Positions 1-64,000 of a DNA stretch of 64,000 nt are shown piece after piece. The stretch spans positions 103,809 through 167,808 of IMG/VR virus record IMGVR_UViG_3300019487_000003. One strand, 5' to 3'. Numbering within the stretch: position 1 is the first letter of the stretch; every line of letters begins with the position of its first letter. The notes under the pieces were generated by a model, which was given only the letters and a program-made list of their open reading frames with translations, was not told the DNA's origin and ran no database searches. Origin of the DNA: a virus. Position numbers and translations under genes: made by a program.

Positions 1-1
1 T

Positions 2-553
2 AGCACTACAGACAAAGAAAATAAGATAATCGACGCCATAAACAAGCAACGTGCGTTGGACTTGCTATATGATGTTGATAGAGAAGCTGTTGGACTAGGT
101 GTTTCCGGAAGAGCAGAGGATTTTGTTGAGGAATGCAGCCTCTGCTTTTTCATGGAAAAAATAGAGAAGGGAAAAGAGACGATTTACTATTATAGCTTAC
201 AGACCAATGTTGAAGCATGGATACTTGCTTTAAAGGGTTTAAACAATTTCAGTTATATGGACATGGTTCGTGAAGACAAACCACCCTGGAAGCAAATGTC
301 TCGCAAATCCGATGTTATGAGAATCAAAATAGATTTAGATGCTGCGAAAAAGATAATTAGCTTTGACGAAAGATGTAAGCACCGAGCCTATGATATTGCG
401 TTTATTGTCTACCTAAAATATGCACAACAAAAGGTTTCTGTTTCAAATATGCTCGATACAATGAAACTTTTTTACAACTGGCTCAATACAGATATGGGAA
501 AAACCTCATTTTCTGAATGTTTTGAGTTGTGCAAACAGGCATTGAGCCGCTAA
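2..553 (+). CDS. hypothetical protein, 5' end outside window
   Basis: The frame is open from base 2 to the TAA at 551-553 (183 codons) with no stop, so the gene probably begins left of the window. The TTG at 56 is a poor internal start. The product looks soluble and helical, with scattered Cys and Trp, no signal peptide and no membrane span. I do not recognise the family. It points toward the minus-strand operon, so it closes an upstream plus-strand unit. Confidence 0.7.
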   Translation, partial: STTDKENKIIDAINKQRALDLLYDVDREAVGLGVSGRAEDFVEECSLCFFMEKIEKGKETIYYYSLQTNVEAWILALKGLNNFSYMDMVREDKPPWKQMSRKSDVMRIKIDLDAAKKIISFDERCKHRAYDIAFIVYLKYAQQKVSVSNMLDTMKLFYNWLNTDMGKTSFSECFELCKQALSR

Positions 554-561
554 ATAACTTC

Positions 562-678
562 ATGTTGAAACGCAAACCAGAAGACATAGCAATTGTGCTT
601 TTATTTGCTTTTATCTTTGTGGTTTGGTCATACTGTTTAGCTGGGTTTGTAAATCTATTGATGCACGCCCTTAAATAA
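562..678 (+). CDS. small single-span membrane protein (38 aa)
   Basis: An ATG 8 bases after the previous stop opens a 38-residue frame: a basic start (MLKRKPED), then a hydrophobic stretch of about 24 residues rich in I, V, L, F and W, and a short tail. This is the usual make-up of tiny phage inner-membrane proteins. No family is recognised. Its short length keeps the call tentative; the tight spacing to the preceding gene supports it. Confidence 0.5.
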   Translation: MLKRKPEDIAIVLLFAFIFVVWSYCLAGFVNLLMHALK

Positions 679-787
679 CACCCCATAAACATGGAGGCAG
701 CGAACGCATCATGGGGCCGAGAAACTAAAACAATCACTCTCAAAATACGAAAAGTCCCTAAGACCTAAATTAGAACTACTCAAATGG

Positions 788-967
788 ATGAATAAAGAAA
801 CTCCATTGATGTTTCTTATATTGATGTGGGGAATTTGTTTGCTTGTATGTCTTCTAGCATATCTTCCCTATTGGATGGGATGGATAGGTGCCGATCAATA
901 CAATCTTGTATTGTCTCTTATGGCATTGTTAACAACAATGATTCTTTCTATTGTTGTTGTGCTCTAA
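788..967 (+). CDS. small membrane protein, two predicted spans (59 aa)
   Basis: The ATG at 788 opens 59 codons with two hydrophobic segments (about residues 7-29 and 38-59). The same frame is open upstream to a TAA at 686-688 and reads as a plausible charged helix, but contains no usable start. The true start could therefore lie upstream if there is a frameshift or a sequencing error. The 3' end overlaps the convergent minus-strand gene by 20 bases. Function unknown. Confidence 0.45.
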   Translation: MNKETPLMFLILMWGICLLVCLLAYLPYWMGWIGADQYNLVLSLMALLTTMILSIVVVL

Positions 968-1160
968 TAGGGCCGAAACTCATCAATACGTTTGTATTGA
1001 CTGTTTTTAATGTCACAACAGCCTTAGGATTAGCTTCTGATAATTGATTTGCTTGAATTACAGCATCCTCGAAATTGTAGCCAGGATATGTATATCTGAC
1101 TGTTCCATTGATGCTTATTTCAATCAAATCATTCTCTAGTGGAGTTTCTTTGTTTCTCAT
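948..1160 (-). CDS. hypothetical protein (70 aa)
   Basis: Last gene of the minus-strand operon. The 70-residue product begins with charged residues and looks like a small alpha/beta fold with no membrane span. Its start lies inside the end of the upstream gene (32-base overlap), which fits the packing of this operon. No family recognised. Confidence 0.6.
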   Translation of the reverse strand: MRNKETPLENDLIEISINGTVRYTYPGYNFEDAVIQANQLSEANPKAVVTLKTVNTNVLMSFGPIRAQQQ

Positions 1161-1317
1161 CTTGAATATAGTTCCATTCTGATATTGCTTCCTCTTTACT
1201 CAATCCCCAACAGGCTGTGCAGCCATTTCTACATTCTATTTGAATGTTATTGTCATTACCTGAAGCGTATATAACAGGCCGTTGTTTACAATCAAAACAA
1301 TTCATTGCACGTATCAT
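1129..1317 (-). CDS. small zinc-ribbon protein, Lar-like pattern (62 aa)
   Basis: Cysteine pairs at about residues 7/10 and 29/34 are followed by a Gly-rich turn and the segment EEAISEWN. This pattern, Cys pair then Cys pair then an acidic stretch ending in an invariant W-N, resembles phage Lar-like (restriction alleviation) zinc ribbons. That is a pattern match only; anti-restriction activity is an inference. The start overlaps the stop of the preceding gene as ATGA. Confidence 0.55.
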   Translation of the reverse strand: MIRAMNCFDCKQRPVIYASGNDNNIQIECRNGCTACWGLSKEEAISEWNYIQDEKQRNSTRE

Positions 1318-1742
1318 AGATCCAAGTGAATGTGAAAAAGACCTACTGGTTGACTTTCAATCAAATCAGCAATCTGTAAAAAGGATAATCCGCGGTCGTT
1401 AAGTTGAGATAGACTCCTTTCGCCGTAAAAACATCCCTCCATATCATTTAATCCAAGTGACATTTGAACATTACGTGGCAGTGTTGCGGATTGTCGATTG
1501 AAAGTGAATCGTTCAGAGAAAATATTATGGTCCAAATCATTATCTTCTCTGAGCAAAACTCCCTCTACTAGATTTAATTTTTGTTTAAGAACTTCACAGG
1601 CGACACCCAAACAGCAGTGGCCTTTGTTTGTTTTTAAAGTTCCTTTTACTTGTTGATACTCTCCAGATCGAAGCGCCGACAACCAATCTCTAACATTCTT
1701 TTCTATCTCTTCCTTATAGAACTGCATTGTTTGCCACTTCAT
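1314..1742 (-). CDS. CCLGVACE-family protein, paralogue 1 (142 aa)
   Basis: First of four paralogues in this operon. Shared features are an N-terminal helix (IEKNVRDWLSALRSGEY), the core GHCCLGVACEVL, a central variable part, the segment LGL, and a C-terminal block with LNDRGLSFLQIADLIESQPVGLF. The ATG at 1742 overlaps the upstream stop as ATGA. The internal ATG at 1727 gives the same N-terminal length as the other copies and may be the real start. Similar CCLGV proteins occur in many phages without known function. Confidence 0.75.
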   Translation of the reverse strand: MKWQTMQFYKEEIEKNVRDWLSALRSGEYQQVKGTLKTNKGHCCLGVACEVLKQKLNLVEGVLLREDNDLDHNIFSERFTFNRQSATLPRNVQMSLGLNDMEGCFYGERSLSQLNDRGLSFLQIADLIESQPVGLFHIHLDL

Positions 1743-1897
1743 AAATTTTTATTCCATTCATCTGTGAAATGTTTAGCTAAGAAAATCAGAACAACTATCA
1801 AAGCAAATGCCCAAAACCATTGCCCCTTCACGATACAAAGAAAAACGTTTAACCAACAGCCAAATAGAATTAGCCATTGTAAAACATAATTTATCAT
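1739..1897 (-). CDS. small membrane protein (52 aa)
   Basis: Too short for a routine search. The ATG on the minus strand at 1897 opens 52 codons with two hydrophobic stretches (about residues 4-22 and 27-41) and a polar tail ending NKNL. It overlaps both neighbours by four bases (ATGA), which strongly supports translation. Function unknown. Confidence 0.6.
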   Translation of the reverse strand: MINYVLQWLILFGCWLNVFLCIVKGQWFWAFALIVVLIFLAKHFTDEWNKNL

Positions 1898-2067
1898 TTT
1901 AGCCGCTTCCTAAACACCAAAACACCAGTTGAGAAAAGTACCAGCAAGATAACCCATATCACTATCGAAACAACAAGCGGCGAAAATACAATTAACCAAT
2001 TAATTTGTGCTATTCCAGCTAGTTTCAGCACCAATAAAACAACAAATGTAACTTCAAGCAAACCCAT
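1894..2067 (-). CDS. small membrane protein (57 aa)
   Basis: A 57-residue frame starts at the minus-strand ATG at 2067. It has two hydrophobic segments (about residues 5-21 and 23-52) and a basic C-terminus (RKRLK). The stop overlaps the next gene's start as ATGA. No family recognised; probably an inner-membrane protein. Confidence 0.6.
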   Translation of the reverse strand: MGLLEVTFVVLLVLKLAGIAQINWLIVFSPLVVSIVIWVILLVLFSTGVLVFRKRLK

Positions 2068-2068
2068 A

Positions 2069-2212
2069 CTATATTTCCTTATTCCAATACACTAACACAT
2101 TAATAGAAGACCATAACAATGCTATACAACTAAAAAGATTGGGTGGCCAAATGAAAGTTCCAGCTAATATGAATAGGAAAATTGCGACTGTTAAAATGCG
2201 GAAAAATATCAT
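2069..2212 (-). CDS. small membrane protein (47 aa)
   Basis: A 47-residue frame from the minus-strand ATG at 2212, which overlaps the stop of the MazG-like gene as ATGA. It has two hydrophobic stretches separated by a PPN turn. It ends one base before the ATG of the next small membrane gene. Function unknown. Confidence 0.55.
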   Translation of the reverse strand: MIFFRILTVAIFLFILAGTFIWPPNLFSCIALLWSSINVLVYWNKEI

Positions 2213-2490
2213 AGAACCTTTGCAAGTTTTTGTCTGTCTTCCATTTCATGCAAAATGATTTCTTCAAGTCCTCGTTTAGCTACAGCTATAATCTGGACCA
2301 ATTCTTCAGTCTTTCTTTTGTATGTCCCGTTTTTCTTAACCTCGTCCCAGAATTCATCAACTTCCTCTTGCAATACTGCATAAAGTTCGTGGTCTGAATT
2401 ATAAGGTTTATACTTCTTCCTTACTTTTGTAATCTCGTCTTCAACAAGAGTTGAAACGTATTCAGAAATTTCACTTCGAGATAGCTTCAT
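2209..2490 (-). CDS. MazG-like nucleotide pyrophosphohydrolase domain protein (93 aa)
   Basis: The segment HELYAVLQEEVDEFWDEVKK followed by EELVQIIAVAKRG matches the helical metal-binding layout of small MazG-like/all-alpha NTP pyrophosphohydrolases common in phages: a first E-E-x-x-E helix, then a second acidic helix. The second motif lacks the usual ExxD Asp, so activity is uncertain. The ATG at 2490 is preferred over the TTG at 2499. If active, it would hydrolyse (d)NTPs to monophosphates and pyrophosphate. Confidence 0.55.
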   Translation of the reverse strand: MKLSRSEISEYVSTLVEDEITKVRKKYKPYNSDHELYAVLQEEVDEFWDEVKKNGTYKRKTEELVQIIAVAKRGLEEIILHEMEDRQKLAKVL

Positions 2491-2665
2491 ATGTTGCAAT
2501 TTCCTTTTGAATTAAAAACTCTAAAGAAGAAAAGATAAACAATGTATCTTCTTTTGAAAGAGTAAAGTAATCTTGTGATCTAGCTTGGGTTTGTTCAATC
2601 TTGTATTTCAATACAGAACTAACAATCTTTAACTTATCTAAGATTTCTTGTTGCTGTTTTTCCAT
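2471..2665 (-). CDS. hypothetical helical protein (64 aa)
   Basis: First gene after the consensus promoter at 2682-2710. The product is mostly helical with a Q/K/E-rich start and no membrane span. There is no clear Shine-Dalgarno site in the roughly 10-base leader. It overlaps the MazG-like gene by about 20 bases. Function unknown. Confidence 0.6.
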   Translation of the reverse strand: MEKQQQEILDKLKIVSSVLKYKIEQTQARSQDYFTLSKEDTLFIFSSLEFLIQKEIATYEAISK

Positions 2666-2681
2666 ATTTGTCTGCTAACCA

Positions 2682-2710
2682 ATTATACATTACAATCTCT
2701 TTACTGTCAA
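2682..2710 (-). promoter_or_regulatory. consensus sigma-70 promoter
   Basis: On the minus strand, TTGACA (2705-2710), a 17-base spacer and TATAAT (2682-2687): a perfect sigma-70 promoter. Predicted start is near 2675, about 10 bases before the ATG at 2665. The -35 box overlaps the stop codon of the upstream membrane gene, so this is an internal operon promoter. Confidence 0.8.
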
Positions 2711-2865
2711 CGTTTGAGTATTTCACACAAGCAAAGCCCTGCCCCAAAGACACCAAAGGTCAAATAAATGACATATATTTCTGGATTAGTCTCATACATG
2801 ACAACAGTCCACAATATTCCACAAATCAGTCCCAAGAGTAAAAATAGAAAGTTCTTATAGGCCAT
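2707..2865 (-). CDS. small membrane protein (52 aa)
   Basis: A 52-residue frame from the minus-strand ATG at 2865. Two hydrophobic spans (about residues 5-23 and 31-49) are separated by a polar turn (YETNPE), and the protein ends in KR. Its start lies inside the end of the upstream gene. No family recognised. Confidence 0.55.
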   Translation of the reverse strand: MAYKNFLFLLLGLICGILWTVVMYETNPEIYVIYLTFGVFGAGLCLCEILKR

Positions 2866-3061
2866 ATTTCCTTTTGACTAAAAATCGACAAATTTCTGTT
2901 TTACTGTCATACTTTCTACAATCGTCGTAATATGATACAGCAGCAGGAATCAAATTTGATTTGTATTTGGATTCTCTTTCTTGAACATCTCTGAAAATGT
3001 ATGCAACAAAACAAAGAGCAGTTAGGACTATAGCTGCAATCAAAATATTATCACTATCCAT
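2855..3061 (-). CDS. small membrane protein (68 aa)
   Basis: The ATG at 3061 has an AGGAA ribosome site seven bases upstream, so I prefer it to the ATG at 3106. The product starts MDSDN, has one span (about residues 6-23), then a charged tail rich in R, K, E and Y. Likely a bitopic inner-membrane protein; function unknown. Confidence 0.6.
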   Translation of the reverse strand: MDSDNILIAAIVLTALCFVAYIFRDVQERESKYKSNLIPAAVSYYDDCRKYDSKTEICRFLVKRKYGL

Positions 3062-3142
3062 GAGATTTCCTGTGGAAAGTAGCTCTAAAAATGAAATAAA
3101 TGACATTTAAAGCATTTCCGACCGATGTAAGGGACATATAAG

Positions 3143-3307
3143 CTATTCCTTTTTGAGCTTGTTATACATGATGAAGAATACAAACGCAAGCACCCAATCC
3201 CAAACCATCAACCCCCAATGTCCCTGCATCCATCTAATAGGAGCTACTGTTAATGTGATTATCGCAAAGAGCAGAGATGTATAACTAAGAAATTTGGAAA
3301 CTGTCAT
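3143..3307 (-). CDS. small membrane protein (54 aa)
   Basis: A 54-residue frame from the minus-strand ATG at 3307, two bases after the stop of paralogue 2. Hydrophobic segments at about residues 7-25 and 33-48 are separated by an RWMQGHW turn; the C-terminus is basic (NKLKKE). No family recognised. Confidence 0.5.
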   Translation of the reverse strand: MTVSKFLSYTSLLFAIITLTVAPIRWMQGHWGLMVWDWVLAFVFFIMYNKLKKE

Positions 3308-3308
3308 A

Positions 3309-3722
3309 CTATAGTTTTAAATTCTTGAACTTAAATAGTCCTTTGGGTTGTGATTCGATGAAATCAGCAATTCCCCTAAAATCTGTGCCTGAGCAATCGT
3401 TTATGTCTGAAAGATTAACATATGGAATATTTACGATTTGATCAAAGTGTCCCGACCTAGTGCTGAGGCCGAGTGAATCTTGCACATCTGGTGGAAGGTC
3501 AAAATGATAATTGTTATATCTATATGACCATCTATCTTGACCATTGGGAGCCTTGTGCTTGCGTAATCCCAAATCTCGTTTGAATATTTCACAAGCAACA
3601 CCGAGACAACAGTGGCCTTGTAGATTGCAAAGATCCTTTGTTGTTTGTTGGTATCGGCCCGATCTTAAAGCCTGTAACCATCTCTTAACATTCTGTTCTA
3701 CTTGTTTCTTTGTGAATTTCAT
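3309..3722 (-). CDS. CCLGVACE-family protein, paralogue 2 (137 aa)
   Basis: Same architecture as the copies at 1314, 5820 and 6227: N-terminal KKQVEQNVKRWLQALRSG, core GHCCLGVACEIF, LGL, then a C-terminal IADFIESQPKGLF block. The middle third is not conserved. The start overlaps the stop of the upstream gene as ATGA. Function unknown; the two adjacent Cys could bind metal or form a disulfide, which is inference. Confidence 0.75.
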   Translation of the reverse strand: MKFTKKQVEQNVKRWLQALRSGRYQQTTKDLCNLQGHCCLGVACEIFKRDLGLRKHKAPNGQDRWSYRYNNYHFDLPPDVQDSLGLSTRSGHFDQIVNIPYVNLSDINDCSGTDFRGIADFIESQPKGLFKFKNLKL

Positions 3723-3934
3723 GCTCGATTGCCTTTGATAACCCAGTAAGAGTTGTAAATTTCATCAATAGAACTATCTTCTGTTACTAATAATTCATGA
3801 TCATTGAACGTAAATGATACTGGACATCTGAGAATGGTTGCTAGATACCTAGCTTCTCTAATAGTATTAGATAATTCAGATCCCGGCATGACTGTTAATT
3901 CTATCGAGAAGTTTGTTAGCCTTATTTTGCTCAT
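3719..3934 (-). CDS. hypothetical protein (71 aa)
   Basis: First gene after the promoter at 3942-3970, whose -10 box ends only seven bases before this ATG, so the mRNA would have essentially no leader. The product looks like a small alpha/beta fold with no membrane span. No family recognised. Confidence 0.6.
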   Translation of the reverse strand: MSKIRLTNFSIELTVMPGSELSNTIREARYLATILRCPVSFTFNDHELLVTEDSSIDEIYNSYWVIKGNRA

Positions 3935-3941
3935 GTTGAAT

Positions 3942-3970
3942 ATTATCTCACAATCACACTATGGATGCAA
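3942..3970 (-). promoter_or_regulatory. sigma-70 promoter, near-leaderless
   Basis: On the minus strand TTGCAT (3965-3970), a 17-base spacer and GATAAT (3942-3947). Seven bases separate the -10 from the ATG at 3934, putting the expected start at or one base before the ATG. The GATAAT variant of the -10 is shared with several plus-strand early promoters. Confidence 0.65.
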
Positions 3971-3971
3971 A

Positions 3972-4187
3972 TTATTGTTTATCTGCTTTAAAATTGAATA
4001 CTTTGAAGCACCTAGGACAGTAATCATATATCCCTAATCCGTGGATACAGAAACCATAAGATGTTTCAAGCCCTATCTTTGTTACACATCTAAGTTTCTT
4101 GGGGAACAAATATCTCCAAAATGGATCTTTATCTGTCTTGGGAAGTTTACGAGAACTTTCAATTTTACACGTAGGACAAAATTTCAT
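3972..4187 (-). CDS. small zinc-binding protein (71 aa)
   Basis: The ATG at 4187 has AGGA six bases upstream and is preferred to the GTG at 4205. CPTC near the N-terminus and CPRC near the C-terminus form a four-Cys zinc site, with basic residues between. Likely a small zinc ribbon; nucleic-acid binding is possible but not shown. Confidence 0.6.
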   Translation of the reverse strand: MKFCPTCKIESSRKLPKTDKDPFWRYLFPKKLRCVTKIGLETSYGFCIHGLGIYDYCPRCFKVFNFKADKQ

Positions 4188-4195
4188 CGCAATTC

Positions 4196-4426
4196 CTAGA
4201 TACACTTATCTATTTCTTCGATAACATAAGACAATATCTTGTATTTAAAATAATCTTCATTTTGTTTTTTAAAGTCTTCACTTGCTAAAACCCTTTTGAA
4301 GTATTTTGATCCATCTCTGTTGCGAATTGTATAATCTGTGCTAATATGACGGCCATTATCATCTAGGTTTATAGCTGCCCAATCTCTCGGATTGTTTTCA
4401 TAGGAAGCAATAACGTTTAATTTCAT
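4196..4426 (-). CDS. hypothetical protein (76 aa)
   Basis: Soluble, charged product with a beta-rich N-terminal half (MKLNVIASYENNPRDW) and a helical, lysine-rich C-terminal half. It lies between a small membrane gene and a zinc-ribbon gene in the same operon. No family recognised. Confidence 0.6.
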   Translation of the reverse strand: MKLNVIASYENNPRDWAAINLDDNGRHISTDYTIRNRDGSKYFKRVLASEDFKKQNEDYFKYKILSYVIEEIDKCI

Positions 4427-4427
4427 A

Positions 4428-4595
4428 TTAGAAAAGCAAAACGAGTAGCCCGTAAACGACTGCTACAAAGAAAGTAACGAGCCCGGCAGCCAATTCACGA
4501 AGCGGCTTCCATTCAGGATGCAGATTTGTGAAATAGTTGGCAGCATAGAAAGAAGCACCAAAAGAAACAGCTAAAACAAGAACAAACGCGAACAT
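4428..4595 (-). CDS. small membrane protein (55 aa)
   Basis: The ATG at 4595 follows a GAGGA ribosome site and is preferred to the upstream start at 4637, which would run into the neighbouring gene. Two clear membrane spans (about residues 2-18 and 36-55) flank a polar loop (NLHPEWKP). Function unknown. Confidence 0.6.
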   Translation of the reverse strand: MFAFVLVLAVSFGASFYAANYFTNLHPEWKPLRELAAGLVTFFVAVVYGLLVLLF

Positions 4596-4605
4596 ATTTT
4601 CCTCA

Positions 4606-4836
4606 CTAATTAAAAGACAACCAAATAATACGAGCAAATATCCAGAAAGCTGAGATAGTTATAACAATTCCCATTGCAGCTAAGGGATAGATAAAAATCT
4701 TGTGTGTCAGATCACGATATTTGTCATACTGAATGACACAACGACGACACAAAAGATGTTGAATAGCTGGACCCTCTGGACACAAGTCAGTTCTTCTAGC
4801 AGTGGCCTTACACTTATTACAATTTTGACATTTCAT
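4606..4836 (-). CDS. zinc-finger membrane protein (76 aa)
   Basis: Six Cys in the first 33 residues (CQNCNKC, then C19, then CRRC) suggest a small zinc site. A strong membrane span follows (about residues 48-72). The layout is a cytoplasmic zinc module tethered to the inner membrane. It overlaps the upstream gene by four bases. No family recognised. Confidence 0.6.
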   Translation of the reverse strand: MKCQNCNKCKATARRTDLCPEGPAIQHLLCRRCVIQYDKYRDLTHKIFIYPLAAMGIVITISAFWIFARIIWLSFN

Positions 4837-5207
4837 ATAATTCTCATTATGATTTTGGAATCAGTTATAGATACACTAAATCCTAATTTTTCTAAGAACA
4901 TTGCAGAAAATGTTAAAAGCTCTTTTGTTACTTCAAAGTGATAGTTACTGAAGTCAACAGTCACAGATCCATGTGTATTCAATGCTAAAAATGCATTTGG
5001 ATCTTCACATGCTTTTGCACAATTAAATAGAATATCAGCAAATTGCATCAAATCACTTGAAGTTTTTATAAAACCCGAATCACAAGAATTCTGTTGATTC
5101 AGAGTTGAAATGATTTCATTGACTGTTTTTTCTAATCCTATTCCCCTGTTTTCATAATATTTTCTTACAATTTGTGCAACTTCCTGTTTTATAGTATTTT
5201 CATTCAT
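4833..5207 (-). CDS. hypothetical protein (124 aa)
   Basis: Mostly helical soluble protein with no membrane span and few Cys. The ATG has a TAGGA-like site upstream. The stop overlaps the next start as ATGA. I do not recognise the family. Confidence 0.65.
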   Translation of the reverse strand: MNENTIKQEVAQIVRKYYENRGIGLEKTVNEIISTLNQQNSCDSGFIKTSSDLMQFADILFNCAKACEDPNAFLALNTHGSVTVDFSNYHFEVTKELLTFSAMFLEKLGFSVSITDSKIIMRII

Positions 5208-5212
5208 AAATC

Positions 5213-5371
5213 CTACTTGAATATCTTCCGAAGAGAAAAAAGAATAACAGCTAAAAATGAATGTATTGCAACGGCCGCTGGCCAGGGGCCGAACTTTTCT
5301 GCTAGAACGCAGAAGGCAAACGTTATAATCATAAATGCAATAAGAGCAAAAAAGAACCTTACATCATTCAT
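5213..5371 (-). CDS. small membrane protein (52 aa)
   Basis: The ATG at 5371 overlaps the upstream stop as ATGA and is preferred to the longer frame from 5407. Two hydrophobic spans (about residues 5-22 and 28-45) are joined by AEKFGPWP; the C-terminus is basic. Function unknown. Confidence 0.6.
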   Translation of the reverse strand: MNDVRFFFALIAFMIITFAFCVLAEKFGPWPAAVAIHSFLAVILFSLRKIFK

Positions 5372-5544
5372 ATAGTGATTGCCAATATTGTTCCAACAAA
5401 TGCCCATGCAGCAAATCCGAAAAGAAATTCATGCTCTTCCAGCGAGTCTTCTCCCTGTATTCTGAACCATAGACGCAAAAGAGATTCACCAGTATATCTA
5501 ACCAGTTGAGTCCAAACAATTATCAACAAAAACGTTTTTAACAT
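5368..5544 (-). CDS. small membrane protein (58 aa)
   Basis: The ATG at 5544 has GGAG eight bases upstream; the longer frame would start with TTG. It has an N-terminal span (about residues 3-18), an amphipathic charged centre and a C-terminal span (about 42-58). Overlaps the next gene as ATGA. Confidence 0.55.
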   Translation of the reverse strand: MLKTFLLIIVWTQLVRYTGESLLRLWFRIQGEDSLEEHEFLFGFAAWAFVGTILAITI

Positions 5545-5549
5545 CTGTT

Positions 5550-5816
5550 TCACTCCCAAGAAAACTCTATGAAATCAGGATAAGCAGTCACGGGACGAAT
5601 CGAAAATCCAAGATTCTTATAGTGTTGGAGGATTGCCTCTTTTTGTGAACTTTCTATAGTAGACTCAAATTTATAGACCATCGCATAATTCCCGAATCTA
5701 ATGTTCTCTTTGATGCTTCTATCAATTTCTTTGAACTGTTGATGAAAGATTCTAGCCCGTGAATCTTTTGTCATATCCTGAGCTTTTCGCTTATTCCAAA
5801 CTCTCGAAAATATCAT
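5550..5816 (-). CDS. hypothetical protein (88 aa)
   Basis: Basic N-terminal half (KRKAQDMTKDSRAR) followed by a compact alpha/beta C-terminal half with aromatic residues. No membrane span. It starts four bases after the stop of paralogue 3. No family recognised. Confidence 0.6.
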   Translation of the reverse strand: MIFSRVWNKRKAQDMTKDSRARIFHQQFKEIDRSIKENIRFGNYAMVYKFESTIESSQKEAILQHYKNLGFSIRPVTAYPDFIEFSWE

Positions 5817-5819
5817 AAA

Positions 5820-6230
5820 TCACAAATCTAACTTCTTATAGACAAAAAGGCCTACTGGTTGACTTTCAATCAAATCTGCGATTTCATCAAAAGTTGCTTC
5901 ATACAGATCGTTCATCCGTGTGAGAGAAGATGTTTCATCATTTTCAAATTCACCACTGCTATCAGTGAGCCCCAACTTGCGACGAAGCAACTCTGGAAGT
6001 GTCAAATCGTTCCATTGAAATTGCTGATCATCGGTCCCACCAAAGTCAGCGTATTTAAGATGCCTGCCGTCTTCGATTCTTCGTGCGTGAAAAACTTCGC
6101 AAGCAACACCGAGACAACAGAATTTTCCATCATTGGCCAATCTTTCCCGGCCTTGTTCATAGTCTCCGCTGCGAAGGGCCCGCAACCACTTTCTGACATT
6201 CTTCTCGACTTCTTTCTTGGAAACTCTCAT
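5820..6230 (-). CDS. CCLGVACE-family protein, paralogue 3 (136 aa)
   Basis: N-terminal MRVSKKEVEKNVRKWLRALR, core FCCLGVACEVF, LGL, and the C-terminal EIADLIESQPVGLF block, matching the other three copies in order and spacing. The start overlaps the stop of paralogue 4 as ATGA, so copies 3 and 4 are a direct tandem pair. Function unknown. Confidence 0.75.
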   Translation of the reverse strand: MRVSKKEVEKNVRKWLRALRSGDYEQGRERLANDGKFCCLGVACEVFHARRIEDGRHLKYADFGGTDDQQFQWNDLTLPELLRRKLGLTDSSGEFENDETSSLTRMNDLYEATFDEIADLIESQPVGLFVYKKLDL

Positions 6231-6631
6231 ATTTTTAAATTCCTATACTTGAACAAACCACTAGGCTGAGACTGAATGACATTAGCAATTTGCTCAAAAG
6301 AATGTCCCGTATCATTCAAACGAATAAGTGAAAAGTCATTGTATTTACCATCATGATTCTGAAGGCCTAATAGTTGACGAACCTTATCTGGAAGATTAGC
6401 TCTTGCCCATTTTAATGAACCATCATCCTTGTATTGCCAAACACATAATTCTTTTCCACCCGAGGTCACACATTTCTGTTTTTCTATCTTAAAGACTTCG
6501 CAAGCTACACCGAGACAACAATGCTTACCATTATATGATAGACTGTTAGTGCCTTGCTTATAGTCACCTGAACGAAGGGCCTTAATCCAACGTCGAATGT
6601 TTCTTTCTACTTGTTTCTTTGTTATCCTCAC
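6227..6631 (-). CDS. CCLGVACE-family protein, paralogue 4 (134 aa)
   Basis: The GTG at 6631 has AGAGG upstream and gives an N-terminus (VRITKKQVERNIRRWIKALR) that aligns with copies 2 and 3. The longer frame back to 6757 would add 42 residues, absent from the other copies, encoded by an unusual GC-rich stretch. Core HCCLGVACEVF and C-terminal QIANVIQSQPSGLF are present. Function unknown. Confidence 0.7.
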   Translation of the reverse strand: MRITKKQVERNIRRWIKALRSGDYKQGTNSLSYNGKHCCLGVACEVFKIEKQKCVTSGGKELCVWQYKDDGSLKWARANLPDKVRQLLGLQNHDGKYNDFSLIRLNDTGHSFEQIANVIQSQPSGLFKYRNLKI

Positions 6632-6654
6632 ATTACCTCTGAGATTGAGTTTAT

Positions 6655-6757
6655 GCCGGCCTATGCTGGCCAAAACTCCATACACGGCCTGTGGGCTCAC
6701 GCTGCGCGGAATCCCGGCCCCCTCGGTAAAAGGCCGCCATAGTCCCCGTTTCCACAA
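6655..6757 (-). other. GC-rich, possibly structured leader upstream of paralogue 4
   Basis: About two thirds G+C by eye, inside an otherwise AT-rich operon, with GGCC repeated six times. On the minus strand CTATG near the start can pair with CATAG near the end, with a nested GGCC/GGCC pairing. A CGG-GATT-CCG hairpin and a GGGC/GCCC pairing lie inside. It could be a structured 5' leader or small RNA. Coding as an N-terminal extension is less likely. Confidence 0.4.
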
Positions 6758-6791
6758 GTCCCTAAACTATTCTATTACAACTCTATCACAC

Positions 6792-6986
6792 CTAAATGTT
6801 TTCGTCAATGGCCTTTATCTTACCTTCCATAGTATTCCGAAAATATAGACTATAATGCTCATCACAATAAACCCTTATACTTTTCCCCAACTCGGAAAGG
6901 CCTACAAGGTCACCACATTTTCTCAGTCTCTCTCTTTCGTTAGTGTAGGCCAACTCGATTCTATTTTGGAATTCTTGTCTTGTCAT
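6792..6986 (-). CDS. hypothetical protein, first gene of minus operon (64 aa)
   Basis: Charged helical product. The -10 box of the divergent promoter ends six bases before this ATG, so the mRNA should start on the A of the ATG, with no ribosome site. No family recognised. Confidence 0.65.
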   Translation of the reverse strand: MTRQEFQNRIELAYTNERERLRKCGDLVGLSELGKSIRVYCDEHYSLYFRNTMEGKIKAIDENI

Positions 6987-6992
6987 ATTTTT

Positions 6993-7021
6993 ATTATAAC
7001 ATTGCTTGACTTTCGAGTCAA
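6993..7021 (-). promoter_or_regulatory. sigma-70 promoter of minus operon, leaderless
   Basis: Minus strand: TTGACT (7016-7021), 17-base spacer, TATAAT (6993-6998), then six bases to the ATG at 6986. The -35 is one arm of the palindrome TTGACTTTCGAGTCAA (7006-7021), whose other arm is the -35 of the plus-strand promoter. Confidence 0.8.
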
Positions 7022-7034
7022 TAGGTGATAAAAT
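7006..7034 (+). promoter_or_regulatory. sigma-70 promoter, plus strand, divergent
   Basis: TTGACT (7006-7011), 17-base spacer, TAAAAT (7029-7034). Expected start is about 7041. It shares the palindromic -35 region with the minus-strand promoter, so the two promoters overlap head to head. It would transcribe the hairpin at 7056, both structured RNAs and then the plus-strand early genes. Confidence 0.6.
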
Positions 7035-7044
7035 GGCCTATATA

Positions 7045-7077
7045 ATGATGAACAACCGGAGCTTTTGCTCCAGGTGA
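7045..7077 (+). other. possible 10-codon leader ORF with hairpin
   Basis: ATGATGAAC just after the predicted start opens ten codons (MMNNRSFCSR) ending in TGA. The hairpin GGAGC-TTTT-GCTCC (7058-7071) lies within it. The ATGATGAA start is the same as in four leaderless early genes. It may be a translated leader or simply the 5' stem of the RNA that follows. Confidence 0.35.
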
Positions 7078-7085
7078 GTGATATA

Positions 7086-7225
7086 AATTTGGGTGGATAA
7101 CTTCTTTTCAATCCTAATCGGTGTATCTCTGGATACTTAAAATGGCCGGTACTTCTGAGAAGGTCGGGTGCGCCAGCGGCCTTATTAAAGATTGCGAAGT
7201 GTGTTAGTTCTTATCCATCCAAATT
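7086..7225 (+). ncRNA. putative structured RNA 1 (about 140 nt)
   Basis: A 15-base-pair closing stem pairs 7086-7100 with 7211-7225 (14 Watson-Crick pairs, one G-U). Nested inside are CTTC/GAAG and CAATC/GATTG pairings in the right order, then a GTATC-TCTG-GATAC hairpin, a GGCCG/CGGCC stem and a CTTC-TGA-GAAG hairpin. No long frame crosses it. It lies downstream of the promoter at 7006-7034. Strand and function are inferred; I do not recognise a known RNA class. Confidence 0.55.
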
Positions 7226-7261
7226 CTAGGATTGTGCAATCACTGGCGCTTTCTTTTGTAT

Positions 7262-7406
7262 TTGGATTGAGTGGTGTGGATGGAGATTCTGGGCCATGGC
7301 CAGAAGGAACTAGGAAATTGATTGCGGAATGATCACCGCCGCTTCCTAGCTAACAGGGCTGATGTTAACCTCTCCTGACAAGTTCCATCCACACCATTGA
7401 GTCCAA
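7262..7406 (+). ncRNA. putative structured RNA 2 (about 145 nt)
   Basis: A 23-position closing stem pairs 7262-7284 with 7384-7406 (20 Watson-Crick, two G-U, one mismatch). Inside, in order, are TTCTGG/CCAGAA with a short loop, CTAGGAA/TTCCTAG enclosing GCGG/CCGC, and TAACA/TGTTA with a 7-base loop, giving a multi-arm junction. The closing stem shares CCATCC/GGATGG elements with RNA 1. Long duplexes like these suit RNase III processing (inference). Confidence 0.55.
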
Positions 7407-7462
7407 GACTTTCTCAAAACCACCCATTTTCTTGTTCACGAAAACAGACGATTCCCATCAAA

Positions 7463-7490
7463 TGTAACATTCTTGTATCATTTTGTAACA
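7463..7490. repeat. three phased TGTAACA/TGTATCA repeats
   Basis: TGTAACA (7463), TGTATCA (7474) and TGTAACA (7484) are spaced 11 and 10 bases, about one helical turn. They lie in the non-coding stretch between RNA 2 and the first plus-strand gene. Possible operator or protein-binding array; no function shown. Apart from this, 7407-7572 shows no gene or clear promoter. Confidence 0.4.
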
Positions 7491-7572
7491 ATTTAAAATA
7501 TCGAGTGTTTCTAAGCACTTAGCTGGAAAGAAAGTTCTCAAGTGGATTGGGAATTCAGACGATATTATATGT

Positions 7573-7827
7573 ATGACGATGAAAAGCAACAAAAACGCAA
7601 CAATTCTTAAGACGCCCTATCATATCATTTTGTTTTCATATCAGACGCCAGTGGTCATTGTTGATCATATGCGGTCAACAGTCTATAAGACTAGTAAAAA
7701 GTGGTCGTCCACCACTTCTAAGCATATCAATGAATTCATTCGCCGCGGTGGCTGGAATAACGTTGTCGAGGTCGAGCAGGAATTCATTTATTCACAAGTT
7801 CCTAATACCTCAGTGGAGCGCCTGTAA
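7573..7827 (+). CDS. hypothetical protein (84 aa)
   Basis: First plus-strand early gene. The product is a basic, beta-rich soluble protein (PYHIILFSYQTPVVIVDH) ending VERL. It has no good ribosome site. I do not recognise the family. An overlapping frame beginning at 7658 is a shadow until 7829. Confidence 0.65.
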   Translation: MTMKSNKNATILKTPYHIILFSYQTPVVIVDHMRSTVYKTSKKWSSTTSKHINEFIRRGGWNNVVEVEQEFIYSQVPNTSVERL

Positions 7828-7828
7828 T

Positions 7829-8044
7829 ATGTTGACTTGGGAACAGGCCTTCGCTGAATTGAATGAGCACCAAAATGGGTATCCTAAATTGATGACACCC
7901 GTCCGATACATTACTCGGCACCTACACAATGTTCCTAGTGATTGTAGCATTATCCGGGTTAGTGTTAGCCCTTTTGGATTTAATGAATTCGTTTATGTTC
8001 ATAACAGCACGATTAAGGCCGTTCAGGAGGGAACTGTAAAGTGA
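7829..8044 (+). CDS. hypothetical protein (71 aa)
   Basis: The ATG one base after the previous stop (MLTWEQAFAELNEH) is preferred to the far-upstream ATG at 7658, which would overlap the previous gene completely. Small soluble alpha/beta protein; no family recognised. Confidence 0.6.
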   Translation: MLTWEQAFAELNEHQNGYPKLMTPVRYITRHLHNVPSDCSIIRVSVSPFGFNEFVYVHNSTIKAVQEGTVK

Positions 8045-8115
8045 ATCTAACTTTTGAAAACTGCCTTTGGTTGGAAACTCTTTTGTTGGTTGCTTTAATG
8101 TTGGTGCTCCAATAG
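8041..8115 (+). CDS. tiny hydrophobic peptide (24 aa)
   Basis: A GTG overlapping the previous TGA (GTGA) opens 24 codons ending in a leucine-rich hydrophobic segment. Its TAG overlaps the GTG start of the next gene (TAGTG). The double overlap suggests translational coupling, but at this length chance is possible. Confidence 0.35.
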   Translation: MNLTFENCLWLETLLLVALMLVLQ

Positions 8116-8339
8116 TGGAAATTAAGAACGTTCTGGAGTTGGATTTAGGAACAATTTATGGTGATGTTGAACCATACACGGCCGAAGGATTCTCGAAATT
8201 TCAGGCCTGGCTTGACGCTAATAATGCTCTTTATGTTTCTTATGATTCCCGCTGGAAGCATAGTGCTGCTATTGGTGATGCGCTTGAAAAAGCAAAGGCA
8301 TTTGGCAAGTCGTTAATCGTTTTTGAATACATGAGTTAA
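8115..8339 (+). CDS. hypothetical protein (74 aa)
   Basis: The GTG at 8115 (MEIKNVLELDLGTIYGD) is preferred to the TTG at 8067, whose extra residues are out of character and overlap the preceding small frame. Soluble, acidic alpha/beta product. No family recognised. Confidence 0.55.
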   Translation: MEIKNVLELDLGTIYGDVEPYTAEGFSKFQAWLDANNALYVSYDSRWKHSAAIGDALEKAKAFGKSLIVFEYMS

Positions 8340-8340
8340 T

Positions 8341-8595
8341 ATGCGAAAAACAATTGAAATTGAAACCTTGAAAAAATACGTCAACCGAGAATTGCGCGGA
8401 TGTAATTCTGTTGACTATCGCCTGCGCCTCTGCGCCTTGATTGAAACCATGTTGCATAGTGTCCATTCCTATAAGGGTTTTGCCTATCTGAATGGTACCC
8501 AAGTTCCTGATGGTTGTGAACCTGGGATCGTTTGGGATCATGAGGCGCGTCAAGCATTGGCCTATCCTGATGAAACCCGGAGAGCATACCTGTGA
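8341..8595 (+). CDS. hypothetical protein (84 aa)
   Basis: Starts one base after the previous stop. Helical N-terminal half with paired Cys and Arg (LRGCNSVDYRLRLCALIETML), then an aromatic C-terminal half. No motif I can assign. Confidence 0.6.
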   Translation: MRKTIEIETLKKYVNRELRGCNSVDYRLRLCALIETMLHSVHSYKGFAYLNGTQVPDGCEPGIVWDHEARQALAYPDETRRAYL

Positions 8596-8837
8596 ACAAA
8601 AAGCGAAAATACAGCCACTATCTTGTTGAGGTAACATACAAGAATAGTTCCCACGTGGCTGCGACCTCGGCCATTACCTATAGAAGTGCATTATCAGCAT
8701 TTGAATTCTTTTCTTTTGATATGCATGAGAACATTAAAGATGTCTCCATTTATTTGTATATCGACAAGAATCCTAAACATCGTGTTTTTATGAAAGGTAT
8801 AACCAGTGAAGGCTCACGAATTTCTTCCGTTAGTTGA
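8592..8837 (+). CDS. hypothetical protein (81 aa)
   Basis: GTG start overlapping the previous stop. Basic N-terminus and alternating aromatic/beta stretches (SHYLVEVTYKNSSHV, VSIYLYIDKNPKH). Small soluble protein, unknown. Confidence 0.55.
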   Translation: MNKKRKYSHYLVEVTYKNSSHVAATSAITYRSALSAFEFFSFDMHENIKDVSIYLYIDKNPKHRVFMKGITSEGSRISSVS

Positions 8838-9021
8838 GACGTATAAGGGCCACAAGGTCCGTGTTTTTACCCATGAGTGTAGGTTGTGCACCACAGGCTT
8901 TAAGTATAAGGGCCTGATAACAGGGGCCTTTATGGTCGAAACAAAATATTATGCCAGTCCAATCAAGGTGTTAGAGCAAGCCCATGAAATCATTGACAAT
9001 TATCTTAAAAGAAATGTTTGA
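8806..9021 (+). CDS. hypothetical protein (71 aa)
   Basis: GTG start inside the end of the previous gene (32-base overlap). The protein has a Cys pair (CRLC) and a helical C-terminal end (VLEQAHEIIDNYLK). The -35 box of the next promoter begins within its last codons. Unknown. Confidence 0.55.
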   Translation: MKAHEFLPLVETYKGHKVRVFTHECRLCTTGFKYKGLITGAFMVETKYYASPIKVLEQAHEIIDNYLKRNV

Positions 9022-9046
9022 CGATTTCCACAATATATGAGATAAT
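9018..9046 (+). promoter_or_regulatory. early leaderless promoter
   Basis: TTGACG (9018-9023), 17-base spacer, GATAAT (9041-9046), six bases, then ATGATGAA at 9053. Expected +1 is the A of the ATG. No ribosome site is possible. Confidence 0.75.
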
Positions 9047-9052
9047 TTATAC

Positions 9053-9280
9053 ATGATGAATCAAGTTCAAGCAAAAACAGAATTTTTGAAGCGCCTTCGC
9101 AATTTGTTAGCAGATTTCGGTGCGTCGATTCAAGCTGAGGATCATTGGCAAGGCTATGCTGAATGTGGATCAGATATTCGGATGACAGTCACCATTCCGG
9201 CCGTCTATGATGAATCGGGTGATTGTATTCAAGAATATACAGAAATCAACCTCAGCACTTTTATTGATTATAAGGATTAA
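9053..9280 (+). CDS. hypothetical protein, leaderless mRNA (75 aa)
   Basis: Starts ATGATG directly at the predicted transcription start. Helical N-terminal part (AKTEFLKRLRNLLADFG) followed by a beta-rich acidic part. No family recognised. Confidence 0.65.
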   Translation: MMNQVQAKTEFLKRLRNLLADFGASIQAEDHWQGYAECGSDIRMTVTIPAVYDESGDCIQEYTEINLSTFIDYKD

Positions 9281-9281
9281 T

Positions 9282-9611
9282 ATGTTTACACGTAAAGACT
9301 ACTTGGCTGCCGATCGTGGTACAGGTGCACACCGCAAGTATTATGCCCAGTTGGTAACTCCTGGCCTGTTGCGTCTGGTAGAAAGCGCCTTTACCATTAA
9401 GCGCCTCAAGGAAGCCTATGCAAAGGATGAGCATTTTAATAGTATCCCATTAATTCAATGGGACAACTTGTCGAGCATAATCTCCATGAATGTTAGTTCC
9501 TCGAAGATTAAGGAGCTAGGCGACTATTGGACCCTTTCTGGTCTGGTTTGCGTGGCCAAAGAGGCAGCCTTACAACTAGTTGAAATTGCTACAGAAAAAG
9601 AAAATAGCTAA
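9282..9611 (+). CDS. hypothetical protein (109 aa)
   Basis: The ATG at 9282 (MFTRKDYLAADRG) immediately follows the previous stop and is preferred to the ATG at 9207, which lies deep in the previous gene. Helical soluble protein. Unknown. Confidence 0.65.
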   Translation: MFTRKDYLAADRGTGAHRKYYAQLVTPGLLRLVESAFTIKRLKEAYAKDEHFNSIPLIQWDNLSSIISMNVSSSKIKELGDYWTLSGLVCVAKEAALQLVEIATEKENS

Positions 9612-9650
9612 ACCCTCGAAAACACTAGCAATAAAAGTGTGGATTATCCA

Positions 9651-9679
9651 TTGACCTAGGCCTGTGGCCATGAGATAAT
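9651..9679 (+). promoter_or_regulatory. early leaderless promoter
   Basis: TTGACC (9651-9656), 17-base spacer, GATAAT (9674-9679), GGATAC, then ATGATGAA at 9686. The block from the -10 to the second ATG is identical to the promoter at 13804-13833. Confidence 0.75.
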
Positions 9680-9685
9680 GGATAC

Positions 9686-9868
9686 ATGATGAACGAACAA
9701 ACAAAGCTAAGTTTAGCAAACGACGAAAACGAATACCAGGCATTTTTGATTGCCACTGGTAACACTATTAAGCAGGTAAATCAAACTGCTTTAGTGATTA
9801 AGAACCTTGGTGAAACCAACCAACAGAAGACCGAGGAAAAGGGTCTTTTCATGATCGAGATTTTTTAA
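9686..9868 (+). CDS. hypothetical protein, leaderless mRNA (60 aa)
   Basis: ATGATG at the predicted +1. Polar, glutamine- and asparagine-rich helical product. No family recognised. Confidence 0.6.
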   Translation: MMNEQTKLSLANDENEYQAFLIATGNTIKQVNQTALVIKNLGETNQQKTEEKGLFMIEIF

Positions 9869-9869
9869 T

Positions 9870-10058
9870 ATGTCTAGTTTTGAAACTATCACAGTGACTC
9901 CCGAGTTATTGAGAAAACGATATAACCTGGTAGTGACTGACCAGCTCGCTAAAGTCAAATTGGCAGAAGAGGTTGGTCGAAAGTTGGAGATTGTGGTTGA
10001 GTATACTCCATTTGGCCGAGTTTTGCATAACGTGAGGGTAGCTAATGTTCGATCCTGA
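9870..10058 (+). CDS. hypothetical protein (62 aa)
   Basis: Starts one base after the previous stop. Small basic protein with a beta-type C-terminus (LEIVVEYTPFGRVLHNVRV). Its end overlaps the next gene by 14 bases. Unknown. Confidence 0.6.
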   Translation: MSSFETITVTPELLRKRYNLVVTDQLAKVKLAEEVGRKLEIVVEYTPFGRVLHNVRVANVRS

Positions 10059-10275
10059 ATACCTGCTTTATATTGATAGTGTGAGAGAAGAAGGCCGACA
10101 AGGCTATGCGAAAGGATTCCCAAATCCCTATCCGTTCAATTCCTCTGAATACACGGCCTGGGAATCCGGCTACTATGACGCATTGCACCAGCAGGAAGGT
10201 GATGTATGCGGATACCATGATGACTATGAACCATATGAACCGAGTCCCTACAATGGAGACGATTTAGATGAATAA
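10045..10275 (+). CDS. RMF/CrpP-like small protein (76 aa)
   Basis: Residues about 17-47 contain G-x-x-G-Y-A-x-G, then NPYPF, then S-E-Y-T-A-W-E-S-G-Y-Y-D-A. This matches the small ribosome-modulation-factor/CrpP-like fold found in many phages (Gly/Ala helix, NPYP, W-x-x-G-Y). The C-terminal third is Asp/Glu/Tyr rich. Ribosome binding is known for cellular RMF; here it is inference. Confidence 0.55.
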   Translation: MFDPEYLLYIDSVREEGRQGYAKGFPNPYPFNSSEYTAWESGYYDALHQQEGDVCGYHDDYEPYEPSPYNGDDLDE

Positions 10276-10522
10276 GGAGAAATTGCTTGAAAGTGTTGAA
10301 AGGATTTTTCATGATCAGTGGCTTCCTATTAAGAACACTAGTGGTATTATTAACGTTGTTTATGACCTGCTTATGTCAAGCGGCCTATCAGGAGATGAAA
10401 TCTCGGCTATTGAGTATAAGGCCGCAAAACGTGCTGTTGCTAGTCTTGAGGAATTTAATTTAGATGCAAGCCATGTTAAATGGGCACTATCAAACCTTCA
10501 GGTGTTCAAAAAATATGAATAG
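10268..10522 (+). CDS. hypothetical helical protein (84 aa)
   Basis: Overlaps the previous gene by eight bases. All-helical acidic product (KLLESVERIFHDQW, LLMSSGLSGDEISAIEYKAAKRAVASL). No motif I can assign. Confidence 0.6.
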   Translation: MNKEKLLESVERIFHDQWLPIKNTSGIINVVYDLLMSSGLSGDEISAIEYKAAKRAVASLEEFNLDASHVKWALSNLQVFKKYE

Positions 10523-10757
10523 TATATACCCATATGATACATTGCTCACCGAATTCAAGCACCTGGTCCATATGCATGACCTGACCTATGTTTTCTCGGA
10601 TGACCATTCCGCCTTCCAGCGAGGCAATAGATCGCTGTCCCATATAGTGGCCTTTGCAAAGGAACACCTTGAATGGAAGGACGCCGTCACCATCTGGAAC
10701 GATAATGTTGACAAGAAGCTAAGAGAAGGTTTCCGCAACCAATTCTATTGGGAATAA
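10515..10757 (+). CDS. hypothetical protein (80 aa)
   Basis: The ATG at 10515 (MNSIYPYDTLLTEF) overlaps the previous stop by eight bases and is preferred to the ATG at 10464. Rich in His and Trp. No family recognised. Confidence 0.6.
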   Translation: MNSIYPYDTLLTEFKHLVHMHDLTYVFSDDHSAFQRGNRSLSHIVAFAKEHLEWKDAVTIWNDNVDKKLREGFRNQFYWE

Positions 10758-10758
10758 C

Positions 10759-10944
10759 ATGAAAGAAGTTTACATAGTATTGGCCCAACATATAGACGAT
10801 TCACCACATCGTTTAACCTATTCAATCTCAGATGTATACACATCCAAAGAATTGGCCTATGATAAGCAACAACAGTATTGCCTATATTATAGAGACTATG
10901 ATTATATTCAAGTGGTTATCGTGACAAGGGCCCTATGGGAATAA
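10759..10944 (+). CDS. hypothetical protein (61 aa)
   Basis: Small tyrosine-rich protein (CLYYRDYDYIQVVIV) of ferredoxin-like size, starting one base after the previous stop. Overlaps the next short gene by ten bases. Unknown. Confidence 0.6.
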   Translation: MKEVYIVLAQHIDDSPHRLTYSISDVYTSKELAYDKQQQYCLYYRDYDYIQVVIVTRALWE

Positions 10945-11114
10945 AGCTAAAACATGGAATGAAGGGATCCAATGGTGGCCGTGCTAGGTGTGAAAAGACC
11001 GCAGAGCTAAAGAACAAATCTAAGGGCCTCCGTCGCCTGGCGGATAGGGCCGAAATTCAGGAAAATTTAAAAGAACTGGGATCCGATAGGCCGGCCAAAC
11101 CGGCCAAAAAGTGA
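10935..11114 (+). CDS. small basic protein (59 aa)
   Basis: An ATG at 10935 opens 59 codons: strongly basic (KLKHGMKGSNGGRARCEK), a helical middle and a PAKPAKK tail. Lysine/arginine content suggests nucleic-acid contact, but no family is recognised. The following 11115-11255 contains only AT-rich sequence with a weak TTTTTCC/GGAGAAAAA pairing. Confidence 0.5.
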   Translation: MGIKLKHGMKGSNGGRARCEKTAELKNKSKGLRRLADRAEIQENLKELGSDRPAKPAKK

Positions 11115-11255
11115 GAATTGATCAAAAACTGGAACTTAATATGAAAGTTTTAGGGCTTATTAAGCGGGATGTGTGACAGACAGACAGATTTGAAAAGTTT
11201 TTCCAAAATTTTTTCGGAGAAAAATTAGATAGTCTATTAGAGTTTTTCCATAGAC

Positions 11256-11284
11256 TTGCTATTTCCAGTTAGATGTGAGATAAT
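11256..11284 (+). promoter_or_regulatory. early leaderless promoter
   Basis: TTGCTA (11256-11261), 17-base spacer, GATAAT (11279-11284), six bases, ATG at 11291. Weaker -35 than the others but the same -10-to-ATG geometry. Confidence 0.65.
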
Positions 11285-11290
11285 GAATAT

Positions 11291-11980
11291 ATGCTATTAG
11301 ATAACACAGTAATAGAAAAGCCTAAACGTCGAGTAATAATCCAGTCAACCTATCTTGACACTCTAAAAGAAAAGGCCTCCCTGATTCACGACATTGCTTT
11401 AAGAATCTCGGCCCTTGCTGAGAGCGATCATGTTAATTCTGGCTTCAAAGACGGCCTGCTTTCACTTCGGCCTCTGATATTTCAGAACCTTCTTAAGTTA
11501 TACTACTCTGAAGACTTTCAAGAGCTACGATTTATCACCGGCGTTCAAGAGAAGGCCCGCTTTGAACTGAAAGGTAAACGAATCGGTCTTGCTATCACTA
11601 ATAACGATATGTTTTCGTCTAATACTCAATTTGTGCTCAAGAGCAACACTGCACAATCTGTCATGCCCGCAGTGAAGGACTTTTGTGACGAGATGTGGTT
11701 GATTCAACTACAAAAACGCACGACAGAGAGTGGAATCACGTTCGCTTCCATTAACTATGAAGGCCTCTCTTATATGTGCGAGTATGATCAGAGACTCAAG
11801 AATATCATTCTGAAGGGGAATCGAATCTATCAGAATCGCAAAAACAGCAATGTTACGTTTCTTAAAGAGTTTCGATATGTTTTGTTGCCTGAAACGAATA
11901 GCAAGAATCAAACGATAGACGACGTGATTTATGAATGTATCGAAAAGCTGGTTCTTTCAGTTGGAGAGTTTAATAGATGA
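11291..11980 (+). CDS. hypothetical protein, leaderless mRNA (229 aa)
   Basis: The largest gene in this early block. Soluble alpha/beta protein: a helical N-terminal region, a middle with beta strands (KGKRIGLAITNNDMFSSNTQFVL) and an acidic C-terminal helix. No membrane span or catalytic motif I recognise. It begins at the predicted +1 of its own promoter and is followed by an ATGA-coupled membrane gene. Confidence 0.7.
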   Translation: MLLDNTVIEKPKRRVIIQSTYLDTLKEKASLIHDIALRISALAESDHVNSGFKDGLLSLRPLIFQNLLKLYYSEDFQELRFITGVQEKARFELKGKRIGLAITNNDMFSSNTQFVLKSNTAQSVMPAVKDFCDEMWLIQLQKRTTESGITFASINYEGLSYMCEYDQRLKNIILKGNRIYQNRKNSNVTFLKEFRYVLLPETNSKNQTIDDVIYECIEKLVLSVGEFNR

Positions 11981-12120
11981 TTGCTCTATATTGTGTTTGT
12001 TTGATTGCTCTTTTCGTATTGATATTACCAGAAAGAAAAGGTTATACTCCTAGGCCATCAAAATTGATGCGGCCTCCGAAGGGAGGAACTGGTGCAACAA
12101 AGATTGTGAGGAATGTATGA
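11977..12120 (+). CDS. small bitopic membrane protein (47 aa)
   Basis: Missed by length filters. The ATG overlaps the previous stop (ATGA) and its own TGA overlaps the next ATG. An N-terminal span (about residues 2-18) is followed by a basic, Pro/Gly-rich tail (RKGYTPRPSK, RPPKGGTG). Function unknown. Confidence 0.55.
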   Translation: MIALYCVCLIALFVLILPERKGYTPRPSKLMRPPKGGTGATKIVRNV

Positions 12121-12335
12121 AAGCGCAAGATATATCGATTAAAATAAAGGCGCTCGAAAATCAGTTGTCGGCACTAATCATTCTTCGGGATGACTCCGAA
12201 AAAGCATATCAAGAATTGGCAGCATTTAGTTCAAGATTGCTAGAGGAAACGAAAAGACGGTATAGTGAATTGGAGCGAAGGAAAAAGTGTGTGGAACGAA
12301 TTCGGGAAGAGCTGTTGGACGCATTAAAAGAATAG
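12117..12335 (+). CDS. coiled-coil protein (72 aa)
   Basis: Nearly continuous charged heptads (IKALENQLSALIILRDDSEKAY, ETKRRYSELERRKK) predict a coiled coil. ATGA overlap with the preceding membrane gene suggests the two are made together. Unknown role. Confidence 0.6.
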   Translation: MKAQDISIKIKALENQLSALIILRDDSEKAYQELAAFSSRLLEETKRRYSELERRKKCVERIREELLDALKE

Positions 12336-12336
12336 A

Positions 12337-12365
12337 TTGACAAATAGATTGGAACTTGATATAAT
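12337..12365 (+). promoter_or_regulatory. consensus sigma-70 promoter
   Basis: TTGACA (12337-12342), 17-base spacer, TATAAT (12360-12365). The first good ATG is 27 bases beyond the -10, so this one makes a short leader of about 20 bases without a clear ribosome site. It opens the 12.4-13.7 kb gene block. Confidence 0.8.
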
Positions 12366-12391
12366 ATTGGAAATTGTGAGTGGGTTGTGTA

Positions 12392-12619
12392 ATGTCAAAG
12401 TTTGACTATTCAAAAATGAAGCAAGAACAAGATTTAGAATATCAGGGACATAGTATTCAAATCTTTAGTTTTGACCCTACTAACAAATATGTTAGCGGGG
12501 GAAAGACTATGTATCTCTTTACTATCGATAAGGATAGAGAAGGAGATTATGCTTATGTAAATTTTGATATTGCTTTGCAGGATGCAAAGGATCTCATTGA
12601 TCATGAACGTGGACTATGA
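12392..12619 (+). CDS. hypothetical protein (75 aa)
   Basis: The ATG at 12392 (MSKFDYSKMKQEQD) is chosen over the GTG at 12380. Small soluble alpha/beta protein with many Asp and Tyr residues. No family recognised. Confidence 0.6.
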   Translation: MSKFDYSKMKQEQDLEYQGHSIQIFSFDPTNKYVSGGKTMYLFTIDKDREGDYAYVNFDIALQDAKDLIDHERGL

Positions 12620-12804
12620 AATTTAGTTTCTTAGATAAGATTTTTGATAAACTTTTTGCTTTAGCAGCAAAGGATTGTAATTGTCGAAAGTCTCAACATG
12701 GTGAAGCTGTTTTTTGTAAGAAGTCAAAACAAGTTCGCTGGCTTTGTAAGAAGTGCTTGAAATTGAGTCCTGTCCGCGAAAAGAGTGTTAAAGAGGTTTG
12801 GTAG
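12616..12804 (+). CDS. small zinc-ribbon protein (62 aa)
   Basis: Residues from about 20 contain CNC, then H, then C, then CKKC: four or five Cys in a basic setting (CKKSKQVRWLCKKCLK), typical of a small zinc ribbon. Overlaps the previous stop as ATGA. DNA or RNA binding is possible. Confidence 0.6.
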   Translation: MKFSFLDKIFDKLFALAAKDCNCRKSQHGEAVFCKKSKQVRWLCKKCLKLSPVREKSVKEVW

Positions 12805-12807
12805 AAA

Positions 12808-13017
12808 ATGAAACCAGATAGTGTTAAGTTGGGATTTTATCAAGAGTCTGATTGTTGTTCTCACAATGATAATGGACATGAACTTTTTATAGAAACCCAG
12901 GATGGTGGGGGTGGTGCTTATGTCGTTATCAAAACCGATCGCTGGGCACTTGATTTAGAAGATATTGATAAGTTTGCTGAAACATTAAAGTCGGCTCTTG
13001 GGTTGATTGAAAAATGA
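12808..13017 (+). CDS. hypothetical protein (69 aa)
   Basis: Glycine run in the middle (QDGGGGAYVVIKTDRW) and an acidic C-terminal helix (EDIDKFAETLKSALGLIEK). The end resembles that of the 69-aa protein at 14457, so the two may be distant relatives. Unknown. Confidence 0.6.
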   Translation: MKPDSVKLGFYQESDCCSHNDNGHELFIETQDGGGGAYVVIKTDRWALDLEDIDKFAETLKSALGLIEK

Positions 13018-13274
13018 AAATCAAATATCTAATCTATGAAAAGAGTGTTCATGTAATGGTTGCCATGATCGGCGAATTTGAAGATCATGAAGAATCGGAC
13101 GAACTAAGACGTGGTGTTATTCTTGAACCTAATCCTGATGGTGAAGATTTTGTAGAAAATTGGACATTCGATTTGAATGATCAAGACACAATTTTAAACA
13201 GATTCTCACAAGATGGATTTATTGTTTATAATGTTCCAGTAGAGATACAAACTGTATTTGTAGATAGAAAATGA
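13014..13274 (+). CDS. hypothetical acidic protein (86 aa)
   Basis: ATGA overlap on both sides. Beta-rich acidic protein (FEDHEESDELRRGVILEPNP). No family recognised. Confidence 0.6.
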   Translation: MKIKYLIYEKSVHVMVAMIGEFEDHEESDELRRGVILEPNPDGEDFVENWTFDLNDQDTILNRFSQDGFIVYNVPVEIQTVFVDRK

Positions 13275-13507
13275 AAAAGGATATAAAAGATGTAATTGCG
13301 AAGGCTTTAAAAAGCTATCGTCAACAGATAGTTTATAAACAGGATTCTGTAAGAGCATCTACACAAGAGCAAATAAAAGCATTTCATAATTCATCATCAA
13401 AAGATAGTTTGCTTCTCTCTTTGAAGGATGAAGTTCTTTTGATTGACGAAGCATTGAAGTTTGTCGAATATAAACCCGTAGACATAAACAAGATTACTTG
13501 GGATTAA
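13271..13507 (+). CDS. hypothetical helical protein (78 aa)
   Basis: Lysine-rich helical product overlapping the previous stop as ATGA. Last gene of a tight cluster; a C-rich 28-base gap follows. Unknown. Confidence 0.6.
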   Translation: MKKDIKDVIAKALKSYRQQIVYKQDSVRASTQEQIKAFHNSSSKDSLLLSLKDEVLLIDEALKFVEYKPVDINKITWD

Positions 13508-13535
13508 GTCTCCACCCCTTTGAACCCCACCACCT

Positions 13536-13754
13536 ATGAAATATCCTGAACACGGAAAATTAAGTGTTATTGCTTCAGACTCTCAACTATGCGGAGAGTT
13601 TCTTGATTGGTTGACTTGCGAGAAAAATATTAGTTTGAAAAATAATTCTATTCCTGATTTGCTATCAGAATTCTTTAACATAGATCAAGCTAAAATTGAG
13701 CAAGAAAAAGTTCTAATGCTTGCTCAAATTAGACAAGCTAATAAGCTCGAATAA
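13536..13754 (+). CDS. hypothetical protein (72 aa)
   Basis: The ATG is preceded by a C-rich stretch (CCCCACCACCT) with no ribosome site. The product is helical with two Cys (QLCGEFLDWLTCEKN). No family recognised. Confidence 0.55.
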   Translation: MKYPEHGKLSVIASDSQLCGEFLDWLTCEKNISLKNNSIPDLLSEFFNIDQAKIEQEKVLMLAQIRQANKLE

Positions 13755-13803
13755 AGAAATTTATAAGTCCTTGAAATCGTTAGATTTTTAGACGAAGAAA
13801 AAT

Positions 13804-13833
13804 TTGACAAGTTTGCTCAATCCATGAGATAAT
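13804..13833 (+). promoter_or_regulatory. early leaderless promoter
   Basis: TTGACA (13804-13809), 18-base spacer, GATAAT (13828-13833), GGATAC, ATGATGAA at 13840. Same -10-to-start block as at 9674-9693. Confidence 0.8.
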
Positions 13834-13839
13834 GGATAC

Positions 13840-14115
13840 ATGATGAAAATTGATCAGAATGTAGCAAGTAGTTTTAAGGTCGGTGACAAGATTAAAATCA
13901 CTCACGACTTTGGGGATTATCGTGTTATCTGCGGGATGAAGTATAAGACGACTGACAAGGATCGTGTTAAAACGGATGTCGCAATCGTAAAAAAGATCGG
14001 TAATAAGTTAAATCGTCTTTATCTTGTGTCTGAATTCGGGTATGGTTATACCCTCGTATTAGGTGTAATGCATGAAGGTGTATCTACTAAAATCGAATTG
14101 ATTGAAAGGAAATAA
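13840..14115 (+). CDS. SH3/KOW-like small protein, leaderless mRNA (91 aa)
   Basis: Beta-rich product with the segment SSFKVGDKIKITHDFGDYRVI, the hydrophobic-G-D pattern of SH3-like or KOW barrels. Starts with ATGATG at the predicted +1. Function unknown; the fold guess is tentative. Confidence 0.6.
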   Translation: MMKIDQNVASSFKVGDKIKITHDFGDYRVICGMKYKTTDKDRVKTDVAIVKKIGNKLNRLYLVSEFGYGYTLVLGVMHEGVSTKIELIERK

Positions 14116-14117
14116 TT

Positions 14118-14306
14118 ATGAAAATGTCACAAGTGTTTAAGATTTGGGATCCTTCAACAGGTAAATACTTCTATGAGATTCATTGGGGTATGACCGGTGA
14201 TAAACAATTCTCGACTGCCGAGGACTTGCTATCGTTTATGAGTAGCAAGAATATTACACATATGGAATTTTTTGTGGTTGATAAAGATGAAAGTAAAAGC
14301 CAATAA
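14118..14306 (+). CDS. hypothetical protein (62 aa)
   Basis: Starts two bases after the previous stop. Contains VFKIWDPSTGKYFYEI; a similar FKIWD start occurs in the 69-aa protein at 14457. Soluble, unknown. Confidence 0.6.
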   Translation: MKMSQVFKIWDPSTGKYFYEIHWGMTGDKQFSTAEDLLSFMSSKNITHMEFFVVDKDESKSQ

Positions 14307-14457
14307 AGATGTTGACGTATTAGTGGGTTCTAAGTATGTTCGTCTTAGAAAGAACCAGAGTTATAATGTTGTTAAAGTTCAACAGTATAAAATAATGATT
14401 CAAGTCGGAAAGAACGTCTATTCCTGGGTCTTGAGAAAGGACTTTGACGTTGAATAA
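14287..14457 (+). CDS. small basic beta-rich protein (56 aa)
   Basis: The ATG at 14287 (MKVKANKDVDVLVGSKYV) is preferred to the ATG at 14272. Lys-rich with alternating strands, reminiscent of a small SH3-like barrel. Overlaps its neighbours at both ends. Unknown. Confidence 0.6.
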   Translation: MKVKANKDVDVLVGSKYVRLRKNQSYNVVKVQQYKIMIQVGKNVYSWVLRKDFDVE

Positions 14458-14666
14458 TGAATACTACATTGGAAAAATATTTTAAGATTTGGGACGATCA
14501 ATTAGGAACTAGAATTGAACTAGGTCCTGATAGAGAGGGATTGGATCTAATAGAATTGCGACAATTTGATCACAATGGTGAAGAAATTGGTGTGGGAATT
14601 CTTTTGAATTCTCAAGAGGCATCAAAAATTATAATTGCATTAAAGGAATTGATTAAAGAAGATTAA
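14457..14666 (+). CDS. hypothetical protein (69 aa)
   Basis: TAATG overlap with the previous gene. FKIWDDQLGTRIELG at the start and a helical end (EASKIIIALKELIKED). Soluble acidic protein, unknown. Confidence 0.6.
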   Translation: MNTTLEKYFKIWDDQLGTRIELGPDREGLDLIELRQFDHNGEEIGVGILLNSQEASKIIIALKELIKED

Positions 14667-14939
14667 ATGGAAACTGAGAGAGTTATTTTCCGTAAATTTA
14701 ATGACGGTGATATTATTGCTCTGTTCCCTGACCTTGTTGGTGACATCAATAATCGTTATTGCTTGTCTTATCAGCATATGGGCCAACACGGTTCAGCGGC
14801 ACCAGAATTGGTTTACGTCACCAAGCTGGCAACCGAAGACGAATACAGAGAATTGAAAGAAGAATTGGAACGCATCGGATATAAACTCAAGATTGTTAAA
14901 AGATTTATTAACCCCTTGTATAAAACTGGGAGAAGGTAG
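14667..14939 (+). CDS. hypothetical protein (90 aa)
   Basis: Starts directly after the previous stop. Contains a pattern seen in phage proteins of unknown function: RKFNDGDIIALFPDL, then YCLSYQHMGQHGSA. Helical C-terminal half. I cannot assign a role. Confidence 0.6.
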   Translation: METERVIFRKFNDGDIIALFPDLVGDINNRYCLSYQHMGQHGSAAPELVYVTKLATEDEYRELKEELERIGYKLKIVKRFINPLYKTGRR

Positions 14940-14940
14940 T

Positions 14941-15540
14941 ATGAGTGATTTCACTCGTGTTCAAGTTAACGCATCAACTCAAAAATTGCAGGTTGCTGCT
15001 AGTTCGGACGAAACTCGTTATAATATTACTGGTGTTTACTTTGACGATAATGTCAATGTTGCAACAGACGGCCATATTATGGCCGTAGAAAAGAAGGAAA
15101 AGGTGGATGAGCCTGTTCCATCTAAGACGATTCTTAAGTTCAATAAACCAAAACAACTTGATAAAAATAGAGGCTCTGAAACCTTTTTTAGACTTGAAAC
15201 AAAATACGTTTCAGAACAAGGTTCAGTGGCAGAACGTACCACCGGGGCATTTCCGGACTATAGTAATGTTATCCCCTCAGAGTTTAAAACTCCTGTAAGG
15301 ATTGCTTTTAACCTTGCGTTATTGACTCGCCTTGCTGCGGCATTAGAACATAATAATCGTTCACTCGTTACACTTGAATTCGATGGGAGTAGCCCTCTAG
15401 GACCTATTCTTGTTGATGTCTCGAATCAAGATGGCAGCGGCCGACCAAATAAATTTGGTGTCTTAATGCCTTGCCGAACAGACGATGTTGGTGAAACTTT
15501 GTTACAAAGAGCTAAAAGATTTGTTTTTGGAGTTAAATAA
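14941..15540 (+). CDS. short DnaN/beta-clamp-like protein (199 aa)
   Basis: The ATG at 14941 follows the previous stop. Signatures of the bacterial DNA polymerase III beta clamp appear in order: NVNVATDGHIMAV (residues about 38-49), GAFPDYSNVIP (about 101-111) and KFGVLMPCR near the C-terminus. Cellular DnaN is about 366 residues with three domains; this is roughly half. It could be a clamp used in phage replication, or a mimic that interferes with the host clamp. The family call is moderate; the role is inference. Confidence 0.6.
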   Translation: MSDFTRVQVNASTQKLQVAASSDETRYNITGVYFDDNVNVATDGHIMAVEKKEKVDEPVPSKTILKFNKPKQLDKNRGSETFFRLETKYVSEQGSVAERTTGAFPDYSNVIPSEFKTPVRIAFNLALLTRLAAALEHNNRSLVTLEFDGSSPLGPILVDVSNQDGSGRPNKFGVLMPCRTDDVGETLLQRAKRFVFGVK

Positions 15541-15722
15541 TGAAAGTTGGATTTACTTTCTTCATAAGTGCTACACTAGAAGCATCTAGGGAATGTCCAA
15601 AAGATAGAGAAGCTGATTTTGATCAGTGGGCCTCAGAAATGGAACATGAATTAAAGGAAAATTTTGCTGCGAAATTTCCGCAGTTAAATATAGAGACCGT
15701 AGATTCGTGGGAATATGAATGA
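15540..15722 (+). CDS. hypothetical protein (60 aa)
   Basis: TAATG overlap with the clamp-like gene. Starts KVGFTFFISATLEASREC; acidic helical centre. Unknown. Confidence 0.6.
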   Translation: MKVGFTFFISATLEASRECPKDREADFDQWASEMEHELKENFAAKFPQLNIETVDSWEYE

Positions 15723-15840
15723 ACGAAAGATTTGCCCGATTAATCGAGAATTCGATTTTGATGAAGATGATTGGGTAGAAGAGGAACCAATTGAAGAAAC
15801 GGAACAAGTGAATCTTGATCCTATCGAATGTTGGGACTAG
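15715..15840 (+). CDS. small acidic protein (41 aa)
   Basis: An ATG at 15715 within the end of the previous gene opens 41 codons with a highly acidic centre (EFDFDEDDWVEEEPIEETE). Such acidic peptides can act as DNA mimics, but that is speculation. It is short, so confidence is limited. Confidence 0.45.
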   Translation: MNERKICPINREFDFDEDDWVEEEPIEETEQVNLDPIECWD

Positions 15841-15844
15841 TAAG

Positions 15845-16024
15845 ATGAGTAATTACACTGACGAACAATTGGCAGAATTGCCTATAACTAAGCATCCAAG
15901 TGACTGTCAATGTCCTAAGTGTAAATCAGGAGACGAATGGCTGCCCTGCTGTTGCTGCAACAAAACCCTTGTTGCTGTTTCATCTGGGTTCGATACTTGT
16001 GATGCATGTTTAGCAAAGGTATGA
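15845..16024 (+). CDS. cysteine-rich zinc protein (59 aa)
   Basis: The ATG at 15845 (MSNYTDEQLAELP) is preferred to the earlier in-frame start. CQCPKC, then CCCC, then CDAC gives ten Cys in about 35 residues, enough for two zinc sites. No family recognised. Confidence 0.6.
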   Translation: MSNYTDEQLAELPITKHPSDCQCPKCKSGDEWLPCCCCNKTLVAVSSGFDTCDACLAKV

Positions 16025-16335
16025 ATAATTTAGCGCAAGAATTGATAATCAAGTTGATGGCATCTTTAACAGAGGTTCAAGAAACAGTTAAGGATACAAG
16101 AGAGAAGTTGAATCAAAGAAACGACGTTCCTCAAGATGTTTTTAATAGACTTGATTCGTATGATGAAATAGTGACAAAGCAAAAAATTCTTTGCGAAGAA
16201 CTTGACAATCACTTTAAGACCAAAAATGTGGTAGAAATTGCCCGTTGCGTAAAATTGATGAACTGTTATTCTTCGATGATCAGGGACGATGCTCACGAGA
16301 TTCTAACGAATCACTCTAATATACTGAAACAATAA
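16021..16335 (+). CDS. helical coiled-coil protein (104 aa)
   Basis: The ATG at 16021 overlaps the previous stop (ATGA). All-helical with heptad-like stretches (ASLTEVQETVKDTREKLNQ). No membrane span. Unknown. Confidence 0.6.
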   Translation: MNNLAQELIIKLMASLTEVQETVKDTREKLNQRNDVPQDVFNRLDSYDEIVTKQKILCEELDNHFKTKNVVEIARCVKLMNCYSSMIRDDAHEILTNHSNILKQ

Positions 16336-16378
16336 GTCAATATACTATAATCATTAGACATTAAACACACAAAAAGAA

Positions 16379-16408
16379 TTGACTTTCCTTTGTGGATTGT
16401 GTTATAAT
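16379..16408 (+). promoter_or_regulatory. early leaderless promoter
   Basis: TTGACT (16379-16384), 18-base spacer, TATAAT (16403-16408), six bases, ATG at 16415. Confidence 0.8.
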
Positions 16409-16414
16409 ATAGTT

Positions 16415-16738
16415 ATGATAGACTATACAGATGAGGCACCTTTAGAAGTGACACCAGAAGTAGGAATGGGAATAACTTATAGTGTGGGGTCGGACTCTTA
16501 CCCGGGAACTATTAGTCGAGTTTCAGCATCGGGGAAAACTTTTTGGTTCAAAAAGGATGACTTTCGAGCCCGAAAGGATTCAAACTACTATGGTAATCAA
16601 AAATGGATTTATTTGCCAGACCCCGAGGCACAGGAAGAAAAAGTAACGAGAAGCAAAAGAACAGGTAAGTGGCGACGCCAGGGTGGTGGCCATGTTTATG
16701 TTGGTGAAAGAGAAACATATCAAGATCCTCATTTTTAA
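16415..16738 (+). CDS. hypothetical protein, leaderless mRNA (107 aa)
   Basis: The ATG at 16415 (MIDYTDEAPLEV) lies at the predicted +1; the apparent TTG start at 16379 is the -35 box itself. The product has a beta-rich centre (ITYSVGSDSYPGTISRVS, KTFWFKKDDFRARKD) like small phage DNA-context proteins, and a basic Gly-rich tail. Unknown. Confidence 0.6.
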   Translation: MIDYTDEAPLEVTPEVGMGITYSVGSDSYPGTISRVSASGKTFWFKKDDFRARKDSNYYGNQKWIYLPDPEAQEEKVTRSKRTGKWRRQGGGHVYVGERETYQDPHF

Positions 16739-16746
16739 GGTATTAA

Positions 16747-16941
16747 ATGAATAAGACATATTTAATAGACGAAAAGAAGGCTCAATTTTTAAGAAAGTTG
16801 AAAACTGTTGCAAACGAGTTAGATAAAACTCTTGTAGAGTTAAACGATCAATATCTGAAAACAAACGATAAGAATGTTTTGCTCTTGATTAAAGATGCAA
16901 AAGAGAAAAGAGATGAGATTTGGTTAAAACATGGTGTATAA
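16747..16941 (+). CDS. hypothetical helical protein (64 aa)
   Basis: Lysine-rich helical protein (FLRKLKTVANELDKTLVELND). Its TAA overlaps the next ATG (TAATG). Unknown. Confidence 0.6.
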   Translation: MNKTYLIDEKKAQFLRKLKTVANELDKTLVELNDQYLKTNDKNVLLLIKDAKEKRDEIWLKHGV

Positions 16942-17153
16942 TGACGGTTCAAAAATCTAAGAGAGCCAGAAATAAGGAAGTGGAAAGACTTGTCAGGAAT
17001 TTTCTTCTTGATAAGAGATTGGAACTTGCTAGAAAAGTTTCCAATAACAAAGCATCTATGAAAGCACTTTCACAAGATCAAAGGAAGGTAAAGCAAATGC
17101 TTGCTGACATCAATCGTCAAATTGATGAACTTGGGATCCGCATTAAAGAATAG
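16941..17153 (+). CDS. basic coiled-coil protein (70 aa)
   Basis: The ATG at 16941 (MTVQKSKRARNKEV) is preferred to the TTG at 16920. Very basic helical protein, predicted coiled coil at the C-terminus (MLADINRQIDELGIRIKE). Unknown. Confidence 0.6.
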   Translation: MTVQKSKRARNKEVERLVRNFLLDKRLELARKVSNNKASMKALSQDQRKVKQMLADINRQIDELGIRIKE

Positions 17154-17177
17154 CTGTGGATTGAAGGAAAATATTCC

Positions 17178-17206
17178 TTGACAAATATCTTGGACTTTGC
17201 TATAAT
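17178..17206 (+). promoter_or_regulatory. consensus sigma-70 promoter
   Basis: TTGACA (17178-17183), 17-base spacer, TATAAT (17201-17206). It drives a short unit ended by the terminator at 17556-17588. Its leader contains an 11-codon frame. Confidence 0.8.
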
Positions 17207-17223
17207 AGTGGAGTAAGATAAAA

Positions 17224-17259
17224 ATGCGTGAGCATTTAATAATGAATGGAGATGTATGA
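17224..17259 (+). other. 11-codon upstream ORF
   Basis: ATG at 17224 reads MREHLIMNGDV and its TGA overlaps the ATG of the next gene (ATGA). The next gene also has GGAG just upstream, inside this frame. Possible translational coupling or leader peptide; could be chance. Confidence 0.35.
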
Positions 17260-17534
17260 AATTGACTGAAGAAAAGAAAACGCTTGTTACAAATTTGAAG
17301 GCGAAGTATGGCACTAATGTCGTAACTCGCAAGCAAATTCTTGAGTTTGTGAAGTCTCAAGGTGTTTCCTTTGACGGTTCTCGTGTTCCTTCTGGGACTG
17401 AGTTTCCTCACTGGATTACTAACAACAAGAACATCCGTGTAGGGCGCGGCGCATATAATCTTGACTTGCTGGAAAGCACTGTCAAGGCTTCTGCTACTAA
17501 TGGAGCAGATGCGTCAACAGTAGAAGCAAACTAA
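17256..17534 (+). CDS. winged-helix-like protein (92 aa)
   Basis: Starts MKLTEEKKTLVTNLKAKYG, then VVTRKQILEFVKSQG and IRVGRGAYNLDL, a helix-helix-wing layout resembling small winged-helix DNA-binding proteins common in phages. The last 20 residues are Ala/Thr rich and probably disordered. It has its own promoter and terminator, so it is a separately expressed unit, possibly highly transcribed. Confidence 0.6.
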   Translation: MKLTEEKKTLVTNLKAKYGTNVVTRKQILEFVKSQGVSFDGSRVPSGTEFPHWITNNKNIRVGRGAYNLDLLESTVKASATNGADASTVEAN

Positions 17535-17555
17535 AAAGTTCTGCTTTATATTGGT

Positions 17556-17588
17556 GGCAGAGTGTTAACACCACTCTGCCTATTTTTT
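17556..17588 (+). terminator. intrinsic terminator
   Basis: Nine-base-pair stem GGCAGAGTG/CACTCTGCC (17556-17564 with 17572-17580), 7-base loop, followed by TATTTTTT. It separates the promoter-17256 unit from the GH5 gene 17 bases later. Confidence 0.85.
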
Positions 17589-17604
17589 ACCCAAAATCTT
17601 TGTT

Positions 17605-18489
17605 ATGGATATGTTTCGCAGTTTACTAGTCCTTTTATTGATTTCAGTTAGTGCAAATTTTGCACAAGCTCAATCTCAAAAAGGATTCATGATTAATCCT
17701 TACCGCACCACTTGGTTACCACACGACATTCGAGAGACTAGCAGCCTAGGGGCGAATCTGTTTCGATATTATATTTACTATCCAGAAGGCGCTGTTCCTG
17801 GGACATGGACACCAACACAATACAAAGAATTCCTTGCAGCACATATCTATCAAATAGATAATATCCTTCCAATTGTGCAACAGCAGGGAGCACAATTAGT
17901 TATAGACTTACATACACCCCCTTGCGGCTTTCAGGGCAGATATTTTAAGATGTTCTCAGACTTGAATTGTCTCGGACAGTTTTATGAGGCCTGGGATATT
18001 CTATCAAAGCATTATGCTTATGATCCTCGTGTTGCATCTTATGATTTACTTAATGAACCTGCAACAAAAGATTATAAGTTCTTAAACGCTATCTATAGGA
18101 CCGCTACCTGGGTTGTGAGACAGAACGATCCTAATAGGATTGTTATAGTTGAATCAGCCTTTGGTAACCCTCTATTAGTAAACAAGTTAGAACATGGCCT
18201 TTATAATACGTGGTATTCAGCTCACGTTTATTGTGCAGGAAACAGTTCATCTATTTCAATGATTGATAAGATTGTTTCTTTCAAACGAAAGTATAATGAA
18301 CCATTCTATGTTGGTGAAATCGGGTGTGAAACATATAAGAAAAATGCCGCTAAGTTTATTGATAAGGCTCTAGCAAAGTTTCGTCAACATAATATCTCTT
18401 GGACTTATCATGCATGGGCAGAAGCACCTATGTGGGAACCACGAGGAACTAGCGTGTTCCCAGTCTTACAAAAGTACCTTGCACAATAA
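17605..18489 (+). CDS. secreted glycoside hydrolase family 5 (cellulase-like, 294 aa)
   Basis: Signal peptide MDMFRSLLVLLLISVSANFA ending at AQA|Q near residue 22. GH5 hallmarks follow in order: Arg at 54 (LFRYY), DLHTPP (101-106), DLLNEP with the acid/base Glu at about 151, SAHVY (205-209) and VGEIG with the nucleophile Glu at about 238. Length fits a single TIM barrel with no binding module. It would be exported and cut beta-1,4-glucan or a related polysaccharide. It sits alone between a terminator and a new promoter, with no clear promoter or ribosome site of its own, like a moron cassette. Confidence 0.85.
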   Translation: MDMFRSLLVLLLISVSANFAQAQSQKGFMINPYRTTWLPHDIRETSSLGANLFRYYIYYPEGAVPGTWTPTQYKEFLAAHIYQIDNILPIVQQQGAQLVIDLHTPPCGFQGRYFKMFSDLNCLGQFYEAWDILSKHYAYDPRVASYDLLNEPATKDYKFLNAIYRTATWVVRQNDPNRIVIVESAFGNPLLVNKLEHGLYNTWYSAHVYCAGNSSSISMIDKIVSFKRKYNEPFYVGEIGCETYKKNAAKFIDKALAKFRQHNISWTYHAWAEAPMWEPRGTSVFPVLQKYLAQ

Positions 18490-18536
18490 ATCTTAGAAAT
18501 CTAATCATTTCAAAGTCTTACATCAACACAATTTTC

Positions 18537-18565
18537 TTGCATTTTCCATAGAAATTTGTTATAAT
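18537..18565 (+). promoter_or_regulatory. sigma-70 promoter
   Basis: TTGCAT (18537-18542), 17-base spacer, TATAAT (18560-18565). Expected start about 18572, giving a 30-base leader that includes AAGGAG and the palindrome at 18586-18598. Confidence 0.75.
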
Positions 18566-18585
18566 ATACTATACAATTAATAAGG

Positions 18586-18598
18586 AGACCTTAGGTCT
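18586..18598. promoter_or_regulatory. palindrome between ribosome site and start codon
   Basis: AGACCT-T-AGGTCT lies between AAGGAG (18582-18587) and the ATG at 18602, where the normal gap would be 6-9 bases. It could be a dimer operator in DNA, or a small RNA stem that restores spacing and modulates initiation. Confidence 0.4.
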
Positions 18599-18601
18599 AA
18601 T

Positions 18602-18886
18602 ATGAAAATCGACTTGACAAAATTAACAGAACAAGAATTATATGCTCTTAATAAGCAGATTGTTTCCCGCCTGAAATTGTTACACACAATTAAACAGACT
18701 ACTGCCCTAGCACAATTTATTATTGGTGATAGTGTTAGTTTTAAGGACAAGCATAATAGAAAAGTTGTGGGAATCGTAAAAAGTCTCGGCCGTAAAAACG
18801 CAAAGGTTGACGTTCAAACTGTTGATGGTGTCCCGTCAATGCCAATGCGATACACTGTATCCCCCTCACTCTTGTCTAAGGTTTAA
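18602..18886 (+). CDS. hypothetical protein (94 aa)
   Basis: Helical N-terminal part (LTEQELYALNKQIVSRLKLL) and a C-terminal SH3/KOW-like part (FIIGDSVSFKDKHNRKVVGI). This resembles phage proteins with a short coiled coil followed by a small barrel. Unknown function. Confidence 0.6.
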   Translation: MKIDLTKLTEQELYALNKQIVSRLKLLHTIKQTTALAQFIIGDSVSFKDKHNRKVVGIVKSLGRKNAKVDVQTVDGVPSMPMRYTVSPSLLSKV

Positions 18887-18887
18887 T

Positions 18888-19148
18888 ATGAAAACAGTTC
18901 GCACCCCTGTTGCAGAAGTAAAAAACAATACTAAATTTGAAATTGTTGAAATTTTGCAACAACCAGTATTGCATCATTACAAAAGTAATTGGAGACAGAG
19001 GGACGTAACTCTTTTTGAACACCCAGAAGATAACACGAGAGTTTTATCTATCGGTATTACTTTTTGTGGTTCAAAAATGATTGTTTGTGATGATCCCAAA
19101 ACTTCATTTGAATACGAATTGACTCATAAACCTAAGGAGACAAATTAA
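18888..19148 (+). CDS. hypothetical protein (86 aa)
   Basis: The ATG at 18888 directly follows the previous stop and is preferred to the earlier in-frame ATG at 18807. Beta-rich soluble product. An AAGGAG precedes the next gene at its end. Unknown. Confidence 0.6.
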   Translation: MKTVRTPVAEVKNNTKFEIVEILQQPVLHHYKSNWRQRDVTLFEHPEDNTRVLSIGITFCGSKMIVCDDPKTSFEYELTHKPKETN

Positions 19149-19402
19149 TGTTAACTATCAAGAATACAACCTGCAATACATGGTTTGAACGTGATAGAGC
19201 TATGATATTGATTGAAGATAAGAAAACAGGGGAAACTATTGCTGAATTTTGGGATGAAACTGTTGGCCAACTTGTTGAAGATGGTTTTCTGAATCCGAAA
19301 GATTGGCATGGTTCAAGCATTAGTTATTTAAACGATCTTTGGGGTAATACTCCTTGGACTCCTGAATTGCACAATCGTTTAATGAAGTCTAAAAATGTAT
19401 GA
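19148..19402 (+). CDS. hypothetical protein (84 aa)
   Basis: TAATG overlap with the previous gene. Acidic, Trp-rich soluble protein (NTWFERDRAMILIEDKKTGE, WGNTPWTPELHN). No family recognised. Confidence 0.6.
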   Translation: MLTIKNTTCNTWFERDRAMILIEDKKTGETIAEFWDETVGQLVEDGFLNPKDWHGSSISYLNDLWGNTPWTPELHNRLMKSKNV

Positions 19403-19599
19403 GAAATGTTAGGGTGACAAACATTCATCGTGGTTCTGGTGCAAGAAACAAATACATTTATGCTATGTTAAATGATGCTGAAACAGGGGAGTCTATAATT
19501 TCTGCAACATTAGAATATGTTCTAAAAGCGATCTCTGAAAGAGAATATAATCTGGTAGATGTTAAACAATTTTGTTCAGATGTTGCAGATATATTATAA
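19399..19599 (+). CDS. hypothetical protein (66 aa)
   Basis: ATGA overlap with the previous gene and TAATG overlap with the next. Small beta-alpha protein. Unknown. Confidence 0.6.
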   Translation: MRNVRVTNIHRGSGARNKYIYAMLNDAETGESIISATLEYVLKAISEREYNLVDVKQFCSDVADIL

Positions 19600-20093
19600 T
19601 GCCAATTGCTAGGAAAGAATATTTAAAGATAGTTAGGGAAATAAGAAATTTGGTCCCTAACATTAAAATTGTTTCCGACGACGATATAGTTGAAGGAGAT
19701 AATGGATGTTATTGTGAAACTGATAATACAATATACATCCGTTCTTTAGATAGATACAGATCAGTTAAAATGTGTCGGCATGTTTTGTTTCATGAATTAT
19801 CTCATTGGGCTGCAAAGAGTGGTAGAGGTGGCAGAGTTAAAAAATTTGCAACAGGAAATAAAGTTTTAGATAGACATAATAATTATGCTTTAGAGGAAAT
19901 CATAGTTGACAAGGTTGCTTTTTCTTTATGCTTAGAGCTAAAATCAGCTATTGATAAAAGAAATCATCAAAAATATGTCAATAGATTTGTTAAATACTTA
20001 ACAATATTAGACGCTGATATAGAGCATTATATAGAAAATAAATGTAAATCATTGAAATCATTCATTAAAAACTATAAGAAAAATTTGACATAA
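19599..20093 (+). CDS. ArdC-like zinc metallopeptidase domain protein (164 aa)
   Basis: The ATG at 19599 overlaps the previous stop; the TTG at 19572 is rejected. HVLFHELSHWAAKS (about residues 61-74) carries the HExxH zinc site. Thirty residues later YALEEIIVDKVAF supplies the third acidic ligand, the same spacing and wording as the C-terminal zincin of ArdC-type antirestriction proteins. The N-terminal ssDNA-binding half of ArdC is missing. Anti-restriction or host-protein cleavage is inference. Confidence 0.6.
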   Translation: MPIARKEYLKIVREIRNLVPNIKIVSDDDIVEGDNGCYCETDNTIYIRSLDRYRSVKMCRHVLFHELSHWAAKSGRGGRVKKFATGNKVLDRHNNYALEEIIVDKVAFSLCLELKSAIDKRNHQKYVNRFVKYLTILDADIEHYIENKCKSLKSFIKNYKKNLT

Positions 20094-20114
20094 TAGCGTC
20101 TTCCATGAGATAAT
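20085..20114 (+). promoter_or_regulatory. early leaderless promoter
   Basis: TTGACA (20085-20090) overlaps the last codons of the metallopeptidase gene; 18-base spacer; GATAAT (20109-20114), six bases, ATGATGAA at 20121. Confidence 0.8.
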
Positions 20115-20120
20115 GGATGT

Positions 20121-20312
20121 ATGATGAATGAACAAATTAAATATGTGGTTGGCCAGACATATAAAACTAATGGTCTTAACTCTAAGTGTAATCCAGTTAT
20201 CCTCAAGGTTGTATTGATCGAAATTCTTCCTCAAAAGGATGAATTCGGTCGTGACTGTCTAATCAGTGACAAAGGGTTTAAAGTTTTAGCAAGTTTGAAA
20301 GATTTGTTTTAA
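20121..20312 (+). CDS. hypothetical protein, leaderless mRNA (63 aa)
   Basis: Begins with ATGATG at the predicted +1. Small beta-rich basic protein. No family recognised. Confidence 0.6.
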   Translation: MMNEQIKYVVGQTYKTNGLNSKCNPVILKVVLIEILPQKDEFGRDCLISDKGFKVLASLKDLF

Positions 20313-20350
20313 TAACTAATTCTATTGTTTCAAAATTGAGTAATTAATAC

Positions 20351-21316
20351 ATGACAACAAAAAGAAAACATTTTAAAAGAAACGATATTCACTCACCTTC
20401 ACAAATTGTTCCCAGTGATTATGAATTCGTGGCATTTGATTATATAAAAGTTATGGGTATCGAAGATGCCCATTTTCTTAAACATGAACGTGAAATGAAA
20501 CGTGCCCATATGTCTATGACTAAGGGAAAATATTCGCGCCACGAACAATCCGAGGGTGCTGGTGGTTGTCAATGCTGCGGCGCTAATGCTGTTTATACTT
20601 GCACGTTTTATCATCAAAAAAGTAATGAGTATATTCATGTCGGTTCTATTTGCGCTGATAAACTTGATTTATCTTATAGCGATGAACAATTTAATTTGTT
20701 CAAGAAATCTGTTCGTCTTGAAATTAAAATTGCAAAAGGTAAAGCTAATGCACAACGTATTTTAGCAGAAATTTTCTATGAGAATCAAGCTAAAAAGGTC
20801 TGGGACATTTACAATACAAATTGGCATTCCGAAGAATATAAGGGACGTAAACTTTACGAGGAAATCACAATTCGGGACATGATTACAAATGTCGTTCGCT
20901 ATGGTGATTTTAAAAGTAACAAGCAAATTGACTTCATGAAAAATTTGCTCAATCAAATTGATAATAGAGAAGTAATTGCAAAACGACGGGCAGATGAACG
21001 TGCCAATGCCGCAGAATGTCCTAATGGTCGTGTAACCTTTGTTGGTGAAGTTATTAGCATCAAGGAACAGGTTTGTCTTTATGGATATAATGCGACACAA
21101 TTAAAAATGCTTGTTAAATCTGAAACGGGTTTTATGGCATATGGTAGTGTTCCTTCAGGACATGGAATTCAGCGTGGTTCAGTAGTTGAATTTTCAGCTA
21201 CATTCAAGCAATCTGCAAACGATCCAAAGTTTGGTTATTTTAAACGTCCTTCTAAGTGCAAAGTAAAGGTTTCTGGTGAGACTGATTTAGAAGAAATTCT
21301 TCGCGTGAACCAATAA
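20351..21316 (+). CDS. zinc-finger protein of unknown function (321 aa)
   Basis: A CQCCG site near residue 74 is completed by a Cys at about 84 and one in VGSICADKL at about 100. This four-Cys module recurs in phage proteins of unknown function. A long helical middle follows (about 110-220), then a beta-rich C-terminal domain of OB-like make-up (RVTFVGEVISIKEQV, QRGSVVEFSATFK). It may bind nucleic acid. No catalytic motif is seen. Confidence 0.65.
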   Translation: MTTKRKHFKRNDIHSPSQIVPSDYEFVAFDYIKVMGIEDAHFLKHEREMKRAHMSMTKGKYSRHEQSEGAGGCQCCGANAVYTCTFYHQKSNEYIHVGSICADKLDLSYSDEQFNLFKKSVRLEIKIAKGKANAQRILAEIFYENQAKKVWDIYNTNWHSEEYKGRKLYEEITIRDMITNVVRYGDFKSNKQIDFMKNLLNQIDNREVIAKRRADERANAAECPNGRVTFVGEVISIKEQVCLYGYNATQLKMLVKSETGFMAYGSVPSGHGIQRGSVVEFSATFKQSANDPKFGYFKRPSKCKVKVSGETDLEEILRVNQ

Positions 21317-21325
21317 GGAGAATAT

Positions 21326-21748
21326 ATGTTTAATCGTGAAATGCCGAAAATAGACTTCGCAAAAATGAATTCGTTGTTGATGCAATTAGATCCTCAATAT
21401 GATGTTTATGAGTTTAAAGGAATCACTCGCTATCTGTTTAAGAAGGATGGAACAGTTCGTGCGACGAAACCTAAGGTAGATAAAAATAATCCTATTACGG
21501 GTAAGGCCGCTTATGTTTGGAGAATGTTAGTTTTTGCAGTTTCTCCTAAACCGCAACATCAATGTATGCCTTGCACCGCTGATTTTGATTTGCCTGCATA
21601 TGACGAAAACGGAAAGTGGTCGTCTAAGATTGCCAGATCAATGTCGAAGGATTTACAACCTCTTGAAGACCTTTTGCTTGAATGTATCGACAAAAGACAA
21701 TGGTTCGGAGTCCAAAGGTGGGCACGAGCATTTGGTGTAATAAACTAG
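21326..21748 (+). CDS. hypothetical protein (140 aa)
   Basis: Strong AAGGAG site before the ATG. Soluble basic protein with WRMLVFAVSPKPQHQCMPC in the middle, seen in phage proteins of unknown function. No domain assigned. Confidence 0.65.
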   Translation: MFNREMPKIDFAKMNSLLMQLDPQYDVYEFKGITRYLFKKDGTVRATKPKVDKNNPITGKAAYVWRMLVFAVSPKPQHQCMPCTADFDLPAYDENGKWSSKIARSMSKDLQPLEDLLLECIDKRQWFGVQRWARAFGVIN

Positions 21749-21755
21749 GAGTAAT

Positions 21756-21956
21756 ATGGAACAGTTGGTAGATAAGAAAGTAAAAATGACCCTTGTAGGA
21801 AAAGATGGTAACGCTTTTAGTTTAATGGGTGCATTTGCTGCTGAGGCAAGACGACAAGGTTGGACGAAAGAAGAAATTGGGAAAGTAACCGATGCTTGTA
21901 TGTCCGGTGATTATAATAATCTCATATGCGTTTTAATGACTCATATTAAAGGGTGA
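21756..21956 (+). CDS. hypothetical protein (66 aa)
   Basis: AGGAG ribosome site. Contains VGKDGNAFSLMGAFAAEARRQGWT, a phrase I associate with small conserved phage proteins. Two-helix soluble protein. Function unknown. Confidence 0.65.
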   Translation: MEQLVDKKVKMTLVGKDGNAFSLMGAFAAEARRQGWTKEEIGKVTDACMSGDYNNLICVLMTHIKG

Positions 21957-22027
21957 CAATGACTAGGATGAAAGCGACTCTGGAGATGATTATGATTCAG
22001 AGAACTTGGATAAAAAATAAGGATCTA

Positions 22028-22216
22028 ATGTCAAGCGATGAACAAATCCAAACTTTAAAAAAGTTGATTCTTGATTATTCTCGGAAGCTAGATATGAAAG
22101 AATTTGCCGACGAAGAATCTCAAGAAGATTTACTTGATGCAATCGATCAATGCTTTTCGCAAATAGCTCAAATCGAGCTTAGTTTAGCATCGAAGTCAAA
22201 GAAGTATTCACATTAA
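22028..22216 (+). CDS. hypothetical helical protein (62 aa)
   Basis: The ATG at 22028 has AAGGA upstream and is preferred to the GTG at 21953, whose added residues are Met-rich and unlikely. Helical acidic protein. Unknown. Confidence 0.55.
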   Translation: MSSDEQIQTLKKLILDYSRKLDMKEFADEESQEDLLDAIDQCFSQIAQIELSLASKSKKYSH

Positions 22217-22222
22217 TAAATA
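22215..22222 (+). promoter_or_regulatory. possible late promoter box
   Basis: AATAAATA five bases before the ATG at 22228. This is one base from the T4 late box TATAAATA, and the spacing would put the start at the ATG. Single-box evidence only. Confidence 0.4.
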
Positions 22223-22227
22223 ATAGA

Positions 22228-22491
22228 ATGAAGCGACCGATGACAGAGAAGGAATTTAATTTATTCTTCACTCCTATAGTGAGTAATGCTCATTTACATG
22301 GAATTGATAGTCGTGAAACCCAAGTCGGGATTATCGGTCTTGTTAAATCTATTAAAGATTCTGGAGTAGAAACCATCGAATGGTTTAAGCAAGGAATCAA
22401 ATCAAAACTCTCTCATATCAAAAATCAATCAAATGATTTCCATAACGATATGAGAGTGGTACTTGACAAAGTGTTGAACAGTTTGTTATAA
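22228..22491 (+). CDS. hypothetical protein (87 aa)
   Basis: Helical protein with a basic C-terminal half. The next promoter's -35 and -10 overlap its last codons. Unknown. Confidence 0.6.
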   Translation: MKRPMTEKEFNLFFTPIVSNAHLHGIDSRETQVGIIGLVKSIKDSGVETIEWFKQGIKSKLSHIKNQSNDFHNDMRVVLDKVLNSLL

Positions 22492-22492
22492 T
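22463..22492 (+). promoter_or_regulatory. consensus sigma-70 promoter
   Basis: TTGACA (22463-22468), 18-base spacer, TATAAT (22487-22492), inside the end of the preceding gene. Expected leader about 20 bases before the ATG at 22519, without a clear ribosome site. Confidence 0.75.
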
Positions 22493-22518
22493 TGATATAA
22501 CGACTGTATTTGGTTATT

Positions 22519-22995
22519 ATGAAGGTCCCTGAAAAGATCCAAAAACTTAAAAGTCCGGAAACCCTGGCCTTTGAACTTTCTTTACTAGAAAGATTCCCTA
22601 CATTGTTTCGTGCATTGTATGAGGAGGATCTTTCAAAGTATAAGGTTCCTCTTCAACAGAGGGGAGTCGAAATTGAGAAAGGTTGGTGGCCCATCTTAGA
22701 GAAGCTATCACAAGGCCTACAGTTAATAACAGACAAAGTTTATTTCTCTCAAATCAAACAAAAGTTCGGTTACTTTACTGCATATATTGAAAAAGAAGAA
22801 ACAATTGATCCTACAGTATATACAGAAGTGTGTCGCCATATTTCTATGGCTGTAGACGAAGCATTAAAATCTTGTGAGACCTGTGGTAAAACTGGAACAA
22901 TATTTTGCACAGAAAAAACTTATTTGTATTGTGCCTGTGAGGAACATCGTCAAGCAAAGTCCGATGTATGTATTATGGGAGAATTAGATGATTGA
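22519..22995 (+). CDS. hypothetical protein with C-terminal zinc site (158 aa)
   Basis: The ATG at 22519 (MKVPEKIQKLKSPETLAFE) is preferred to the TTG at 22510. Mostly helical; near the C-terminus CETC, then two further Cys (IFC, YCAC) suggest a zinc knuckle. No family recognised. Confidence 0.6.
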   Translation: MKVPEKIQKLKSPETLAFELSLLERFPTLFRALYEEDLSKYKVPLQQRGVEIEKGWWPILEKLSQGLQLITDKVYFSQIKQKFGYFTAYIEKEETIDPTVYTEVCRHISMAVDEALKSCETCGKTGTIFCTEKTYLYCACEEHRQAKSDVCIMGELDD

Positions 22996-23083
22996 TAGAC
23001 TTTTTAATGTTGTGATTAAGATGGTTGTTTTTGTCTTCCTTCTTAAGCTGATTTGTGGAGTTTTGTTTTTCATTCTTATATGA
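22988..23083 (+). CDS. tiny membrane protein (31 aa)
   Basis: An ATG within the end of the previous gene opens 31 codons, nearly all hydrophobic (about residues 8-31). The TGA overlaps the next ATG as ATGA. Coupling on both sides makes translation likely. Confidence 0.5.
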   Translation: MIDRLFNVVIKMVVFVFLLKLICGVLFFILI

Positions 23084-23379
23084 TTAGAGTATTGACAGGT
23101 AAAACAATTAAGGTAGAAAACGCCTTGATAGTAAAGATTTCCAAAGCACCTTTAAATGTTACTGAGGAAGTTAACACGCCTATCAATATAACAATGCAGT
23201 CAGAAAAGTATGGTATAATCTTTTCTTCTGTAAGAAAATCATGGGCAAAGATAGTGAAGATTGGTGATAAAATTTCTGGAACAATGGTTGTTCAAAAAAG
23301 AGGTTTTGAAGGATCACCGATTCTTGTTGCTAAGAAAATTGTAAAAGTAAAAATTGAGTTTGGTTCTGAAAATGGATGA
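23080..23379 (+). CDS. OB-like beta protein, tandem copy 1 (99 aa)
   Basis: The ATG at 23080 overlaps the previous stop. Beta-rich protein. The order N-A-x-I-V, then YGIIFSSVRKSWAKIVKIGD, then SPILVAKKIVK is mirrored in the next gene, showing a tandem duplication. The pattern fits a small OB-type barrel. Role unknown; nucleic-acid binding is possible. Confidence 0.55.
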   Translation: MIRVLTGKTIKVENALIVKISKAPLNVTEEVNTPINITMQSEKYGIIFSSVRKSWAKIVKIGDKISGTMVVQKRGFEGSPILVAKKIVKVKIEFGSENG

Positions 23380-23659
23380 TTTTGTTTTAGATTCTTTCCT
23401 TGGTAAAGAAGTCTTGCTTAATGAAGCAACAGTAGATTGTATTTACTCAAAATCTCAGAGAGTAAAGAATAATGTGTTGCAACAACAAACGATTGTGATT
23501 GTTAATAGCAAAGAATTTGGTAGAGTTTGTTTCAGTAGTAGAAGCAAATGGATTAAAGAAATAAATGAGGGTGATTTGGTAGATGTTCAAGTGACACTTA
23601 ACCTTCCGGGGAAGGATATTGTCCTTGCTAAAAGACCAAAGCTATTAAAGAGACATTAA
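23372..23659 (+). CDS. OB-like beta protein, tandem copy 2 (95 aa)
   Basis: The ATG at 23372 overlaps copy 1 by eight bases. FGRVCFSSRSKWIKEINEGD and KDIVLAKRPK align with the same elements of copy 1, with low identity elsewhere, so the duplication is old. Function unknown. Confidence 0.55.
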   Translation: MDDFVLDSFLGKEVLLNEATVDCIYSKSQRVKNNVLQQQTIVIVNSKEFGRVCFSSRSKWIKEINEGDLVDVQVTLNLPGKDIVLAKRPKLLKRH

Positions 23660-23660
23660 T

Positions 23661-24152
23661 ATGTTCAAAGATCCTTTAGTTTTAATTGCATTTTTTCTTA
23701 GTGTTTTTATCCTTTCTGTATCAGTAGGGATGATTTTATTTACCCTATACGAAATTCTTTACATTGGAATCAAAAATCTTATTAATGAAATTGGCTTCTA
23801 CAAGAATAGAAGATTTTATTTAAAAAGTCGAGAACATTTTAAAGAGAGATTAAACCAAATAGGACAAAACCCAACACAATCAAGCGGACTTCCTCCACCG
23901 GGAGGCCCTCCACCACAATCTGGACCGCACAAACCATCACCATTTAGTGGTATGAACTTGAATAATTTTGACTATGAATTTGATTTTACATCTACAGATG
24001 CTCTGTCTTTGTTGGAACTTATACGACCAAAAATAAAATTTATTGAAGATGAAATAAAATTTGGTGGCCTAACTCCCGAACAAAGAGGAGAATGTAACAC
24101 CACTTTGCTTGTTTTGAAGTATATAGCTAGTGAATGTGAGAGGCTGATATAA
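23661..24152 (+). CDS. bitopic membrane protein with Pro-rich linker (163 aa)
   Basis: A single strong span (about residues 6-32), a basic juxtamembrane part, then a linker (SGLPPPGGPPPQSGPHKPSP) and a soluble helical C-terminal domain. The layout is a membrane anchor displaying a cytoplasmic or periplasmic domain on a flexible arm. No family recognised. Confidence 0.6.
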   Translation: MFKDPLVLIAFFLSVFILSVSVGMILFTLYEILYIGIKNLINEIGFYKNRRFYLKSREHFKERLNQIGQNPTQSSGLPPPGGPPPQSGPHKPSPFSGMNLNNFDYEFDFTSTDALSLLELIRPKIKFIEDEIKFGGLTPEQRGECNTTLLVLKYIASECERLI

Positions 24153-24733
24153 TGACTATCACCTATTATAGTCCGTATGGTAAAATTGATATGCCGAATG
24201 TTCCAGTTCCTTATACGATGATCGAAAAATTTCTAGTTGCAACAGATGATATTATTGCAAACTCACTGTTTAATGAGAATGATATATCATTGATTGTTCT
24301 TGGAACATTGCGAGATTTTGTTTTGATACAAATAACAACTTCGGGATCTCCATCACCCAAAATCAATAGTTATAAAAATCTTGATATGTTGGTCCTAAAG
24401 GGTAAAGAAATCCCTGACACAACATATAATCTTTTATATCAAGAATCATTAAAAGAGGCGGAGGAAATTAAAACAATTGTTGATCATCAACCTTCGGTCA
24501 GATTTTTACAACGAAAGGTAAAATTAATTTCATTGAGGCTTGTAATGGATATAATTAGATTACACTTTCTACCAACTTCAACATCACTGCTTTTGACAAG
24601 CGACAAAATTTGCAGAGCAGAACATCTAATTCATCAATATAAAGATTTGATTGATGATAAAGAACCATTCTCTTGTTTAATATATGATGTTCTTTTATAT
24701 GTGTGTCGTAATAGATTTAAGGAGTCACTATGA
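24152..24733 (+). CDS. hypothetical protein (193 aa)
   Basis: TAATG overlap with the membrane gene. Mostly helical soluble protein, no catalytic motif. Overlaps the next gene as ATGA. Unknown. Confidence 0.6.
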   Translation: MTITYYSPYGKIDMPNVPVPYTMIEKFLVATDDIIANSLFNENDISLIVLGTLRDFVLIQITTSGSPSPKINSYKNLDMLVLKGKEIPDTTYNLLYQESLKEAEEIKTIVDHQPSVRFLQRKVKLISLRLVMDIIRLHFLPTSTSLLLTSDKICRAEHLIHQYKDLIDDKEPFSCLIYDVLLYVCRNRFKESL

Positions 24734-25020
24734 CATGGGATGGAAATAATAACAGTTGTTTAACGATAACTATACCTAATATTAATTCTAGCAAAAGTAT
24801 GTGTGTTACTAATTATGATATAGATTATTCAGTCACAACAATAAATTCTTATCTGATGGAATTAGAAAGTTCTCTTAGTCAACTTTATATTATACCAGAT
24901 CCCGACCAAAGAGAAGAAGTGCGAAGGAAATTAGAAATTGCAAAATCTCTGGCAAAGATGGTGAATTTTCTTTTGCTAAGAGAAATGGGAAGAACACAGA
25001 TTGAGAAAATGTTGCCATGA
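24730..25020 (+). CDS. hypothetical protein (96 aa)
   Basis: N-terminal half rich in Asn, Ser and Thr; C-terminal half helical (DPDQREEVRRKLEIAKSLAK). The latter resembles the C-terminal helices of the two preceding proteins, so all three may be related. Unknown. Confidence 0.55.
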   Translation: MTWDGNNNSCLTITIPNINSSKSMCVTNYDIDYSVTTINSYLMELESSLSQLYIIPDPDQREEVRRKLEIAKSLAKMVNFLLLREMGRTQIEKMLP

Positions 25021-25250
25021 AGAAACCCAAGGTTTGGATTTATTTAAGAAAAGAGCGACCACCCATTAATGTTTTTGTCCACGTAAAACAAAAGAGTGGT
25101 GTAGAATTAGAAGCCGTGTTACTCTATTCAATAGAACAAAATGATGTGTGGTGGGAAACAAGAGAGGGGAATAAAATTGAATATGATGAGATTGCCTGGT
25201 GGGCACAAATTAGTCTTGTTATGATGAGAGATGCATATGAAAATAGATAA
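25017..25250 (+). CDS. hypothetical protein (77 aa)
   Basis: ATGA overlap. Basic beta-rich protein with several Trp (VWWETREGNKIEYDEIAWW). Unknown. Confidence 0.6.
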   Translation: MKKPKVWIYLRKERPPINVFVHVKQKSGVELEAVLLYSIEQNDVWWETREGNKIEYDEIAWWAQISLVMMRDAYENR

Positions 25251-25452
25251 AGACCTTCACGAAATTGCTAGAATGGCATTAATCAGACTCTTTTCTGATT
25301 CCCAAGAACTGAGTGACAAACTTAATTCTGGAAAGGTAATAGAGCAAGAGATTGCAGAAGATTTTGCCAGTGTAGCAGATTACATAATTTATTTGGAGTT
25401 ACAACTTAAGAGGATGCAAAGTGACAATACACCGAAAGAATACCTTATCTAG
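25237..25452 (+). CDS. hypothetical helical protein (71 aa)
   Basis: The ATG at 25237 (MKIDKDLHEIARMALIRL) lies within the end of the previous gene. Helical, heptad-like. Overlaps the next gene by 32 bases. Unknown. Confidence 0.55.
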   Translation: MKIDKDLHEIARMALIRLFSDSQELSDKLNSGKVIEQEIAEDFASVADYIIYLELQLKRMQSDNTPKEYLI

Positions 25453-25801
25453 GTTGAAAGAAAAACTTGCAACTCTTGACGGTAGTTATTATTTCTCTCG
25501 AAGGGATTTAGAAGATGCTGTTGCTGTAATAGATGCACAAAATGATTTACTACTCAAACTAGGTACAAGAGTAAAAAATTTGAGACAACATCTTAAGTCA
25601 TTAGCAGGAGCTGCCAATAAAAGAAATACAGAAAAGGAGAAGTGGCAAACTGCGTATGGTCATGAAAGAACAAAACATCTGAAAGAATGGACACATAGAA
25701 TTTATCTTGTTCAAGATAAGAGCATCTTAAAGAAGTGGCTGATCTATCAGGTATTGATTAATGTCTCTCTTTTTCTATTTCTTATTTTCAAAGTATTATG
25801 A
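25421..25801 (+). CDS. coiled-coil protein with C-terminal membrane anchor (126 aa)
   Basis: GTG start with AGAGG upstream. Long charged helix, then a C-terminal hydrophobic segment (about residues 107-126), the layout of a tail-anchored protein. Its position just before a lipoprotein gene raises a possible envelope role, but it does not match the usual spanin order. Confidence 0.5.
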   Translation: MTIHRKNTLSRLKEKLATLDGSYYFSRRDLEDAVAVIDAQNDLLLKLGTRVKNLRQHLKSLAGAANKRNTEKEKWQTAYGHERTKHLKEWTHRIYLVQDKSILKKWLIYQVLINVSLFLFLIFKVL

Positions 25802-26187
25802 GTCATAAAATAGTTTATAAAATTCGTAGTTTAAATGGACTCTTTTACACGGGTAAATATTGTCAATGGCATCGAACAAAAGGAAAAATTTATTCGTCAA
25901 GGTCTAATGCTATAAATGCTATCGGCTATCACTTCAATTCAAATTCGTTTAGTCGAGATTCTTCTGTTTGGACTGGCGCAGAACTTGTTTCATTCAAACT
26001 TGTAGAAGAGGAGCAAACAAGTGAACGGGTTGTTGATGTTCACAAAAAAATTGTGGACAGAAAAAGGATTCGAGACTTAAAAAGTAGACGCAAACTTTTA
26101 GAAAGACAATTAGAAACAATTCCAAAAGAAAGAGAGAAATTGGATCAACAGTTACTAGCCATTGAAAGGGAGCTAAAGGAATTATGA
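25798..26187 (+). CDS. hypothetical protein with C-terminal coiled coil (129 aa)
   Basis: The first 80 residues are compact and aromatic (LNGLFYTGKYCQWHRTKGK), a pattern seen in phage proteins of unknown role. The last 45 are a strongly charged coiled coil. ATGA overlaps on both sides. Confidence 0.6.
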   Translation: MSHKIVYKIRSLNGLFYTGKYCQWHRTKGKIYSSRSNAINAIGYHFNSNSFSRDSSVWTGAELVSFKLVEEEQTSERVVDVHKKIVDRKRIRDLKSRRKLLERQLETIPKEREKLDQQLLAIERELKEL

Positions 26188-26531
26188 AAAAATTAATATT
26201 GTTACCATTACTAATGATCGGTTGTTCTACACAAGGATACAATCAACGACTTGATTCTGGTGTATCAGGAGCAATCAACGTATTGATCCGAAACGCAGCA
26301 TCGGCAGCACAAGGCGGAACATTTGATACGAGACGAGTTATCAATGAAACGATCTATGTTGGCAGCACAGAAATTCAGTCCCAAGTATATGATGACTATT
26401 ACGAACGTATTAGGGAGCAGCATAGAAGGGATGCTATCGAAAGAGAGTATCAAATTTGGGCTGAGAAAGAAGATAGAAAGAATGGGATAGATAGAGAAGC
26501 AGAATTTAGAAAAAGATATTATGGAAAATAA
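26184..26531 (+). CDS. putative lipoprotein (115 aa)
   Basis: Signal peptide MKKLILLPLLMIGCSTQG with a lipobox ending at Cys 14, so the mature protein should be acylated and anchored in the envelope. The rest is polar with a charged C-terminal helix. It could be an exclusion or lysis-related lipoprotein; the sequence does not decide. Confidence 0.7.
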   Translation: MKKLILLPLLMIGCSTQGYNQRLDSGVSGAINVLIRNAASAAQGGTFDTRRVINETIYVGSTEIQSQVYDDYYERIREQHRRDAIEREYQIWAEKEDRKNGIDREAEFRKRYYGK

Positions 26532-26549
26532 TAGTAGGATGTAAATAAT

Positions 26550-26852
26550 ATGGCAGACAAAGCAATCACAAAATTCGATATGGATTTTGATAAGATACTT
26601 TCTGAATATGACGATAAGGATAGTGATTTTGGTTTCTCCTCAATTTCAGAAGATGAATACAACAAAGCAATCACAGAAACAGCACAGACAGTTGAATCTT
26701 ATAAGATAAGATTGAGAGAAGTTGAAAAGCTAATTCTTCCCTTCTTGAATAAGCTATTCAATACTGCTGATCAAGCATACATTCATTGGCCCAATAGAGG
26801 CCCGCAAATAAAATCGCAAATTGAAAAGATTGTGAAACTAACAAGAGGATAA
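26550..26852 (+). CDS. hypothetical protein (100 aa)
   Basis: Acidic N-terminal half (FDKILSEYDDKDSDFGF) and helical basic C-terminal half. Sits between the lipoprotein and the purine enzyme. Unknown. Confidence 0.6.
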   Translation: MADKAITKFDMDFDKILSEYDDKDSDFGFSSISEDEYNKAITETAQTVESYKIRLREVEKLILPFLNKLFNTADQAYIHWPNRGPQIKSQIEKIVKLTRG

Positions 26853-26853
26853 T

Positions 26854-27903
26854 ATGTTTAAACCAGCTTTTACTTTTGACGATGTAGCCTTAGTTCCTCA
26901 ATATAATAATATCAAGAGCCGAACAGAAGAAAGCATAACATTTTCTACTTGGGTAACTTCTAAAACAGAAATTAAAATTCCGCTATTGCCCGCAAATATG
27001 GATACAGTTATAGGATATTCTCTTGCAAAAATTATATCAGATAATGGGGTCTATCCAATTTTTCATAGATTCATGTCTTATGAGGACAAGAAACAATTAA
27101 TGATAGATTTCGGCCAATCTTGCTATCTTTCTTGCGGCCTTAAAAATGAAGATTTGGAAGAACTATTTAAGCTATATGATGAAATGAAAGGAGATACTTT
27201 TAGGGGAGTTTGTTTTGATGTCGCCCACGGACATTGCAAAACAATGATAGACACAATTAAAAAATTTAAGGATGTGCTACCAGATAAAGAAGTTATTGCT
27301 GGTAATGTATGCACACCTATGGGATATCAAGACCTTGTTAATGCTGGTGCAGATGCAGTTAAAGTTGGTATTGGTCCTGGTGCTGCTTGCACCACACGAA
27401 TGGTAACAGGGTTTGGTGTTCCCCAATTTACTGCTATATATGAATGTGGACAAGTAGCAAAAAGATTAAGGGTGCCGCTCATCGCGGACGGAGGAATCCG
27501 AAATTCTCGTGATATTGTCTTGGCATTGGCCGCCGGAGCATCAACTGTAATGATTGGAAAATTGTTTGCATTGACAGAAGAAAGCGCGGCAGAGAAAACA
27601 GATTTTAGAAAAGATCCAAGATTTTCTGTTGTTGAACGATTGGCAAAATATAGAGGCCAAGCATCCAAAGACTTTCAAGAAGATTTTTATAAGGCGATGA
27701 AACCAGGAACTGTTGCAGAAGGAGAATCTTTCTGGGCGCCTGTAAGTGGAACAGCACAAGAATTGATTGATGAGTTACTTGGTGGACTTCGCAGCGGCCT
27801 TACATATGGTGGTGCGCGTTCCATTAAGGAACTTCAACGTAAAGCTGAATTTGTTGAAGTTACATCCAATTATAATCAAGAAAGTAAACCCAGAAAATCG
27901 TGA
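26854..27903 (+). CDS. IMP dehydrogenase / GMP reductase family enzyme without CBS domains (349 aa)
   Basis: TIM-barrel family signatures: [11 protein letters not shown] at the start, [18 protein letters not shown] with the catalytic Cys at about residue 179, [11 protein letters not shown], and C-terminal [14 protein letters not shown]. The CBS pair normally inserted near residue 90 of IMPDH is absent. The length (349) matches GMP reductase, while [12 protein letters not shown] reads more like IMPDH. Either way it acts on purine monophosphates and would adjust guanine nucleotide supply. It directly precedes the baseplate genes. Confidence 0.8.
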
Positions 27904-27910
27904 ATAAATA
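27903..27910 (+). promoter_or_regulatory. probable late promoter box before gp5
   Basis: AATAAATA, six bases before the ATG at 27917, matching the T4 late box at seven of eight positions. It straddles the end of the purine gene and opens the virion region. Confidence 0.5.
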
Positions 27911-27916
27911 ATATTC

Positions 27917-29557
27917 ATGATTAGAGATTTCTTCGGTGCAGATCAATTTATATGGTGGAAGGGAGTAGTAGAGGATCGGGACGACCCTCTTTTCCTTGGC
28001 CGCACCAAAACACGCATATTCGGATGGCATACTCAAGACAAAACTGAGATGCCTACTGAATTATTACCATGGTCTTATGCTATTCTTCCGTTAGATAACG
28101 GAACAAATGTCGTGGGTCTTAAACCTGGTGATTGGGTAATAGGATTTTTCCGTGACGGTGTTAGAGCACAAGAACCTATTATCTTCGGTGTAATACCAGG
28201 TATTCCTGAAGTTCCTGCAAACCCTGAATTAGGGTTTTATGATCCAGCAAAATATCCTTTAGATTGTGAAGTTATCCCAAGACGAGATCCGCAATGCCTA
28301 AATGAACACAGAATTCCCACACCAAAGGAAGTAGCTGGTGATTGCTGTGGCCCGATTCCCGTTGTCTTAGATGAAGTGCCCCACATTAAGGCCGTTACTC
28401 CGTATCCTCTTGAAGATAGATTAACAGAACCGGTCACACATAGACTTGAGAGACCAGAAGATGTTGGGGTTGGTGATACTTGGGTACCTAGAAAATTAGA
28501 AGACTTGGGTGTAGCAAAATTAGGTTATCATAAGAATAGTGGAGTGGGCACAGACATTGCATATCCTACAGATGTCTTTGAAGAACCACCAACACCATTC
28601 GATGCAAAATACCCATACAACCATGTGTATCAATCCGAAGGTGGCCACTATGTAGAAATAGATGATACACCAACTAAAGAAAGGATGCATTGGCTTCACA
28701 AAACTGGAACATTTGTTGAATGGCATCCTAACGCAACTGTAGTTGAGAAAACAAAAAGACAGAAATATGAATTCGTGATTCACGAACACTTTTTCTGTGG
28801 TTATAAAGATGTTAATATGACATCTGGATTAGCAATGAGATTTCAATCAGGAACAGAAATGATTCATCATTCCTGTGGTGATATGAATAGAGATACAGAA
28901 TTGAATTTGAATACTCTTGTTAGAGTTGACTCAAATAAAAGAGTTGTTAATGATGATAACAGAGTTGTAGATGTAGATTCTAATACTAAAATCAAAAATT
29001 TCAGAAACACAATTGTTGAGAATCATGTCAACAACCATTTTCTTGCTAATGTTCATACTTTGATTGATGTAGATCAAAATACGGTGATACAAAAAGATTT
29101 AAATGAAATTGTTGGTGGTGCAGCAAACTTAAGCATTGGTGCAGATGGGACTTTAGTTGTTGGTGGAAATTTAAAGATAGCAGTCCACGGAAATTTAAAT
29201 GTTGGTGTTGATGGGAACATAACGTTTGATACTTCCCAGCAATTTACAGTTAATAGTTTAGCAGCCGATATAAATGCAGAAGTTTTGGCTCGTGTTGATG
29301 CAGGCGCTATCGCTGAGGTCAGTGCAGGATTATTTGTAAGCAATAAAGCACCGCTCATTTTTATGAATGGTGAAACTTTCGGATTTATTCATGCGCTAGA
29401 TTCTCTAGTAGCTGCCGCATTGGGTGCGGCTGAAGTTATTCCTCCTATTCCTGCACCACCTTTACCTGATAGAAGTGCACCACATAATTATCTTGTTGTT
29501 GCTCCGTTGATTGAACCAGAAGATCCTGAAATAAGTGGGCCTGAAGAATCATGCTAA
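27917..29557 (+). CDS. gp5: baseplate central spike, gp5-like (546 aa)
   Basis: The N-terminal 100 residues match the T4 gp5 OB fold (WWKGVVEDRDDPLFLGRTKT, GDWVIGFFRDG, then PIIFGVIPG). The C-terminal third is repetitive (VDSNTKIKN, DVDQNTVIQKD, VGGNLKIAVHGNLNVGVDGN), typical of the triple-stranded beta-helix needle. The lysozyme domain that T4 gp5 carries between the two is not visible. It would form the membrane-piercing spike under the tail tube. Confidence 0.85.
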   Translation: MIRDFFGADQFIWWKGVVEDRDDPLFLGRTKTRIFGWHTQDKTEMPTELLPWSYAILPLDNGTNVVGLKPGDWVIGFFRDGVRAQEPIIFGVIPGIPEVPANPELGFYDPAKYPLDCEVIPRRDPQCLNEHRIPTPKEVAGDCCGPIPVVLDEVPHIKAVTPYPLEDRLTEPVTHRLERPEDVGVGDTWVPRKLEDLGVAKLGYHKNSGVGTDIAYPTDVFEEPPTPFDAKYPYNHVYQSEGGHYVEIDDTPTKERMHWLHKTGTFVEWHPNATVVEKTKRQKYEFVIHEHFFCGYKDVNMTSGLAMRFQSGTEMIHHSCGDMNRDTELNLNTLVRVDSNKRVVNDDNRVVDVDSNTKIKNFRNTIVENHVNNHFLANVHTLIDVDQNTVIQKDLNEIVGGAANLSIGADGTLVVGGNLKIAVHGNLNVGVDGNITFDTSQQFTVNSLAADINAEVLARVDAGAIAEVSAGLFVSNKAPLIFMNGETFGFIHALDSLVAAALGAAEVIPPIPAPPLPDRSAPHNYLVVAPLIEPEDPEISGPEESC

Positions 29558-29892
29558 GTAAAAAATCTGTTAGAAATTGGGCATCTGGATTATTATTTTT
29601 ACAGGTAGCAGATGGAATCTTTACATATTTAGGAGTTAAGAGGCAGGGTATACCTATAGAAGGCAACCCTATTATACGCTCTTTAATTGTAGCATTAGGT
29701 CCTGAGGTAGCTCTTGTTCTTGTAAAGTTTATTGCATGTTGTTTTGTTGTGTTTCTATCTTATATGCTAACAGAAAAATATCAAGACAAAACTTTATTCT
29801 TAGCTTTTAAATTAGTAACTCTTGTTTACGCCACTGCTGTTGGTGTATGGGCCTTTGCTTTTTGGTTGAGACCAGATTTATTGTGGAAATAA
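29551..29892 (+). CDS. multi-span membrane protein, DUF5658-like (113 aa)
   Basis: The ATG overlaps the end of gp5. Three or four spans; LQVADGIFTYLGVKRQGIPI followed by EGNPI resembles DUF5658-type membrane proteins. Its place among baseplate genes suggests an accessory lysis or membrane role, but nothing in the sequence proves it. Confidence 0.6.
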   Translation: MLSKKSVRNWASGLLFLQVADGIFTYLGVKRQGIPIEGNPIIRSLIVALGPEVALVLVKFIACCFVVFLSYMLTEKYQDKTLFLAFKLVTLVYATAVGVWAFAFWLRPDLLWK

Positions 29893-29911
29893 TTATTCGT
29901 TCTATGGTCGT

Positions 29912-29919
29912 TATAAATA
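29912..29919 (+). promoter_or_regulatory. late promoter box before gp25
   Basis: Exact T4-type TATAAATA in the short gap, 36 bases before the gp25 ATG. Expected start about 29925. Confidence 0.7.
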
Positions 29920-29955
29920 ATCTGGAAGTCAATCTTTTGGTAAAATTATTCTTAA

Positions 29956-30348
29956 ATGCCGACCGTAACACGACAATACAACGATCTAGATTTGGATTTG
30001 ACTCCTCATCCTGTAAGTGGAGATATTATTCCATTAGAGGGTCCCGAGGCTGTTAAAAGAAGCATAAGAAACATTCTCTTAACTAATCTTTACGAAAGAC
30101 CATACAGACCTAATATCGGGTCTCGTATTGCACACCTTTTGTTTGAAAACGCCGATCCACTCACTAAATATGCCTTAAGAGATGAAGTCTTTAGAGCAAT
30201 CGCAATCAATGAGCCTAGAGCTAGATTGCTTGATATAAGAATATCTTTTGATGAAGATGCTAATGGGTACGAAGTTGTAGTAGAATTTTCTATCGAAAAT
30301 ATAATTGACGTTCTACAAATAAGCGTCTTTATGGAAAGAGTAAGGTAA
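29956..30348 (+). CDS. gp25: baseplate wedge, gp25-like (130 aa)
   Basis: Typical GPW/gp25 family: AVKRSIRNILLTNLYERPYR, then IGSRIAHLLFENAD, then EPRARLLDIRISFDED. Length matches T4 gp25 (132). It is the sheath-nucleating wedge protein. Followed one base later by gp6, as expected. Confidence 0.9.
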   Translation: MPTVTRQYNDLDLDLTPHPVSGDIIPLEGPEAVKRSIRNILLTNLYERPYRPNIGSRIAHLLFENADPLTKYALRDEVFRAIAINEPRARLLDIRISFDEDANGYEVVVEFSIENIIDVLQISVFMERVR

Positions 30349-30349
30349 T

Positions 30350-32140
30350 ATGGCGACAAATTTCACTGAGTTAGATTTTTTCACTCTCAAACAAAGTCTA
30401 ATTGACTTTCTCAAAACAAAAGACGAATTCAAAGATTTTGATTTTGACGGATCTGGAATCAATACCCTAATTGAACTTCTAACACACAATACAGAATATA
30501 TTGGTTTCTATAGCAATATGATTGCTAATGAAATGTTTCTTGATACGGCCCTTTTAAGAGAAAGTGTTGTATCAAGAGCTAAAGCGATCGGTTATCGCCC
30601 TCACTCTATTCAAGCATCAAGAGCAAAAGTCCAATTAGACTTTAATCCATCTTTGGGTGGAGGACCACCAAGTCCTGCATCTATACTTGTCCCACAATGG
30701 ACAAAATTTACAACATCTGTCGAAAACAAAATATATACATTCCTCAATCCTATAGCATTGACTGTTACAAATAATGGAGCCGGTCATTATATCGGCTCAT
30801 TAGATATTGTTGAAGGTAGTTTATTGACGCACGAATTTACAGTTGATAGTTCATTAGAAATCAAACAAAGATACGTTTTACCGAATACTGGAATTGATGC
30901 TGCCACTATAGTTGTGCAAGTTCAAAAAAGTGTAAGTCAAACTGCTGTTGAAACATTCTTTTTGGCAACAGATATTAATGTTATTGAGTCAAATAGTCCT
31001 GCATATTTTTTGCAAGAAGTTGAAGATGGTAAATATGAAATCTTCTTTGGTGATGGGGTTGTTGGTAAGAGATTAGAGGATGGTAATCTTTTAAGAGTTA
31101 ATTATGTTGTAACTCATGGTGAAGTAGCGAACGGCGCAAAGAAATTTACACCAACTGTAACTATTGCTGGCTATAACGGGACTGTAATAACAACATTACA
31201 ATCATCAAAAGATGGTTTGCCAATCGAATCAAACGAAAGAATCAAATTTGTTGCTCCACAATTTTATGAAGCACAAAATCGTGCTGTTAATAAACATGAT
31301 TACGAAACTCTAATTCTAAAAGATTATCCTCAAGTTGAGTTTGTCCGTGTATGGGGTGGAGAAGAAAACGATCCTCCAGTATACGGGAAAGTTTATATGT
31401 CACTTAAGCCTATTGGTGCTTTATCGTTTTCTGCCCAAGAAAAACTTTCAATTATCAATAGTATCATTCGTCCTAGAAGCCCTGTTTCAATTGAAACAGT
31501 TATTGTAGAGCCTGATTATTTAAAAGTAATTGTTAGCACTGTTGCAAAAATTAAACTAAGAAATTCAACCCTAACACTTGGTGATATTCAAGGAAAGATT
31601 ATTCAAGCTATTAAAAATTATCGAGATTCAAACCTATTGGGGTTTGATAGTAATTTCAGATACACAAAATTAACTAGACAGATCGACGCGGCAGATCAGT
31701 CTATTCAAAACAACCTGACACAAATTAAACTTAAGTATACTATTACCCCACCAATCAATATTGCTCAAAGATTTGAAATACATCTTAACGCAAAGATTGA
31801 TAAGGGAGATTCAGCTAATAATATCTCTGCTTTAAATAGCACCGGTTTTATTAAAGATGGTCTTGTTTCATATATCGGCGACGATGGTATGGGAAATCTA
31901 TACATTTATCGTTTAGTTCTTTCTCAAAAAGTTATTGTTGAAACAAATGTTGGGACTATCGACTATGATACAGGGAAGATTATTCTTCCTAGTTTAATTA
32001 TTCAAGGTATTCCTGATGGAAAAGAAGTAATTGATTTCATCTTAATTCCTGGTGAAAATGATTTAACTCCAGTAAGAAATCAAATCGTTGTAATCCTAGA
32101 TGAAGATATTTCTGTCCAAATCATCAACGAGGATGCGTAA
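30350..32140 (+). CDS. gp6: baseplate wedge, gp6-like (596 aa)
   Basis: Baseplate J/gp6 features: an N-terminal helical region (FDFDGSGINTLIELLTHNTEY, then MFLDTALLRESVVSRAKAIG) and a central YEIFFGDGVVGKRLEDGN. AVNKHDYETLILKDYPQVEF follows. It forms the wedge ring that encircles the hub. Confidence 0.88.
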   Translation: MATNFTELDFFTLKQSLIDFLKTKDEFKDFDFDGSGINTLIELLTHNTEYIGFYSNMIANEMFLDTALLRESVVSRAKAIGYRPHSIQASRAKVQLDFNPSLGGGPPSPASILVPQWTKFTTSVENKIYTFLNPIALTVTNNGAGHYIGSLDIVEGSLLTHEFTVDSSLEIKQRYVLPNTGIDAATIVVQVQKSVSQTAVETFFLATDINVIESNSPAYFLQEVEDGKYEIFFGDGVVGKRLEDGNLLRVNYVVTHGEVANGAKKFTPTVTIAGYNGTVITTLQSSKDGLPIESNERIKFVAPQFYEAQNRAVNKHDYETLILKDYPQVEFVRVWGGEENDPPVYGKVYMSLKPIGALSFSAQEKLSIINSIIRPRSPVSIETVIVEPDYLKVIVSTVAKIKLRNSTLTLGDIQGKIIQAIKNYRDSNLLGFDSNFRYTKLTRQIDAADQSIQNNLTQIKLKYTITPPINIAQRFEIHLNAKIDKGDSANNISALNSTGFIKDGLVSYIGDDGMGNLYIYRLVLSQKVIVETNVGTIDYDTGKIILPSLIIQGIPDGKEVIDFILIPGENDLTPVRNQIVVILDEDISVQIINEDA

Positions 32141-32143
32141 TTT

Positions 32144-33910
32144 GTGTCCACTTTCAAGAAACACTCCGCATTATTAGCTAGGCAATTATCACAATATATT
32201 CGCCAAGACCATCCCCATTTTTTGGAGTTTGTTGAAGCCTATTTTGAATGGCTTGAAGAAACTGGCAATGCTCTTGAGTTTTCAAAAAATCTACCTTCAT
32301 ATCAAGATGTAGATTTTACATTAGATAGTTTCATAACATATTTCAAAAGAGAATTTCTAGCGAAAATTCCCGAAAGTTTATATGTCGATCCTTCAGACTC
32401 TACAAGAGCGGTTGATAAAAGAAAACTTATCAAAAGCATTAAGCAATTTTATCGTGCTAGAGGAACTGAAAAATCTTTTAGATTTCTTTTTAGAATCTTA
32501 TTTGATGCCAAAATTGACTTCTATTATCCTCGTGTTGATATGCTCAAAGCATCTGATGGGAAATGGTTTCAAGATGTCACAATAAGAACTAGACAACTTA
32601 GTGGCAATCCCTTCTTATTTGCAAACCAAAAAATCAGAGGAACTACAAGCAATAGTTCTGCGTTTGTAGAACACGTTCAAAAAATCAATGTTGGTCCACT
32701 TGAAGTTTATGAAATCTTTTTGAATCGTTCAAGTATTATAGGACTATTTCTACCAAATGAATTAATTGTATCAGATACAGTTCCTGGAACAACAGCTCGA
32801 ACATATCATCTTTTAACAGGGATTCAAATTCTTAATCCTGGTGAGGGATACAGCATCGGTGATGAAATCCTTATCACTCAGGCAGGCCCAGGATATGGTG
32901 GGCGCGCTAGAGTTGAAAATGTTGACGAACTTGGTAAAGTTTTAAAGGTTAAAATAATTGACTATGGCGCTGGATATTCTTCTGGTGTTCCTACAGGCCA
33001 AATCCTTTTCCCAGCACAACCAATGCAAGCATTTGGTGTTGGTATAATAGGTGGCCAAACTCTTTACCCTGGATATTTCTTGAATGATGACGGTAAGATC
33101 AGTAACGCAAAATTCATTCAAGATAGTTTCTTTTATCAACAATTTTCTTATGTCATTAAAGTTGAACAATCATTAGAGTCATACAAATCTTTAGTGCAAG
33201 AACTATTGCATCCTGCTGGACTATTACTGTTCGGCGAATTTTTTACCCAAAATCTACTTGACGCAAGACCACAACTTCCAGATAATCAAACAGATTCATT
33301 TATCATAGTTCAAAGACACGTTGGGTTTGAACCTCAAGGGTTTCACGGCCCAATCAAAATTATTCCACCTAACAGTATTCTTTTTGACCCAGAAGTTAGA
33401 TTTGTTAATCTCAATCTTTCAGGAGAGTTTACAACAAGCCCTCCAGTGGATTCTTTTGGACCTAACGGAGAACAAACAGAGATTTTCCATGAAGAAAGCT
33501 ATATCATTCAAGGCTATGAACAAAATTTGTGGCATTGGGATGGTGTAACAAAATCATCTTATCAAGATTCTCACCCAGAACAGGGTTATGTAATACAAGG
33601 TAAGGCCCGTGTAAGTGACAGTGTTAGATCAGTTCAAATAGTTGTGGATCAATTATCTAATGGTGAAGTATCATCATTTAAGCTAGGGCCCTCTTGGAGA
33701 AGTATTGAGCAGTTTAAATTCACTTATGAGCCCTCATCATTGACACCAAATGACGATGCTAATCTTGTTGGTGCTAATGCTGGCTATTGGGCACAATATG
33801 GAAATCTACCTATAAGAGTATTTGCAAATGTTCAAATCAAGCAAGTAACTCAAGACTTTAGACAAAAGACGAATATTATGCCTGAACCTGTATTGGGAAC
33901 ATATTTTTAA
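32144..33910 (+). CDS. baseplate protein in gp7 position (588 aa)
   Basis: GTG start. N-terminal helical part (QLSQYIRQDHPHFLEFVEAY), then IKQFYRARGTEKSFRFLFR, a segment found in virion proteins of T4-related marine phages, and glycine-rich beta regions. Placement between gp6 and gp8 suggests gp7, but similarity to T4 gp7 is not evident and its length is about half. Confidence 0.65.
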   Translation: MSTFKKHSALLARQLSQYIRQDHPHFLEFVEAYFEWLEETGNALEFSKNLPSYQDVDFTLDSFITYFKREFLAKIPESLYVDPSDSTRAVDKRKLIKSIKQFYRARGTEKSFRFLFRILFDAKIDFYYPRVDMLKASDGKWFQDVTIRTRQLSGNPFLFANQKIRGTTSNSSAFVEHVQKINVGPLEVYEIFLNRSSIIGLFLPNELIVSDTVPGTTARTYHLLTGIQILNPGEGYSIGDEILITQAGPGYGGRARVENVDELGKVLKVKIIDYGAGYSSGVPTGQILFPAQPMQAFGVGIIGGQTLYPGYFLNDDGKISNAKFIQDSFFYQQFSYVIKVEQSLESYKSLVQELLHPAGLLLFGEFFTQNLLDARPQLPDNQTDSFIIVQRHVGFEPQGFHGPIKIIPPNSILFDPEVRFVNLNLSGEFTTSPPVDSFGPNGEQTEIFHEESYIIQGYEQNLWHWDGVTKSSYQDSHPEQGYVIQGKARVSDSVRSVQIVVDQLSNGEVSSFKLGPSWRSIEQFKFTYEPSSLTPNDDANLVGANAGYWAQYGNLPIRVFANVQIKQVTQDFRQKTNIMPEPVLGTYF

Positions 33911-33913
33911 GAT

Positions 33914-33921
33914 AATAAATA
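33914..33921 (+). promoter_or_regulatory. probable late promoter box before gp8
   Basis: AATAAATA, then six bases, then a 5-codon frame (MINKE, ATG at 33928) whose GAG overlaps the AAGGAG ribosome site of gp8. The gp8 start TTG follows at 33950. Confidence 0.5.
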
Positions 33922-33949
33922 GAAACAATGATTAATAAGGAGTAGTCCC

Positions 33950-35584
33950 TTGACAGCTATTATCACTTCCAAATTTAGAATTATTCAAGCGGCCGAATTT
34001 AAAGCTGACTTCGATACCATAGTAACCGATAAAAACAACTACTTGTTTGTTGGTAAACCACGCCCTTGGGCAGACGATATTTTCCCTGACGTCCCTCAAG
34101 ACCATCTTTACGATGAACTTCGTGCTTGGGAAAGCATGATGGGCCTTAAAAAGATCGTAGAGTCTGGAGCTTCTCATGCAATCCCTAGACACGATTGGGA
34201 TGCAACTGGTAATACAAAATATGTTGCCTATTCCGATCAAGATGCAGAACTTTTCTACCATCCTACTCCAGCAGAAGTCGCGGCAGCTAACTTGGATGGC
34301 ACATATACTCCAGGATCATTCTATGCAATGACAGATGAATTTCATGTTTTTAAATGTCTTGCAAACGGGGGCAACGTAAAGTCTACTGTAAAACCTTTGA
34401 AGCCAGGTAACTCTCTTGATATAGTTGAAACATCTGATGGTTATCGTTGGAAGTATATGTTCACTGTATCTACTTCAGATGCTCTTAAATGGCTCACAGA
34501 TGCATGGCTTCCTGTTAAGTTTTTAGATGCAGATGACGGATCATTTCAATGGTTAGTTCAACAAGGTGCAGTTGACGGGATAATTTCGGATATTCGAGTA
34601 TCAGCAGCAGGAACACTTTATGATAAAGTTAGAGCAACAGCAGAAGCATTAACCTCTGCAACTCCAACAGAAGTTGTTCTGAACGCGGCAGCACAATCAT
34701 ATGCTACAGGAAACGGATTTTACAACGGCGGAACTTTCTGGATTGAGACAGGTTTAGGTGCAGGGCAAAGTGGTATTATTACTGCATACGATCACGGCAC
34801 AAATACAATTACATTGGATGCTGCACTTGTTACAGTTCCTTTGGCTGGAGATGATTACAAAATTCTTCCTACAGTAACAATTTCTGGAAACGGGCAAAAT
34901 GCAAGAGCAAAGGCTTTTGTAGATCAAATAACTCCTGATGGGATCACTTCTGTTTCTGTAACAAATAGCGGCGCGAATTATCGATATGCAACAGCGGTAG
35001 TTTCCGGAGCTGGTGGTAGCGGCGCAACCCTTGAAGTTTTGATTCCCCCTGTCGGTGGACATGGTGCAAATGCTGTATACGAAATGGGTGCTCATTTTGC
35101 GATCTTGAATGTTCGCTTAGAATATAATGAAGGCGCTGGAGACTTCCCATTATCAAATGACTATCGACAAATTGGAATCGTCCGTAATGTAACTGATTTT
35201 GGAACTTCTGATCTCTCAACTGCAACAACAAGAATTGCAGCACAAAGATTAGAAATTGTTCCGATTACGGGAACATTTTTGCCAGATGAAGATTTGATCG
35301 GGCCTGTAAGTGAAGGAAGCCCTACTGGATTCATTGTTGATTATGATACAGTCACAGACATTATCACATTTATTCAAGATGTTGATAGTGGTTTTGGAGA
35401 CTTTTCGGGAACTGTTGGATTGATTGTAACTGGTTCTGTGAGCGGTGCAAGCGGGACTGTAAGTGCAGTTTTGGATCCTGAAGTTAATCGATACAGCGGC
35501 GACATTATTTACCTTGAAAATAGACGGCCAATTTTGAGAGCGGCAGATCAGTTAGAAGATATAAAATTAATCTTAGAATTTTAG
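33950..35584 (+). CDS. gp8: baseplate wedge, gp8-like (544 aa)
   Basis: TTG start with AAGGAG upstream. N-terminal half matches the gp8 family: NNYLFVGKPRPWADD, GSFYAMTDEFHVFKC, SDGYRWKYMFTVS. The C-terminal half is beta-rich and Gly/Ser/Thr rich. Longer than T4 gp8 (334), so it carries an extra C-terminal domain. Confidence 0.85.
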   Translation: MTAIITSKFRIIQAAEFKADFDTIVTDKNNYLFVGKPRPWADDIFPDVPQDHLYDELRAWESMMGLKKIVESGASHAIPRHDWDATGNTKYVAYSDQDAELFYHPTPAEVAAANLDGTYTPGSFYAMTDEFHVFKCLANGGNVKSTVKPLKPGNSLDIVETSDGYRWKYMFTVSTSDALKWLTDAWLPVKFLDADDGSFQWLVQQGAVDGIISDIRVSAAGTLYDKVRATAEALTSATPTEVVLNAAAQSYATGNGFYNGGTFWIETGLGAGQSGIITAYDHGTNTITLDAALVTVPLAGDDYKILPTVTISGNGQNARAKAFVDQITPDGITSVSVTNSGANYRYATAVVSGAGGSGATLEVLIPPVGGHGANAVYEMGAHFAILNVRLEYNEGAGDFPLSNDYRQIGIVRNVTDFGTSDLSTATTRIAAQRLEIVPITGTFLPDEDLIGPVSEGSPTGFIVDYDTVTDIITFIQDVDSGFGDFSGTVGLIVTGSVSGASGTVSAVLDPEVNRYSGDIIYLENRRPILRAADQLEDIKLILEF

Positions 35585-35618
35585 TATTTTCTATATTATA
35601 GAAAAAAATCTAATCATT

Positions 35619-36170
35619 ATGTTTATAATCTATCTTGTCAAAAACAAAATCAATGGTAAGAAATATATTGGGTTTACTTCTCAATTTCTTAAACATAGGA
35701 TGATTAAGCATTTTTCTTCCGCCAAGCACGGTTCACCATACAAATTTCATAGGGCCATAAGAAAATACGGAAAAGAAATGTTTTTGTTTTCTGAAATTTT
35801 TTCGATATTAACAACAAATAAACAAGAAATCAAAGAACTAGAATTACATTTTATACAAAAATATGACACTTTGAAAGAATATAATTCCACAGAAAAATTT
35901 GGCGGAGTAACATATCACACACAAGAAACTAAAAAGAAGATGTCAAGGGCATGGACTAAAGAACGTAAAAAGAAGTTGATAGAAAGAAACAAGAGTAATT
36001 CTTATGCTGAATATCAACGCCAATCATTCACAGTTAGAAATCCACAAGGACTGGTTGTTAAATTTACTGGCCTAAATAACTTTGCTAAAGAAAATGGTTT
36101 ATCTCCCAGCGGATTAAGCTGTCTCCTTTCTGGAAAGAGAGATAAATATAGAGATTGGACTAGAGTATAA
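35619..36170 (+). CDS. free-standing GIY-YIG homing endonuclease (183 aa)
   Basis: GIY-YIG module at the N-terminus: IIYLVKNKINGKKYIGFT, an Arg in LKHRMIKH, and the catalytic Glu in ELELHFIQKYDT. A NUMOD-type segment follows (KKKMSRAWTKERKKKL), and a C-terminal helix-turn-helix part (NNFAKENGLSPSGLSCLLSG). It resembles T4 Seg enzymes. It lies between virion genes and probably cuts the homologous site in related phages. Confidence 0.88.
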   Translation: MFIIYLVKNKINGKKYIGFTSQFLKHRMIKHFSSAKHGSPYKFHRAIRKYGKEMFLFSEIFSILTTNKQEIKELELHFIQKYDTLKEYNSTEKFGGVTYHTQETKKKMSRAWTKERKKKLIERNKSNSYAEYQRQSFTVRNPQGLVVKFTGLNNFAKENGLSPSGLSCLLSGKRDKYRDWTRV

Positions 36171-36173
36171 CGA

Positions 36174-39100
36174 ATGCCATCACCTGATTTAAAAAATTCT
36201 CCATATTGGGATGACTACGACGTAGAGAAAAAATTCTATCGTATTCTTTATCGGCCAGGCCTTGCGGTCCAAGCAAGAGAACTAACACAAGTTCAAACTC
36301 TTTTACAAGAACAACTCAACAGAGTCGGTTCACACCTTTTCAAAGAAGGTGCAATGGTAGTTCCTGGACATATTACATTTGATCGTCGTTTCACATGGGT
36401 TAAAGTCCAAAGCAATAGCTTCACTGATACAGAAGCAGCAATCCAAAATAACTTTCTAAACAAAAAGATTAGCGGAGTTTCTTCATTACTTGAAGGTCAA
36501 GTTATTCATTATATTCCAAAAGATACAAGTAATATTGTTTATTTTTTCGTAAAATATCAAAAAGGAAATGTTGTTTCAGGTGATAACGTTTCTGCATTTG
36601 AAGATGGTGAAACATTACAAGTTATTGATGCTCCAGCAGTAACAGTTACAGTTGATGCTCTTGACGCAACAGGTATTGGTTGTGGTGCTACAATCGAACA
36701 GGGAATTTATTTTACAAAAGGGTTCTTTGCGATTGTTGATAAACAAATTCTCTCAGTAGATACAGAAACCCCAAACCCTTCTGCAAGAATTGGACTTGAA
36801 GTAGTTCAATCAATCGTTAAACCAGAAGATGATGAAAGTTTGCTTGACAATGCAAACGGCTCTCCTAACTATGCTGCACCTGGTGCCCATCGTCTTAAGA
36901 TCGAATTACTTCTTGTTAAAAAGGATCTTAATACTCTTGGTGATGCAACTGTTAATGATAACTTTATTGAACTTTTGCGTTTAGTAAATGGTAGGGCTGA
37001 ACTTAAAGTTGATAGCACTGCATATAATATTATTCTTAGAACACTTGCTGAAAGAACTTTTGATGAAAGCGGGGACTATACAACTCGCCCCTGGTTGATC
37101 TCTCAAAAAGAATTTTACAATGAAAATGGCAATCAGGGCGCATATGTAAAAGAAGATTTGTTTCAACCAACAGATTTACTTGCTGACCAAGTTGCTCGCC
37201 AAAGATTTGGAATGATAGAGACAGAATTTGAGCTTCCTCAAATCTTTGCTCATACAGATATTTCTTATGGTGCTAACAAATGGCTCCCAGGAAGAACATT
37301 AGAAGAATTTGAAGAAGCTGCTAGAGCAAAAGCTGTTATTGCTGTTGAGCCTGGTAAGGGATATGTGCGAGGTTTCAAGATCGAAACATTAGGAACAACA
37401 TATGTTGATCTTGATAAAGCAAGACAAATACAAAGTTTAAATAATGCTTCTGTTCGTCCTATTATCGGGAACTTTGTTCGTATCACAAATCTTGTTGGTT
37501 TACCAAGACTTTCGACTGGCGTTTCTGGAGAACAAAGTTTTCAAAAAATTGATCTGTATGATCGAAGACTGGGTGATGTTACTGGTTCTGTTATAGGAAC
37601 AGCTAGAGCATTTTTCATGGAGTTTGTTGGGGGGACACCCTTCTCCGAAAATGCTGCCTACTCATTATATCTATTTGATGTATTGATGTCTGAGGGAAGA
37701 GAATTTGGTGAAGTAATGAGTATTCAAAGCGTTCCTGGTTTGGGCTTCCCAGACTTTGAAGCAAATACAGTATTACAAATTGAACCCTTTCTTGGAGCTA
37801 CTGTTTCTGGAACAAACGGAACAAATGTTATTACAGGAGTAAATACTTATTGGGCAACTATTGACGAATATCGTCTACTTAGCAGAGACGTTCTTCAAAT
37901 TGCCGATGGTCGTCTACTGTATGTAGATCAGCCCCCTGTATCTGACACAGAACTAATTCTTGAAAATACTATCTCTGGTGGTAACATTGTTGATCAACCT
38001 GTTGCAAGAGTTTATGCTGAATTAGAAGATGTTTCAAACGTACCTCTTATTTTCAGAACACCTCAAGCGTTTACAAAGCACTTGACTTCTGATACAAATT
38101 TTGTTGTTCAAAAACAATTTCTTTCAAACCTAGTTAATGTTGGCACACATGACGTAACTATACAGACAGCAGATGCAACAGAAACATTTGTTCCATTTTC
38201 TATCATTGATTATATTGTTGTAACTGCCGACACAGGTGAATTTGTTGCTTTAACAAGTTCAATGGTTTCAATTTCAGGAACACAACTAACAATTACATTT
38301 CCAGATGCAACTTATGATGGAAGAAAACTTGTAATTCTTGCCGGTGTATTAAAGACACAACATCCAGCATCTCAACACAAAATCAAAAATTTAATCCCTG
38401 GTTCTTTCGCCTCTGCCGCGGTATCTCCTTCTGGTGCACAAAACTTAGGTAGATTCTATCTAGGAAAAACTGACGTGCTTACGATTAAAGAAATCCGCAT
38501 GTCACCAGATTTTACGACTGCACCAATTGGAAGTGATACACTTATAACTGACAGATATACATTAGATACAGGTCAAAGAGATACGCACTATGATCATGGT
38601 TCTGTTATCCTTAAAAAGGGAGCACAAAAACCAACAGGAAGAATTGCAGTTGTGTTTGATTACTATTCTCATTTAGGAGATGGTATGAAAGCATACTTCT
38701 CCGTTGACTCTTATGATCCAAATGATTATGCTATTATTCCTACTTATGTTTCTGCCGATGTTGGAGCTACATATGCTTTGACAGATGTAATGGACTTTCG
38801 TCCTACAAAAGCAGAGGCAGCGCCTAGCGTAACATATACAGATAGCCAATTTGTTGAAGGTGCCGGTTCGATTACTTTTATTCCTAAGGGAATTATCAAT
38901 ATCGATTTCGATCACTACTTGCACCGAATCGACAAACTTTTCATTAATCCAGACGGAAATTTCTATGTAACAAAAGGGACACCTGCTGTTAATCCTATAA
39001 GTCCTACTGAACCTTCAAGCGGGATGGTTCTTTATGATTTGAGCGTAAGAGCGTATACAAAAAGTATTAGAGAAATCTTTCCATCTTATCGAGAAAATCG

Positions 39101-42100
39101 TCGTTACACAATGAGAGATATTGGTAAACTTGACGAAAGATTGAGAAACGTTGAATACTATACATCATTGAATTTACTTGAAAAAGATACAGCATCGCTT
39201 CAAATAACAGATACAGATGGAAATGAAAGATTCAAGAATGGTTTCATTGTTGATAACTTCAAAGGCCATGGTGTTGGGGACGTTTTAAGTCCTGATTATA
39301 CATGCGCCATTGACATTCCTAATGGGGAAGTTAGACCACAATTTTATTCTGATAACGTTCAATTACAAGAATCTTTTGGTGATGACGGATTTACTGTACC
39401 AACTAACCCTCTAAGAACTACAGCACAATATGTTAAGAAGGGTGATTTAGTATTGCTTCCTTATACAGATGTTTTATTGGCAGCTCAAAAGGCCACTGCT
39501 AAGAATATCAATGTTAACCCATATGCTGTATTCAGTTTCTTGGGATCAATTGAATTAACTCCTTCACAAGACCAATGGAAAGATACAGATGTAAAACCTG
39601 AACTTAGAGTTTTTGATAACTCTGCATTTGAATCACTTCAAAATCTTGTTGCTGATAATGCATTGGGAACAATTTGGAATGAATGGGAATATAACTGGTT
39701 GGGAACTACACAAGTTAGTCAAGAAGTTATTGCAACACAAACCGAAATATTTCCTGGAGTCGCGTGGCACTTAGATCAATCTGGGAACCCAGATAACATC
39801 GGACTTTCTTGGAACCAATCAGGACAATATTTGATTGATCAAATAAAACATCCTAAGAAAGCGCAATCTCGTAAAAAAAATAGCAAAAGCAAGACAAAAC
39901 AAGAAAAGCAATTACCACAACCAAATGCTTGGCCCGTTCGTGTTAATGAAACAATCCGAACAACTAACCAAACAACTATCGAACAAACACGTTCGGGTTA
40001 TAATTTACAAGTTAAAGATGGTGGAACAATCAACAACAATCTTGGTGAAAGAGTTGTTGATACATCGTTTGCTCCATTCATTCGTTCAAGAGATATTTCT
40101 TTTACAGCAAGAGGTTTCAAACCAAATACACGTTTGTTTGCTTTCTTTGATCGTGTTCCTGTATCTCAATGGGTATCAGCAGGCGGAGTTTGGACACCAT
40201 CACAAACAATTGAAAATCTTGCTTTCCCTCTTGTGACAAACAACGAAGGAACTGTATCTGGTGTTTTTCATATCCCTGATACTATTACCGCGGCAGCATT
40301 TGCAAAAGCATATTCTCAATTCTTAACAGGAGAAAGAATCTTTCTTCTAACAGATCGTCCAAACAATGATGATAATTGGACAACTCAAGGTGCTGTAATG
40401 TATCGAGCACAAGGGTTACAAGAAACAAAACAAAGCACAATTCTTTCAACTCGTGTAGCTGATTTCGACCGCGCTGCTATTGTTGATCCTAATCCTAAAG
40501 AAATCAAATTTGATACTTACGACACAAATATTAAATTGGGTTGTTGGACAGACCCTCTTGCACAATCATTCTTGGTTAATACAAGAGGTGGTGGCTTCTT
40601 AACAAAGTTAAATTTATATTTTGCAACGAAAGATGCTAACATACCAGTAACAATTCAAATTCGAGAAATGGTAAATGGTTACCCAGGAAGTAAGATTCTT
40701 CCATTTGGTGAAGTCATTCTTTCTCCATCACAAGTTAACACAAACTTTGTAAGTGGACAACATGCACCAGATGCAGACGATCCCACAGATACAATCGGAA
40801 CATTATCTATAAATGGTGGTGCAGCAATAACAAATTTTACAAGTGCCGATTTCCTTGCTACAGAAGTTTTATTTCCTGCTCCAGTTTGTGTGCTTGAAGG
40901 AACAGAATATTGTTTTGTTGTCATGGCAAATACACAAGAATATACTCTTTGGATCTCTGAATTGGGATCAAGAAATGTCGGAACACGTATTCCTATTACA
41001 GCACAACCATATGCTGGCTCACTTTTCAAGTCACAAAATGCAAGCACATGGAACGCCGATCAACTTGAAGATATGATGTTTGAGCTTTATCAAGCTGAAT
41101 TCGATGTTTCAAAGGTTGGAACATTGCAACTAGTTAATGAATCTGTAGCACTACGAAGATTAGATGTTAGTCCATTATCTGTTGCCAATGATTCAAATAT
41201 CATCAAAATAAGACACCAAAATCATGGGTTCAGAAACAAAGATGAAGGATTTATTAATCCTCCAAGATTAAAAATTCAAGGTGCAACAACTGTTGGTGGT
41301 ATTCCTGATAGTGAAATCAATACTAATCCTGCGGATGACGATGATTTTCATATCATTAGAGTTGTAGACTTAGATACATATTACATTCTACCTTACACAA
41401 CAGATGCCGATAAAATAGCAAGAAAACTTGGTCACCCAGATGGTAAACCAATTTCCCGAGCAACATCTACAACCTCAGGTGGTGGCTCTGCTGTATTTGT
41501 TACACAAGACAAGCAAATGGACGTTGCTATGCCTATGATAACAGATATTGTTTTACCTGAAACATCTGTTACATATGAAATTAGAACAACATCTGGAACA
41601 ACAGTTCACGATAGAGATGATTTGTTTGACCCATATATTATGGAAGCAAATTTCAATAACTTTGTTCCTAACAAGAATATTGAATTCGATGACCCCCGTT
41701 GTATTGCTTCTCGCCCTAACGAAATTGATTCAGGCCCAGGTCCAGTTATTTCTTCACCTCCAACACTTGGAAGCAAATCATTATTTGTTCGTTGCACACT
41801 AAGAACTGTAAACAAAAATCTTAGCCCAGTTATTGATTTGCAAAAAACAAGTATAACAACTATTTCTTCTCGTTTAAATTACCCAGATGCAGTAGGAGAA
41901 TTTGGTATAAATGTTCCTGTTGTTGATGAAGAAGTTTCAACAATGCGAGTAATTACTGGAACTATTACTTCCAGCGGAACAACAGTAACAATTGCTGGTG
42001 GCACATTTACTGGTGAAGTTCATGGAGATGGAACAGGAGTCTATACTGGATTATATGATGGTGCTATATTAGAACCAAGTTCTGGTCCTAATGCCGGACA

Positions 42101-43100
42101 AAGAAGAAGAATTGTTTCTTTCTCTGGTGTAACAGCTACAATAGATGAAGCATTTAGTCCTGATATTGCTGCGCCGGCATCTGCAAACGTATCTTCAAAC
42201 AAGAATATTACATTTGGTACATCGTTTGAAACTTTGATTTCTGCGGTTGCAAGTGTTGAGTTTCATTCTACACAAAACTTTATCAGAGTTGATAACAGTG
42301 TTGATCCTGTAAGTGCGGCCAAACTTTCTGTTCTTTTCCCAACAGATTATATAGTAGTTTCTGGAACAACATCAAATAACGGAACATTCAAAGTTAACAG
42401 AGTTAATTATACTGCCTCTTCTGGGATTGACATCTTTGTTGAAGAAGGCCTTGTTGATGAAATTCCCGCTGCATCTGCAACAATTGAAAGAGTTGTTGAT
42501 TCTATTAAATCAACAGACGCGGCAACCTCCCTATCTCTAGCAAAGGCAAGAGTAGGACAATACATTCGTATTGATGGATCACAAGCTGCTGATGGAGTAA
42601 ATAACGGTGCATACCGTATTCAAGATATTGTTTACAGTGCGCCTAATATTGAAATCTTTATTGATTCAAACGTAATTAATGAAGTTGCTGGTGTGCCAAT
42701 CACATTAAGATTACTCGAAGGATTTTTTGCAGAAGAAACCGCATTGGGTGGAAGTGCCGCAAGTTCGTATGTTTCGCGTAGAATGGTTCTAAGCAACCCA
42801 TCAACTTCAATTCAAATTCGCTTCGCAGCGCAAATTGATAAGAGTGCAGATGTTAGAGTATTCTATAAAGTTTCACAAGTTGATGACAATACACCATTTG
42901 ATGAAATTCCATATGCTGAGGCTTTACCAGATGCAGAAATTGCTCCTGCAACTCACAGATACATTATGAAGGAATATCAATATACACTTAACGGGATTCC
43001 ACCGTTTTTGTCTGTTGCTGTTAAGTTGGTTTTTCTTGGATCAGATTCTACAAGGGTTCCAAGAGCCAAAGACCTTCAAATAATTGCATTGGATGAGTAA
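36174..43100 (+). CDS. giant virion protein with DUF4815 domain (2308 aa)
   Basis: N-terminus KKFYRILYRPGLAVQARELT followed by LQEQLNRVGSHLFKEGAMV is the DUF4815 signature of large structural proteins in T4-like phages. A Lys-rich linker (QSRKKNSKSKTKQEK) lies near residue 1240, and multiple beta domains follow, including repeats of fibre-like modules. It occupies the gp9/gp10 position and is the largest gene here, so it likely forms the outer baseplate or a fibre attachment. Confidence 0.8.
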   Translation: MPSPDLKNSPYWDDYDVEKKFYRILYRPGLAVQARELTQVQTLLQEQLNRVGSHLFKEGAMVVPGHITFDRRFTWVKVQSNSFTDTEAAIQNNFLNKKISGVSSLLEGQVIHYIPKDTSNIVYFFVKYQKGNVVSGDNVSAFEDGETLQVIDAPAVTVTVDALDATGIGCGATIEQGIYFTKGFFAIVDKQILSVDTETPNPSARIGLEVVQSIVKPEDDESLLDNANGSPNYAAPGAHRLKIELLLVKKDLNTLGDATVNDNFIELLRLVNGRAELKVDSTAYNIILRTLAERTFDESGDYTTRPWLISQKEFYNENGNQGAYVKEDLFQPTDLLADQVARQRFGMIETEFELPQIFAHTDISYGANKWLPGRTLEEFEEAARAKAVIAVEPGKGYVRGFKIETLGTTYVDLDKARQIQSLNNASVRPIIGNFVRITNLVGLPRLSTGVSGEQSFQKIDLYDRRLGDVTGSVIGTARAFFMEFVGGTPFSENAAYSLYLFDVLMSEGREFGEVMSIQSVPGLGFPDFEANTVLQIEPFLGATVSGTNGTNVITGVNTYWATIDEYRLLSRDVLQIADGRLLYVDQPPVSDTELILENTISGGNIVDQPVARVYAELEDVSNVPLIFRTPQAFTKHLTSDTNFVVQKQFLSNLVNVGTHDVTIQTADATETFVPFSIIDYIVVTADTGEFVALTSSMVSISGTQLTITFPDATYDGRKLVILAGVLKTQHPASQHKIKNLIPGSFASAAVSPSGAQNLGRFYLGKTDVLTIKEIRMSPDFTTAPIGSDTLITDRYTLDTGQRDTHYDHGSVILKKGAQKPTGRIAVVFDYYSHLGDGMKAYFSVDSYDPNDYAIIPTYVSADVGATYALTDVMDFRPTKAEAAPSVTYTDSQFVEGAGSITFIPKGIINIDFDHYLHRIDKLFINPDGNFYVTKGTPAVNPISPTEPSSGMVLYDLSVRAYTKSIREIFPSYRENRRYTMRDIGKLDERLRNVEYYTSLNLLEKDTASLQITDTDGNERFKNGFIVDNFKGHGVGDVLSPDYTCAIDIPNGEVRPQFYSDNVQLQESFGDDGFTVPTNPLRTTAQYVKKGDLVLLPYTDVLLAAQKATAKNINVNPYAVFSFLGSIELTPSQDQWKDTDVKPELRVFDNSAFESLQNLVADNALGTIWNEWEYNWLGTTQVSQEVIATQTEIFPGVAWHLDQSGNPDNIGLSWNQSGQYLIDQIKHPKKAQSRKKNSKSKTKQEKQLPQPNAWPVRVNETIRTTNQTTIEQTRSGYNLQVKDGGTINNNLGERVVDTSFAPFIRSRDISFTARGFKPNTRLFAFFDRVPVSQWVSAGGVWTPSQTIENLAFPLVTNNEGTVSGVFHIPDTITAAAFAKAYSQFLTGERIFLLTDRPNNDDNWTTQGAVMYRAQGLQETKQSTILSTRVADFDRAAIVDPNPKEIKFDTYDTNIKLGCWTDPLAQSFLVNTRGGGFLTKLNLYFATKDANIPVTIQIREMVNGYPGSKILPFGEVILSPSQVNTNFVSGQHAPDADDPTDTIGTLSINGGAAITNFTSADFLATEVLFPAPVCVLEGTEYCFVVMANTQEYTLWISELGSRNVGTRIPITAQPYAGSLFKSQNASTWNADQLEDMMFELYQAEFDVSKVGTLQLVNESVALRRLDVSPLSVANDSNIIKIRHQNHGFRNKDEGFINPPRLKIQGATTVGGIPDSEINTNPADDDDFHIIRVVDLDTYYILPYTTDADKIARKLGHPDGKPISRATSTTSGGGSAVFVTQDKQMDVAMPMITDIVLPETSVTYEIRTTSGTTVHDRDDLFDPYIMEANFNNFVPNKNIEFDDPRCIASRPNEIDSGPGPVISSPPTLGSKSLFVRCTLRTVNKNLSPVIDLQKTSITTISSRLNYPDAVGEFGINVPVVDEEVSTMRVITGTITSSGTTVTIAGGTFTGEVHGDGTGVYTGLYDGAILEPSSGPNAGQRRRIVSFSGVTATIDEAFSPDIAAPASANVSSNKNITFGTSFETLISAVASVEFHSTQNFIRVDNSVDPVSAAKLSVLFPTDYIVVSGTTSNNGTFKVNRVNYTASSGIDIFVEEGLVDEIPAASATIERVVDSIKSTDAATSLSLAKARVGQYIRIDGSQAADGVNNGAYRIQDIVYSAPNIEIFIDSNVINEVAGVPITLRLLEGFFAEETALGGSAASSYVSRRMVLSNPSTSIQIRFAAQIDKSADVRVFYKVSQVDDNTPFDEIPYAEALPDAEIAPATHRYIMKEYQYTLNGIPPFLSVAVKLVFLGSDSTRVPRAKDLQIIALDE

Positions 43101-43103
43101 TAT

Positions 43104-43346
43104 ATGAAACCGCGCGTTCCTGTCAAGGATCGTCCCGGATTGTACCGTGACGCGAATTCCGGGGCCATAGTGAACATGGATGGTGATGCTTTGATTGAAC
43201 ATCGAAAGAAAGTTTCAGAAGCTAAAAAAAAGAAGTTGGAAGAAAGGCAGAAGGAAGAGGAAATAAATAGATTAAAGAAAGATGTTGCAGAAATCAAAGT
43301 ATTTCTTCAACACATCTTAGAGAAGCTAAACAATGGCAATAATTAA
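43104..43346 (+). CDS. coiled-coil protein (80 aa)
   Basis: Basic N-terminal part (KDRPGLYRDANSGAIVNMDG) and a long charged helix (KKVSEAKKKKLEERQKEEEI). Start within four bases of the giant gene's stop. Probably a small virion linker; unknown. Confidence 0.6.
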   Translation: MKPRVPVKDRPGLYRDANSGAIVNMDGDALIEHRKKVSEAKKKKLEERQKEEEINRLKKDVAEIKVFLQHILEKLNNGNN

Positions 43347-43533
43347 CGTTCCAGATACAGATACTTTTGATATTTGGAGACAAAAGACAAATTTGATAGC
43401 ACAAAGACAAGGCGATCTTGTATTGCTAACTACTCCTGTAACGACAGATTTAGTAAGTGCTATCAATTCTCTTTCAAGTTCTCTAAGCGAAGATATTAGA
43501 TCATGTTTGATAAGAGCAATTGCGATGGCGTAA
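43333..43533 (+). CDS. small fibre-associated protein (66 aa)
   Basis: Starts inside the end of the previous gene. PDTDTFDIWRQKTNLIA resembles the N-terminal anchor region of T4-like fibre proteins. Likely a short virion connector. Confidence 0.6.
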   Translation: MAIINVPDTDTFDIWRQKTNLIAQRQGDLVLLTTPVTTDLVSAINSLSSSLSEDIRSCLIRAIAMA

Positions 43534-43542
43534 AGGAAACAT

Positions 43543-43884
43543 ATGGCACCACCTATTAGTCAGTTTAAATCATATCCAAGCACAGGCATCGGTAACGTCT
43601 TAACAGATGTTTATGAAGCTCCTGTTGGTAAAGACGCCTACTTACTTCAATTAGATGTTTCTGTAACTGGCAACACAGGTATCCAAGTTGACATCGTATA
43701 TCTTCGTTCAGGAACACCATATTATCTTGCAAAGAATGTTCCTATTCCAGTTGGTGCCACATTAGAATATATTGAAGATAAAAAGCAAGTTGTTGAAGCA
43801 GGAGATAAGATTCAAGTTCGTTGTGTAACACCTAGCGAAACTGTTGATGTTGTTATTTCTGCTGTTGAAGATGTCAATAACTAA
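43543..43884 (+). CDS. small beta-rich virion protein (113 aa)
   Basis: All-beta pattern (AYLLQLDVSVTGNTGIQVDI, then YEAPVGK) typical of a small jelly-roll decoration or fibre-base protein. Located in the fibre cluster. Exact role unknown. Confidence 0.6.
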   Translation: MAPPISQFKSYPSTGIGNVLTDVYEAPVGKDAYLLQLDVSVTGNTGIQVDIVYLRSGTPYYLAKNVPIPVGATLEYIEDKKQVVEAGDKIQVRCVTPSETVDVVISAVEDVNN

Positions 43885-43899
43885 TTTAGGAACCTCCGA

Positions 43900-46281
43900 A
43901 TGGGCCACTATATAGGAAATGCTCGCACACTTGAGATTTATGCGCCCAATTTGCGTGATGACCTAGTACCAGATCCAGGGACTAACAAAGTAACTTTTGA
44001 TTTAAGCCAAGAAGTTCCTGGTGGGTATGAAGGGAATGTTTTGGTCTTCCGTCGTAAGTTTCTTTACAATCAACTTTGTGAAGATAATCTAACCATTGCA
44101 ATCGACGATGTAACCAACACCCTCACAACAAGCGACGATATACTTGCGGCAGTTCTTTCATCTGTAGTTCCTGGACAAAGCATCCTTCTTGAGGGTGCTA
44201 CTGACGTTGCGAATAATGCGCTATATCGTGTTGAAACAGTTGATTACAATCCTGGTGGAACAGGATCACTTATCACAATCACATTTGATAATAGCGTAAG
44301 CATTAATAGTGCTGAAGGCCCTGGTGTTGCTTTAACTCTTACACAAGCATATGATGGTCCTTGGGAAGCACTTGAGCCGGAAGTAGATTACACAATTGGT
44401 GGAGTTGGTCCACAATATAATCGTCTGATTACACTATCAGAAGTTTTACAAGAAGAAGATGTATGTTATGTAATTCATAAGGGTGATGCAACATACAATT
44501 TTGTTCCTACTCAAAATTCTGTAGGCCCAGATCAACTTAGTGAAAATCTAAGAAACTTCAAATTTGATCGTTTTACAGGGGATGGACTTGAAACTGATTT
44601 TACTCTTACTCAAGAGGCAGTAAGTGCTAAATCTCTTGTTGTTTATGTTGATGGAGTTGTTCAAGAACCAAATGATGCTTTCTTTCTTACAGGTGATTAT
44701 ACATTAAATGTTGATGGTATCACTTTAGAATTTGCTGTTGCTCCAGCAAACCTTTCAAAAATTCGAGTATTACATTTAGGGTTTTCAACTATAAGCCGCC
44801 GAAGTGTTCTTTCTGATGGACAAATTGGTATCATTGGTGCTGATACAGTTGATACAACACAACTAAGAAATGGTGCTGTTACAGAACCAAAGTTGGCGAT
44901 TAACTCTGTATCAACAACTAAAATTCAAGCCAATGCTGTAACAGGCGCGAAAATTTTGTTAGACAACAATGAGTTTCTAAGAGCAAAGAAATTTGATACA
45001 ACACCATATGGCGTATTACGATTAGATGTTTCTGACAATCTAATTTTATATAGCCCAGCAATCACAAAACTTGAATCAACATCTACAATTATTCTTTCTG
45101 TCGGTGGTTCTGATAGAGTTACATTGACATCTTCTGTATTGGGTCCTAATGTTACAGCAACGATTGATTTAGGAACTTCGCTTCTAAAATTCAAAGACGG
45201 ATATTTTTCTGGTCAATTAAATGCCGCGACTGGTTCTTTGAGTGGAAACTTAACAGTCAGTGGGAACATAATTACTCCAGGAACTGTTGATGGTGTAGAT
45301 GTTTCTAACTTAAATACTCAAGTTCAAGATATACAAAGTAATCTTATTCCTCCTGGTTCTATTATTGCATTTGGTGGAGCAGTTGCACCAACAGGATATT
45401 TGCTATGCGACGGATCAGTATATGCACAAGCAACATACCCAGCTCTTTTTACAAATATTGGTTCGAACTATAATACTGGTGGTGAAGGTGCAGGTAATTT
45501 CCGTGTTCCTGATGGTCGCCAAAAATTTCCTTTAGGAAAAGCAACTTCAGGAACTGGATCTGTATTGGGAAGTTACGGTGGAGCAATCGATCACACCCAC
45601 ACAACTTCTAATCATACTCATGATATTTCTCACACTCACACAGTTCCAGGACATTATCATTTACACGATACTGCCGCAGGGTCAAGCATCAATATCATAA
45701 GCTCAGGAACACATAACACAGATTTGGCTCATGGACATAGTCCTTCACTTTCAAATCCTGGTGAAGGTGTTCATAGTCATAGTATTTCTGTCCTAGATGG
45801 GATTGTTGCAAATAGTGGGGGAAGTCACTTTCACCACATGATAGTTGATGGCCTTGCTACAGTGTTAGATGATACTATCGATGAACCAGGTATAGTCAGA
45901 AGTTATGATGGTGCGGGCGGGATCTTCGCATATGATTTGAAAACATCAGGATTAGCTCCTGATAGAGGAAGAACTTCAACTGGTGGTGTTCATAGTCATA
46001 CTGTTTCTGGAACTGTTTTACCAAAACCCGAATCTGCACACCAACATACTGTGCCAATTAACCCCGTTTCACCGGGAACATTTAGTTCAAGCACTGGAGC
46101 ACATACACACACAACAGCACAATTTGCTGGCTCAATTGGTAATGTTAATAGTGCTGTTAACGGAAATAATGCTCTATCTACTATCACACAATCAACTCCA
46201 ACATCAGGTTCTGCTGGCGCAGGAAGCACTGGATTAGCGAATCCCCCTTTCTTTGTAGTGAACTATATAATTAAGACATAA
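43900..46281 (+). CDS. short tail fibre with collar domain, gp12-like (793 aa)
   Basis: N-terminal 390 residues are beta modules typical of fibre shafts. Then the phage collar domain: PPGSIIAFGGAVAPTGYLLC with a downstream NFRVPDGRQKFPLG. The C-terminal third contains many H-x-H motifs (DHTHTTSNHTH, HSHSISV, HFHHM), the metal-binding pattern of gp12-type receptor-binding tips. Likely a receptor-binding fibre. Confidence 0.8.
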   Translation: MGHYIGNARTLEIYAPNLRDDLVPDPGTNKVTFDLSQEVPGGYEGNVLVFRRKFLYNQLCEDNLTIAIDDVTNTLTTSDDILAAVLSSVVPGQSILLEGATDVANNALYRVETVDYNPGGTGSLITITFDNSVSINSAEGPGVALTLTQAYDGPWEALEPEVDYTIGGVGPQYNRLITLSEVLQEEDVCYVIHKGDATYNFVPTQNSVGPDQLSENLRNFKFDRFTGDGLETDFTLTQEAVSAKSLVVYVDGVVQEPNDAFFLTGDYTLNVDGITLEFAVAPANLSKIRVLHLGFSTISRRSVLSDGQIGIIGADTVDTTQLRNGAVTEPKLAINSVSTTKIQANAVTGAKILLDNNEFLRAKKFDTTPYGVLRLDVSDNLILYSPAITKLESTSTIILSVGGSDRVTLTSSVLGPNVTATIDLGTSLLKFKDGYFSGQLNAATGSLSGNLTVSGNIITPGTVDGVDVSNLNTQVQDIQSNLIPPGSIIAFGGAVAPTGYLLCDGSVYAQATYPALFTNIGSNYNTGGEGAGNFRVPDGRQKFPLGKATSGTGSVLGSYGGAIDHTHTTSNHTHDISHTHTVPGHYHLHDTAAGSSINIISSGTHNTDLAHGHSPSLSNPGEGVHSHSISVLDGIVANSGGSHFHHMIVDGLATVLDDTIDEPGIVRSYDGAGGIFAYDLKTSGLAPDRGRTSTGGVHSHTVSGTVLPKPESAHQHTVPINPVSPGTFSSSTGAHTHTTAQFAGSIGNVNSAVNGNNALSTITQSTPTSGSAGAGSTGLANPPFFVVNYIIKT

Positions 46282-46290
46282 TGGAGTAGC

Positions 46291-47790
46291 ATGGCAAGAT
46301 TTATTGGTTCACCAGCATCATACGGATTCTTTGAAAAGCAAGTTCTTTTGTTAACTGGACTTACTTCAGAATACCAACTTTTGTATAAAGTTGGATCACC
46401 TACAGCTATGCTTGTAATCAAAAATGACATGATTCAAGAAGCTGCGTTTGATTATACATTAACTGACGGTGGAACAAACGTTCTTTTCTCAGACCTTCCT
46501 CTTATCACCGATAGAATTTATATTATTTTCTTGGGAAGAGAACTTTCTATTCCTAGAACAGCAGGATTGCAACCCTATAGAGCAGAAGCAGTAGGAAACG
46601 GGATATCTACAACATTCACTTTACCTTTCGGGCCGCTTGTTGAAGAAGCATTACAAGTATTTGCTGACGGTGTTTTACAACGATTCACAGAAGATTGGAC
46701 ATTAGCTATCAATGGGTTTGATGTCATCTTTAACGTTGCACCAGCAAACGGTGTTGATTTAGATTTTTATATTCATGGTCTTGAACGATCAGATACAATC
46801 ACTGTTGATGATCATTCAATTACAGGACAAAAACTTCAAATTGGAATTAACATTGGAACATCTTTAGATCCTGCTGGAAATATTTTTGCTAACGATCTAG
46901 TTCTTGAAGGAAATTTAACTGTTAATGGAACAACTACAACGTTTAATACAGCAACTCTCTCAATTGCTGATAATGAGATCATTTTAAATTCCGATTTTAC
47001 TTCTGGCACACCAACAGAAAATGCTTATATTGTGATTAAGAGAGGGGATGAGGATGATGCTCAATTTGTTTGGGATGAAACAACAGATGCGTTCTATGCA
47101 GGAATTTCTTCTAACTTAGAACTTCTTATTAGACAATCAGATTTTGAATCTCATACACTTAACTTCTCAAATCCTCATGCAGTTACAAAATCACAGGTTG
47201 GATTATCTAATGTCACGAATGATTCTCAACTAAAGCGTTCAGCAAACGATTTTAATACGTTTACTCTTATCACTTCTGTAGCTGATTCAGATATTTTATT
47301 GCTTGAAGATGCAAGTGATTCGGGAAATAAAAAATCTGTTGCGGCAACCAACATATTACCACCAACACTGACAGGAGATCATGATTTCACAGGAAATATT
47401 ACTTTCAGTGGAACAGTTAGTATCTCGGCAGATGAAATAACATTTTCTTCTGTAGATTTTGAAACAACAGATGGTCTTTCTAATACAGCATTAACTATTC
47501 CATTAACAGATGATACAGCATATATGTTTGAGGGAAAAATAATTGCTAGAGATACAAACAATCTTTCAAATAAAACATATTGGGCAAAGGCCGAGGGTGC
47601 TGTTAGAAGAAATAATGCAGGCTCAGCAACATTAGTTGGCACATCTCTTATACACGAAGATGAAGAAAGTGGTTCTGGATATCAAGCTGCGGTTGCAGTT
47701 AGTGGAAACAATCTGCTTGTCAATGTCACAGGTGCTGTTGGTGAAACAGTGCATTGGACTGTGTTAGTTAAGACTATAAAGACAAACTAA
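46291..47790 (+). CDS. tail fibre protein (499 aa)
   Basis: Shaft modules (DGISTTFTLPFGPLVEEA-like and VLEGNLTVNGTTT) and a C-terminal beta-sandwich (AVRRNNAGSATLVG, GETVHWTVLV) that recurs at the end of the next protein (YRNNGGSATIVG, SETVSWTAEV). These two fibres therefore share a tip domain. Confidence 0.75.
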   Translation: MARFIGSPASYGFFEKQVLLLTGLTSEYQLLYKVGSPTAMLVIKNDMIQEAAFDYTLTDGGTNVLFSDLPLITDRIYIIFLGRELSIPRTAGLQPYRAEAVGNGISTTFTLPFGPLVEEALQVFADGVLQRFTEDWTLAINGFDVIFNVAPANGVDLDFYIHGLERSDTITVDDHSITGQKLQIGINIGTSLDPAGNIFANDLVLEGNLTVNGTTTTFNTATLSIADNEIILNSDFTSGTPTENAYIVIKRGDEDDAQFVWDETTDAFYAGISSNLELLIRQSDFESHTLNFSNPHAVTKSQVGLSNVTNDSQLKRSANDFNTFTLITSVADSDILLLEDASDSGNKKSVAATNILPPTLTGDHDFTGNITFSGTVSISADEITFSSVDFETTDGLSNTALTIPLTDDTAYMFEGKIIARDTNNLSNKTYWAKAEGAVRRNNAGSATLVGTSLIHEDEESGSGYQAAVAVSGNNLLVNVTGAVGETVHWTVLVKTIKTN

Positions 47791-47817
47791 ATACTGATAC
47801 ATTCAAGGAATTAAATT

Positions 47818-49221
47818 ATGGCCACACTTAAGGGTGTCAAAAGAATCACTGATGGAACCAATGACAAGTTAAAGGTCAATGGTAACGATACCGAGCTATA
47901 CGGAGTAGATAATCTCATATTTTACGTCAATGGTACGGAAAGATTCCGTCTACCTTCTTCATATACTGCTAACAGAATTGTTGGTGCAAATTCTGGTGGA
48001 ACTGCCCTTGAATATAAAGATTTGGCAACAGGTTCAACTGGAACGGATTTTAATATTGCTCACGCAGCCAATACTATTACCTTTCATATTCCTGATGCAT
48101 CTGCTACAAATAGAGGATTAGTTACAACTGGCACACAAACACTTGCGGGCGCAAAAACTTTTTCTTCAACGTCCACTCATAATGCTATAGTATTAACTAG
48201 TGCAAGTGGCACAATTATTTCAAATACCTCGGATGGAGCTGATAATCAACAAATCACAATTGGTGGTGGTGGTGGATTATCTACTGGTCGCGGCGCTGTT
48301 TTAACCCTAAAAGGAAACGAAGAAGCATCGAATGGCGGGTCTGTAATTTTACAGTGCGGTGATATAGGAACAGCATTTCTTCAAATAGCATCTTTTGGTG
48401 CACAACCACTTTATTTTTATTCAAATGGCCTATTAAGAAAAACTATTAGTGCCGCTGGTCAACATTTAATTAGTCCTGAAACGACTCTTGCCGGGGGCGA
48501 TGCAGTTTTGCTTATTCAAGGTGACTCAACAAACTCTAATGCAAGATTTGCAATTGAATCTCCTGGTGCTGTTATAATGGGTGGCCACTACGGCGGAACA
48601 TTTGCCAGCAAAACTGCAACGGCATCTGGTTCATCATTATTGTTTTTACAAGCTGGTGGATATGATGGTTCAGCGCAAAACTTTAACAGGTGCCGAATCC
48701 TTTTTAGAGCGGCCGCAACATGGTCAGCAGGAGCATCTACTCCATCGGAAATATCATTTCAAACAACAAGAATTAGTAGTATAACTTTAACTGAAAGAAT
48801 GTTACTTGGTAATGATGGTTCATTATTGCTAAAGTCACATGATGCATATACTGGATCTGGATCAACAAAAATTACTGCTGCTGTTAATACAACAGATGCT
48901 ACAACAACAAATCTCTTTACCCAAACTCTTTCAGATAATAGAACATATAAATTTGAAGTTCAAGTAGTCGGAAGATTTAATAGCACAACTGCTAAGGGTG
49001 TTATTGGAAGATTAAGTTTTGGTGTTTATAGAAATAATGGTGGTTCAGCAACAATAGTTGGAACTAGATTGAGAGAAATAGATACATATGGTTCATCAGG
49101 ATATACATTTGATGTTGATGTTTCAAGTAATGATGTTAGAGTTAGAGTTACTGGAGCGGCGAGCGAGACGGTATCTTGGACTGCTGAAGTTACTTCAAAT
49201 GCAGTTTCAACTTCATCATAA
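47818..49221 (+). CDS. tail fibre protein (467 aa)
   Basis: N-terminal part (LKGVKRITDGTNDKLKVNG), one copy of a ~55-residue module with GGGGGLSTGRGAVLTLKGNE, and the shared C-terminal domain described for the previous fibre. Probably a component of the long or side fibres. Confidence 0.75.
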   Translation: MATLKGVKRITDGTNDKLKVNGNDTELYGVDNLIFYVNGTERFRLPSSYTANRIVGANSGGTALEYKDLATGSTGTDFNIAHAANTITFHIPDASATNRGLVTTGTQTLAGAKTFSSTSTHNAIVLTSASGTIISNTSDGADNQQITIGGGGGLSTGRGAVLTLKGNEEASNGGSVILQCGDIGTAFLQIASFGAQPLYFYSNGLLRKTISAAGQHLISPETTLAGGDAVLLIQGDSTNSNARFAIESPGAVIMGGHYGGTFASKTATASGSSLLFLQAGGYDGSAQNFNRCRILFRAAATWSAGASTPSEISFQTTRISSITLTERMLLGNDGSLLLKSHDAYTGSGSTKITAAVNTTDATTTNLFTQTLSDNRTYKFEVQVVGRFNSTTAKGVIGRLSFGVYRNNGGSATIVGTRLREIDTYGSSGYTFDVDVSSNDVRVRVTGAASETVSWTAEVTSNAVSTSS

Positions 49222-49230
49222 AGGATAAAT

Positions 49231-50475
49231 ATGATATTTGAAGGTTTAAGTAACATTATATTTCATACCGCCTCGGGGACAAGTCTTCTATCAACAAATA
49301 CCTCAGACGGATCGGATGACCAAATATTGCGATTGACCGGCGGCGGCGCAGCAGGGCAAACCCGAGGCGCTGGAATAATCCTTGCAGGAAACGAAAGTTC
49401 TTTAACTGGAACTTTATTCCTAGATGCTGGTGGTGTATCCGGATCAATTGTTTCGCTAAGAACATTTGCTTCTGGAACATATATCGCATTTTCGCCATTG
49501 AATACAGAAGCGGCCAGATTCGACTCTTCCGGAAATTTGACATTTAATACCTCTTCTTTTATTATTCAATCTAATACTAGTGATGGTTCTGATAATAAAA
49601 CGTTAAGTTTATATGGGGGTGGTGGAGCAGGAACAACTCGTGGGGCTTCTCTAACTTTAACTGGGAATGAAGCTGGAGGAACAGGTTCAGCACAATTACT
49701 TTGTGGTAACGTGTCTGGATCTTTTGTAAGAATTGGATCTGCCGGCGCTCACGAAACTCAATTTTATGTTTCTGGTGTAGAGGCGGCGCGAATTCACACA
49801 AACGGATATCTGCTTGTTGGGGTAACTTCTGCTTCTACCAATACAATTAAAAGGGCCGTAGCTGAAGGAAATCAAATCATGATTTTCGATGGAAATACCG
49901 CAGGGTGTGTCCAAATTTTCAATACTGATAATATTGCCTATAACTCAAACGCTGCCGGGATTCGAGTTGGTCGAGATACGCCAACTAGTCGTTCTATCAA
50001 TGCTTCAGGAACTATAAATGCAAGTGGCGCTGACTATGCTGAATATATGTTTAAAGAACCAACTTGTGGTACTGTAAGTGCAGGCCAAGTTGTTGGTATT
50101 TCTGCAAATGGCAAATTAACGGATAAGTGGAGCGAAGCAAAATCTTTCGCAATTAAATCAACTGATCCATCTTATGTTGGTGGTGACAATTGGGGTTCCC
50201 AAGAATTTTTGGATGATAATGAACTAACGCTAGAAGAAGCGAGAGCGATGGTAGATAGAGTGGCATTTTCTGGAAGAGTTCCCGTAAATGTAACAGGATC
50301 TTGGAATGTTGCTGAATATGTTTTGGCCGAAGAAGGTGACTCTGATAGTATTGTTGCAGTGGCATATTCTTTGGATGATATTACGGACCTTAAAAATCTT
50401 CATAAGTATGCTGTAGGTAAAATTTGGAATGACTACGGCGATTCGCGGCCGATGGTTGCTGTAATTGTCTCTTAA
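49231..50475 (+). CDS. tail fibre with C-terminal ADYAEY domain (414 aa)
   Basis: Two copies of the ~55-residue module seen in the previous fibre (NTSDGSDDQILRLTGGG, NTSDGSDNKTLSLYGGG). The C-terminal half has NASGADYAEYM, VSAGQVVGISANGKLT and KSTDPSYVGGDNWGS. This is the pattern of self-cleaving or chaperone-like fibre ends (peptidase G2 type). Auto-cleavage is inference. Confidence 0.7.
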   Translation: MIFEGLSNIIFHTASGTSLLSTNTSDGSDDQILRLTGGGAAGQTRGAGIILAGNESSLTGTLFLDAGGVSGSIVSLRTFASGTYIAFSPLNTEAARFDSSGNLTFNTSSFIIQSNTSDGSDNKTLSLYGGGGAGTTRGASLTLTGNEAGGTGSAQLLCGNVSGSFVRIGSAGAHETQFYVSGVEAARIHTNGYLLVGVTSASTNTIKRAVAEGNQIMIFDGNTAGCVQIFNTDNIAYNSNAAGIRVGRDTPTSRSINASGTINASGADYAEYMFKEPTCGTVSAGQVVGISANGKLTDKWSEAKSFAIKSTDPSYVGGDNWGSQEFLDDNELTLEEARAMVDRVAFSGRVPVNVTGSWNVAEYVLAEEGDSDSIVAVAYSLDDITDLKNLHKYAVGKIWNDYGDSRPMVAVIVS

Positions 50476-50483
50476 AATAAATA
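50476..50483 (+). promoter_or_regulatory. possible late promoter box
   Basis: AATAAATA right after the fibre stop, 18 bases before the ATG at 50502, which also has AAAGGA. An AT-rich context makes a chance match possible. Confidence 0.4.
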
Positions 50484-50501
50484 AAAATAAAGGATATTAA
50501 T

Positions 50502-50756
50502 ATGTCAGGACGTCAATATCAAACATCATTCACACTAGATTCAGAAAAGAGTGATACTGTGGATTTAGCCGATGATAAAAGGCCTGCGGCGATATATGTA
50601 GGTGCAGGTGGAGATTTGAATCTTGAATTGTTTAAAGATGCTGATGGTTCTGCTACACTCTTTAAATCAGTTCCAACAGGAACAGTCCTTGAACTTAGGG
50701 TAAGAAGAATTCACACAACAGGAACAACTGCCACATTGCTAGTTGGTCTAAGATAA
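50502..50756 (+). CDS. small virion protein, spike-base-like (84 aa)
   Basis: GRQYQTSFTLDSEKSD at the start and GTVLELRVRRIHTTGTTAT near the end, the pattern of small beta-barrel virion proteins near the fibre base. Role inferred from context. Confidence 0.6.
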   Translation: MSGRQYQTSFTLDSEKSDTVDLADDKRPAAIYVGAGGDLNLELFKDADGSATLFKSVPTGTVLELRVRRIHTTGTTATLLVGLR

Positions 50757-50776
50757 ACACTTAAGGAGCCATTATA

Positions 50777-51232
50777 ATGTCATTATTAAATTTGGCTGAG
50801 ACAAGTGGGTTATATAAAGGAATTTTGGATTTCGGATGCAAAATATTCCTATTAATCGTTGCATTTCTCGCTCCTATTAAAAATCTTTTGCTGATTCTTT
50901 TGATTCTTATTATCATTGATTTGTTTACTGGTCTTGCTTCAGCATTAAAACATAAAGCAAAAATATCAAGTGCAAAGTTATCAAGAACTGTAACAAAAAC
51001 TCTTGTATATTTGTTTACAATTATTTTGATGCATCTTGTTAGTGAATATGTAATGTTAAGCGACGACATTCCTTTAACAAGTATGGTGTCTTCATTTATC
51101 ATCCTAACAGAACTACAATCTATTTTGGAAAATGTTAATAGGTTAGCTAAACAAAATTTTTTAAAGGTATTAATAGACAAACTTTCTCTTGTTACAAAAG
51201 GTAGAGAAGTTCCTAGAAAAAAGAGTCGATAA
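50777..51232 (+). CDS. holin, phage_holin_4-like (151 aa)
   Basis: Hydrophobic spans at about 17-38 and 39-58 (LLILLILIIIDLFTGLASAL), then KLSRTVTKTLVYLFTIILMH. DLFTG is the typical motif of the toxin-secretion/phage lysis holin family. The basic C-terminus ends KKSR. It would form the inner-membrane lesion at lysis. No endolysin is adjacent. Confidence 0.75.
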   Translation: MSLLNLAETSGLYKGILDFGCKIFLLIVAFLAPIKNLLLILLILIIIDLFTGLASALKHKAKISSAKLSRTVTKTLVYLFTIILMHLVSEYVMLSDDIPLTSMVSSFIILTELQSILENVNRLAKQNFLKVLIDKLSLVTKGREVPRKKSR

Positions 51233-52206
51233 TGGCAATTCCTGCAACAAGAAATCAATTGAAGTTATGGTGCCTACGAAAGCTGGGCGATCCTGTTTTA
51301 GAAATAAACATGGATGAAGATCAAATAGAAGATCGTATCGATGAAGGTCTTACATATTTTCGTGACTATCATTTTGATGGTGTTGAAAGGATGTACCTAA
51401 AACATAAAGTGACTGCATCATCTTTAGCTTTTTCTGTAGCTGTTGTGGGCTCTTTTGCAGTCGGTGAAGTTGTTACTGGATTAACTTCGGGGGCGGTAGC
51501 TCAGTTAGTAGATCAAGCAACAGACAATTTAAGCGTTAGAGTAAAGGGGTTACAAACATCCCAATTTCTAAACGGAGAACAATTACAGGGTGCAACTAGT
51601 GGTGTAACTGCTACACTCGCGGCCGTAAATGCTGTTACGCTTGGAGATATTGACAATGGTTGGATTCCTGTAACAGATCAAATCATTGGTGTAGTAAATG
51701 TTCTTCCTTTCAATAGTGGTTTGCCCTCAACAGGAAGTATTTTTGATATAAACTATCAATTTGCATTGAATAGTATGCATAGTTTAATTTCAACTGATTT
51801 GATTACTTACGATATGTTTAAAAGACAAATCGAATTACTAAGATTTGAATTCTCGGGCATTAAAGGTTTGCGCTTTAATAGAAAAACAAATAAAATTTAT
51901 CTTGATATAGATTGGTTGCACAATATTGTTTCTCCAGATGAGTATGTAATTTTTGAATGTTATGTTGCCGTTGATCCCGAAGCATATCACGAAGTATATG
52001 GGGATTATTTCGTGAGAGAGTATTGCTATGCATTGCTTAAAAAGCAATGGGGAGAAAATATGAAAAAGTTTAGTGGTATTGCTCTAGTTGGTAATGTTAC
52101 AATGAACGGCCAACAAATATATGATGAAGGTGCAGCATATCAAAAAGAATTAGAAGCTAGAATCAAAAAGGAATGGGAACTTCCCGTAGATTTTCTCATT
52201 GGATAA
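51232..52206 (+). CDS. gp13: neck protein, gp13-like (324 aa)
   Basis: LKLWCLRKLGDPVLEINMDE and RIDEGLTYFRDYHFDGVER match the T4 gp13 N-terminus. PDEYVIFECYVAVDPE and DYFVREYCYALLKKQWGEN lie in the C-terminal half. Length is close to T4 (309). A beta insertion sits at about residues 70-140. It joins the portal complex to the tail. Confidence 0.85.
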   Translation: MAIPATRNQLKLWCLRKLGDPVLEINMDEDQIEDRIDEGLTYFRDYHFDGVERMYLKHKVTASSLAFSVAVVGSFAVGEVVTGLTSGAVAQLVDQATDNLSVRVKGLQTSQFLNGEQLQGATSGVTATLAAVNAVTLGDIDNGWIPVTDQIIGVVNVLPFNSGLPSTGSIFDINYQFALNSMHSLISTDLITYDMFKRQIELLRFEFSGIKGLRFNRKTNKIYLDIDWLHNIVSPDEYVIFECYVAVDPEAYHEVYGDYFVREYCYALLKKQWGENMKKFSGIALVGNVTMNGQQIYDEGAAYQKELEARIKKEWELPVDFLIG

Positions 52207-52207
52207 C

Positions 52208-52618
52208 ATGCTTCTTTATGATAACCTTACTGCAAAACAAAAAGACTTCTTTTTAAAATATATTTGGAATGGAGTTGGTAGTCGAGAGTATGTTAAGCCA
52301 CCAGCTTTGATCTTTGAGAAACCATCTATCTATCATGACTTCGCTTACTTTCGCGGCGGGACAGACAAAGATAGAAAAGCTGCCGACAAAGAATTCTTTC
52401 ATAAAGCACATGATGCAGTAAGATCAAAGCCCGTTTGGCAACGACCCATTTATTATCCTTTATCTTATATCTATTTCTATGGCCTTAAAAAACTTGGTGG
52501 TAAGGCGTGGGAATATTATGATAAACCTGCTGATACCTGGGAAGAAGTTTTAAAGCATGTCTATGCATACTTTGACAGAAATCCTAAACTTGAAGGGCGT
52601 CCACCAGAATATAAATAA
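52208..52618 (+). CDS. phospholipase A2/DUF1353-like protein (136 aa)
   Basis: The ATG at 52208 is preferred to the TTG at 52199. IYHDFAYFRGGTDKDRKAAD followed by FF and later YYPLSYIYFYGLKKLGGKAW follows the His-Asp ... Arg/Ala-Asp-x-x-F ... Tyr-x-x-x-x-x-x-G-G-x-x-W order of small phage DUF1353 proteins, whose HD pair resembles phospholipase A2. Lipid or peptidoglycan action is inference. It sits between two neck genes. Confidence 0.55.
   Translation: MLLYDNLTAKQKDFFLKYIWNGVGSREYVKPPALIFEKPSIYHDFAYFRGGTDKDRKAADKEFFHKAHDAVRSKPVWQRPIYYPLSYIYFYGLKKLGGKAWEYYDKPADTWEEVLKHVYAYFDRNPKLEGRPPEYK
52610..52617 (+). promoter_or_regulatory. late promoter box before gp14
   Basis: Exact TATAAATA overlapping the stop of the previous gene, 38 bases before the gp14 ATG. 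Confidence 0.65.
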
Positions 52619-52655
52619 TTGTGTATTCTTACGTGGAACAGTTTAGGAATCCTCA

Positions 52656-53519
52656 ATGTCAACGAATCCGTATTTCAACAAAACTCACAGAACATCCGAA
52701 CAGGGTTTAGTTGATGACCTTATAATTGAGGCTATTCAAATCCATGGTTATGACTTTCTTTATCTTCCGAGAACACTTCAAAAAGAAGACATGATTTATG
52801 GTGAAGATCCCATATCAAAATTCGACGACTATTACGACATAGAAATGTATGTGAAATCTGTTGATGGTTTCGTAGGCCAAGGCGATTCTATGTCTAAGTT
52901 TGGTATTGAAATAAAAGATCAAGCGATTCTCCAAGTTTCTCGTTCAAGATGGAACGCAGTTACAGCGGATGAAACAATTCGACCTAAAGAAGGAGATTTA
53001 ATTTATTATCCTTTTAACGGTGCCATACTTGAAATTAAATTTGTTGCTAACGAATCTATACACTATCAACTGGGCGATCTTTATATGTATGAATTAACAG
53101 TTGAGCAATTTGTATACAGTAACGAAAATTTCGATACTGGGATTGAGGAGCTTGATAACATAGAAAAGAATTTTGCATACACTCTTTTGCTTGAACTTGG
53201 TGCTGGTGCAGGAACTTATCAAGAAGATGAAGAAGTTTACCAAGGCGCTTCTCTTGCAACTGCTACAGCAAAAGCTATCGTTACAGATTTCGGAATTCCA
53301 AATGCAAACAACTTAAAAATTAGGGAAATCGTTGGAGAATTTCTGCCTGCTAATGGGCCAATTATTGGTGATACATCTAGTGCATCTTATGCATTACTAG
53401 TAATTGATACACAAGATAATATAAATGATCCTAACACAGATGCACCAGAATTAGAAGCAGAAGCGGATGCCGTATTAGACTTCACAGAAGACGATCCGTT
53501 TTCAGAGGGTAATTACTAA
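52656..53519 (+). CDS. gp14: neck protein, gp14-like (287 aa)
   Basis: MSTNPYFNKTHRTSEQGLVD, then DLIIEAIQIHGYDFLYLPRT and EDPISKFDDYYDIEMYVKSV are clear gp14 motifs. Length near T4 (256). It builds the upper neck ring with gp13. The acidic C-terminus overlaps the next start (TAATG). Confidence 0.9.
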   Translation: MSTNPYFNKTHRTSEQGLVDDLIIEAIQIHGYDFLYLPRTLQKEDMIYGEDPISKFDDYYDIEMYVKSVDGFVGQGDSMSKFGIEIKDQAILQVSRSRWNAVTADETIRPKEGDLIYYPFNGAILEIKFVANESIHYQLGDLYMYELTVEQFVYSNENFDTGIEELDNIEKNFAYTLLLELGAGAGTYQEDEEVYQGASLATATAKAIVTDFGIPNANNLKIREIVGEFLPANGPIIGDTSSASYALLVIDTQDNINDPNTDAPELEAEADAVLDFTEDDPFSEGNY

Positions 53520-54349
53520 TGTTAGGTCACAATCCATTTTATTACAGTTCCTTACGAAAGGTGACTTCTATTTTTGGGACTCTATTCAATGAAATAGGAG
53601 TTGTTCGTAAAGATAAACTTGGGAATGAAGTTGAACGTTTCAAGGTTCCTATCGCTTATGGCCCTAAAGAAAAATATCTGACAAGGATGCACCAAGATCC
53701 TGACTTGAATAGACCTATAGCTATTCAAGTTCCTAGAATGAGTTTTCAGATTGTTTCTATACAATATGATGGTGATAGAAAGAGAAACAAAATTCGTCAA
53801 CACGTTCAAGTTGAAGACGACGATAATCTACAACGTCTATTTGATGGTGTACCATATAAGATTGGAATGGAGTTAACTATCATTTCAAAAAATCAAGATG
53901 ACGCAAATCAGATACTTGAACAAATACTTCCTTTCTTTACCCCTGATTTCTCTCCTTCATACAATCCTATTCCTGGATTTGATTGGAAAGAAGATTTGCC
54001 AGTTGTGTTAAATAGTGTTGTATACAGTGATAATTATGACGATGATTGGAAGGTAAGAAGAAATGTTTTGTATACACTCACATTTGAATTGAAGGCTTTC
54101 TTTTACGGGCCTATCAAGGAACAAGGAGTTATTAAGAAAGCGATCACAGATATTCATATTGCATCTGGAGATGGTCCTGTTACAGATGAACAAGTGGCCA
54201 ATAGTCCAAGATCAGTAAGAATAACTATTGAACCAGATCCCCTCGATGCAGACGCCGACGATGATTATGGTTATACAGAAACATTAGAAGAATTTAATGA
54301 TGGTAAGAAAAGAGATCCTGTAACTGGTACTGATATTGACATACCTTAA
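53519..54349 (+). CDS. gp15: tail sheath terminator / completion protein, gp15-like (276 aa)
   Basis: GHNPFYYSSLRKVTSIFGTL, VPIAYGPKEKYLTRM, PRMSFQIVSIQYDGDRKRNK and QILEQILPFFTPDFSPSYN align with T4 gp15. It caps the tail tube and sheath and binds the neck. Confidence 0.9.
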   Translation: MLGHNPFYYSSLRKVTSIFGTLFNEIGVVRKDKLGNEVERFKVPIAYGPKEKYLTRMHQDPDLNRPIAIQVPRMSFQIVSIQYDGDRKRNKIRQHVQVEDDDNLQRLFDGVPYKIGMELTIISKNQDDANQILEQILPFFTPDFSPSYNPIPGFDWKEDLPVVLNSVVYSDNYDDDWKVRRNVLYTLTFELKAFFYGPIKEQGVIKKAITDIHIASGDGPVTDEQVANSPRSVRITIEPDPLDADADDDYGYTETLEEFNDGKKRDPVTGTDIDIP

Positions 54350-54357
54350 GGAAAATT

Positions 54358-54903
54358 ATGAGTAAGAATAGTTTTGAAGACGATATTATTAAATCTATAA
54401 TGGCAAAGAAAGATGTTGAAGAACCAGTTGAAGAAAAGAATTATAGTGAATTTCTTCCAACTGAACAAGACATAAAAGAAATTTCTGAACTAGCTGAGAA
54501 TAAGTCTCCCAGTATTTCTACAGACCTCATTATACCTCAGGAAGCAAAGGTAATAAATCCTAGTGTTGAAAGAGATGTTGACTATGCTTATGCTAGAGAT
54601 AATCTCCATGATATTATCGACGCTGGGAAAGACGCCTTAGATAGAATGAAAACTGTTGCTATGCAAACAAATGTTCCGCGAGCATTTGAAGTGTTAGCTC
54701 TATTATTGAATACTATAGTTGATTCTAACAAAAAATTATTAGACTTGCACAAACAAAGACAAGACTTAGAAATAAAAGAAAAAGAACAACTAAACAAACC
54801 CGAAACAGCAAAACAGAACGTAACAAATAATAACCTTTTTGTTGGCTCATCTTCGCAACTTTTAGAATTTGTAAAAAATCTCCAAAAACCGAAAGAAGAA
54901 TAA
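54358..54903 (+). CDS. gp16: small terminase subunit, gp16-like (181 aa)
   Basis: RDVDYAYARDNLHDIIDAGK and MQTNVPRAFEVLALLLNTIV are the central coiled-coil core of T4 gp16. The N-terminus is acidic; the C-terminus is Lys/Gln rich. It recognises DNA and stimulates gp17. The large subunit follows three bases after. Confidence 0.85.
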   Translation: MSKNSFEDDIIKSIMAKKDVEEPVEEKNYSEFLPTEQDIKEISELAENKSPSISTDLIIPQEAKVINPSVERDVDYAYARDNLHDIIDAGKDALDRMKTVAMQTNVPRAFEVLALLLNTIVDSNKKLLDLHKQRQDLEIKEKEQLNKPETAKQNVTNNNLFVGSSSQLLEFVKNLQKPKEE

Positions 54904-54906
54904 AGT

Positions 54907-56430
54907 ATGGTCGAATCTACAGATGATCAAAAAGATGTAATGCAATTTTACATGGGAAACCCCCATTTAAAAGCTGCAAACGTCAAGCTATCATATACTC
55001 AAGATCAACTTGAAGAATATATTCGTTGTTCTAGTGATCCTTTCTATTTTATAGAAAAATATGTGAAGATTGTTACAATCGATGAGGGCCTTGTACCATT
55101 CAAGCTATGGGATTTTCAAAAGAATCTAATACAAAATTTTATTCAAAATCGTTACACAATCGCTAAACTACCAAGACAGGTAGGAAAATCTACAACTACT
55201 GTTTCATATTTGTTATGGGTTGTTTTATTTCAACCAACACAAAATGTCGCCATTCTTGCTAACAAGTCGGCAACAGCTAGAGAAATTTTGGGGCGTTTGC
55301 AAACCTCATATGAGAATATTCCCCTTTGGTTGCAACAAGGTGTTAAATCTTGGAACAAGGGAAGTCTTGAATTAGAAAACAATTCAAAAATTCTTGCTGC
55401 TTCGACATCTGATAGCTCAGTTCGAGGAAATACTTATAATATAATTTTCTTAGATGAATTTGCGTTCGTGCCACATAACATTGCCGAAGAATTCATGAGT
55501 TCTGTATACCCTACTATTACTTCTGGGAAGACATCAAAGGTTATAATGGTATCGACCCCTAAGGGTATGAACCTTTTCTATAAGTATTGGACCGAAGCTA
55601 TCAATAAAAGAAATCTCTATATTCCAATTGAGATTCATTGGTCAAATGTTCCCGGAAGAGATAAGCAATGGGCAGAAGATCAAGTTAAGCAGTTAGGGCA
55701 AGAGCAATTTGATCAAGAGTTTGGTTGTGTTGCTGGAGATACGATTATTGAAACTATTAACGGAAAAATGACTATAGAGAATTTGTTTTTGATGCACGAA
55801 GAAATTTATGTAGTTTATAAAATCGTCAGAGATGATGGTAAAATTTATATTGGAACAACAAAAAAAGATACAATCGAAAAAAGAATGGTCGCTCATAGTA
55901 AAACAAAAAGATTTAAAAATCATACATTCGATTATTTTATCTTAGAAGAATCTACATCAAAAGATTATATAGATAATAAGGAAGAATATTATATAAAATT
56001 TTTTGATTCGTATAGAAATGGATTAAACGAATCGTTAAATGGTAAGGGTAATCATCATTCAAAAAATTTTACAACTCTAGGTTATAAATTTTCTGAGCAA
56101 TCAAAAAGAAAAATGTCTAAATCTGCCAAAGAAAGAATACAAAGAAATGGTCCAATTAAACAGTATTTTACCAAAAAATCTCTAAACAAAATTGCCGAAA
56201 AGGCATCAAAAAGATGTAAAGGTAAAATAGCTTCCTATAAAATTGATACGAAAATATATAATGCTTTGAGGCAGAAATTTAATATATTTAAACCATTTTT
56301 TATTCCATATGTTGCAAAAAATGGTAAAATTGTGACGGCAGAAAGAGCCTTTGCTATACAAAATAAAAATGTATTCAATATATCTATACCCCAAATAATA
56401 AACATCCTTCAATATAAAACATTAAGATAA
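54907..56430 (+). CDS. gp17: large terminase N-part + N-intein + GIY-YIG endonuclease (507 aa)
   Basis: Residues 1-273 are the terminase ATPase: LPRQVGKSTT (88-97, Walker A) and IIFLDEFAFV (179-188, Walker B). At Cys 274 the N-intein begins (CVAGDTIIETINGKMTIENL). From about residue 299 the same frame continues as a GIY-YIG nuclease (VYKIV, YIGTT, EKRM, Glu in EEYYIKFF) with a NUMOD3-like block (KRKMSKSAKERI). The TAA overlaps the next ATG. After trans-splicing with the next product the nuclease would be removed with the N-intein. Confidence 0.88.
   Translation: MVESTDDQKDVMQFYMGNPHLKAANVKLSYTQDQLEEYIRCSSDPFYFIEKYVKIVTIDEGLVPFKLWDFQKNLIQNFIQNRYTIAKLPRQVGKSTTTVSYLLWVVLFQPTQNVAILANKSATAREILGRLQTSYENIPLWLQQGVKSWNKGSLELENNSKILAASTSDSSVRGNTYNIIFLDEFAFVPHNIAEEFMSSVYPTITSGKTSKVIMVSTPKGMNLFYKYWTEAINKRNLYIPIEIHWSNVPGRDKQWAEDQVKQLGQEQFDQEFGCVAGDTIIETINGKMTIENLFLMHEEIYVVYKIVRDDGKIYIGTTKKDTIEKRMVAHSKTKRFKNHTFDYFILEESTSKDYIDNKEEYYIKFFDSYRNGLNESLNGKGNHHSKNFTTLGYKFSEQSKRKMSKSAKERIQRNGPIKQYFTKKSLNKIAEKASKRCKGKIASYKIDTKIYNALRQKFNIFKPFFIPYVAKNGKIVTAERAFAIQNKNVFNISIPQIINILQYKTLR
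55726..55800 (+). other. N-intein of atypically split TerL intein (25 aa)
   Basis: Starts with the nucleophile Cys after extein EFG and holds block A (GDTIIETINGK). At about 25 residues before the nuclease it matches the very short N-inteins of AceL-TerL-type split inteins rather than the usual ~100. Confidence 0.8.
55801..56427 (+). other. GIY-YIG homing endonuclease domain fused to N-intein
   Basis: About 209 codons in frame with the N-intein. GIY-YIG strands, Arg and Glu are present. A NUMOD3-like motif follows, then a basic C-terminal region and an IPQIINILQ helix that could contact DNA. It lies between intein blocks A and B, not at the usual B/F endonuclease position. Confidence 0.78.
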
Positions 56431-56738
56431 TGATAAATTTAATTAAAACGCCAATAGGATTTGAAAATTATTCTGGTATTAGAAAATCAGAGTATGATGA
56501 ATATTACTTAATCAAGTTTCATAATGGCCAGGAAATGAAATGCTCCATAAATCACCCATTTATCACGATTGATGGTTTAATTCTTGCCAAAAACCTAAAC
56601 AATAAAATTGAGGTTCTAACTAAGGTAGGGGGAACATTCATAAAATATAAAAGACTCATAAAAAAGAAAATTTTTTTATATGATATATTAAATACTCAAA
56701 CCCATACATATTATACAAATGATATATTAAGTCATAAC
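56430..56738 (+). other. C-intein of split TerL intein (103 aa)
   Basis: Contains GFENYSG, TxxH-type block B (CSINHP), and blocks F and G ending SHN before Cys. Block B sits here rather than in the N-part, which defines the atypical split near the N-terminus. Confidence 0.82.
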
Positions 56739-57647
56739 TGCGAATTTTTGGGTTCATCGGATACGCTTGTAAGTTCGGCAAAACTTGCCACATTGGCGTG
56801 GATTACTGCAATGTGGAGTAGCAAAAAACTTGATGTATACGAAACTCCTCAAGAGGGACATTCTTATATGATAACTGTGGACACTAGTAGGGGCCAGGGT
56901 GCTGACTACTCTGCTTTCTCAGTTTTCGATGTAACAACTGCACCATATCGTCAAGTCGCAAAATTTAGAGATTCAGAAATACCTTCAATGGTATACCCGA
57001 ACATCATTTTCAATGTGGCCACAAATTACAATAAAGCATTTATTCTTGTCGAAACAAATGATATAGGATCACAGGTTGGTGACATCTTATTTCATGAGTT
57101 GGAATATGAACATATGTTTTGCACTATAACAATGGGCCGAGGCGGCCAAAAGATTTCATTGGGTATGCGAAAGAATGGAAAAATAGGAGTTAAGACAAGT
57201 GCTCCTATGAAATCCATAGGTTGTTCAAACCTTAAAACATTGATTGAAGGAGACCAGCTTATTATTAAAGACTTCGATACTATCTCAGAACTTACAACAT
57301 TTGTCAAAAAAGCAAAGAGCTATGAGGCCGAAGAAGGTCGAAATGATGACTTAGTAATGACTCTTGTAATGTTCTCTTGGTTGGTAGCACAACCCATGTT
57401 TAAAGAGATGACAGATGTGAATATTCAAAAGCGTTTATTTGAAGAAAGAGAAAAAAATTTGGAAGAAACATCTTTACCATTCGGTTTTAAAAGCAGTGCA
57501 GAGGAAAAAGAAACGTTTGTGGATGAAGGAGGTACTCGTTGGGAGTTTGTTCAAGAAAAGGAAGCGATAAAAAAGATGGCCAAGTGGTGGAATAATCCCA
57601 ATTTTCTTATGGAAGACGATGACACGGAACCTCCGAACACATTGTAA
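56430..57647 (+). CDS. gp17: C-intein + large terminase nuclease part (405 aa)
   Basis: The ATG overlaps the previous stop (TAATG). Residues 1-103 are the C-intein: block B CSINHPFIT, block F YDILNTQTHTYYT, block G DILSHN with penultimate His and final Asn, then Cys +1. From Cys 104 the terminase resumes (CEFLGSSDTLVSS), with nuclease residues in ITVDTSRGQGADY (Asp about 151), VETNDIGSQVGD and GRNDDLVMTL. The spliced protein would be about 575 residues, near T4 gp17 (610). Confidence 0.88.
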   Translation: MINLIKTPIGFENYSGIRKSEYDEYYLIKFHNGQEMKCSINHPFITIDGLILAKNLNNKIEVLTKVGGTFIKYKRLIKKKIFLYDILNTQTHTYYTNDILSHNCEFLGSSDTLVSSAKLATLAWITAMWSSKKLDVYETPQEGHSYMITVDTSRGQGADYSAFSVFDVTTAPYRQVAKFRDSEIPSMVYPNIIFNVATNYNKAFILVETNDIGSQVGDILFHELEYEHMFCTITMGRGGQKISLGMRKNGKIGVKTSAPMKSIGCSNLKTLIEGDQLIIKDFDTISELTTFVKKAKSYEAEEGRNDDLVMTLVMFSWLVAQPMFKEMTDVNIQKRLFEEREKNLEETSLPFGFKSSAEEKETFVDEGGTRWEFVQEKEAIKKMAKWWNNPNFLMEDDDTEPPNTL

Positions 57648-57666
57648 GAATGAAGCCCGATTAATT

Positions 57667-57674
57667 TATAAATA
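57667..57674 (+). promoter_or_regulatory. late promoter box before tail sheath
   Basis: Exact TATAAATA, 60 bases before the gp18 ATG, which has AAGGAGAAGA upstream. A dedicated promoter fits the high demand for sheath protein. Confidence 0.7.
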
Positions 57675-57734
57675 CTACCATTGAGATTTATCAAGAATCT
57701 ACTAAAGGCAATCTTTAAGTAAGGAGAAGAACAG

Positions 57735-59636
57735 ATGGCGTTTCAAGTAAGTCCTGGCGTTAATGTCAGCGAAATCGATTTAACTACTATTGTTCCATCT
57801 ATTTCAACAAGCGATGCGGCCCTTGTGGGTAATTTTCGATGGGGTCCACTTAAGGATGTTACCCTTATCGAAAACGAACTTCAACTTGTTGAAAAATTTG
57901 GAAAACCAAACGATGCTACTTTCGTTTCGTTCTTTTCGGGAGCAAACTTCCTAGCATATTCAAATAAATTGCGTTTGGTTCGTGTAGCTGGAACTGGCGT
58001 TTTAAACTCTACTGCTGAAGCATCAACAGGTTCTGGAACCCCTGGTACAGGATTCTTGATCGAAAATGATGCACAATATGATGCAAACTATGCTGGTGGT
58101 TCTCTTAACGTAGGACCATTCGTTGCACGTCATCCTGGTACTGCTGGAAATAGTCTCCGTGTTTCTGTTGCTCCAAGCGCAAATGCTTACTCAAGACTCT
58201 GGCCAGATGTTGTTACCGTTGGAACATCATTGACAATTACTGGTGTTGTTGATCATACTCTTGTTGCTGCTGTAGGATCACTTGTTGTTGATTCTCTTAG
58301 TGGCGAAGAAAGAATCATCGTTGCGGTAGCTGTTGGTTCGATCACACTTAATGCTGCTTTCACAACAGACCTTACAAATACTGCGGCAACAATCAACTGG
58401 CAATATAGACAAAATATTCAATTCACACCTGGAACTTCAGACTATGTTCTTGATCGTTCTGGTGCAGACGATGAAATGAATGTCATTGTTATTGATGAAG
58501 ATGGAATTTTCTCTGGTGTAACTGGACAAGTTCTCGAAAGATTTCCTCTTGTATCAAAGGCATCTGACGCAAAGGCATCTGACGGTGCTTCTGCATATTA
58601 CAAAGATGCTATTAACAAGAATTCAAAGTATCTCCGTTGGGCAGATCATATTCCTGCTGGCGTAAACTGGGGAACACCTGCACAAGGAACAACCTATACA
58701 GCGGTTGATCGTCCATACAGTTACAGTCTTGCGGGCGGCGCTGAAGGTTCTGCACCATCCGATGCAAACAAAATTAATGGATACGATTTGTTCCAAAATG
58801 CTGAAGCAATTGATATTGCTCTTATCATTGGAGCAGATGCAAGTGCCGCAGTGGCAACCCATTTGATCAATAACCTTGCTGAAAACAGAAAGGATTGTAT
58901 TGCTCTCTTGTCGCCTCCACAAGCTGCTGTTGTTGACAATGCTGGACAAGAAGCAGAAGACATTATCACTTTCAGAGACAATCTTCCTTCAAGTTCTTAT
59001 GGAGTCCTTGACAGTGGATGGAAGTTGCAATTTGACAAATACAATGACGTATTCCGTTATGTTCCTCTTTGCGGAGATGTAGCTGGACTATGTGCTAGAA
59101 CTGACAGAGATAGAGATCCTTGGTTTTCTCCTGCTGGATTTAACAGAGGACAAATTAAGAATGTTACTCGTCTTGCTTTCAACCCTAATAAGAGCGAAAG
59201 AGATGATCTTTATCTGAAGGGTGTAAACTCAGTTGTTACATTCCCAGGTGAAGGAACAGTTCTTTTTGGAGACAAAACTTTGCTTGCAAAGCCAAGCGCG
59301 TTCGACCGTATCAACGTTCGTCGTTTGTTTATTGTTCTCGAAAAGTCTATTGCGAAAGCTGCGAAGTTTTCATTGTTTGAATTCAACGATGAATTTACAC
59401 GAGCACAATTCCGCGCATTGATCGAACCATACCTCCGTGACGTTAAGGGTCGTCGTGGTATTACCGATTTCAGAGTTGTTTGCGATAGTTCAAATAACAC
59501 ACCTGAAGTTATTGATAGAAATGAATTTGTTGGTGATATTTACATCAAGCCAGCACGTTCAATCAACTTTATCCAATTGAACTTCATTGCTGTTAGAACT
59601 GGAGTAGAGTTTGAAGAAATCGTTGGTAAGTTTTAA
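57735..59636 (+). CDS. gp18: tail sheath protein, gp18-like (633 aa)
   Basis: FQVSPGVNVSEIDLTTIVP, SDAALVGNFRWGPL and the C-terminal core (RTDRDRDPWFSPAGFNRGQI, INVRRLFIVLEKSIAKAAKF) are classic contractile sheath motifs. Length matches T4 gp18 (659). Strong ribosome site. Confidence 0.93.
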   Translation: MAFQVSPGVNVSEIDLTTIVPSISTSDAALVGNFRWGPLKDVTLIENELQLVEKFGKPNDATFVSFFSGANFLAYSNKLRLVRVAGTGVLNSTAEASTGSGTPGTGFLIENDAQYDANYAGGSLNVGPFVARHPGTAGNSLRVSVAPSANAYSRLWPDVVTVGTSLTITGVVDHTLVAAVGSLVVDSLSGEERIIVAVAVGSITLNAAFTTDLTNTAATINWQYRQNIQFTPGTSDYVLDRSGADDEMNVIVIDEDGIFSGVTGQVLERFPLVSKASDAKASDGASAYYKDAINKNSKYLRWADHIPAGVNWGTPAQGTTYTAVDRPYSYSLAGGAEGSAPSDANKINGYDLFQNAEAIDIALIIGADASAAVATHLINNLAENRKDCIALLSPPQAAVVDNAGQEAEDIITFRDNLPSSSYGVLDSGWKLQFDKYNDVFRYVPLCGDVAGLCARTDRDRDPWFSPAGFNRGQIKNVTRLAFNPNKSERDDLYLKGVNSVVTFPGEGTVLFGDKTLLAKPSAFDRINVRRLFIVLEKSIAKAAKFSLFEFNDEFTRAQFRALIEPYLRDVKGRRGITDFRVVCDSSNNTPEVIDRNEFVGDIYIKPARSINFIQLNFIAVRTGVEFEEIVGKF

Positions 59637-59657
59637 TACAGAGAAGGAGTAAACTAA

Positions 59658-60206
59658 ATGGCCCGCTCAATCGACAATATTAAGTCAGAGTTACAACTAG
59701 GTGGAGCTAGACCTTCACTCTTTGAAGTTACTGTTTTGCCTCCTGCTGTTGGAGATGCTTTGACAATGCTTCCTAAATTGACTTTCCTTTGCCGCGCAGC
59801 AAGTTTACCACAAGCTGTTCAAGGAGTAGTAAATATTCCTTATCAAGGAAGAACAATTAAGTTAGCAGGTAACAGAACATTCCCTGAATGGCAAATCACC
59901 ATCATGAACGATGAAGATTTCCGTATCAGAAATGCTTTTGAAAGCTGGAACCAAGCTGTCAATCTTCACCGTGAAAACGTTCGTGGACTTGGTGCTACTT
60001 CTGCTCCTGCATCTTACAAGGGAAGTGCTGAAGTATTACAACTCTCTAAAGAAGGTCAAATCATTCGTGCGTATACGTTTGAAGGAGTTTGGCCATCTGA
60101 AGTTGCTGCTATTCCATTGGATTGGGGAACTGTTGATGTTATTGAAGAATTCACTGTAACACTTCAATATGACATCTGGGTTCCTGCCACAACTGTTGCT
60201 CGATAA
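59658..60206 (+). CDS. gp19: tail tube protein, gp19-like (182 aa)
   Basis: Follows the sheath gene with AGAAGGAG upstream. LTFLCRAASLPQAVQGVVNI, then IPYQGRTIKLAGNRTFPEWQ, and the end YDIWVP match the T4 gp19 family; length 182 against 163. It forms the inner tube. Confidence 0.9.
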   Translation: MARSIDNIKSELQLGGARPSLFEVTVLPPAVGDALTMLPKLTFLCRAASLPQAVQGVVNIPYQGRTIKLAGNRTFPEWQITIMNDEDFRIRNAFESWNQAVNLHRENVRGLGATSAPASYKGSAEVLQLSKEGQIIRAYTFEGVWPSEVAAIPLDWGTVDVIEEFTVTLQYDIWVPATTVAR

Positions 60207-60213
60207 CAGTTAA

Positions 60214-60221
60214 GATAAATA
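60214..60221 (+). promoter_or_regulatory. possible late promoter box before portal
   Basis: GATAAATA, seven of eight matches to the late box, eight bases after the tube stop and just upstream of the hairpin at 60227. Confidence 0.4.
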
Positions 60222-60226
60222 TTGAT

Positions 60227-60250
60227 GTGGAGGACATTATTGTCCTCCAC
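60227..60250 (+). terminator. perfect hairpin between tail tube and portal genes
   Basis: Ten-base-pair stem GTGGAGGACA/TGTCCTCCAC with a TTAT loop. No U-run follows, so it may be an attenuator, RNA-stability or processing hairpin rather than a full terminator. It would reduce read-through from highly expressed tail genes to the portal. Confidence 0.6.
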
Positions 60251-60264
60251 CGTTTGAGGATGAT

Positions 60265-62055
60265 ATGGCAAAACCTGGTAAAAAGAAGCAAACTGGTTCT
60301 ATTAAGAAGCCTTCCAAGGCTCCCGCAAAAGTTAATGAGGTTATCACTCTACCAATTAGTGAAACTCTAACTGAAGATGAGCTTTTTGGTCCTCAATTTC
60401 CTATCTCTCCCGAATCAAAAAAAGCATTAAAGAAAAATAAGTCTTTCGTAACACCCACAAATGATGATGGTGCTGTTGTTGTTGAAGGTGGCGTCCTCGG
60501 CGGTTACATTGATATTGATGGTTCAATTAGAAATGAATTTGAGTTGATCACCCGCTATAGAGAGATGTCTTTATATCCAGAACTTAACAATGCCATAGAT
60601 CAAGTTGTAAATGAAGCTATAGTAATTGAGGACAACATTCCTCCAGTTAAGCTCGAATGGCTTGATGAAAGAGATGAAGAAAAGGTCCCAGAAAAATTTA
60701 CAAAAATTGTCGAAAAAGAATTTCAATATATTTTAAAACTATTAGATTTCAATAATCAAGGTTATGAAATTTTTAGAAAATGGTATATCGACGGAAGATT
60801 GTATTTTCATTCTGTTACAACAGAAGGTGAAGAAAAGAAAGGAATTCAAGAGATACGTTATATTGATCCTAGACAGATTAGAAAAATTCGCGTTATTGAA
60901 AGAGAACTTGATAGTGCAACACAAGCTGAAATTATCCGAATCCTAGAAGAATATTACGCCTACAATCAAAGAGGTGTTCAATATCCTCAAGGGAATGTTA
61001 ACTATGGTGGTGTAGTTGTTGCAGGACAAGGAAGCACTGTAACTGGAATAAAAATTTCAAAAGATGCTGTTGTTCATGTTCATTCAGGAATAACAGATAG
61101 ATATTCGTCAACAATTTTGTCATATCTCCATCAAGCGATCCGCCCATTAAATCAGCTTAAAATGATGGAAGATGCTTCCGTAATTTATCGTATTGTTCGA
61201 GCACCAGAAAGAAGAATTTTTTACATTGATGTGCAAGATTTGCCAAAGACAAAGGCAGATCAATATATGCGTGAAATGATGCAGCGTTATAGAAGCAAGA
61301 TTGTGTATGATGCTGGTACAGGAGAAGTTAAAGACGATAGACGTTTCACGACAATGCTTGAAGACTTTTGGCTTCCTAGAAGAAATGGTGTTGCCACAAC
61401 GGCCATCGATACACTTCCTGGTGGAGAAAATCTTGGAGAAATTAGGGATATAGAATACTTTTTAAAGAAGCTCTATAAGTCTTTGCATGTTCCTCTTGGA
61501 AGACTTGACCCAAACAATGCTTTTAACGTAGGACGATCTTCAGAAATTACAAGAGATGAAGTTGCGTTTTCAAAGTTTATTACACGCTTGCGTATTAGAT
61601 TCTCTATGTTGTTTGATAGTTTGCTTGAAAAGCAACTAATCTTAAAGGGACTCATTAAGCCAGATGATTGGCCAGATGTTCGTCATAGCTTAAGCTACGA
61701 TTTTGCGAAGGATAACTTCTTTGCTGAGTTAAAAGAGAATGAAATTCTTACAGAAAAAATGAAAACTCTTGCTACTCTTGACCCAGATTCTAACAATTAT
61801 ACAAAGAAATATTTCTCTGTTGAATGGATTAGAAAAAATGTTTTGGGTCAGAATGACGAAAATATAGCAGAAATAGATAAACAAATTAAAGACGAAGAAG
61901 GAAAGTATCCAGAACCCGAGTTAGGTCTGACTCAAGAGCCTTCTGGAGCAGAACCAAAATCTACTGAAGGAACTGGTGGAAATGAAATTAAGGGTGGGAA
62001 AGATGAGGGTTCCGGTGGACCAGGTAATGCTGGAAAAGATGTAGGAAGCATATAA
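60265..62055 (+). CDS. gp20: portal protein, gp20-like (596 aa)
   Basis: EFELITRYREMSLYPELNNA, YIDPRQIRKIRVI, LPKTKADQYMREMMQRYRSK, DTLPGGENLGEIRDIEYFLK and FNVGRSSEITRDEVAFSKFI are hallmark T4 gp20 motifs. Basic N-terminus and a Gly-rich C-terminal tail. It forms the DNA entry ring. Confidence 0.93.
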   Translation: MAKPGKKKQTGSIKKPSKAPAKVNEVITLPISETLTEDELFGPQFPISPESKKALKKNKSFVTPTNDDGAVVVEGGVLGGYIDIDGSIRNEFELITRYREMSLYPELNNAIDQVVNEAIVIEDNIPPVKLEWLDERDEEKVPEKFTKIVEKEFQYILKLLDFNNQGYEIFRKWYIDGRLYFHSVTTEGEEKKGIQEIRYIDPRQIRKIRVIERELDSATQAEIIRILEEYYAYNQRGVQYPQGNVNYGGVVVAGQGSTVTGIKISKDAVVHVHSGITDRYSSTILSYLHQAIRPLNQLKMMEDASVIYRIVRAPERRIFYIDVQDLPKTKADQYMREMMQRYRSKIVYDAGTGEVKDDRRFTTMLEDFWLPRRNGVATTAIDTLPGGENLGEIRDIEYFLKKLYKSLHVPLGRLDPNNAFNVGRSSEITRDEVAFSKFITRLRIRFSMLFDSLLEKQLILKGLIKPDDWPDVRHSLSYDFAKDNFFAELKENEILTEKMKTLATLDPDSNNYTKKYFSVEWIRKNVLGQNDENIAEIDKQIKDEEGKYPEPELGLTQEPSGAEPKSTEGTGGNEIKGGKDEGSGGPGNAGKDVGSI

Positions 62056-62057
62056 GG

Positions 62058-62065
62058 AATAAATA
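62058..62065 (+). promoter_or_regulatory. probable late promoter box
   Basis: AATAAATA five bases before the ATG at 62071, again placing the expected start at the ATG. The AAGGA at 62054 lies too far (12 bases) for good ribosome spacing. Confidence 0.45.
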
Positions 62066-62070
62066 GTAGT

Positions 62071-62250
62071 ATGGAAAAAGCATTTAAGAAAATAACTGAG
62101 TTTGTTACAAGCGGAAATGCCTCAAAGGTGAAAGAGCTTGTGTATGGTTCTTTGAACAATAAAGTGAAAGCTGCATTGAATACAAAGAAAGAAGCACTTG
62201 CTAAAGACTCTTTCGCTGGAGGTAAAAATGGGGAAGGTAACGACAAATAA
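62071..62250 (+). CDS. small prohead core protein, gp67-position (59 aa)
   Basis: Below typical length filters. A 59-residue Lys/Ala-rich helical protein (MEKAFKKITEFVTSG, LVYGSLNNKVKAALNTKKEA) directly after the portal gene, where T4 has core protein gp67. It overlaps the next gene by 23 bases. Assigned from position and composition. Confidence 0.6.
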   Translation: MEKAFKKITEFVTSGNASKVKELVYGSLNNKVKAALNTKKEALAKDSFAGGKNGEGNDK

Positions 62251-62602
62251 ATTGTTGGAAACACTTCATCGTCCTCTTGAGTTAAGAAAAATAGTCAAGT
62301 CTATTCTTAATAATAAAGTTCGTGATAAGATTGAGGAGAGAAAAGTAGAATTAAAAAAGTTAGCTCTCCAAGAGGGTGCTCTTGATGTCTTGAAGGGAAT
62401 AGTTGGTGAAAAGGGCCGGCGCCCAATCAAGTTTCAAAATGGACAACAACTAACAGTAGATTTGCAGACTGCAAATATGTTGTTAACTGTTTATAATGCA
62501 CTACAGAAAGATGAGGCAAAACAAAAATTTGAAAATATGTTGGGATCAAACCCACAATCGTTTATGAAACTAGTAGACTTCGGATGGAAACAAGTTAAGT
62601 AA
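62228..62602 (+). CDS. prohead core protein, gp68-position (124 aa)
   Basis: The ATG at 62228 has GGAGG six bases upstream and is preferred to the ATG at 62198. Helical basic N-terminal half, then RRPIKFQNGQQLTVDLQTAN and a C-terminal FMKLVDFGWKQVK. Placement between the small core gene and the protease suggests a gp68-like core component. Confidence 0.65.
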   Translation: MGKVTTNKLLETLHRPLELRKIVKSILNNKVRDKIEERKVELKKLALQEGALDVLKGIVGEKGRRPIKFQNGQQLTVDLQTANMLLTVYNALQKDEAKQKFENMLGSNPQSFMKLVDFGWKQVK

Positions 62603-62603
62603 T

Positions 62604-63254
62604 ATGAAACTTATTAGAGAAAACATAAGCGAATTCAAAGTTATCAAAGAAGGTAAAGATGCCAAGGATTATTTTATCCAAGGTATTTTTATGCAAGCTG
62701 AAGCTCAAAACAAGAATGGGAGAATCTATCCTGTTCACGTTCTGGAGAAGGAAGTTGGTCGTTACAATGAAGACGTTGTAAAGGCTGGCCGCGCTCTAGG
62801 AGAACTTGGTCATCCTGAAGGACCAACTGTGAACCTTGAAAGAGTATCACACAAAATTACAGAGCTTAAAAAGGAAGGAAGTAATATCGTCGGAAAAGCT
62901 AAAATTCTCGATACACCTTATGGTAAGATTGCAAAGGGATTACTAGACGAGGGTATTAGTCTTGGAGTTTCTTCTCGTGGGATGGGTTCTTTAATTCCTC
63001 GTAAGGATGGGATTCAAGAAGTTCAAGACGATTTCTATCTTTGCACTATTGATATTGTTCATGATCCTTCTGCACCAGATGCGTTTGTAACTGGCATCAT
63101 GGAAGGTAAAGAATGGATCTGGGAAAATGGTATCATAAAAGAACTTACTATTGAACAGTATAAAGAACAGATCAGAAAGTCTCGAAAGAGAGAATTAGAA
63201 AATAAACAAGTTGAAGTATTTGAGAATTTCTTGAAGAAACTTTCGGAGGGATAA
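62604..63254 (+). CDS. gp21: prohead core protease, gp21-like (216 aa)
   Basis: IQGIFMQAEAQNKNGRIYP, then LGELGHPEGPTVNLERVSHK with the catalytic His (about residue 70), then GISLGVSSRGMGSL with the catalytic Ser (about 123-124), and DIVHDPSAPDAFV. Length matches T4 gp21 (212). It processes scaffold and capsid proteins during head maturation. Confidence 0.9.
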   Translation: MKLIRENISEFKVIKEGKDAKDYFIQGIFMQAEAQNKNGRIYPVHVLEKEVGRYNEDVVKAGRALGELGHPEGPTVNLERVSHKITELKKEGSNIVGKAKILDTPYGKIAKGLLDEGISLGVSSRGMGSLIPRKDGIQEVQDDFYLCTIDIVHDPSAPDAFVTGIMEGKEWIWENGIIKELTIEQYKEQIRKSRKRELENKQVEVFENFLKKLSEG

Positions 63255-63631
63255 TGGCCCTCACTCAAGAAATGATGGATAGATTAATTGCTGAGTATTT
63301 CAATGATCCAAAAGATTTGGGTTATAGAAAATATGGGCGATTGAATGGAAACAAATTTTATATACCTCAGATTGTCGCTCTTGTAAATTCTTCAAGAGAC
63401 AGAGAGGTTAGAGTTTGTTTACATGAAGATCCTATAGAGTGTTCGGCATTTCCGGATTTACATGGTGTGGTGATAAAAAGAGAATTTTATCCTCCTAGAA
63501 TATGTGAAATTTTTGCGGGAATAGAAAACGCGCCAAATAGGGTAACGGCTCAAGATTTACAAGACACATTTATGTATTTTCTTTCAACTAACCCTCAAGG
63601 TGCAGAAGGACTTACGATAGTAAAGGAATAA
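63254..63631 (+). CDS. hypothetical virion-region protein (125 aa)
   Basis: TAATG overlap with the protease gene. Soluble, slightly acidic alpha/beta protein. T4 has scaffold gp22 at this place, but this protein is shorter and not obviously coiled-coil, so it is probably something else. Unknown. Confidence 0.6.
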   Translation: MALTQEMMDRLIAEYFNDPKDLGYRKYGRLNGNKFYIPQIVALVNSSRDREVRVCLHEDPIECSAFPDLHGVVIKREFYPPRICEIFAGIENAPNRVTAQDLQDTFMYFLSTNPQGAEGLTIVKE

Positions 63632-63633
63632 AA

Positions 63634-64000
63634 ATGGCAACATCAAAAATTTCTTATGGGAGCACAACAGCAATAACAATGACTCTTGCAAGTCTTGCGA
63701 ATAATGCTGCCCGCGAATGTGCCGCGATTGACAATGGCACAAACTTATATATTGATGCTATGGTAAGATTACATTGTCAATTGGTTACAGGAACACCCAG
63801 TAACGATACAGCTATTCAAGTTTGGTTCTATGGTTCTGAAGACGGAACAAACTATGGAGATAACGCAACTGGATCGGACGCGGCGGTCACTATGAGAAAC
63901 CCCAACAATTTTCGAGGGCCCTGGACAATCGTAACACCAGATGCCGGAGGATTAACATATAAAGCCGTTATTCCATCTGTTGCATCATTCTTTGGTGGGG
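63634..64000 (+). CDS. beta-rich structural protein, 3' end outside window
   Basis: ATG two bases after the previous stop; the frame stays open to the window edge (122 codons visible). Thr/Ala/Asn-rich beta pattern (TTAITMTLASLANNAARECA, TAIQVWFYGSEDGTNYGDN) typical of virion decoration or tail-associated proteins. It is not gp22 or gp23. Confidence 0.65.
   Translation, partial: MATSKISYGSTTAITMTLASLANNAARECAAIDNGTNLYIDAMVRLHCQLVTGTPSNDTAIQVWFYGSEDGTNYGDNATGSDAAVTMRNPNNFRGPWTIVTPDAGGLTYKAVIPSVASFFGG

What the first reader, a model, noticed from the sequence alone, without database searches (positions are those of the whole stretch)
54907..57647. Large terminase broken by an atypically split intein whose N-half carries a fused GIY-YIG endonuclease
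Seen: terminase reads to EFG, then Cys 274 starts an intein block A. After only ~25 residues the same frame becomes a GIY-YIG nuclease. It stops at a TAA that overlaps a new ATG, and the second frame holds block B, F and G ending His-Asn before Cys and resumes terminase with CEFLGSSDTL. Known: AceL-TerL-type inteins at this protein have a ~25-residue N-intein. Inference: a continuous intein was invaded by a homing endonuclease between blocks A and B, then split at its end, leaving the nuclease attached to the N-intein. Functional terminase would need trans-splicing, and the nuclease is released with the N-intein.
Basis: partly seen in the sequence, partly recalled or inferred. Interest (0 to 1): 0.92.

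Follow-up and report, generated by a model that had tools for sequence, protein, structure and literature searches.

The report
Split terminase intein carrying fused nuclease
In this T4-like phage the DNA-packaging motor gene is cut in two by a self-splicing protein element whose first half carries a DNA-cutting enzyme fused to its tail; the element is a real, recurring variant of a known family, in which the nuclease is normally a separate gene.

Summary
TerL runs 54907-55725. A 26-aa N-intein starts at Cys274 (55726) and continues without stop or linker into a GIY-YIG nuclease (to 56427). TAA shares one base with the ATG of a second ORF holding a 103-aa C-intein (56430-56738, ending His-Asn) and the rest of TerL. 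The joined exteins give a 575-aa TerL that aligns without gaps across the junction to intein-less gp17. It is not a sequencing error: another contig (L229) and ten Vibrio isolates (three alleles) have the same architecture. Split inteins at this terL site are common, usually as three genes: TerLN-IntN, free-standing nuclease, IntC-TerLC. The window's C-intein lies in a GOS-TerL-like clade whose 11 other members are already split and lack GIY-YIG; its nuclease is closest to free-standing ones. So the intein was split first, and a nuclease was later fused to IntN. Vibrio phage VP-1 versus VAP7 (97-98% identical flanks) shows the whole cassette as a precise ~1,070-bp insertion. Trans-splicing and homing remain untested. 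Verdict: a new variant of a known kind.

The parts
54907..55725 (+). N-terminal half of TerL (N-extein, 273 aa, ATPase domain, Walker A PRQVGKST, Walker B LDEF)
   Evidence: Terminase_6N E 5e-19; phrog_5989 terminase E 7e-69
55726..55803 (+). N-intein, 26 aa (CVAGDTIIETINGKMTIENLFLMHEE), Cys1
   Evidence: Aligned with N-inteins of AceL-like and contiguous relatives; length fits published IntN of 25 aa (AceL-TerL) and 37 aa (GOS-TerL) (PMC11766414)
55804..56010 (+). GIY-YIG catalytic domain, fused in frame to the N-intein with no linker
   Evidence: PF01541 E 1e-5; catalytic residues invariant; AF2 pLDDT above 90
56011..56427 (+). C-terminal part of the nuclease: weak NUMOD3 motif and helical, presumed DNA-binding tail
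   Evidence: NUMOD3 E 0.04 in the window, 2e-6 in relatives; helices at pLDDT about 91-94 near the end
56428..56432 (+). TAATG: stop of ORF1 sharing one base with start of ORF2 (presumed translational coupling)
   Evidence: Sequence; overlapping stop/start also in L229 (ATGA), 1.244.A and K469 (the last two with a clear Shine-Dalgarno)
56430..56738 (+). C-intein, 103 aa, block B (SINHPF), blocks F/G ending His-Asn
   Evidence: CatC 6dsl E 1e-12; catalytic residues invariant in relatives
56739..57647 (+). C-terminal half of TerL (C-extein, Cys+1 EFLGSSDTL..., nuclease domain)
   Evidence: Terminase_6C E 7e-12; gapless alignment of the joined exteins with P-HM1 and S-H38

Best explanation
An atypically split, Cys1/Cys+1, class 1 intein of the GOS/AceL-TerL kind interrupts terL. 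ORF1 (59 kDa) makes TerL-N, IntN and a GIY-YIG homing endonuclease in one chain; ORF2 (46 kDa), translated by termination-reinitiation at TAATG, makes IntC and TerL-C. IntN and IntC meet, splice in trans, and release a 575-aa terminase plus a non-covalent complex of IntC with IntN-GIY (27 kDa). The nuclease would cut intein-less terL near QEF|CEFLG, and repair from the donor would copy the roughly 1-kb cassette as a unit. The architecture derives from the common three-gene form (IntN, free nuclease often with its own late promoter, IntC) by in-frame fusion of the nuclease to IntN. Shown: sequence, architecture, conserved catalytic residues, recurrence, cassette-level presence/absence in VP-1 vs VAP7. 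Inferred: splicing, cleavage, homing, translational coupling.
For: Domain and residue evidence. Same architecture in L229 and in Vibrio isolates. Related AceL-, GOS- and Cat-TerL split inteins are reported to trans-splice (PMC11766414). VP-1 carries the cassette as a precise ~1,070-bp insert relative to VAP7, BX-1 and SD25. C-intein tree: split is ancestral to the fusion. Nuclease tree: the fused nucleases nest among free-standing ones. Ancestral nuclease start codon replaced by ATT in window and L229, and L229 has no ATG in the junction, so its nuclease can hardly be made except as a fusion. The cassette is the most AT-rich 1 kb of the window. No second TerL in the record.
Against: No splicing or cleavage assay exists for this protein. 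N-intein block A is short and is recognised by alignment only (no PDB hit). The model of IntN-GIY has low overall pTM (0.42) and Foldseek found no significant PDB match. The nuclease tree is rooted at the midpoint; one origin for all fused nucleases is not rejected (AU p 0.21). ORF2 of the window lacks a strong Shine-Dalgarno. dN/dS of the nuclease could not be measured (dS saturated).
Confidence: 0.85

Rival explanations
1. One reading: a contiguous intein was first invaded by the nuclease between blocks A and B, and a stop/start later split it after the nuclease.
For: Contiguous inteins exist at the same site (L024, L113, L224), so a contiguous ancestor is conceivable; the Vibrio group could have arisen in this way.
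Against: All 11 closest C-inteins of window/L229 are split at this site without GIY-YIG; the nuclease's relatives are free-standing with their own start; no contiguous intein with a nested GIY-YIG at this site was found among 97 unique C-inteins.
Confidence: 0.1
2. The halves do not splice: TerL works as a non-covalent two-subunit enzyme (genes in pieces), with a decaying intein.
For: PMC10448857 cites a phage ribonucleotide reductase split by a homing endonuclease that stays functional as two pieces.
Against: All tested intein catalytic residues are intact and the intein ends are precise; degeneration would be expected without selection for splicing.
Confidence: 0.06
3. The nuclease is actually made alone from an internal start, and the apparent fusion is of no consequence.
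For: An in-frame ATG (Met23 of IntN) lies a few codons before the nuclease domain in the window; VP-1, 1.244.A and K469 also have a Met near the junction.
Against: There is no stop codon, so the fusion must be made whenever ORF1 is translated to its end; no Shine-Dalgarno before that ATG; that Met matches the end of the IntN helix in non-fused inteins (LYERM, EEAYDLM); L229 has no ATG at the junction.
Confidence: 0.1
4. Sequencing or assembly artefact created the split.
For: The window itself is a single metagenomic contig.
Against: Independent contig L229 and ten isolates show the same two-ORF layout with overlapping stop/start.
Confidence: 0.01

Closest known systems
GOS-TerL, AceL-TerL and the consensus Cat-TerL atypically split inteins (reviewed in PMC11766414)
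   Same: Same host protein, very short IntN (25-37 aa) and about 104-115-aa IntC, Cys+1; C-intein matches CatC 6dsl; the C-intein tree places the window in a mostly Ser1, GOS-like clade
   Different: In the window IntN does not end but runs on into a GIY-YIG nuclease; Cys1 where the sister clade mostly has Ser1
Fractured genes (split intein halves around a free-standing homing endonuclease; Dassa et al. 2009, not held in the library; AceL-NrdHF with an intervening GIY-YIG, PMC7891396)
   Same: Essential phage gene split by a split intein with a nuclease between the halves
   Different: There the nuclease is a separate gene, at this terL site often with a TATAAATA late promoter (32 of 41 loci); here it is fused to IntN and has no such promoter
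Aeromonas phage PX29 gp17A/gp17B (GenBank note: 17A 'contains putative N-intein', 17B 'contains putative GIY-YIG endonuclease and C-intein')
   Same: Same terL site, split intein, GIY-YIG fused to one half
   Different: Mirror image: nuclease fused in front of the C-intein, not behind the N-intein
Vibrio phage VP-1, 1.244.A/1.255.O and K469-type TerL (not annotated as inteins)
   Same: Same architecture: TerL-N, IntN and GIY-YIG in one ORF; overlapping IntC-TerL-C ORF
   Different: Distant sequences (about 30% identity); separate branch on the C-intein tree
Canonical large inteins with a nested homing endonuclease
   Same: Splicing and nuclease functions in one element
   Different: There the nuclease lies between blocks B and F of one chain; here after block A, at the split point, in a two-chain intein

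Membership tests
Atypically split TerL intein (AceL/GOS/Cat type) | Insertion in TerL between QEFx and C(E/S)FxGS | tested here: met
Atypically split TerL intein (AceL/GOS/Cat type) | N-intein of about 25-37 aa with nucleophile at position 1 | tested here: met
   26 aa, Cys1; published lengths in PMC11766414
Atypically split TerL intein (AceL/GOS/Cat type) | C-intein of about 104-115 aa with block B His, His-Asn end, Cys+1 | tested here: met
   103 aa
Atypically split TerL intein (AceL/GOS/Cat type) | Protein trans-splicing activity | not testable with these tools
   Needs co-expression or mixing of the two halves
GIY-YIG homing endonuclease | GIY-YIG domain with conserved Tyr, Tyr, Arg, Glu, Asn | tested here: met
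GIY-YIG homing endonuclease | Site-specific cleavage of the intein-less allele and transfer of the cassette | tested here: inconclusive
   Cleavage not testable; presence/absence of the whole cassette in VP-1 vs VAP7, BX-1, SD25, with raised divergence over about 2 kb upstream, fits homing
Fractured gene with free-standing nuclease (Dassa type) | Nuclease is a separate ORF between the split-intein halves | tested here: not met
   In the window it is in frame with IntN without a stop
Group I intron | Rfam intron structure around the nuclease ORF | tested here: not met
   No Rfam match in the window
Contiguous intein | Both halves in one ORF | tested here: not met
   Stop at 56428-56430, second ORF in another frame

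The most novel reading that the evidence does not exclude
The nuclease is under post-translational control by trans-splicing: tethered to the packaging ATPase half until IntC arrives, then released as part of a two-chain intein-endonuclease, so that homing is tied to terminase maturation. N-side fusion arose at least twice as an alternative way to keep nuclease and intein together.
Probability: 0.25. Interest if true: 0.72.

Novelty: new variant of a known kind. Interest (0 to 1): 0.56.

Why it matters
It suggests that a homing nuclease can be attached to the very short N-half of an atypically split intein without destroying an essential host gene. It completes a series of natural states at one site (contiguous, split without nuclease, split with free nuclease, fused to the N-half, fused to the C-half), so the evolution of split inteins and fractured genes becomes testable. 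For engineers, it suggests that the short IntN tolerates a C-terminal cargo of over 200 aa. The VP-1/VAP7 pair is a ready-made isolate system for a homing experiment.

Tried and rejected
Group I intron: no Rfam match. Sequencing error: refuted for the class by L229 and isolates. Intact second terL in the record: none, although the record may be incomplete. A search of IMG/VR with the single ORF2 protein found nothing because the patterns were too specific; alignments worked. Further VP-1-like fusions in IMG/VR: none. Further window-like fusions in IMG/VR: only the L229 contig again; in genome contigs none. PDB search with the 28-aa N-intein: too short. AF2 of the whole ORF1 without an alignment failed (mean pLDDT 33) and is not used. 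Foldseek to PDB gave only non-significant hits. dN/dS of the fused nuclease between 1.244.A and K469 was saturated. Sigma-70 promoter matches in the region are at chance level. Literature searches of the open library found no report of an N-intein-fused GIY-YIG, but key intein papers are not held.

Full report
What is in the sequence. ORF1 (54907-56430, 507 aa) and ORF2 (56430-57647, 405 aa) share one base in TAATG. ORF1 holds the TerL ATPase half, then Cys274, 26 residues of N-intein and, without linker, a GIY-YIG domain (Pfam, above cut-off); ORF2 holds a C-intein and the TerL nuclease half. The C-intein is closest among solved structures to CatC, the consensus of the atypically split TerL inteins. 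Joining the exteins gives 575 aa that align without gaps across the junction with gp17 of P-HM1 and S-H38. The record has no other TerL. The neighbouring structural genes and TATAAATA late-promoter sites mark a T4-like phage; the closest isolate TerL proteins are from cyanophages at about 50% identity.

Is it functional by sequence? The seven GIY-YIG positions Y, Y, G, R, H, E, N are invariant in nine aligned sequences. C-intein block-B His and the terminal His-Asn are invariant in 91 of 91. AF2 models the nuclease domain with pLDDT above 90, but the overall arrangement is uncertain (pTM 0.42). Structure search in viral models returns first a 506-aa 'Terminase-like' phage protein (51% identity) and the VP-1 terminase, that is, proteins that appear to have the same fusion.

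Relatives. A census of terL loci (IMG/VR plus isolates; 97 unique C-inteins, of which 74 passed the length filter and have both TerL halves in the contig) gave 41 split with a free-standing nuclease of the GIY-YIG-related set, 24 split without a GIY-YIG, 3 contiguous, 5 fused at the N-side (window, L229, VP-1, 1.244.A, K469) and 1 fused at the C-side (PX29). Including near-copies, ten Vibrio isolates carry the N-side fusion; none of the records I opened is annotated as an intein. PX29 is annotated as a split intein with GIY-YIG on the C-side.

Order of events. The C-intein tree puts window and L229 (93) in a clade (99) with 11 split inteins that resemble GOS-TerL (Ser1 in most), either with no nuclease or with a free-standing Vsr-like one. 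The nuclease tree puts window and L229 (97) next to free-standing GIY-YIG genes of L027 (90) and L194 (86). In those, the start Met aligns with an Ile (ATT) of the fused forms. L229 has no ATG in the junction at all. The simplest history is therefore: split intein first, a nuclease arriving or being exchanged, then in-frame fusion with loss of the IntN stop, the promoter segment and the start codon. The Vibrio group is separate on the C-intein tree (at least two changes forced), but a single origin of the fused nuclease is not rejected (AU p 0.21).

Mobility. VP-1 and VAP7, filed under one species, are 98.5% and 97.2% identical on the two sides; VP-1 has the complete cassette as a precise insertion of about 1,070 bp at the Cys codon; BX-1 and SD25 are also empty. 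Mismatches are raised over about 2 kb upstream of the insert (mostly 3-9 per 200 bp) against about 1 per 200 bp beyond, which fits co-conversion; downstream the trend is the reverse, so this point is only suggestive. In the window the cassette is the lowest-GC kilobase of 64 kb.

Translation. Stop/start overlap recurs: TAATG in the window, ATGA in L229, 11-14 nt in 1.244.A and K469, the last two with clear Shine-Dalgarno sequences. Coupled translation of the two halves is therefore likely, though inferred.

What is known. AceL-TerL and GOS-TerL are reported to splice in trans, and GOS-TerL also accepts Cys1 (PMC11766414). A fractured nrdHF gene with an intervening GIY-YIG gene is described for AceL-NrdHF (PMC7891396). 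I found no description of a GIY-YIG fused behind an N-intein in the library held, but the founding paper on fractured genes is not held and I could not read the AceL and GOS papers themselves, so priority is uncertain.

Verdict.

Noticed in passing
L021, L023, L123, L132, L137, L146, L150, L195, L199, L214, L226 and others, just after the IntN stop: In the three-gene forms the IntN stop is followed by a ~14-bp copy of the terL homing-site right half (tgTGAGTTYTTDGG, encoding CEFLG/CEFFG) and directly by a T4-type late promoter TATAAATA, then the nuclease start. TATAAATA is within -30..+60 of the stop in 32 of 41 loci (1.8% expected), the target-like copy in 23 of 41. The window's fused form lacks both.
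   Followed up: partly
L028, L029, L039, L129, L152, L170, L225: At the same place the free nuclease has a different, HNH-like head (e.g. IPTDENGFKYEIHHIDGN) but matches the same C-terminal ~95 residues of the GIY-YIG profile, which suggests a swapped catalytic head on a shared DNA-binding tail.
   Followed up: partly
L224 (reverse strand) 3-1877: An AceL-TerL-like intein that is contiguous, without stop or nuclease, next to split relatives (L132): a possible natural re-fusion or ancestral state.
   Followed up: no
L010 and L013 (Krischvirus phiS, JK32) 2239-3990 / 3971-5350: A second split intein at a different TerL site (YIDE|C) whose N-half ORF carries a long extension that looks like a Vsr/PD-(D/E)XK-type nuclease; so N-half fusion may not be limited to GIY-YIG.
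   Followed up: partly
L002 and L015 (VP-1, VAP7) TerL: A contiguous intein at the Walker A site (SGK|CVDHDT...SHN|TTVV) in both phages; VP-1 TerL thus carries two inteins, one contiguous and one split.
   Followed up: no
35619-36170: Free-standing GIY-YIG ORF (183 aa, MFIIYLVKNKINGKKYIGFTSQ...) between two large structural genes of the window, apparently another homing nuclease.
   Followed up: no
29912, 52610, 57667: Only three TATAAATA late-promoter-like sites on the + strand of the window and none on the - strand; 57667 precedes the tail sheath gene.
   Followed up: no
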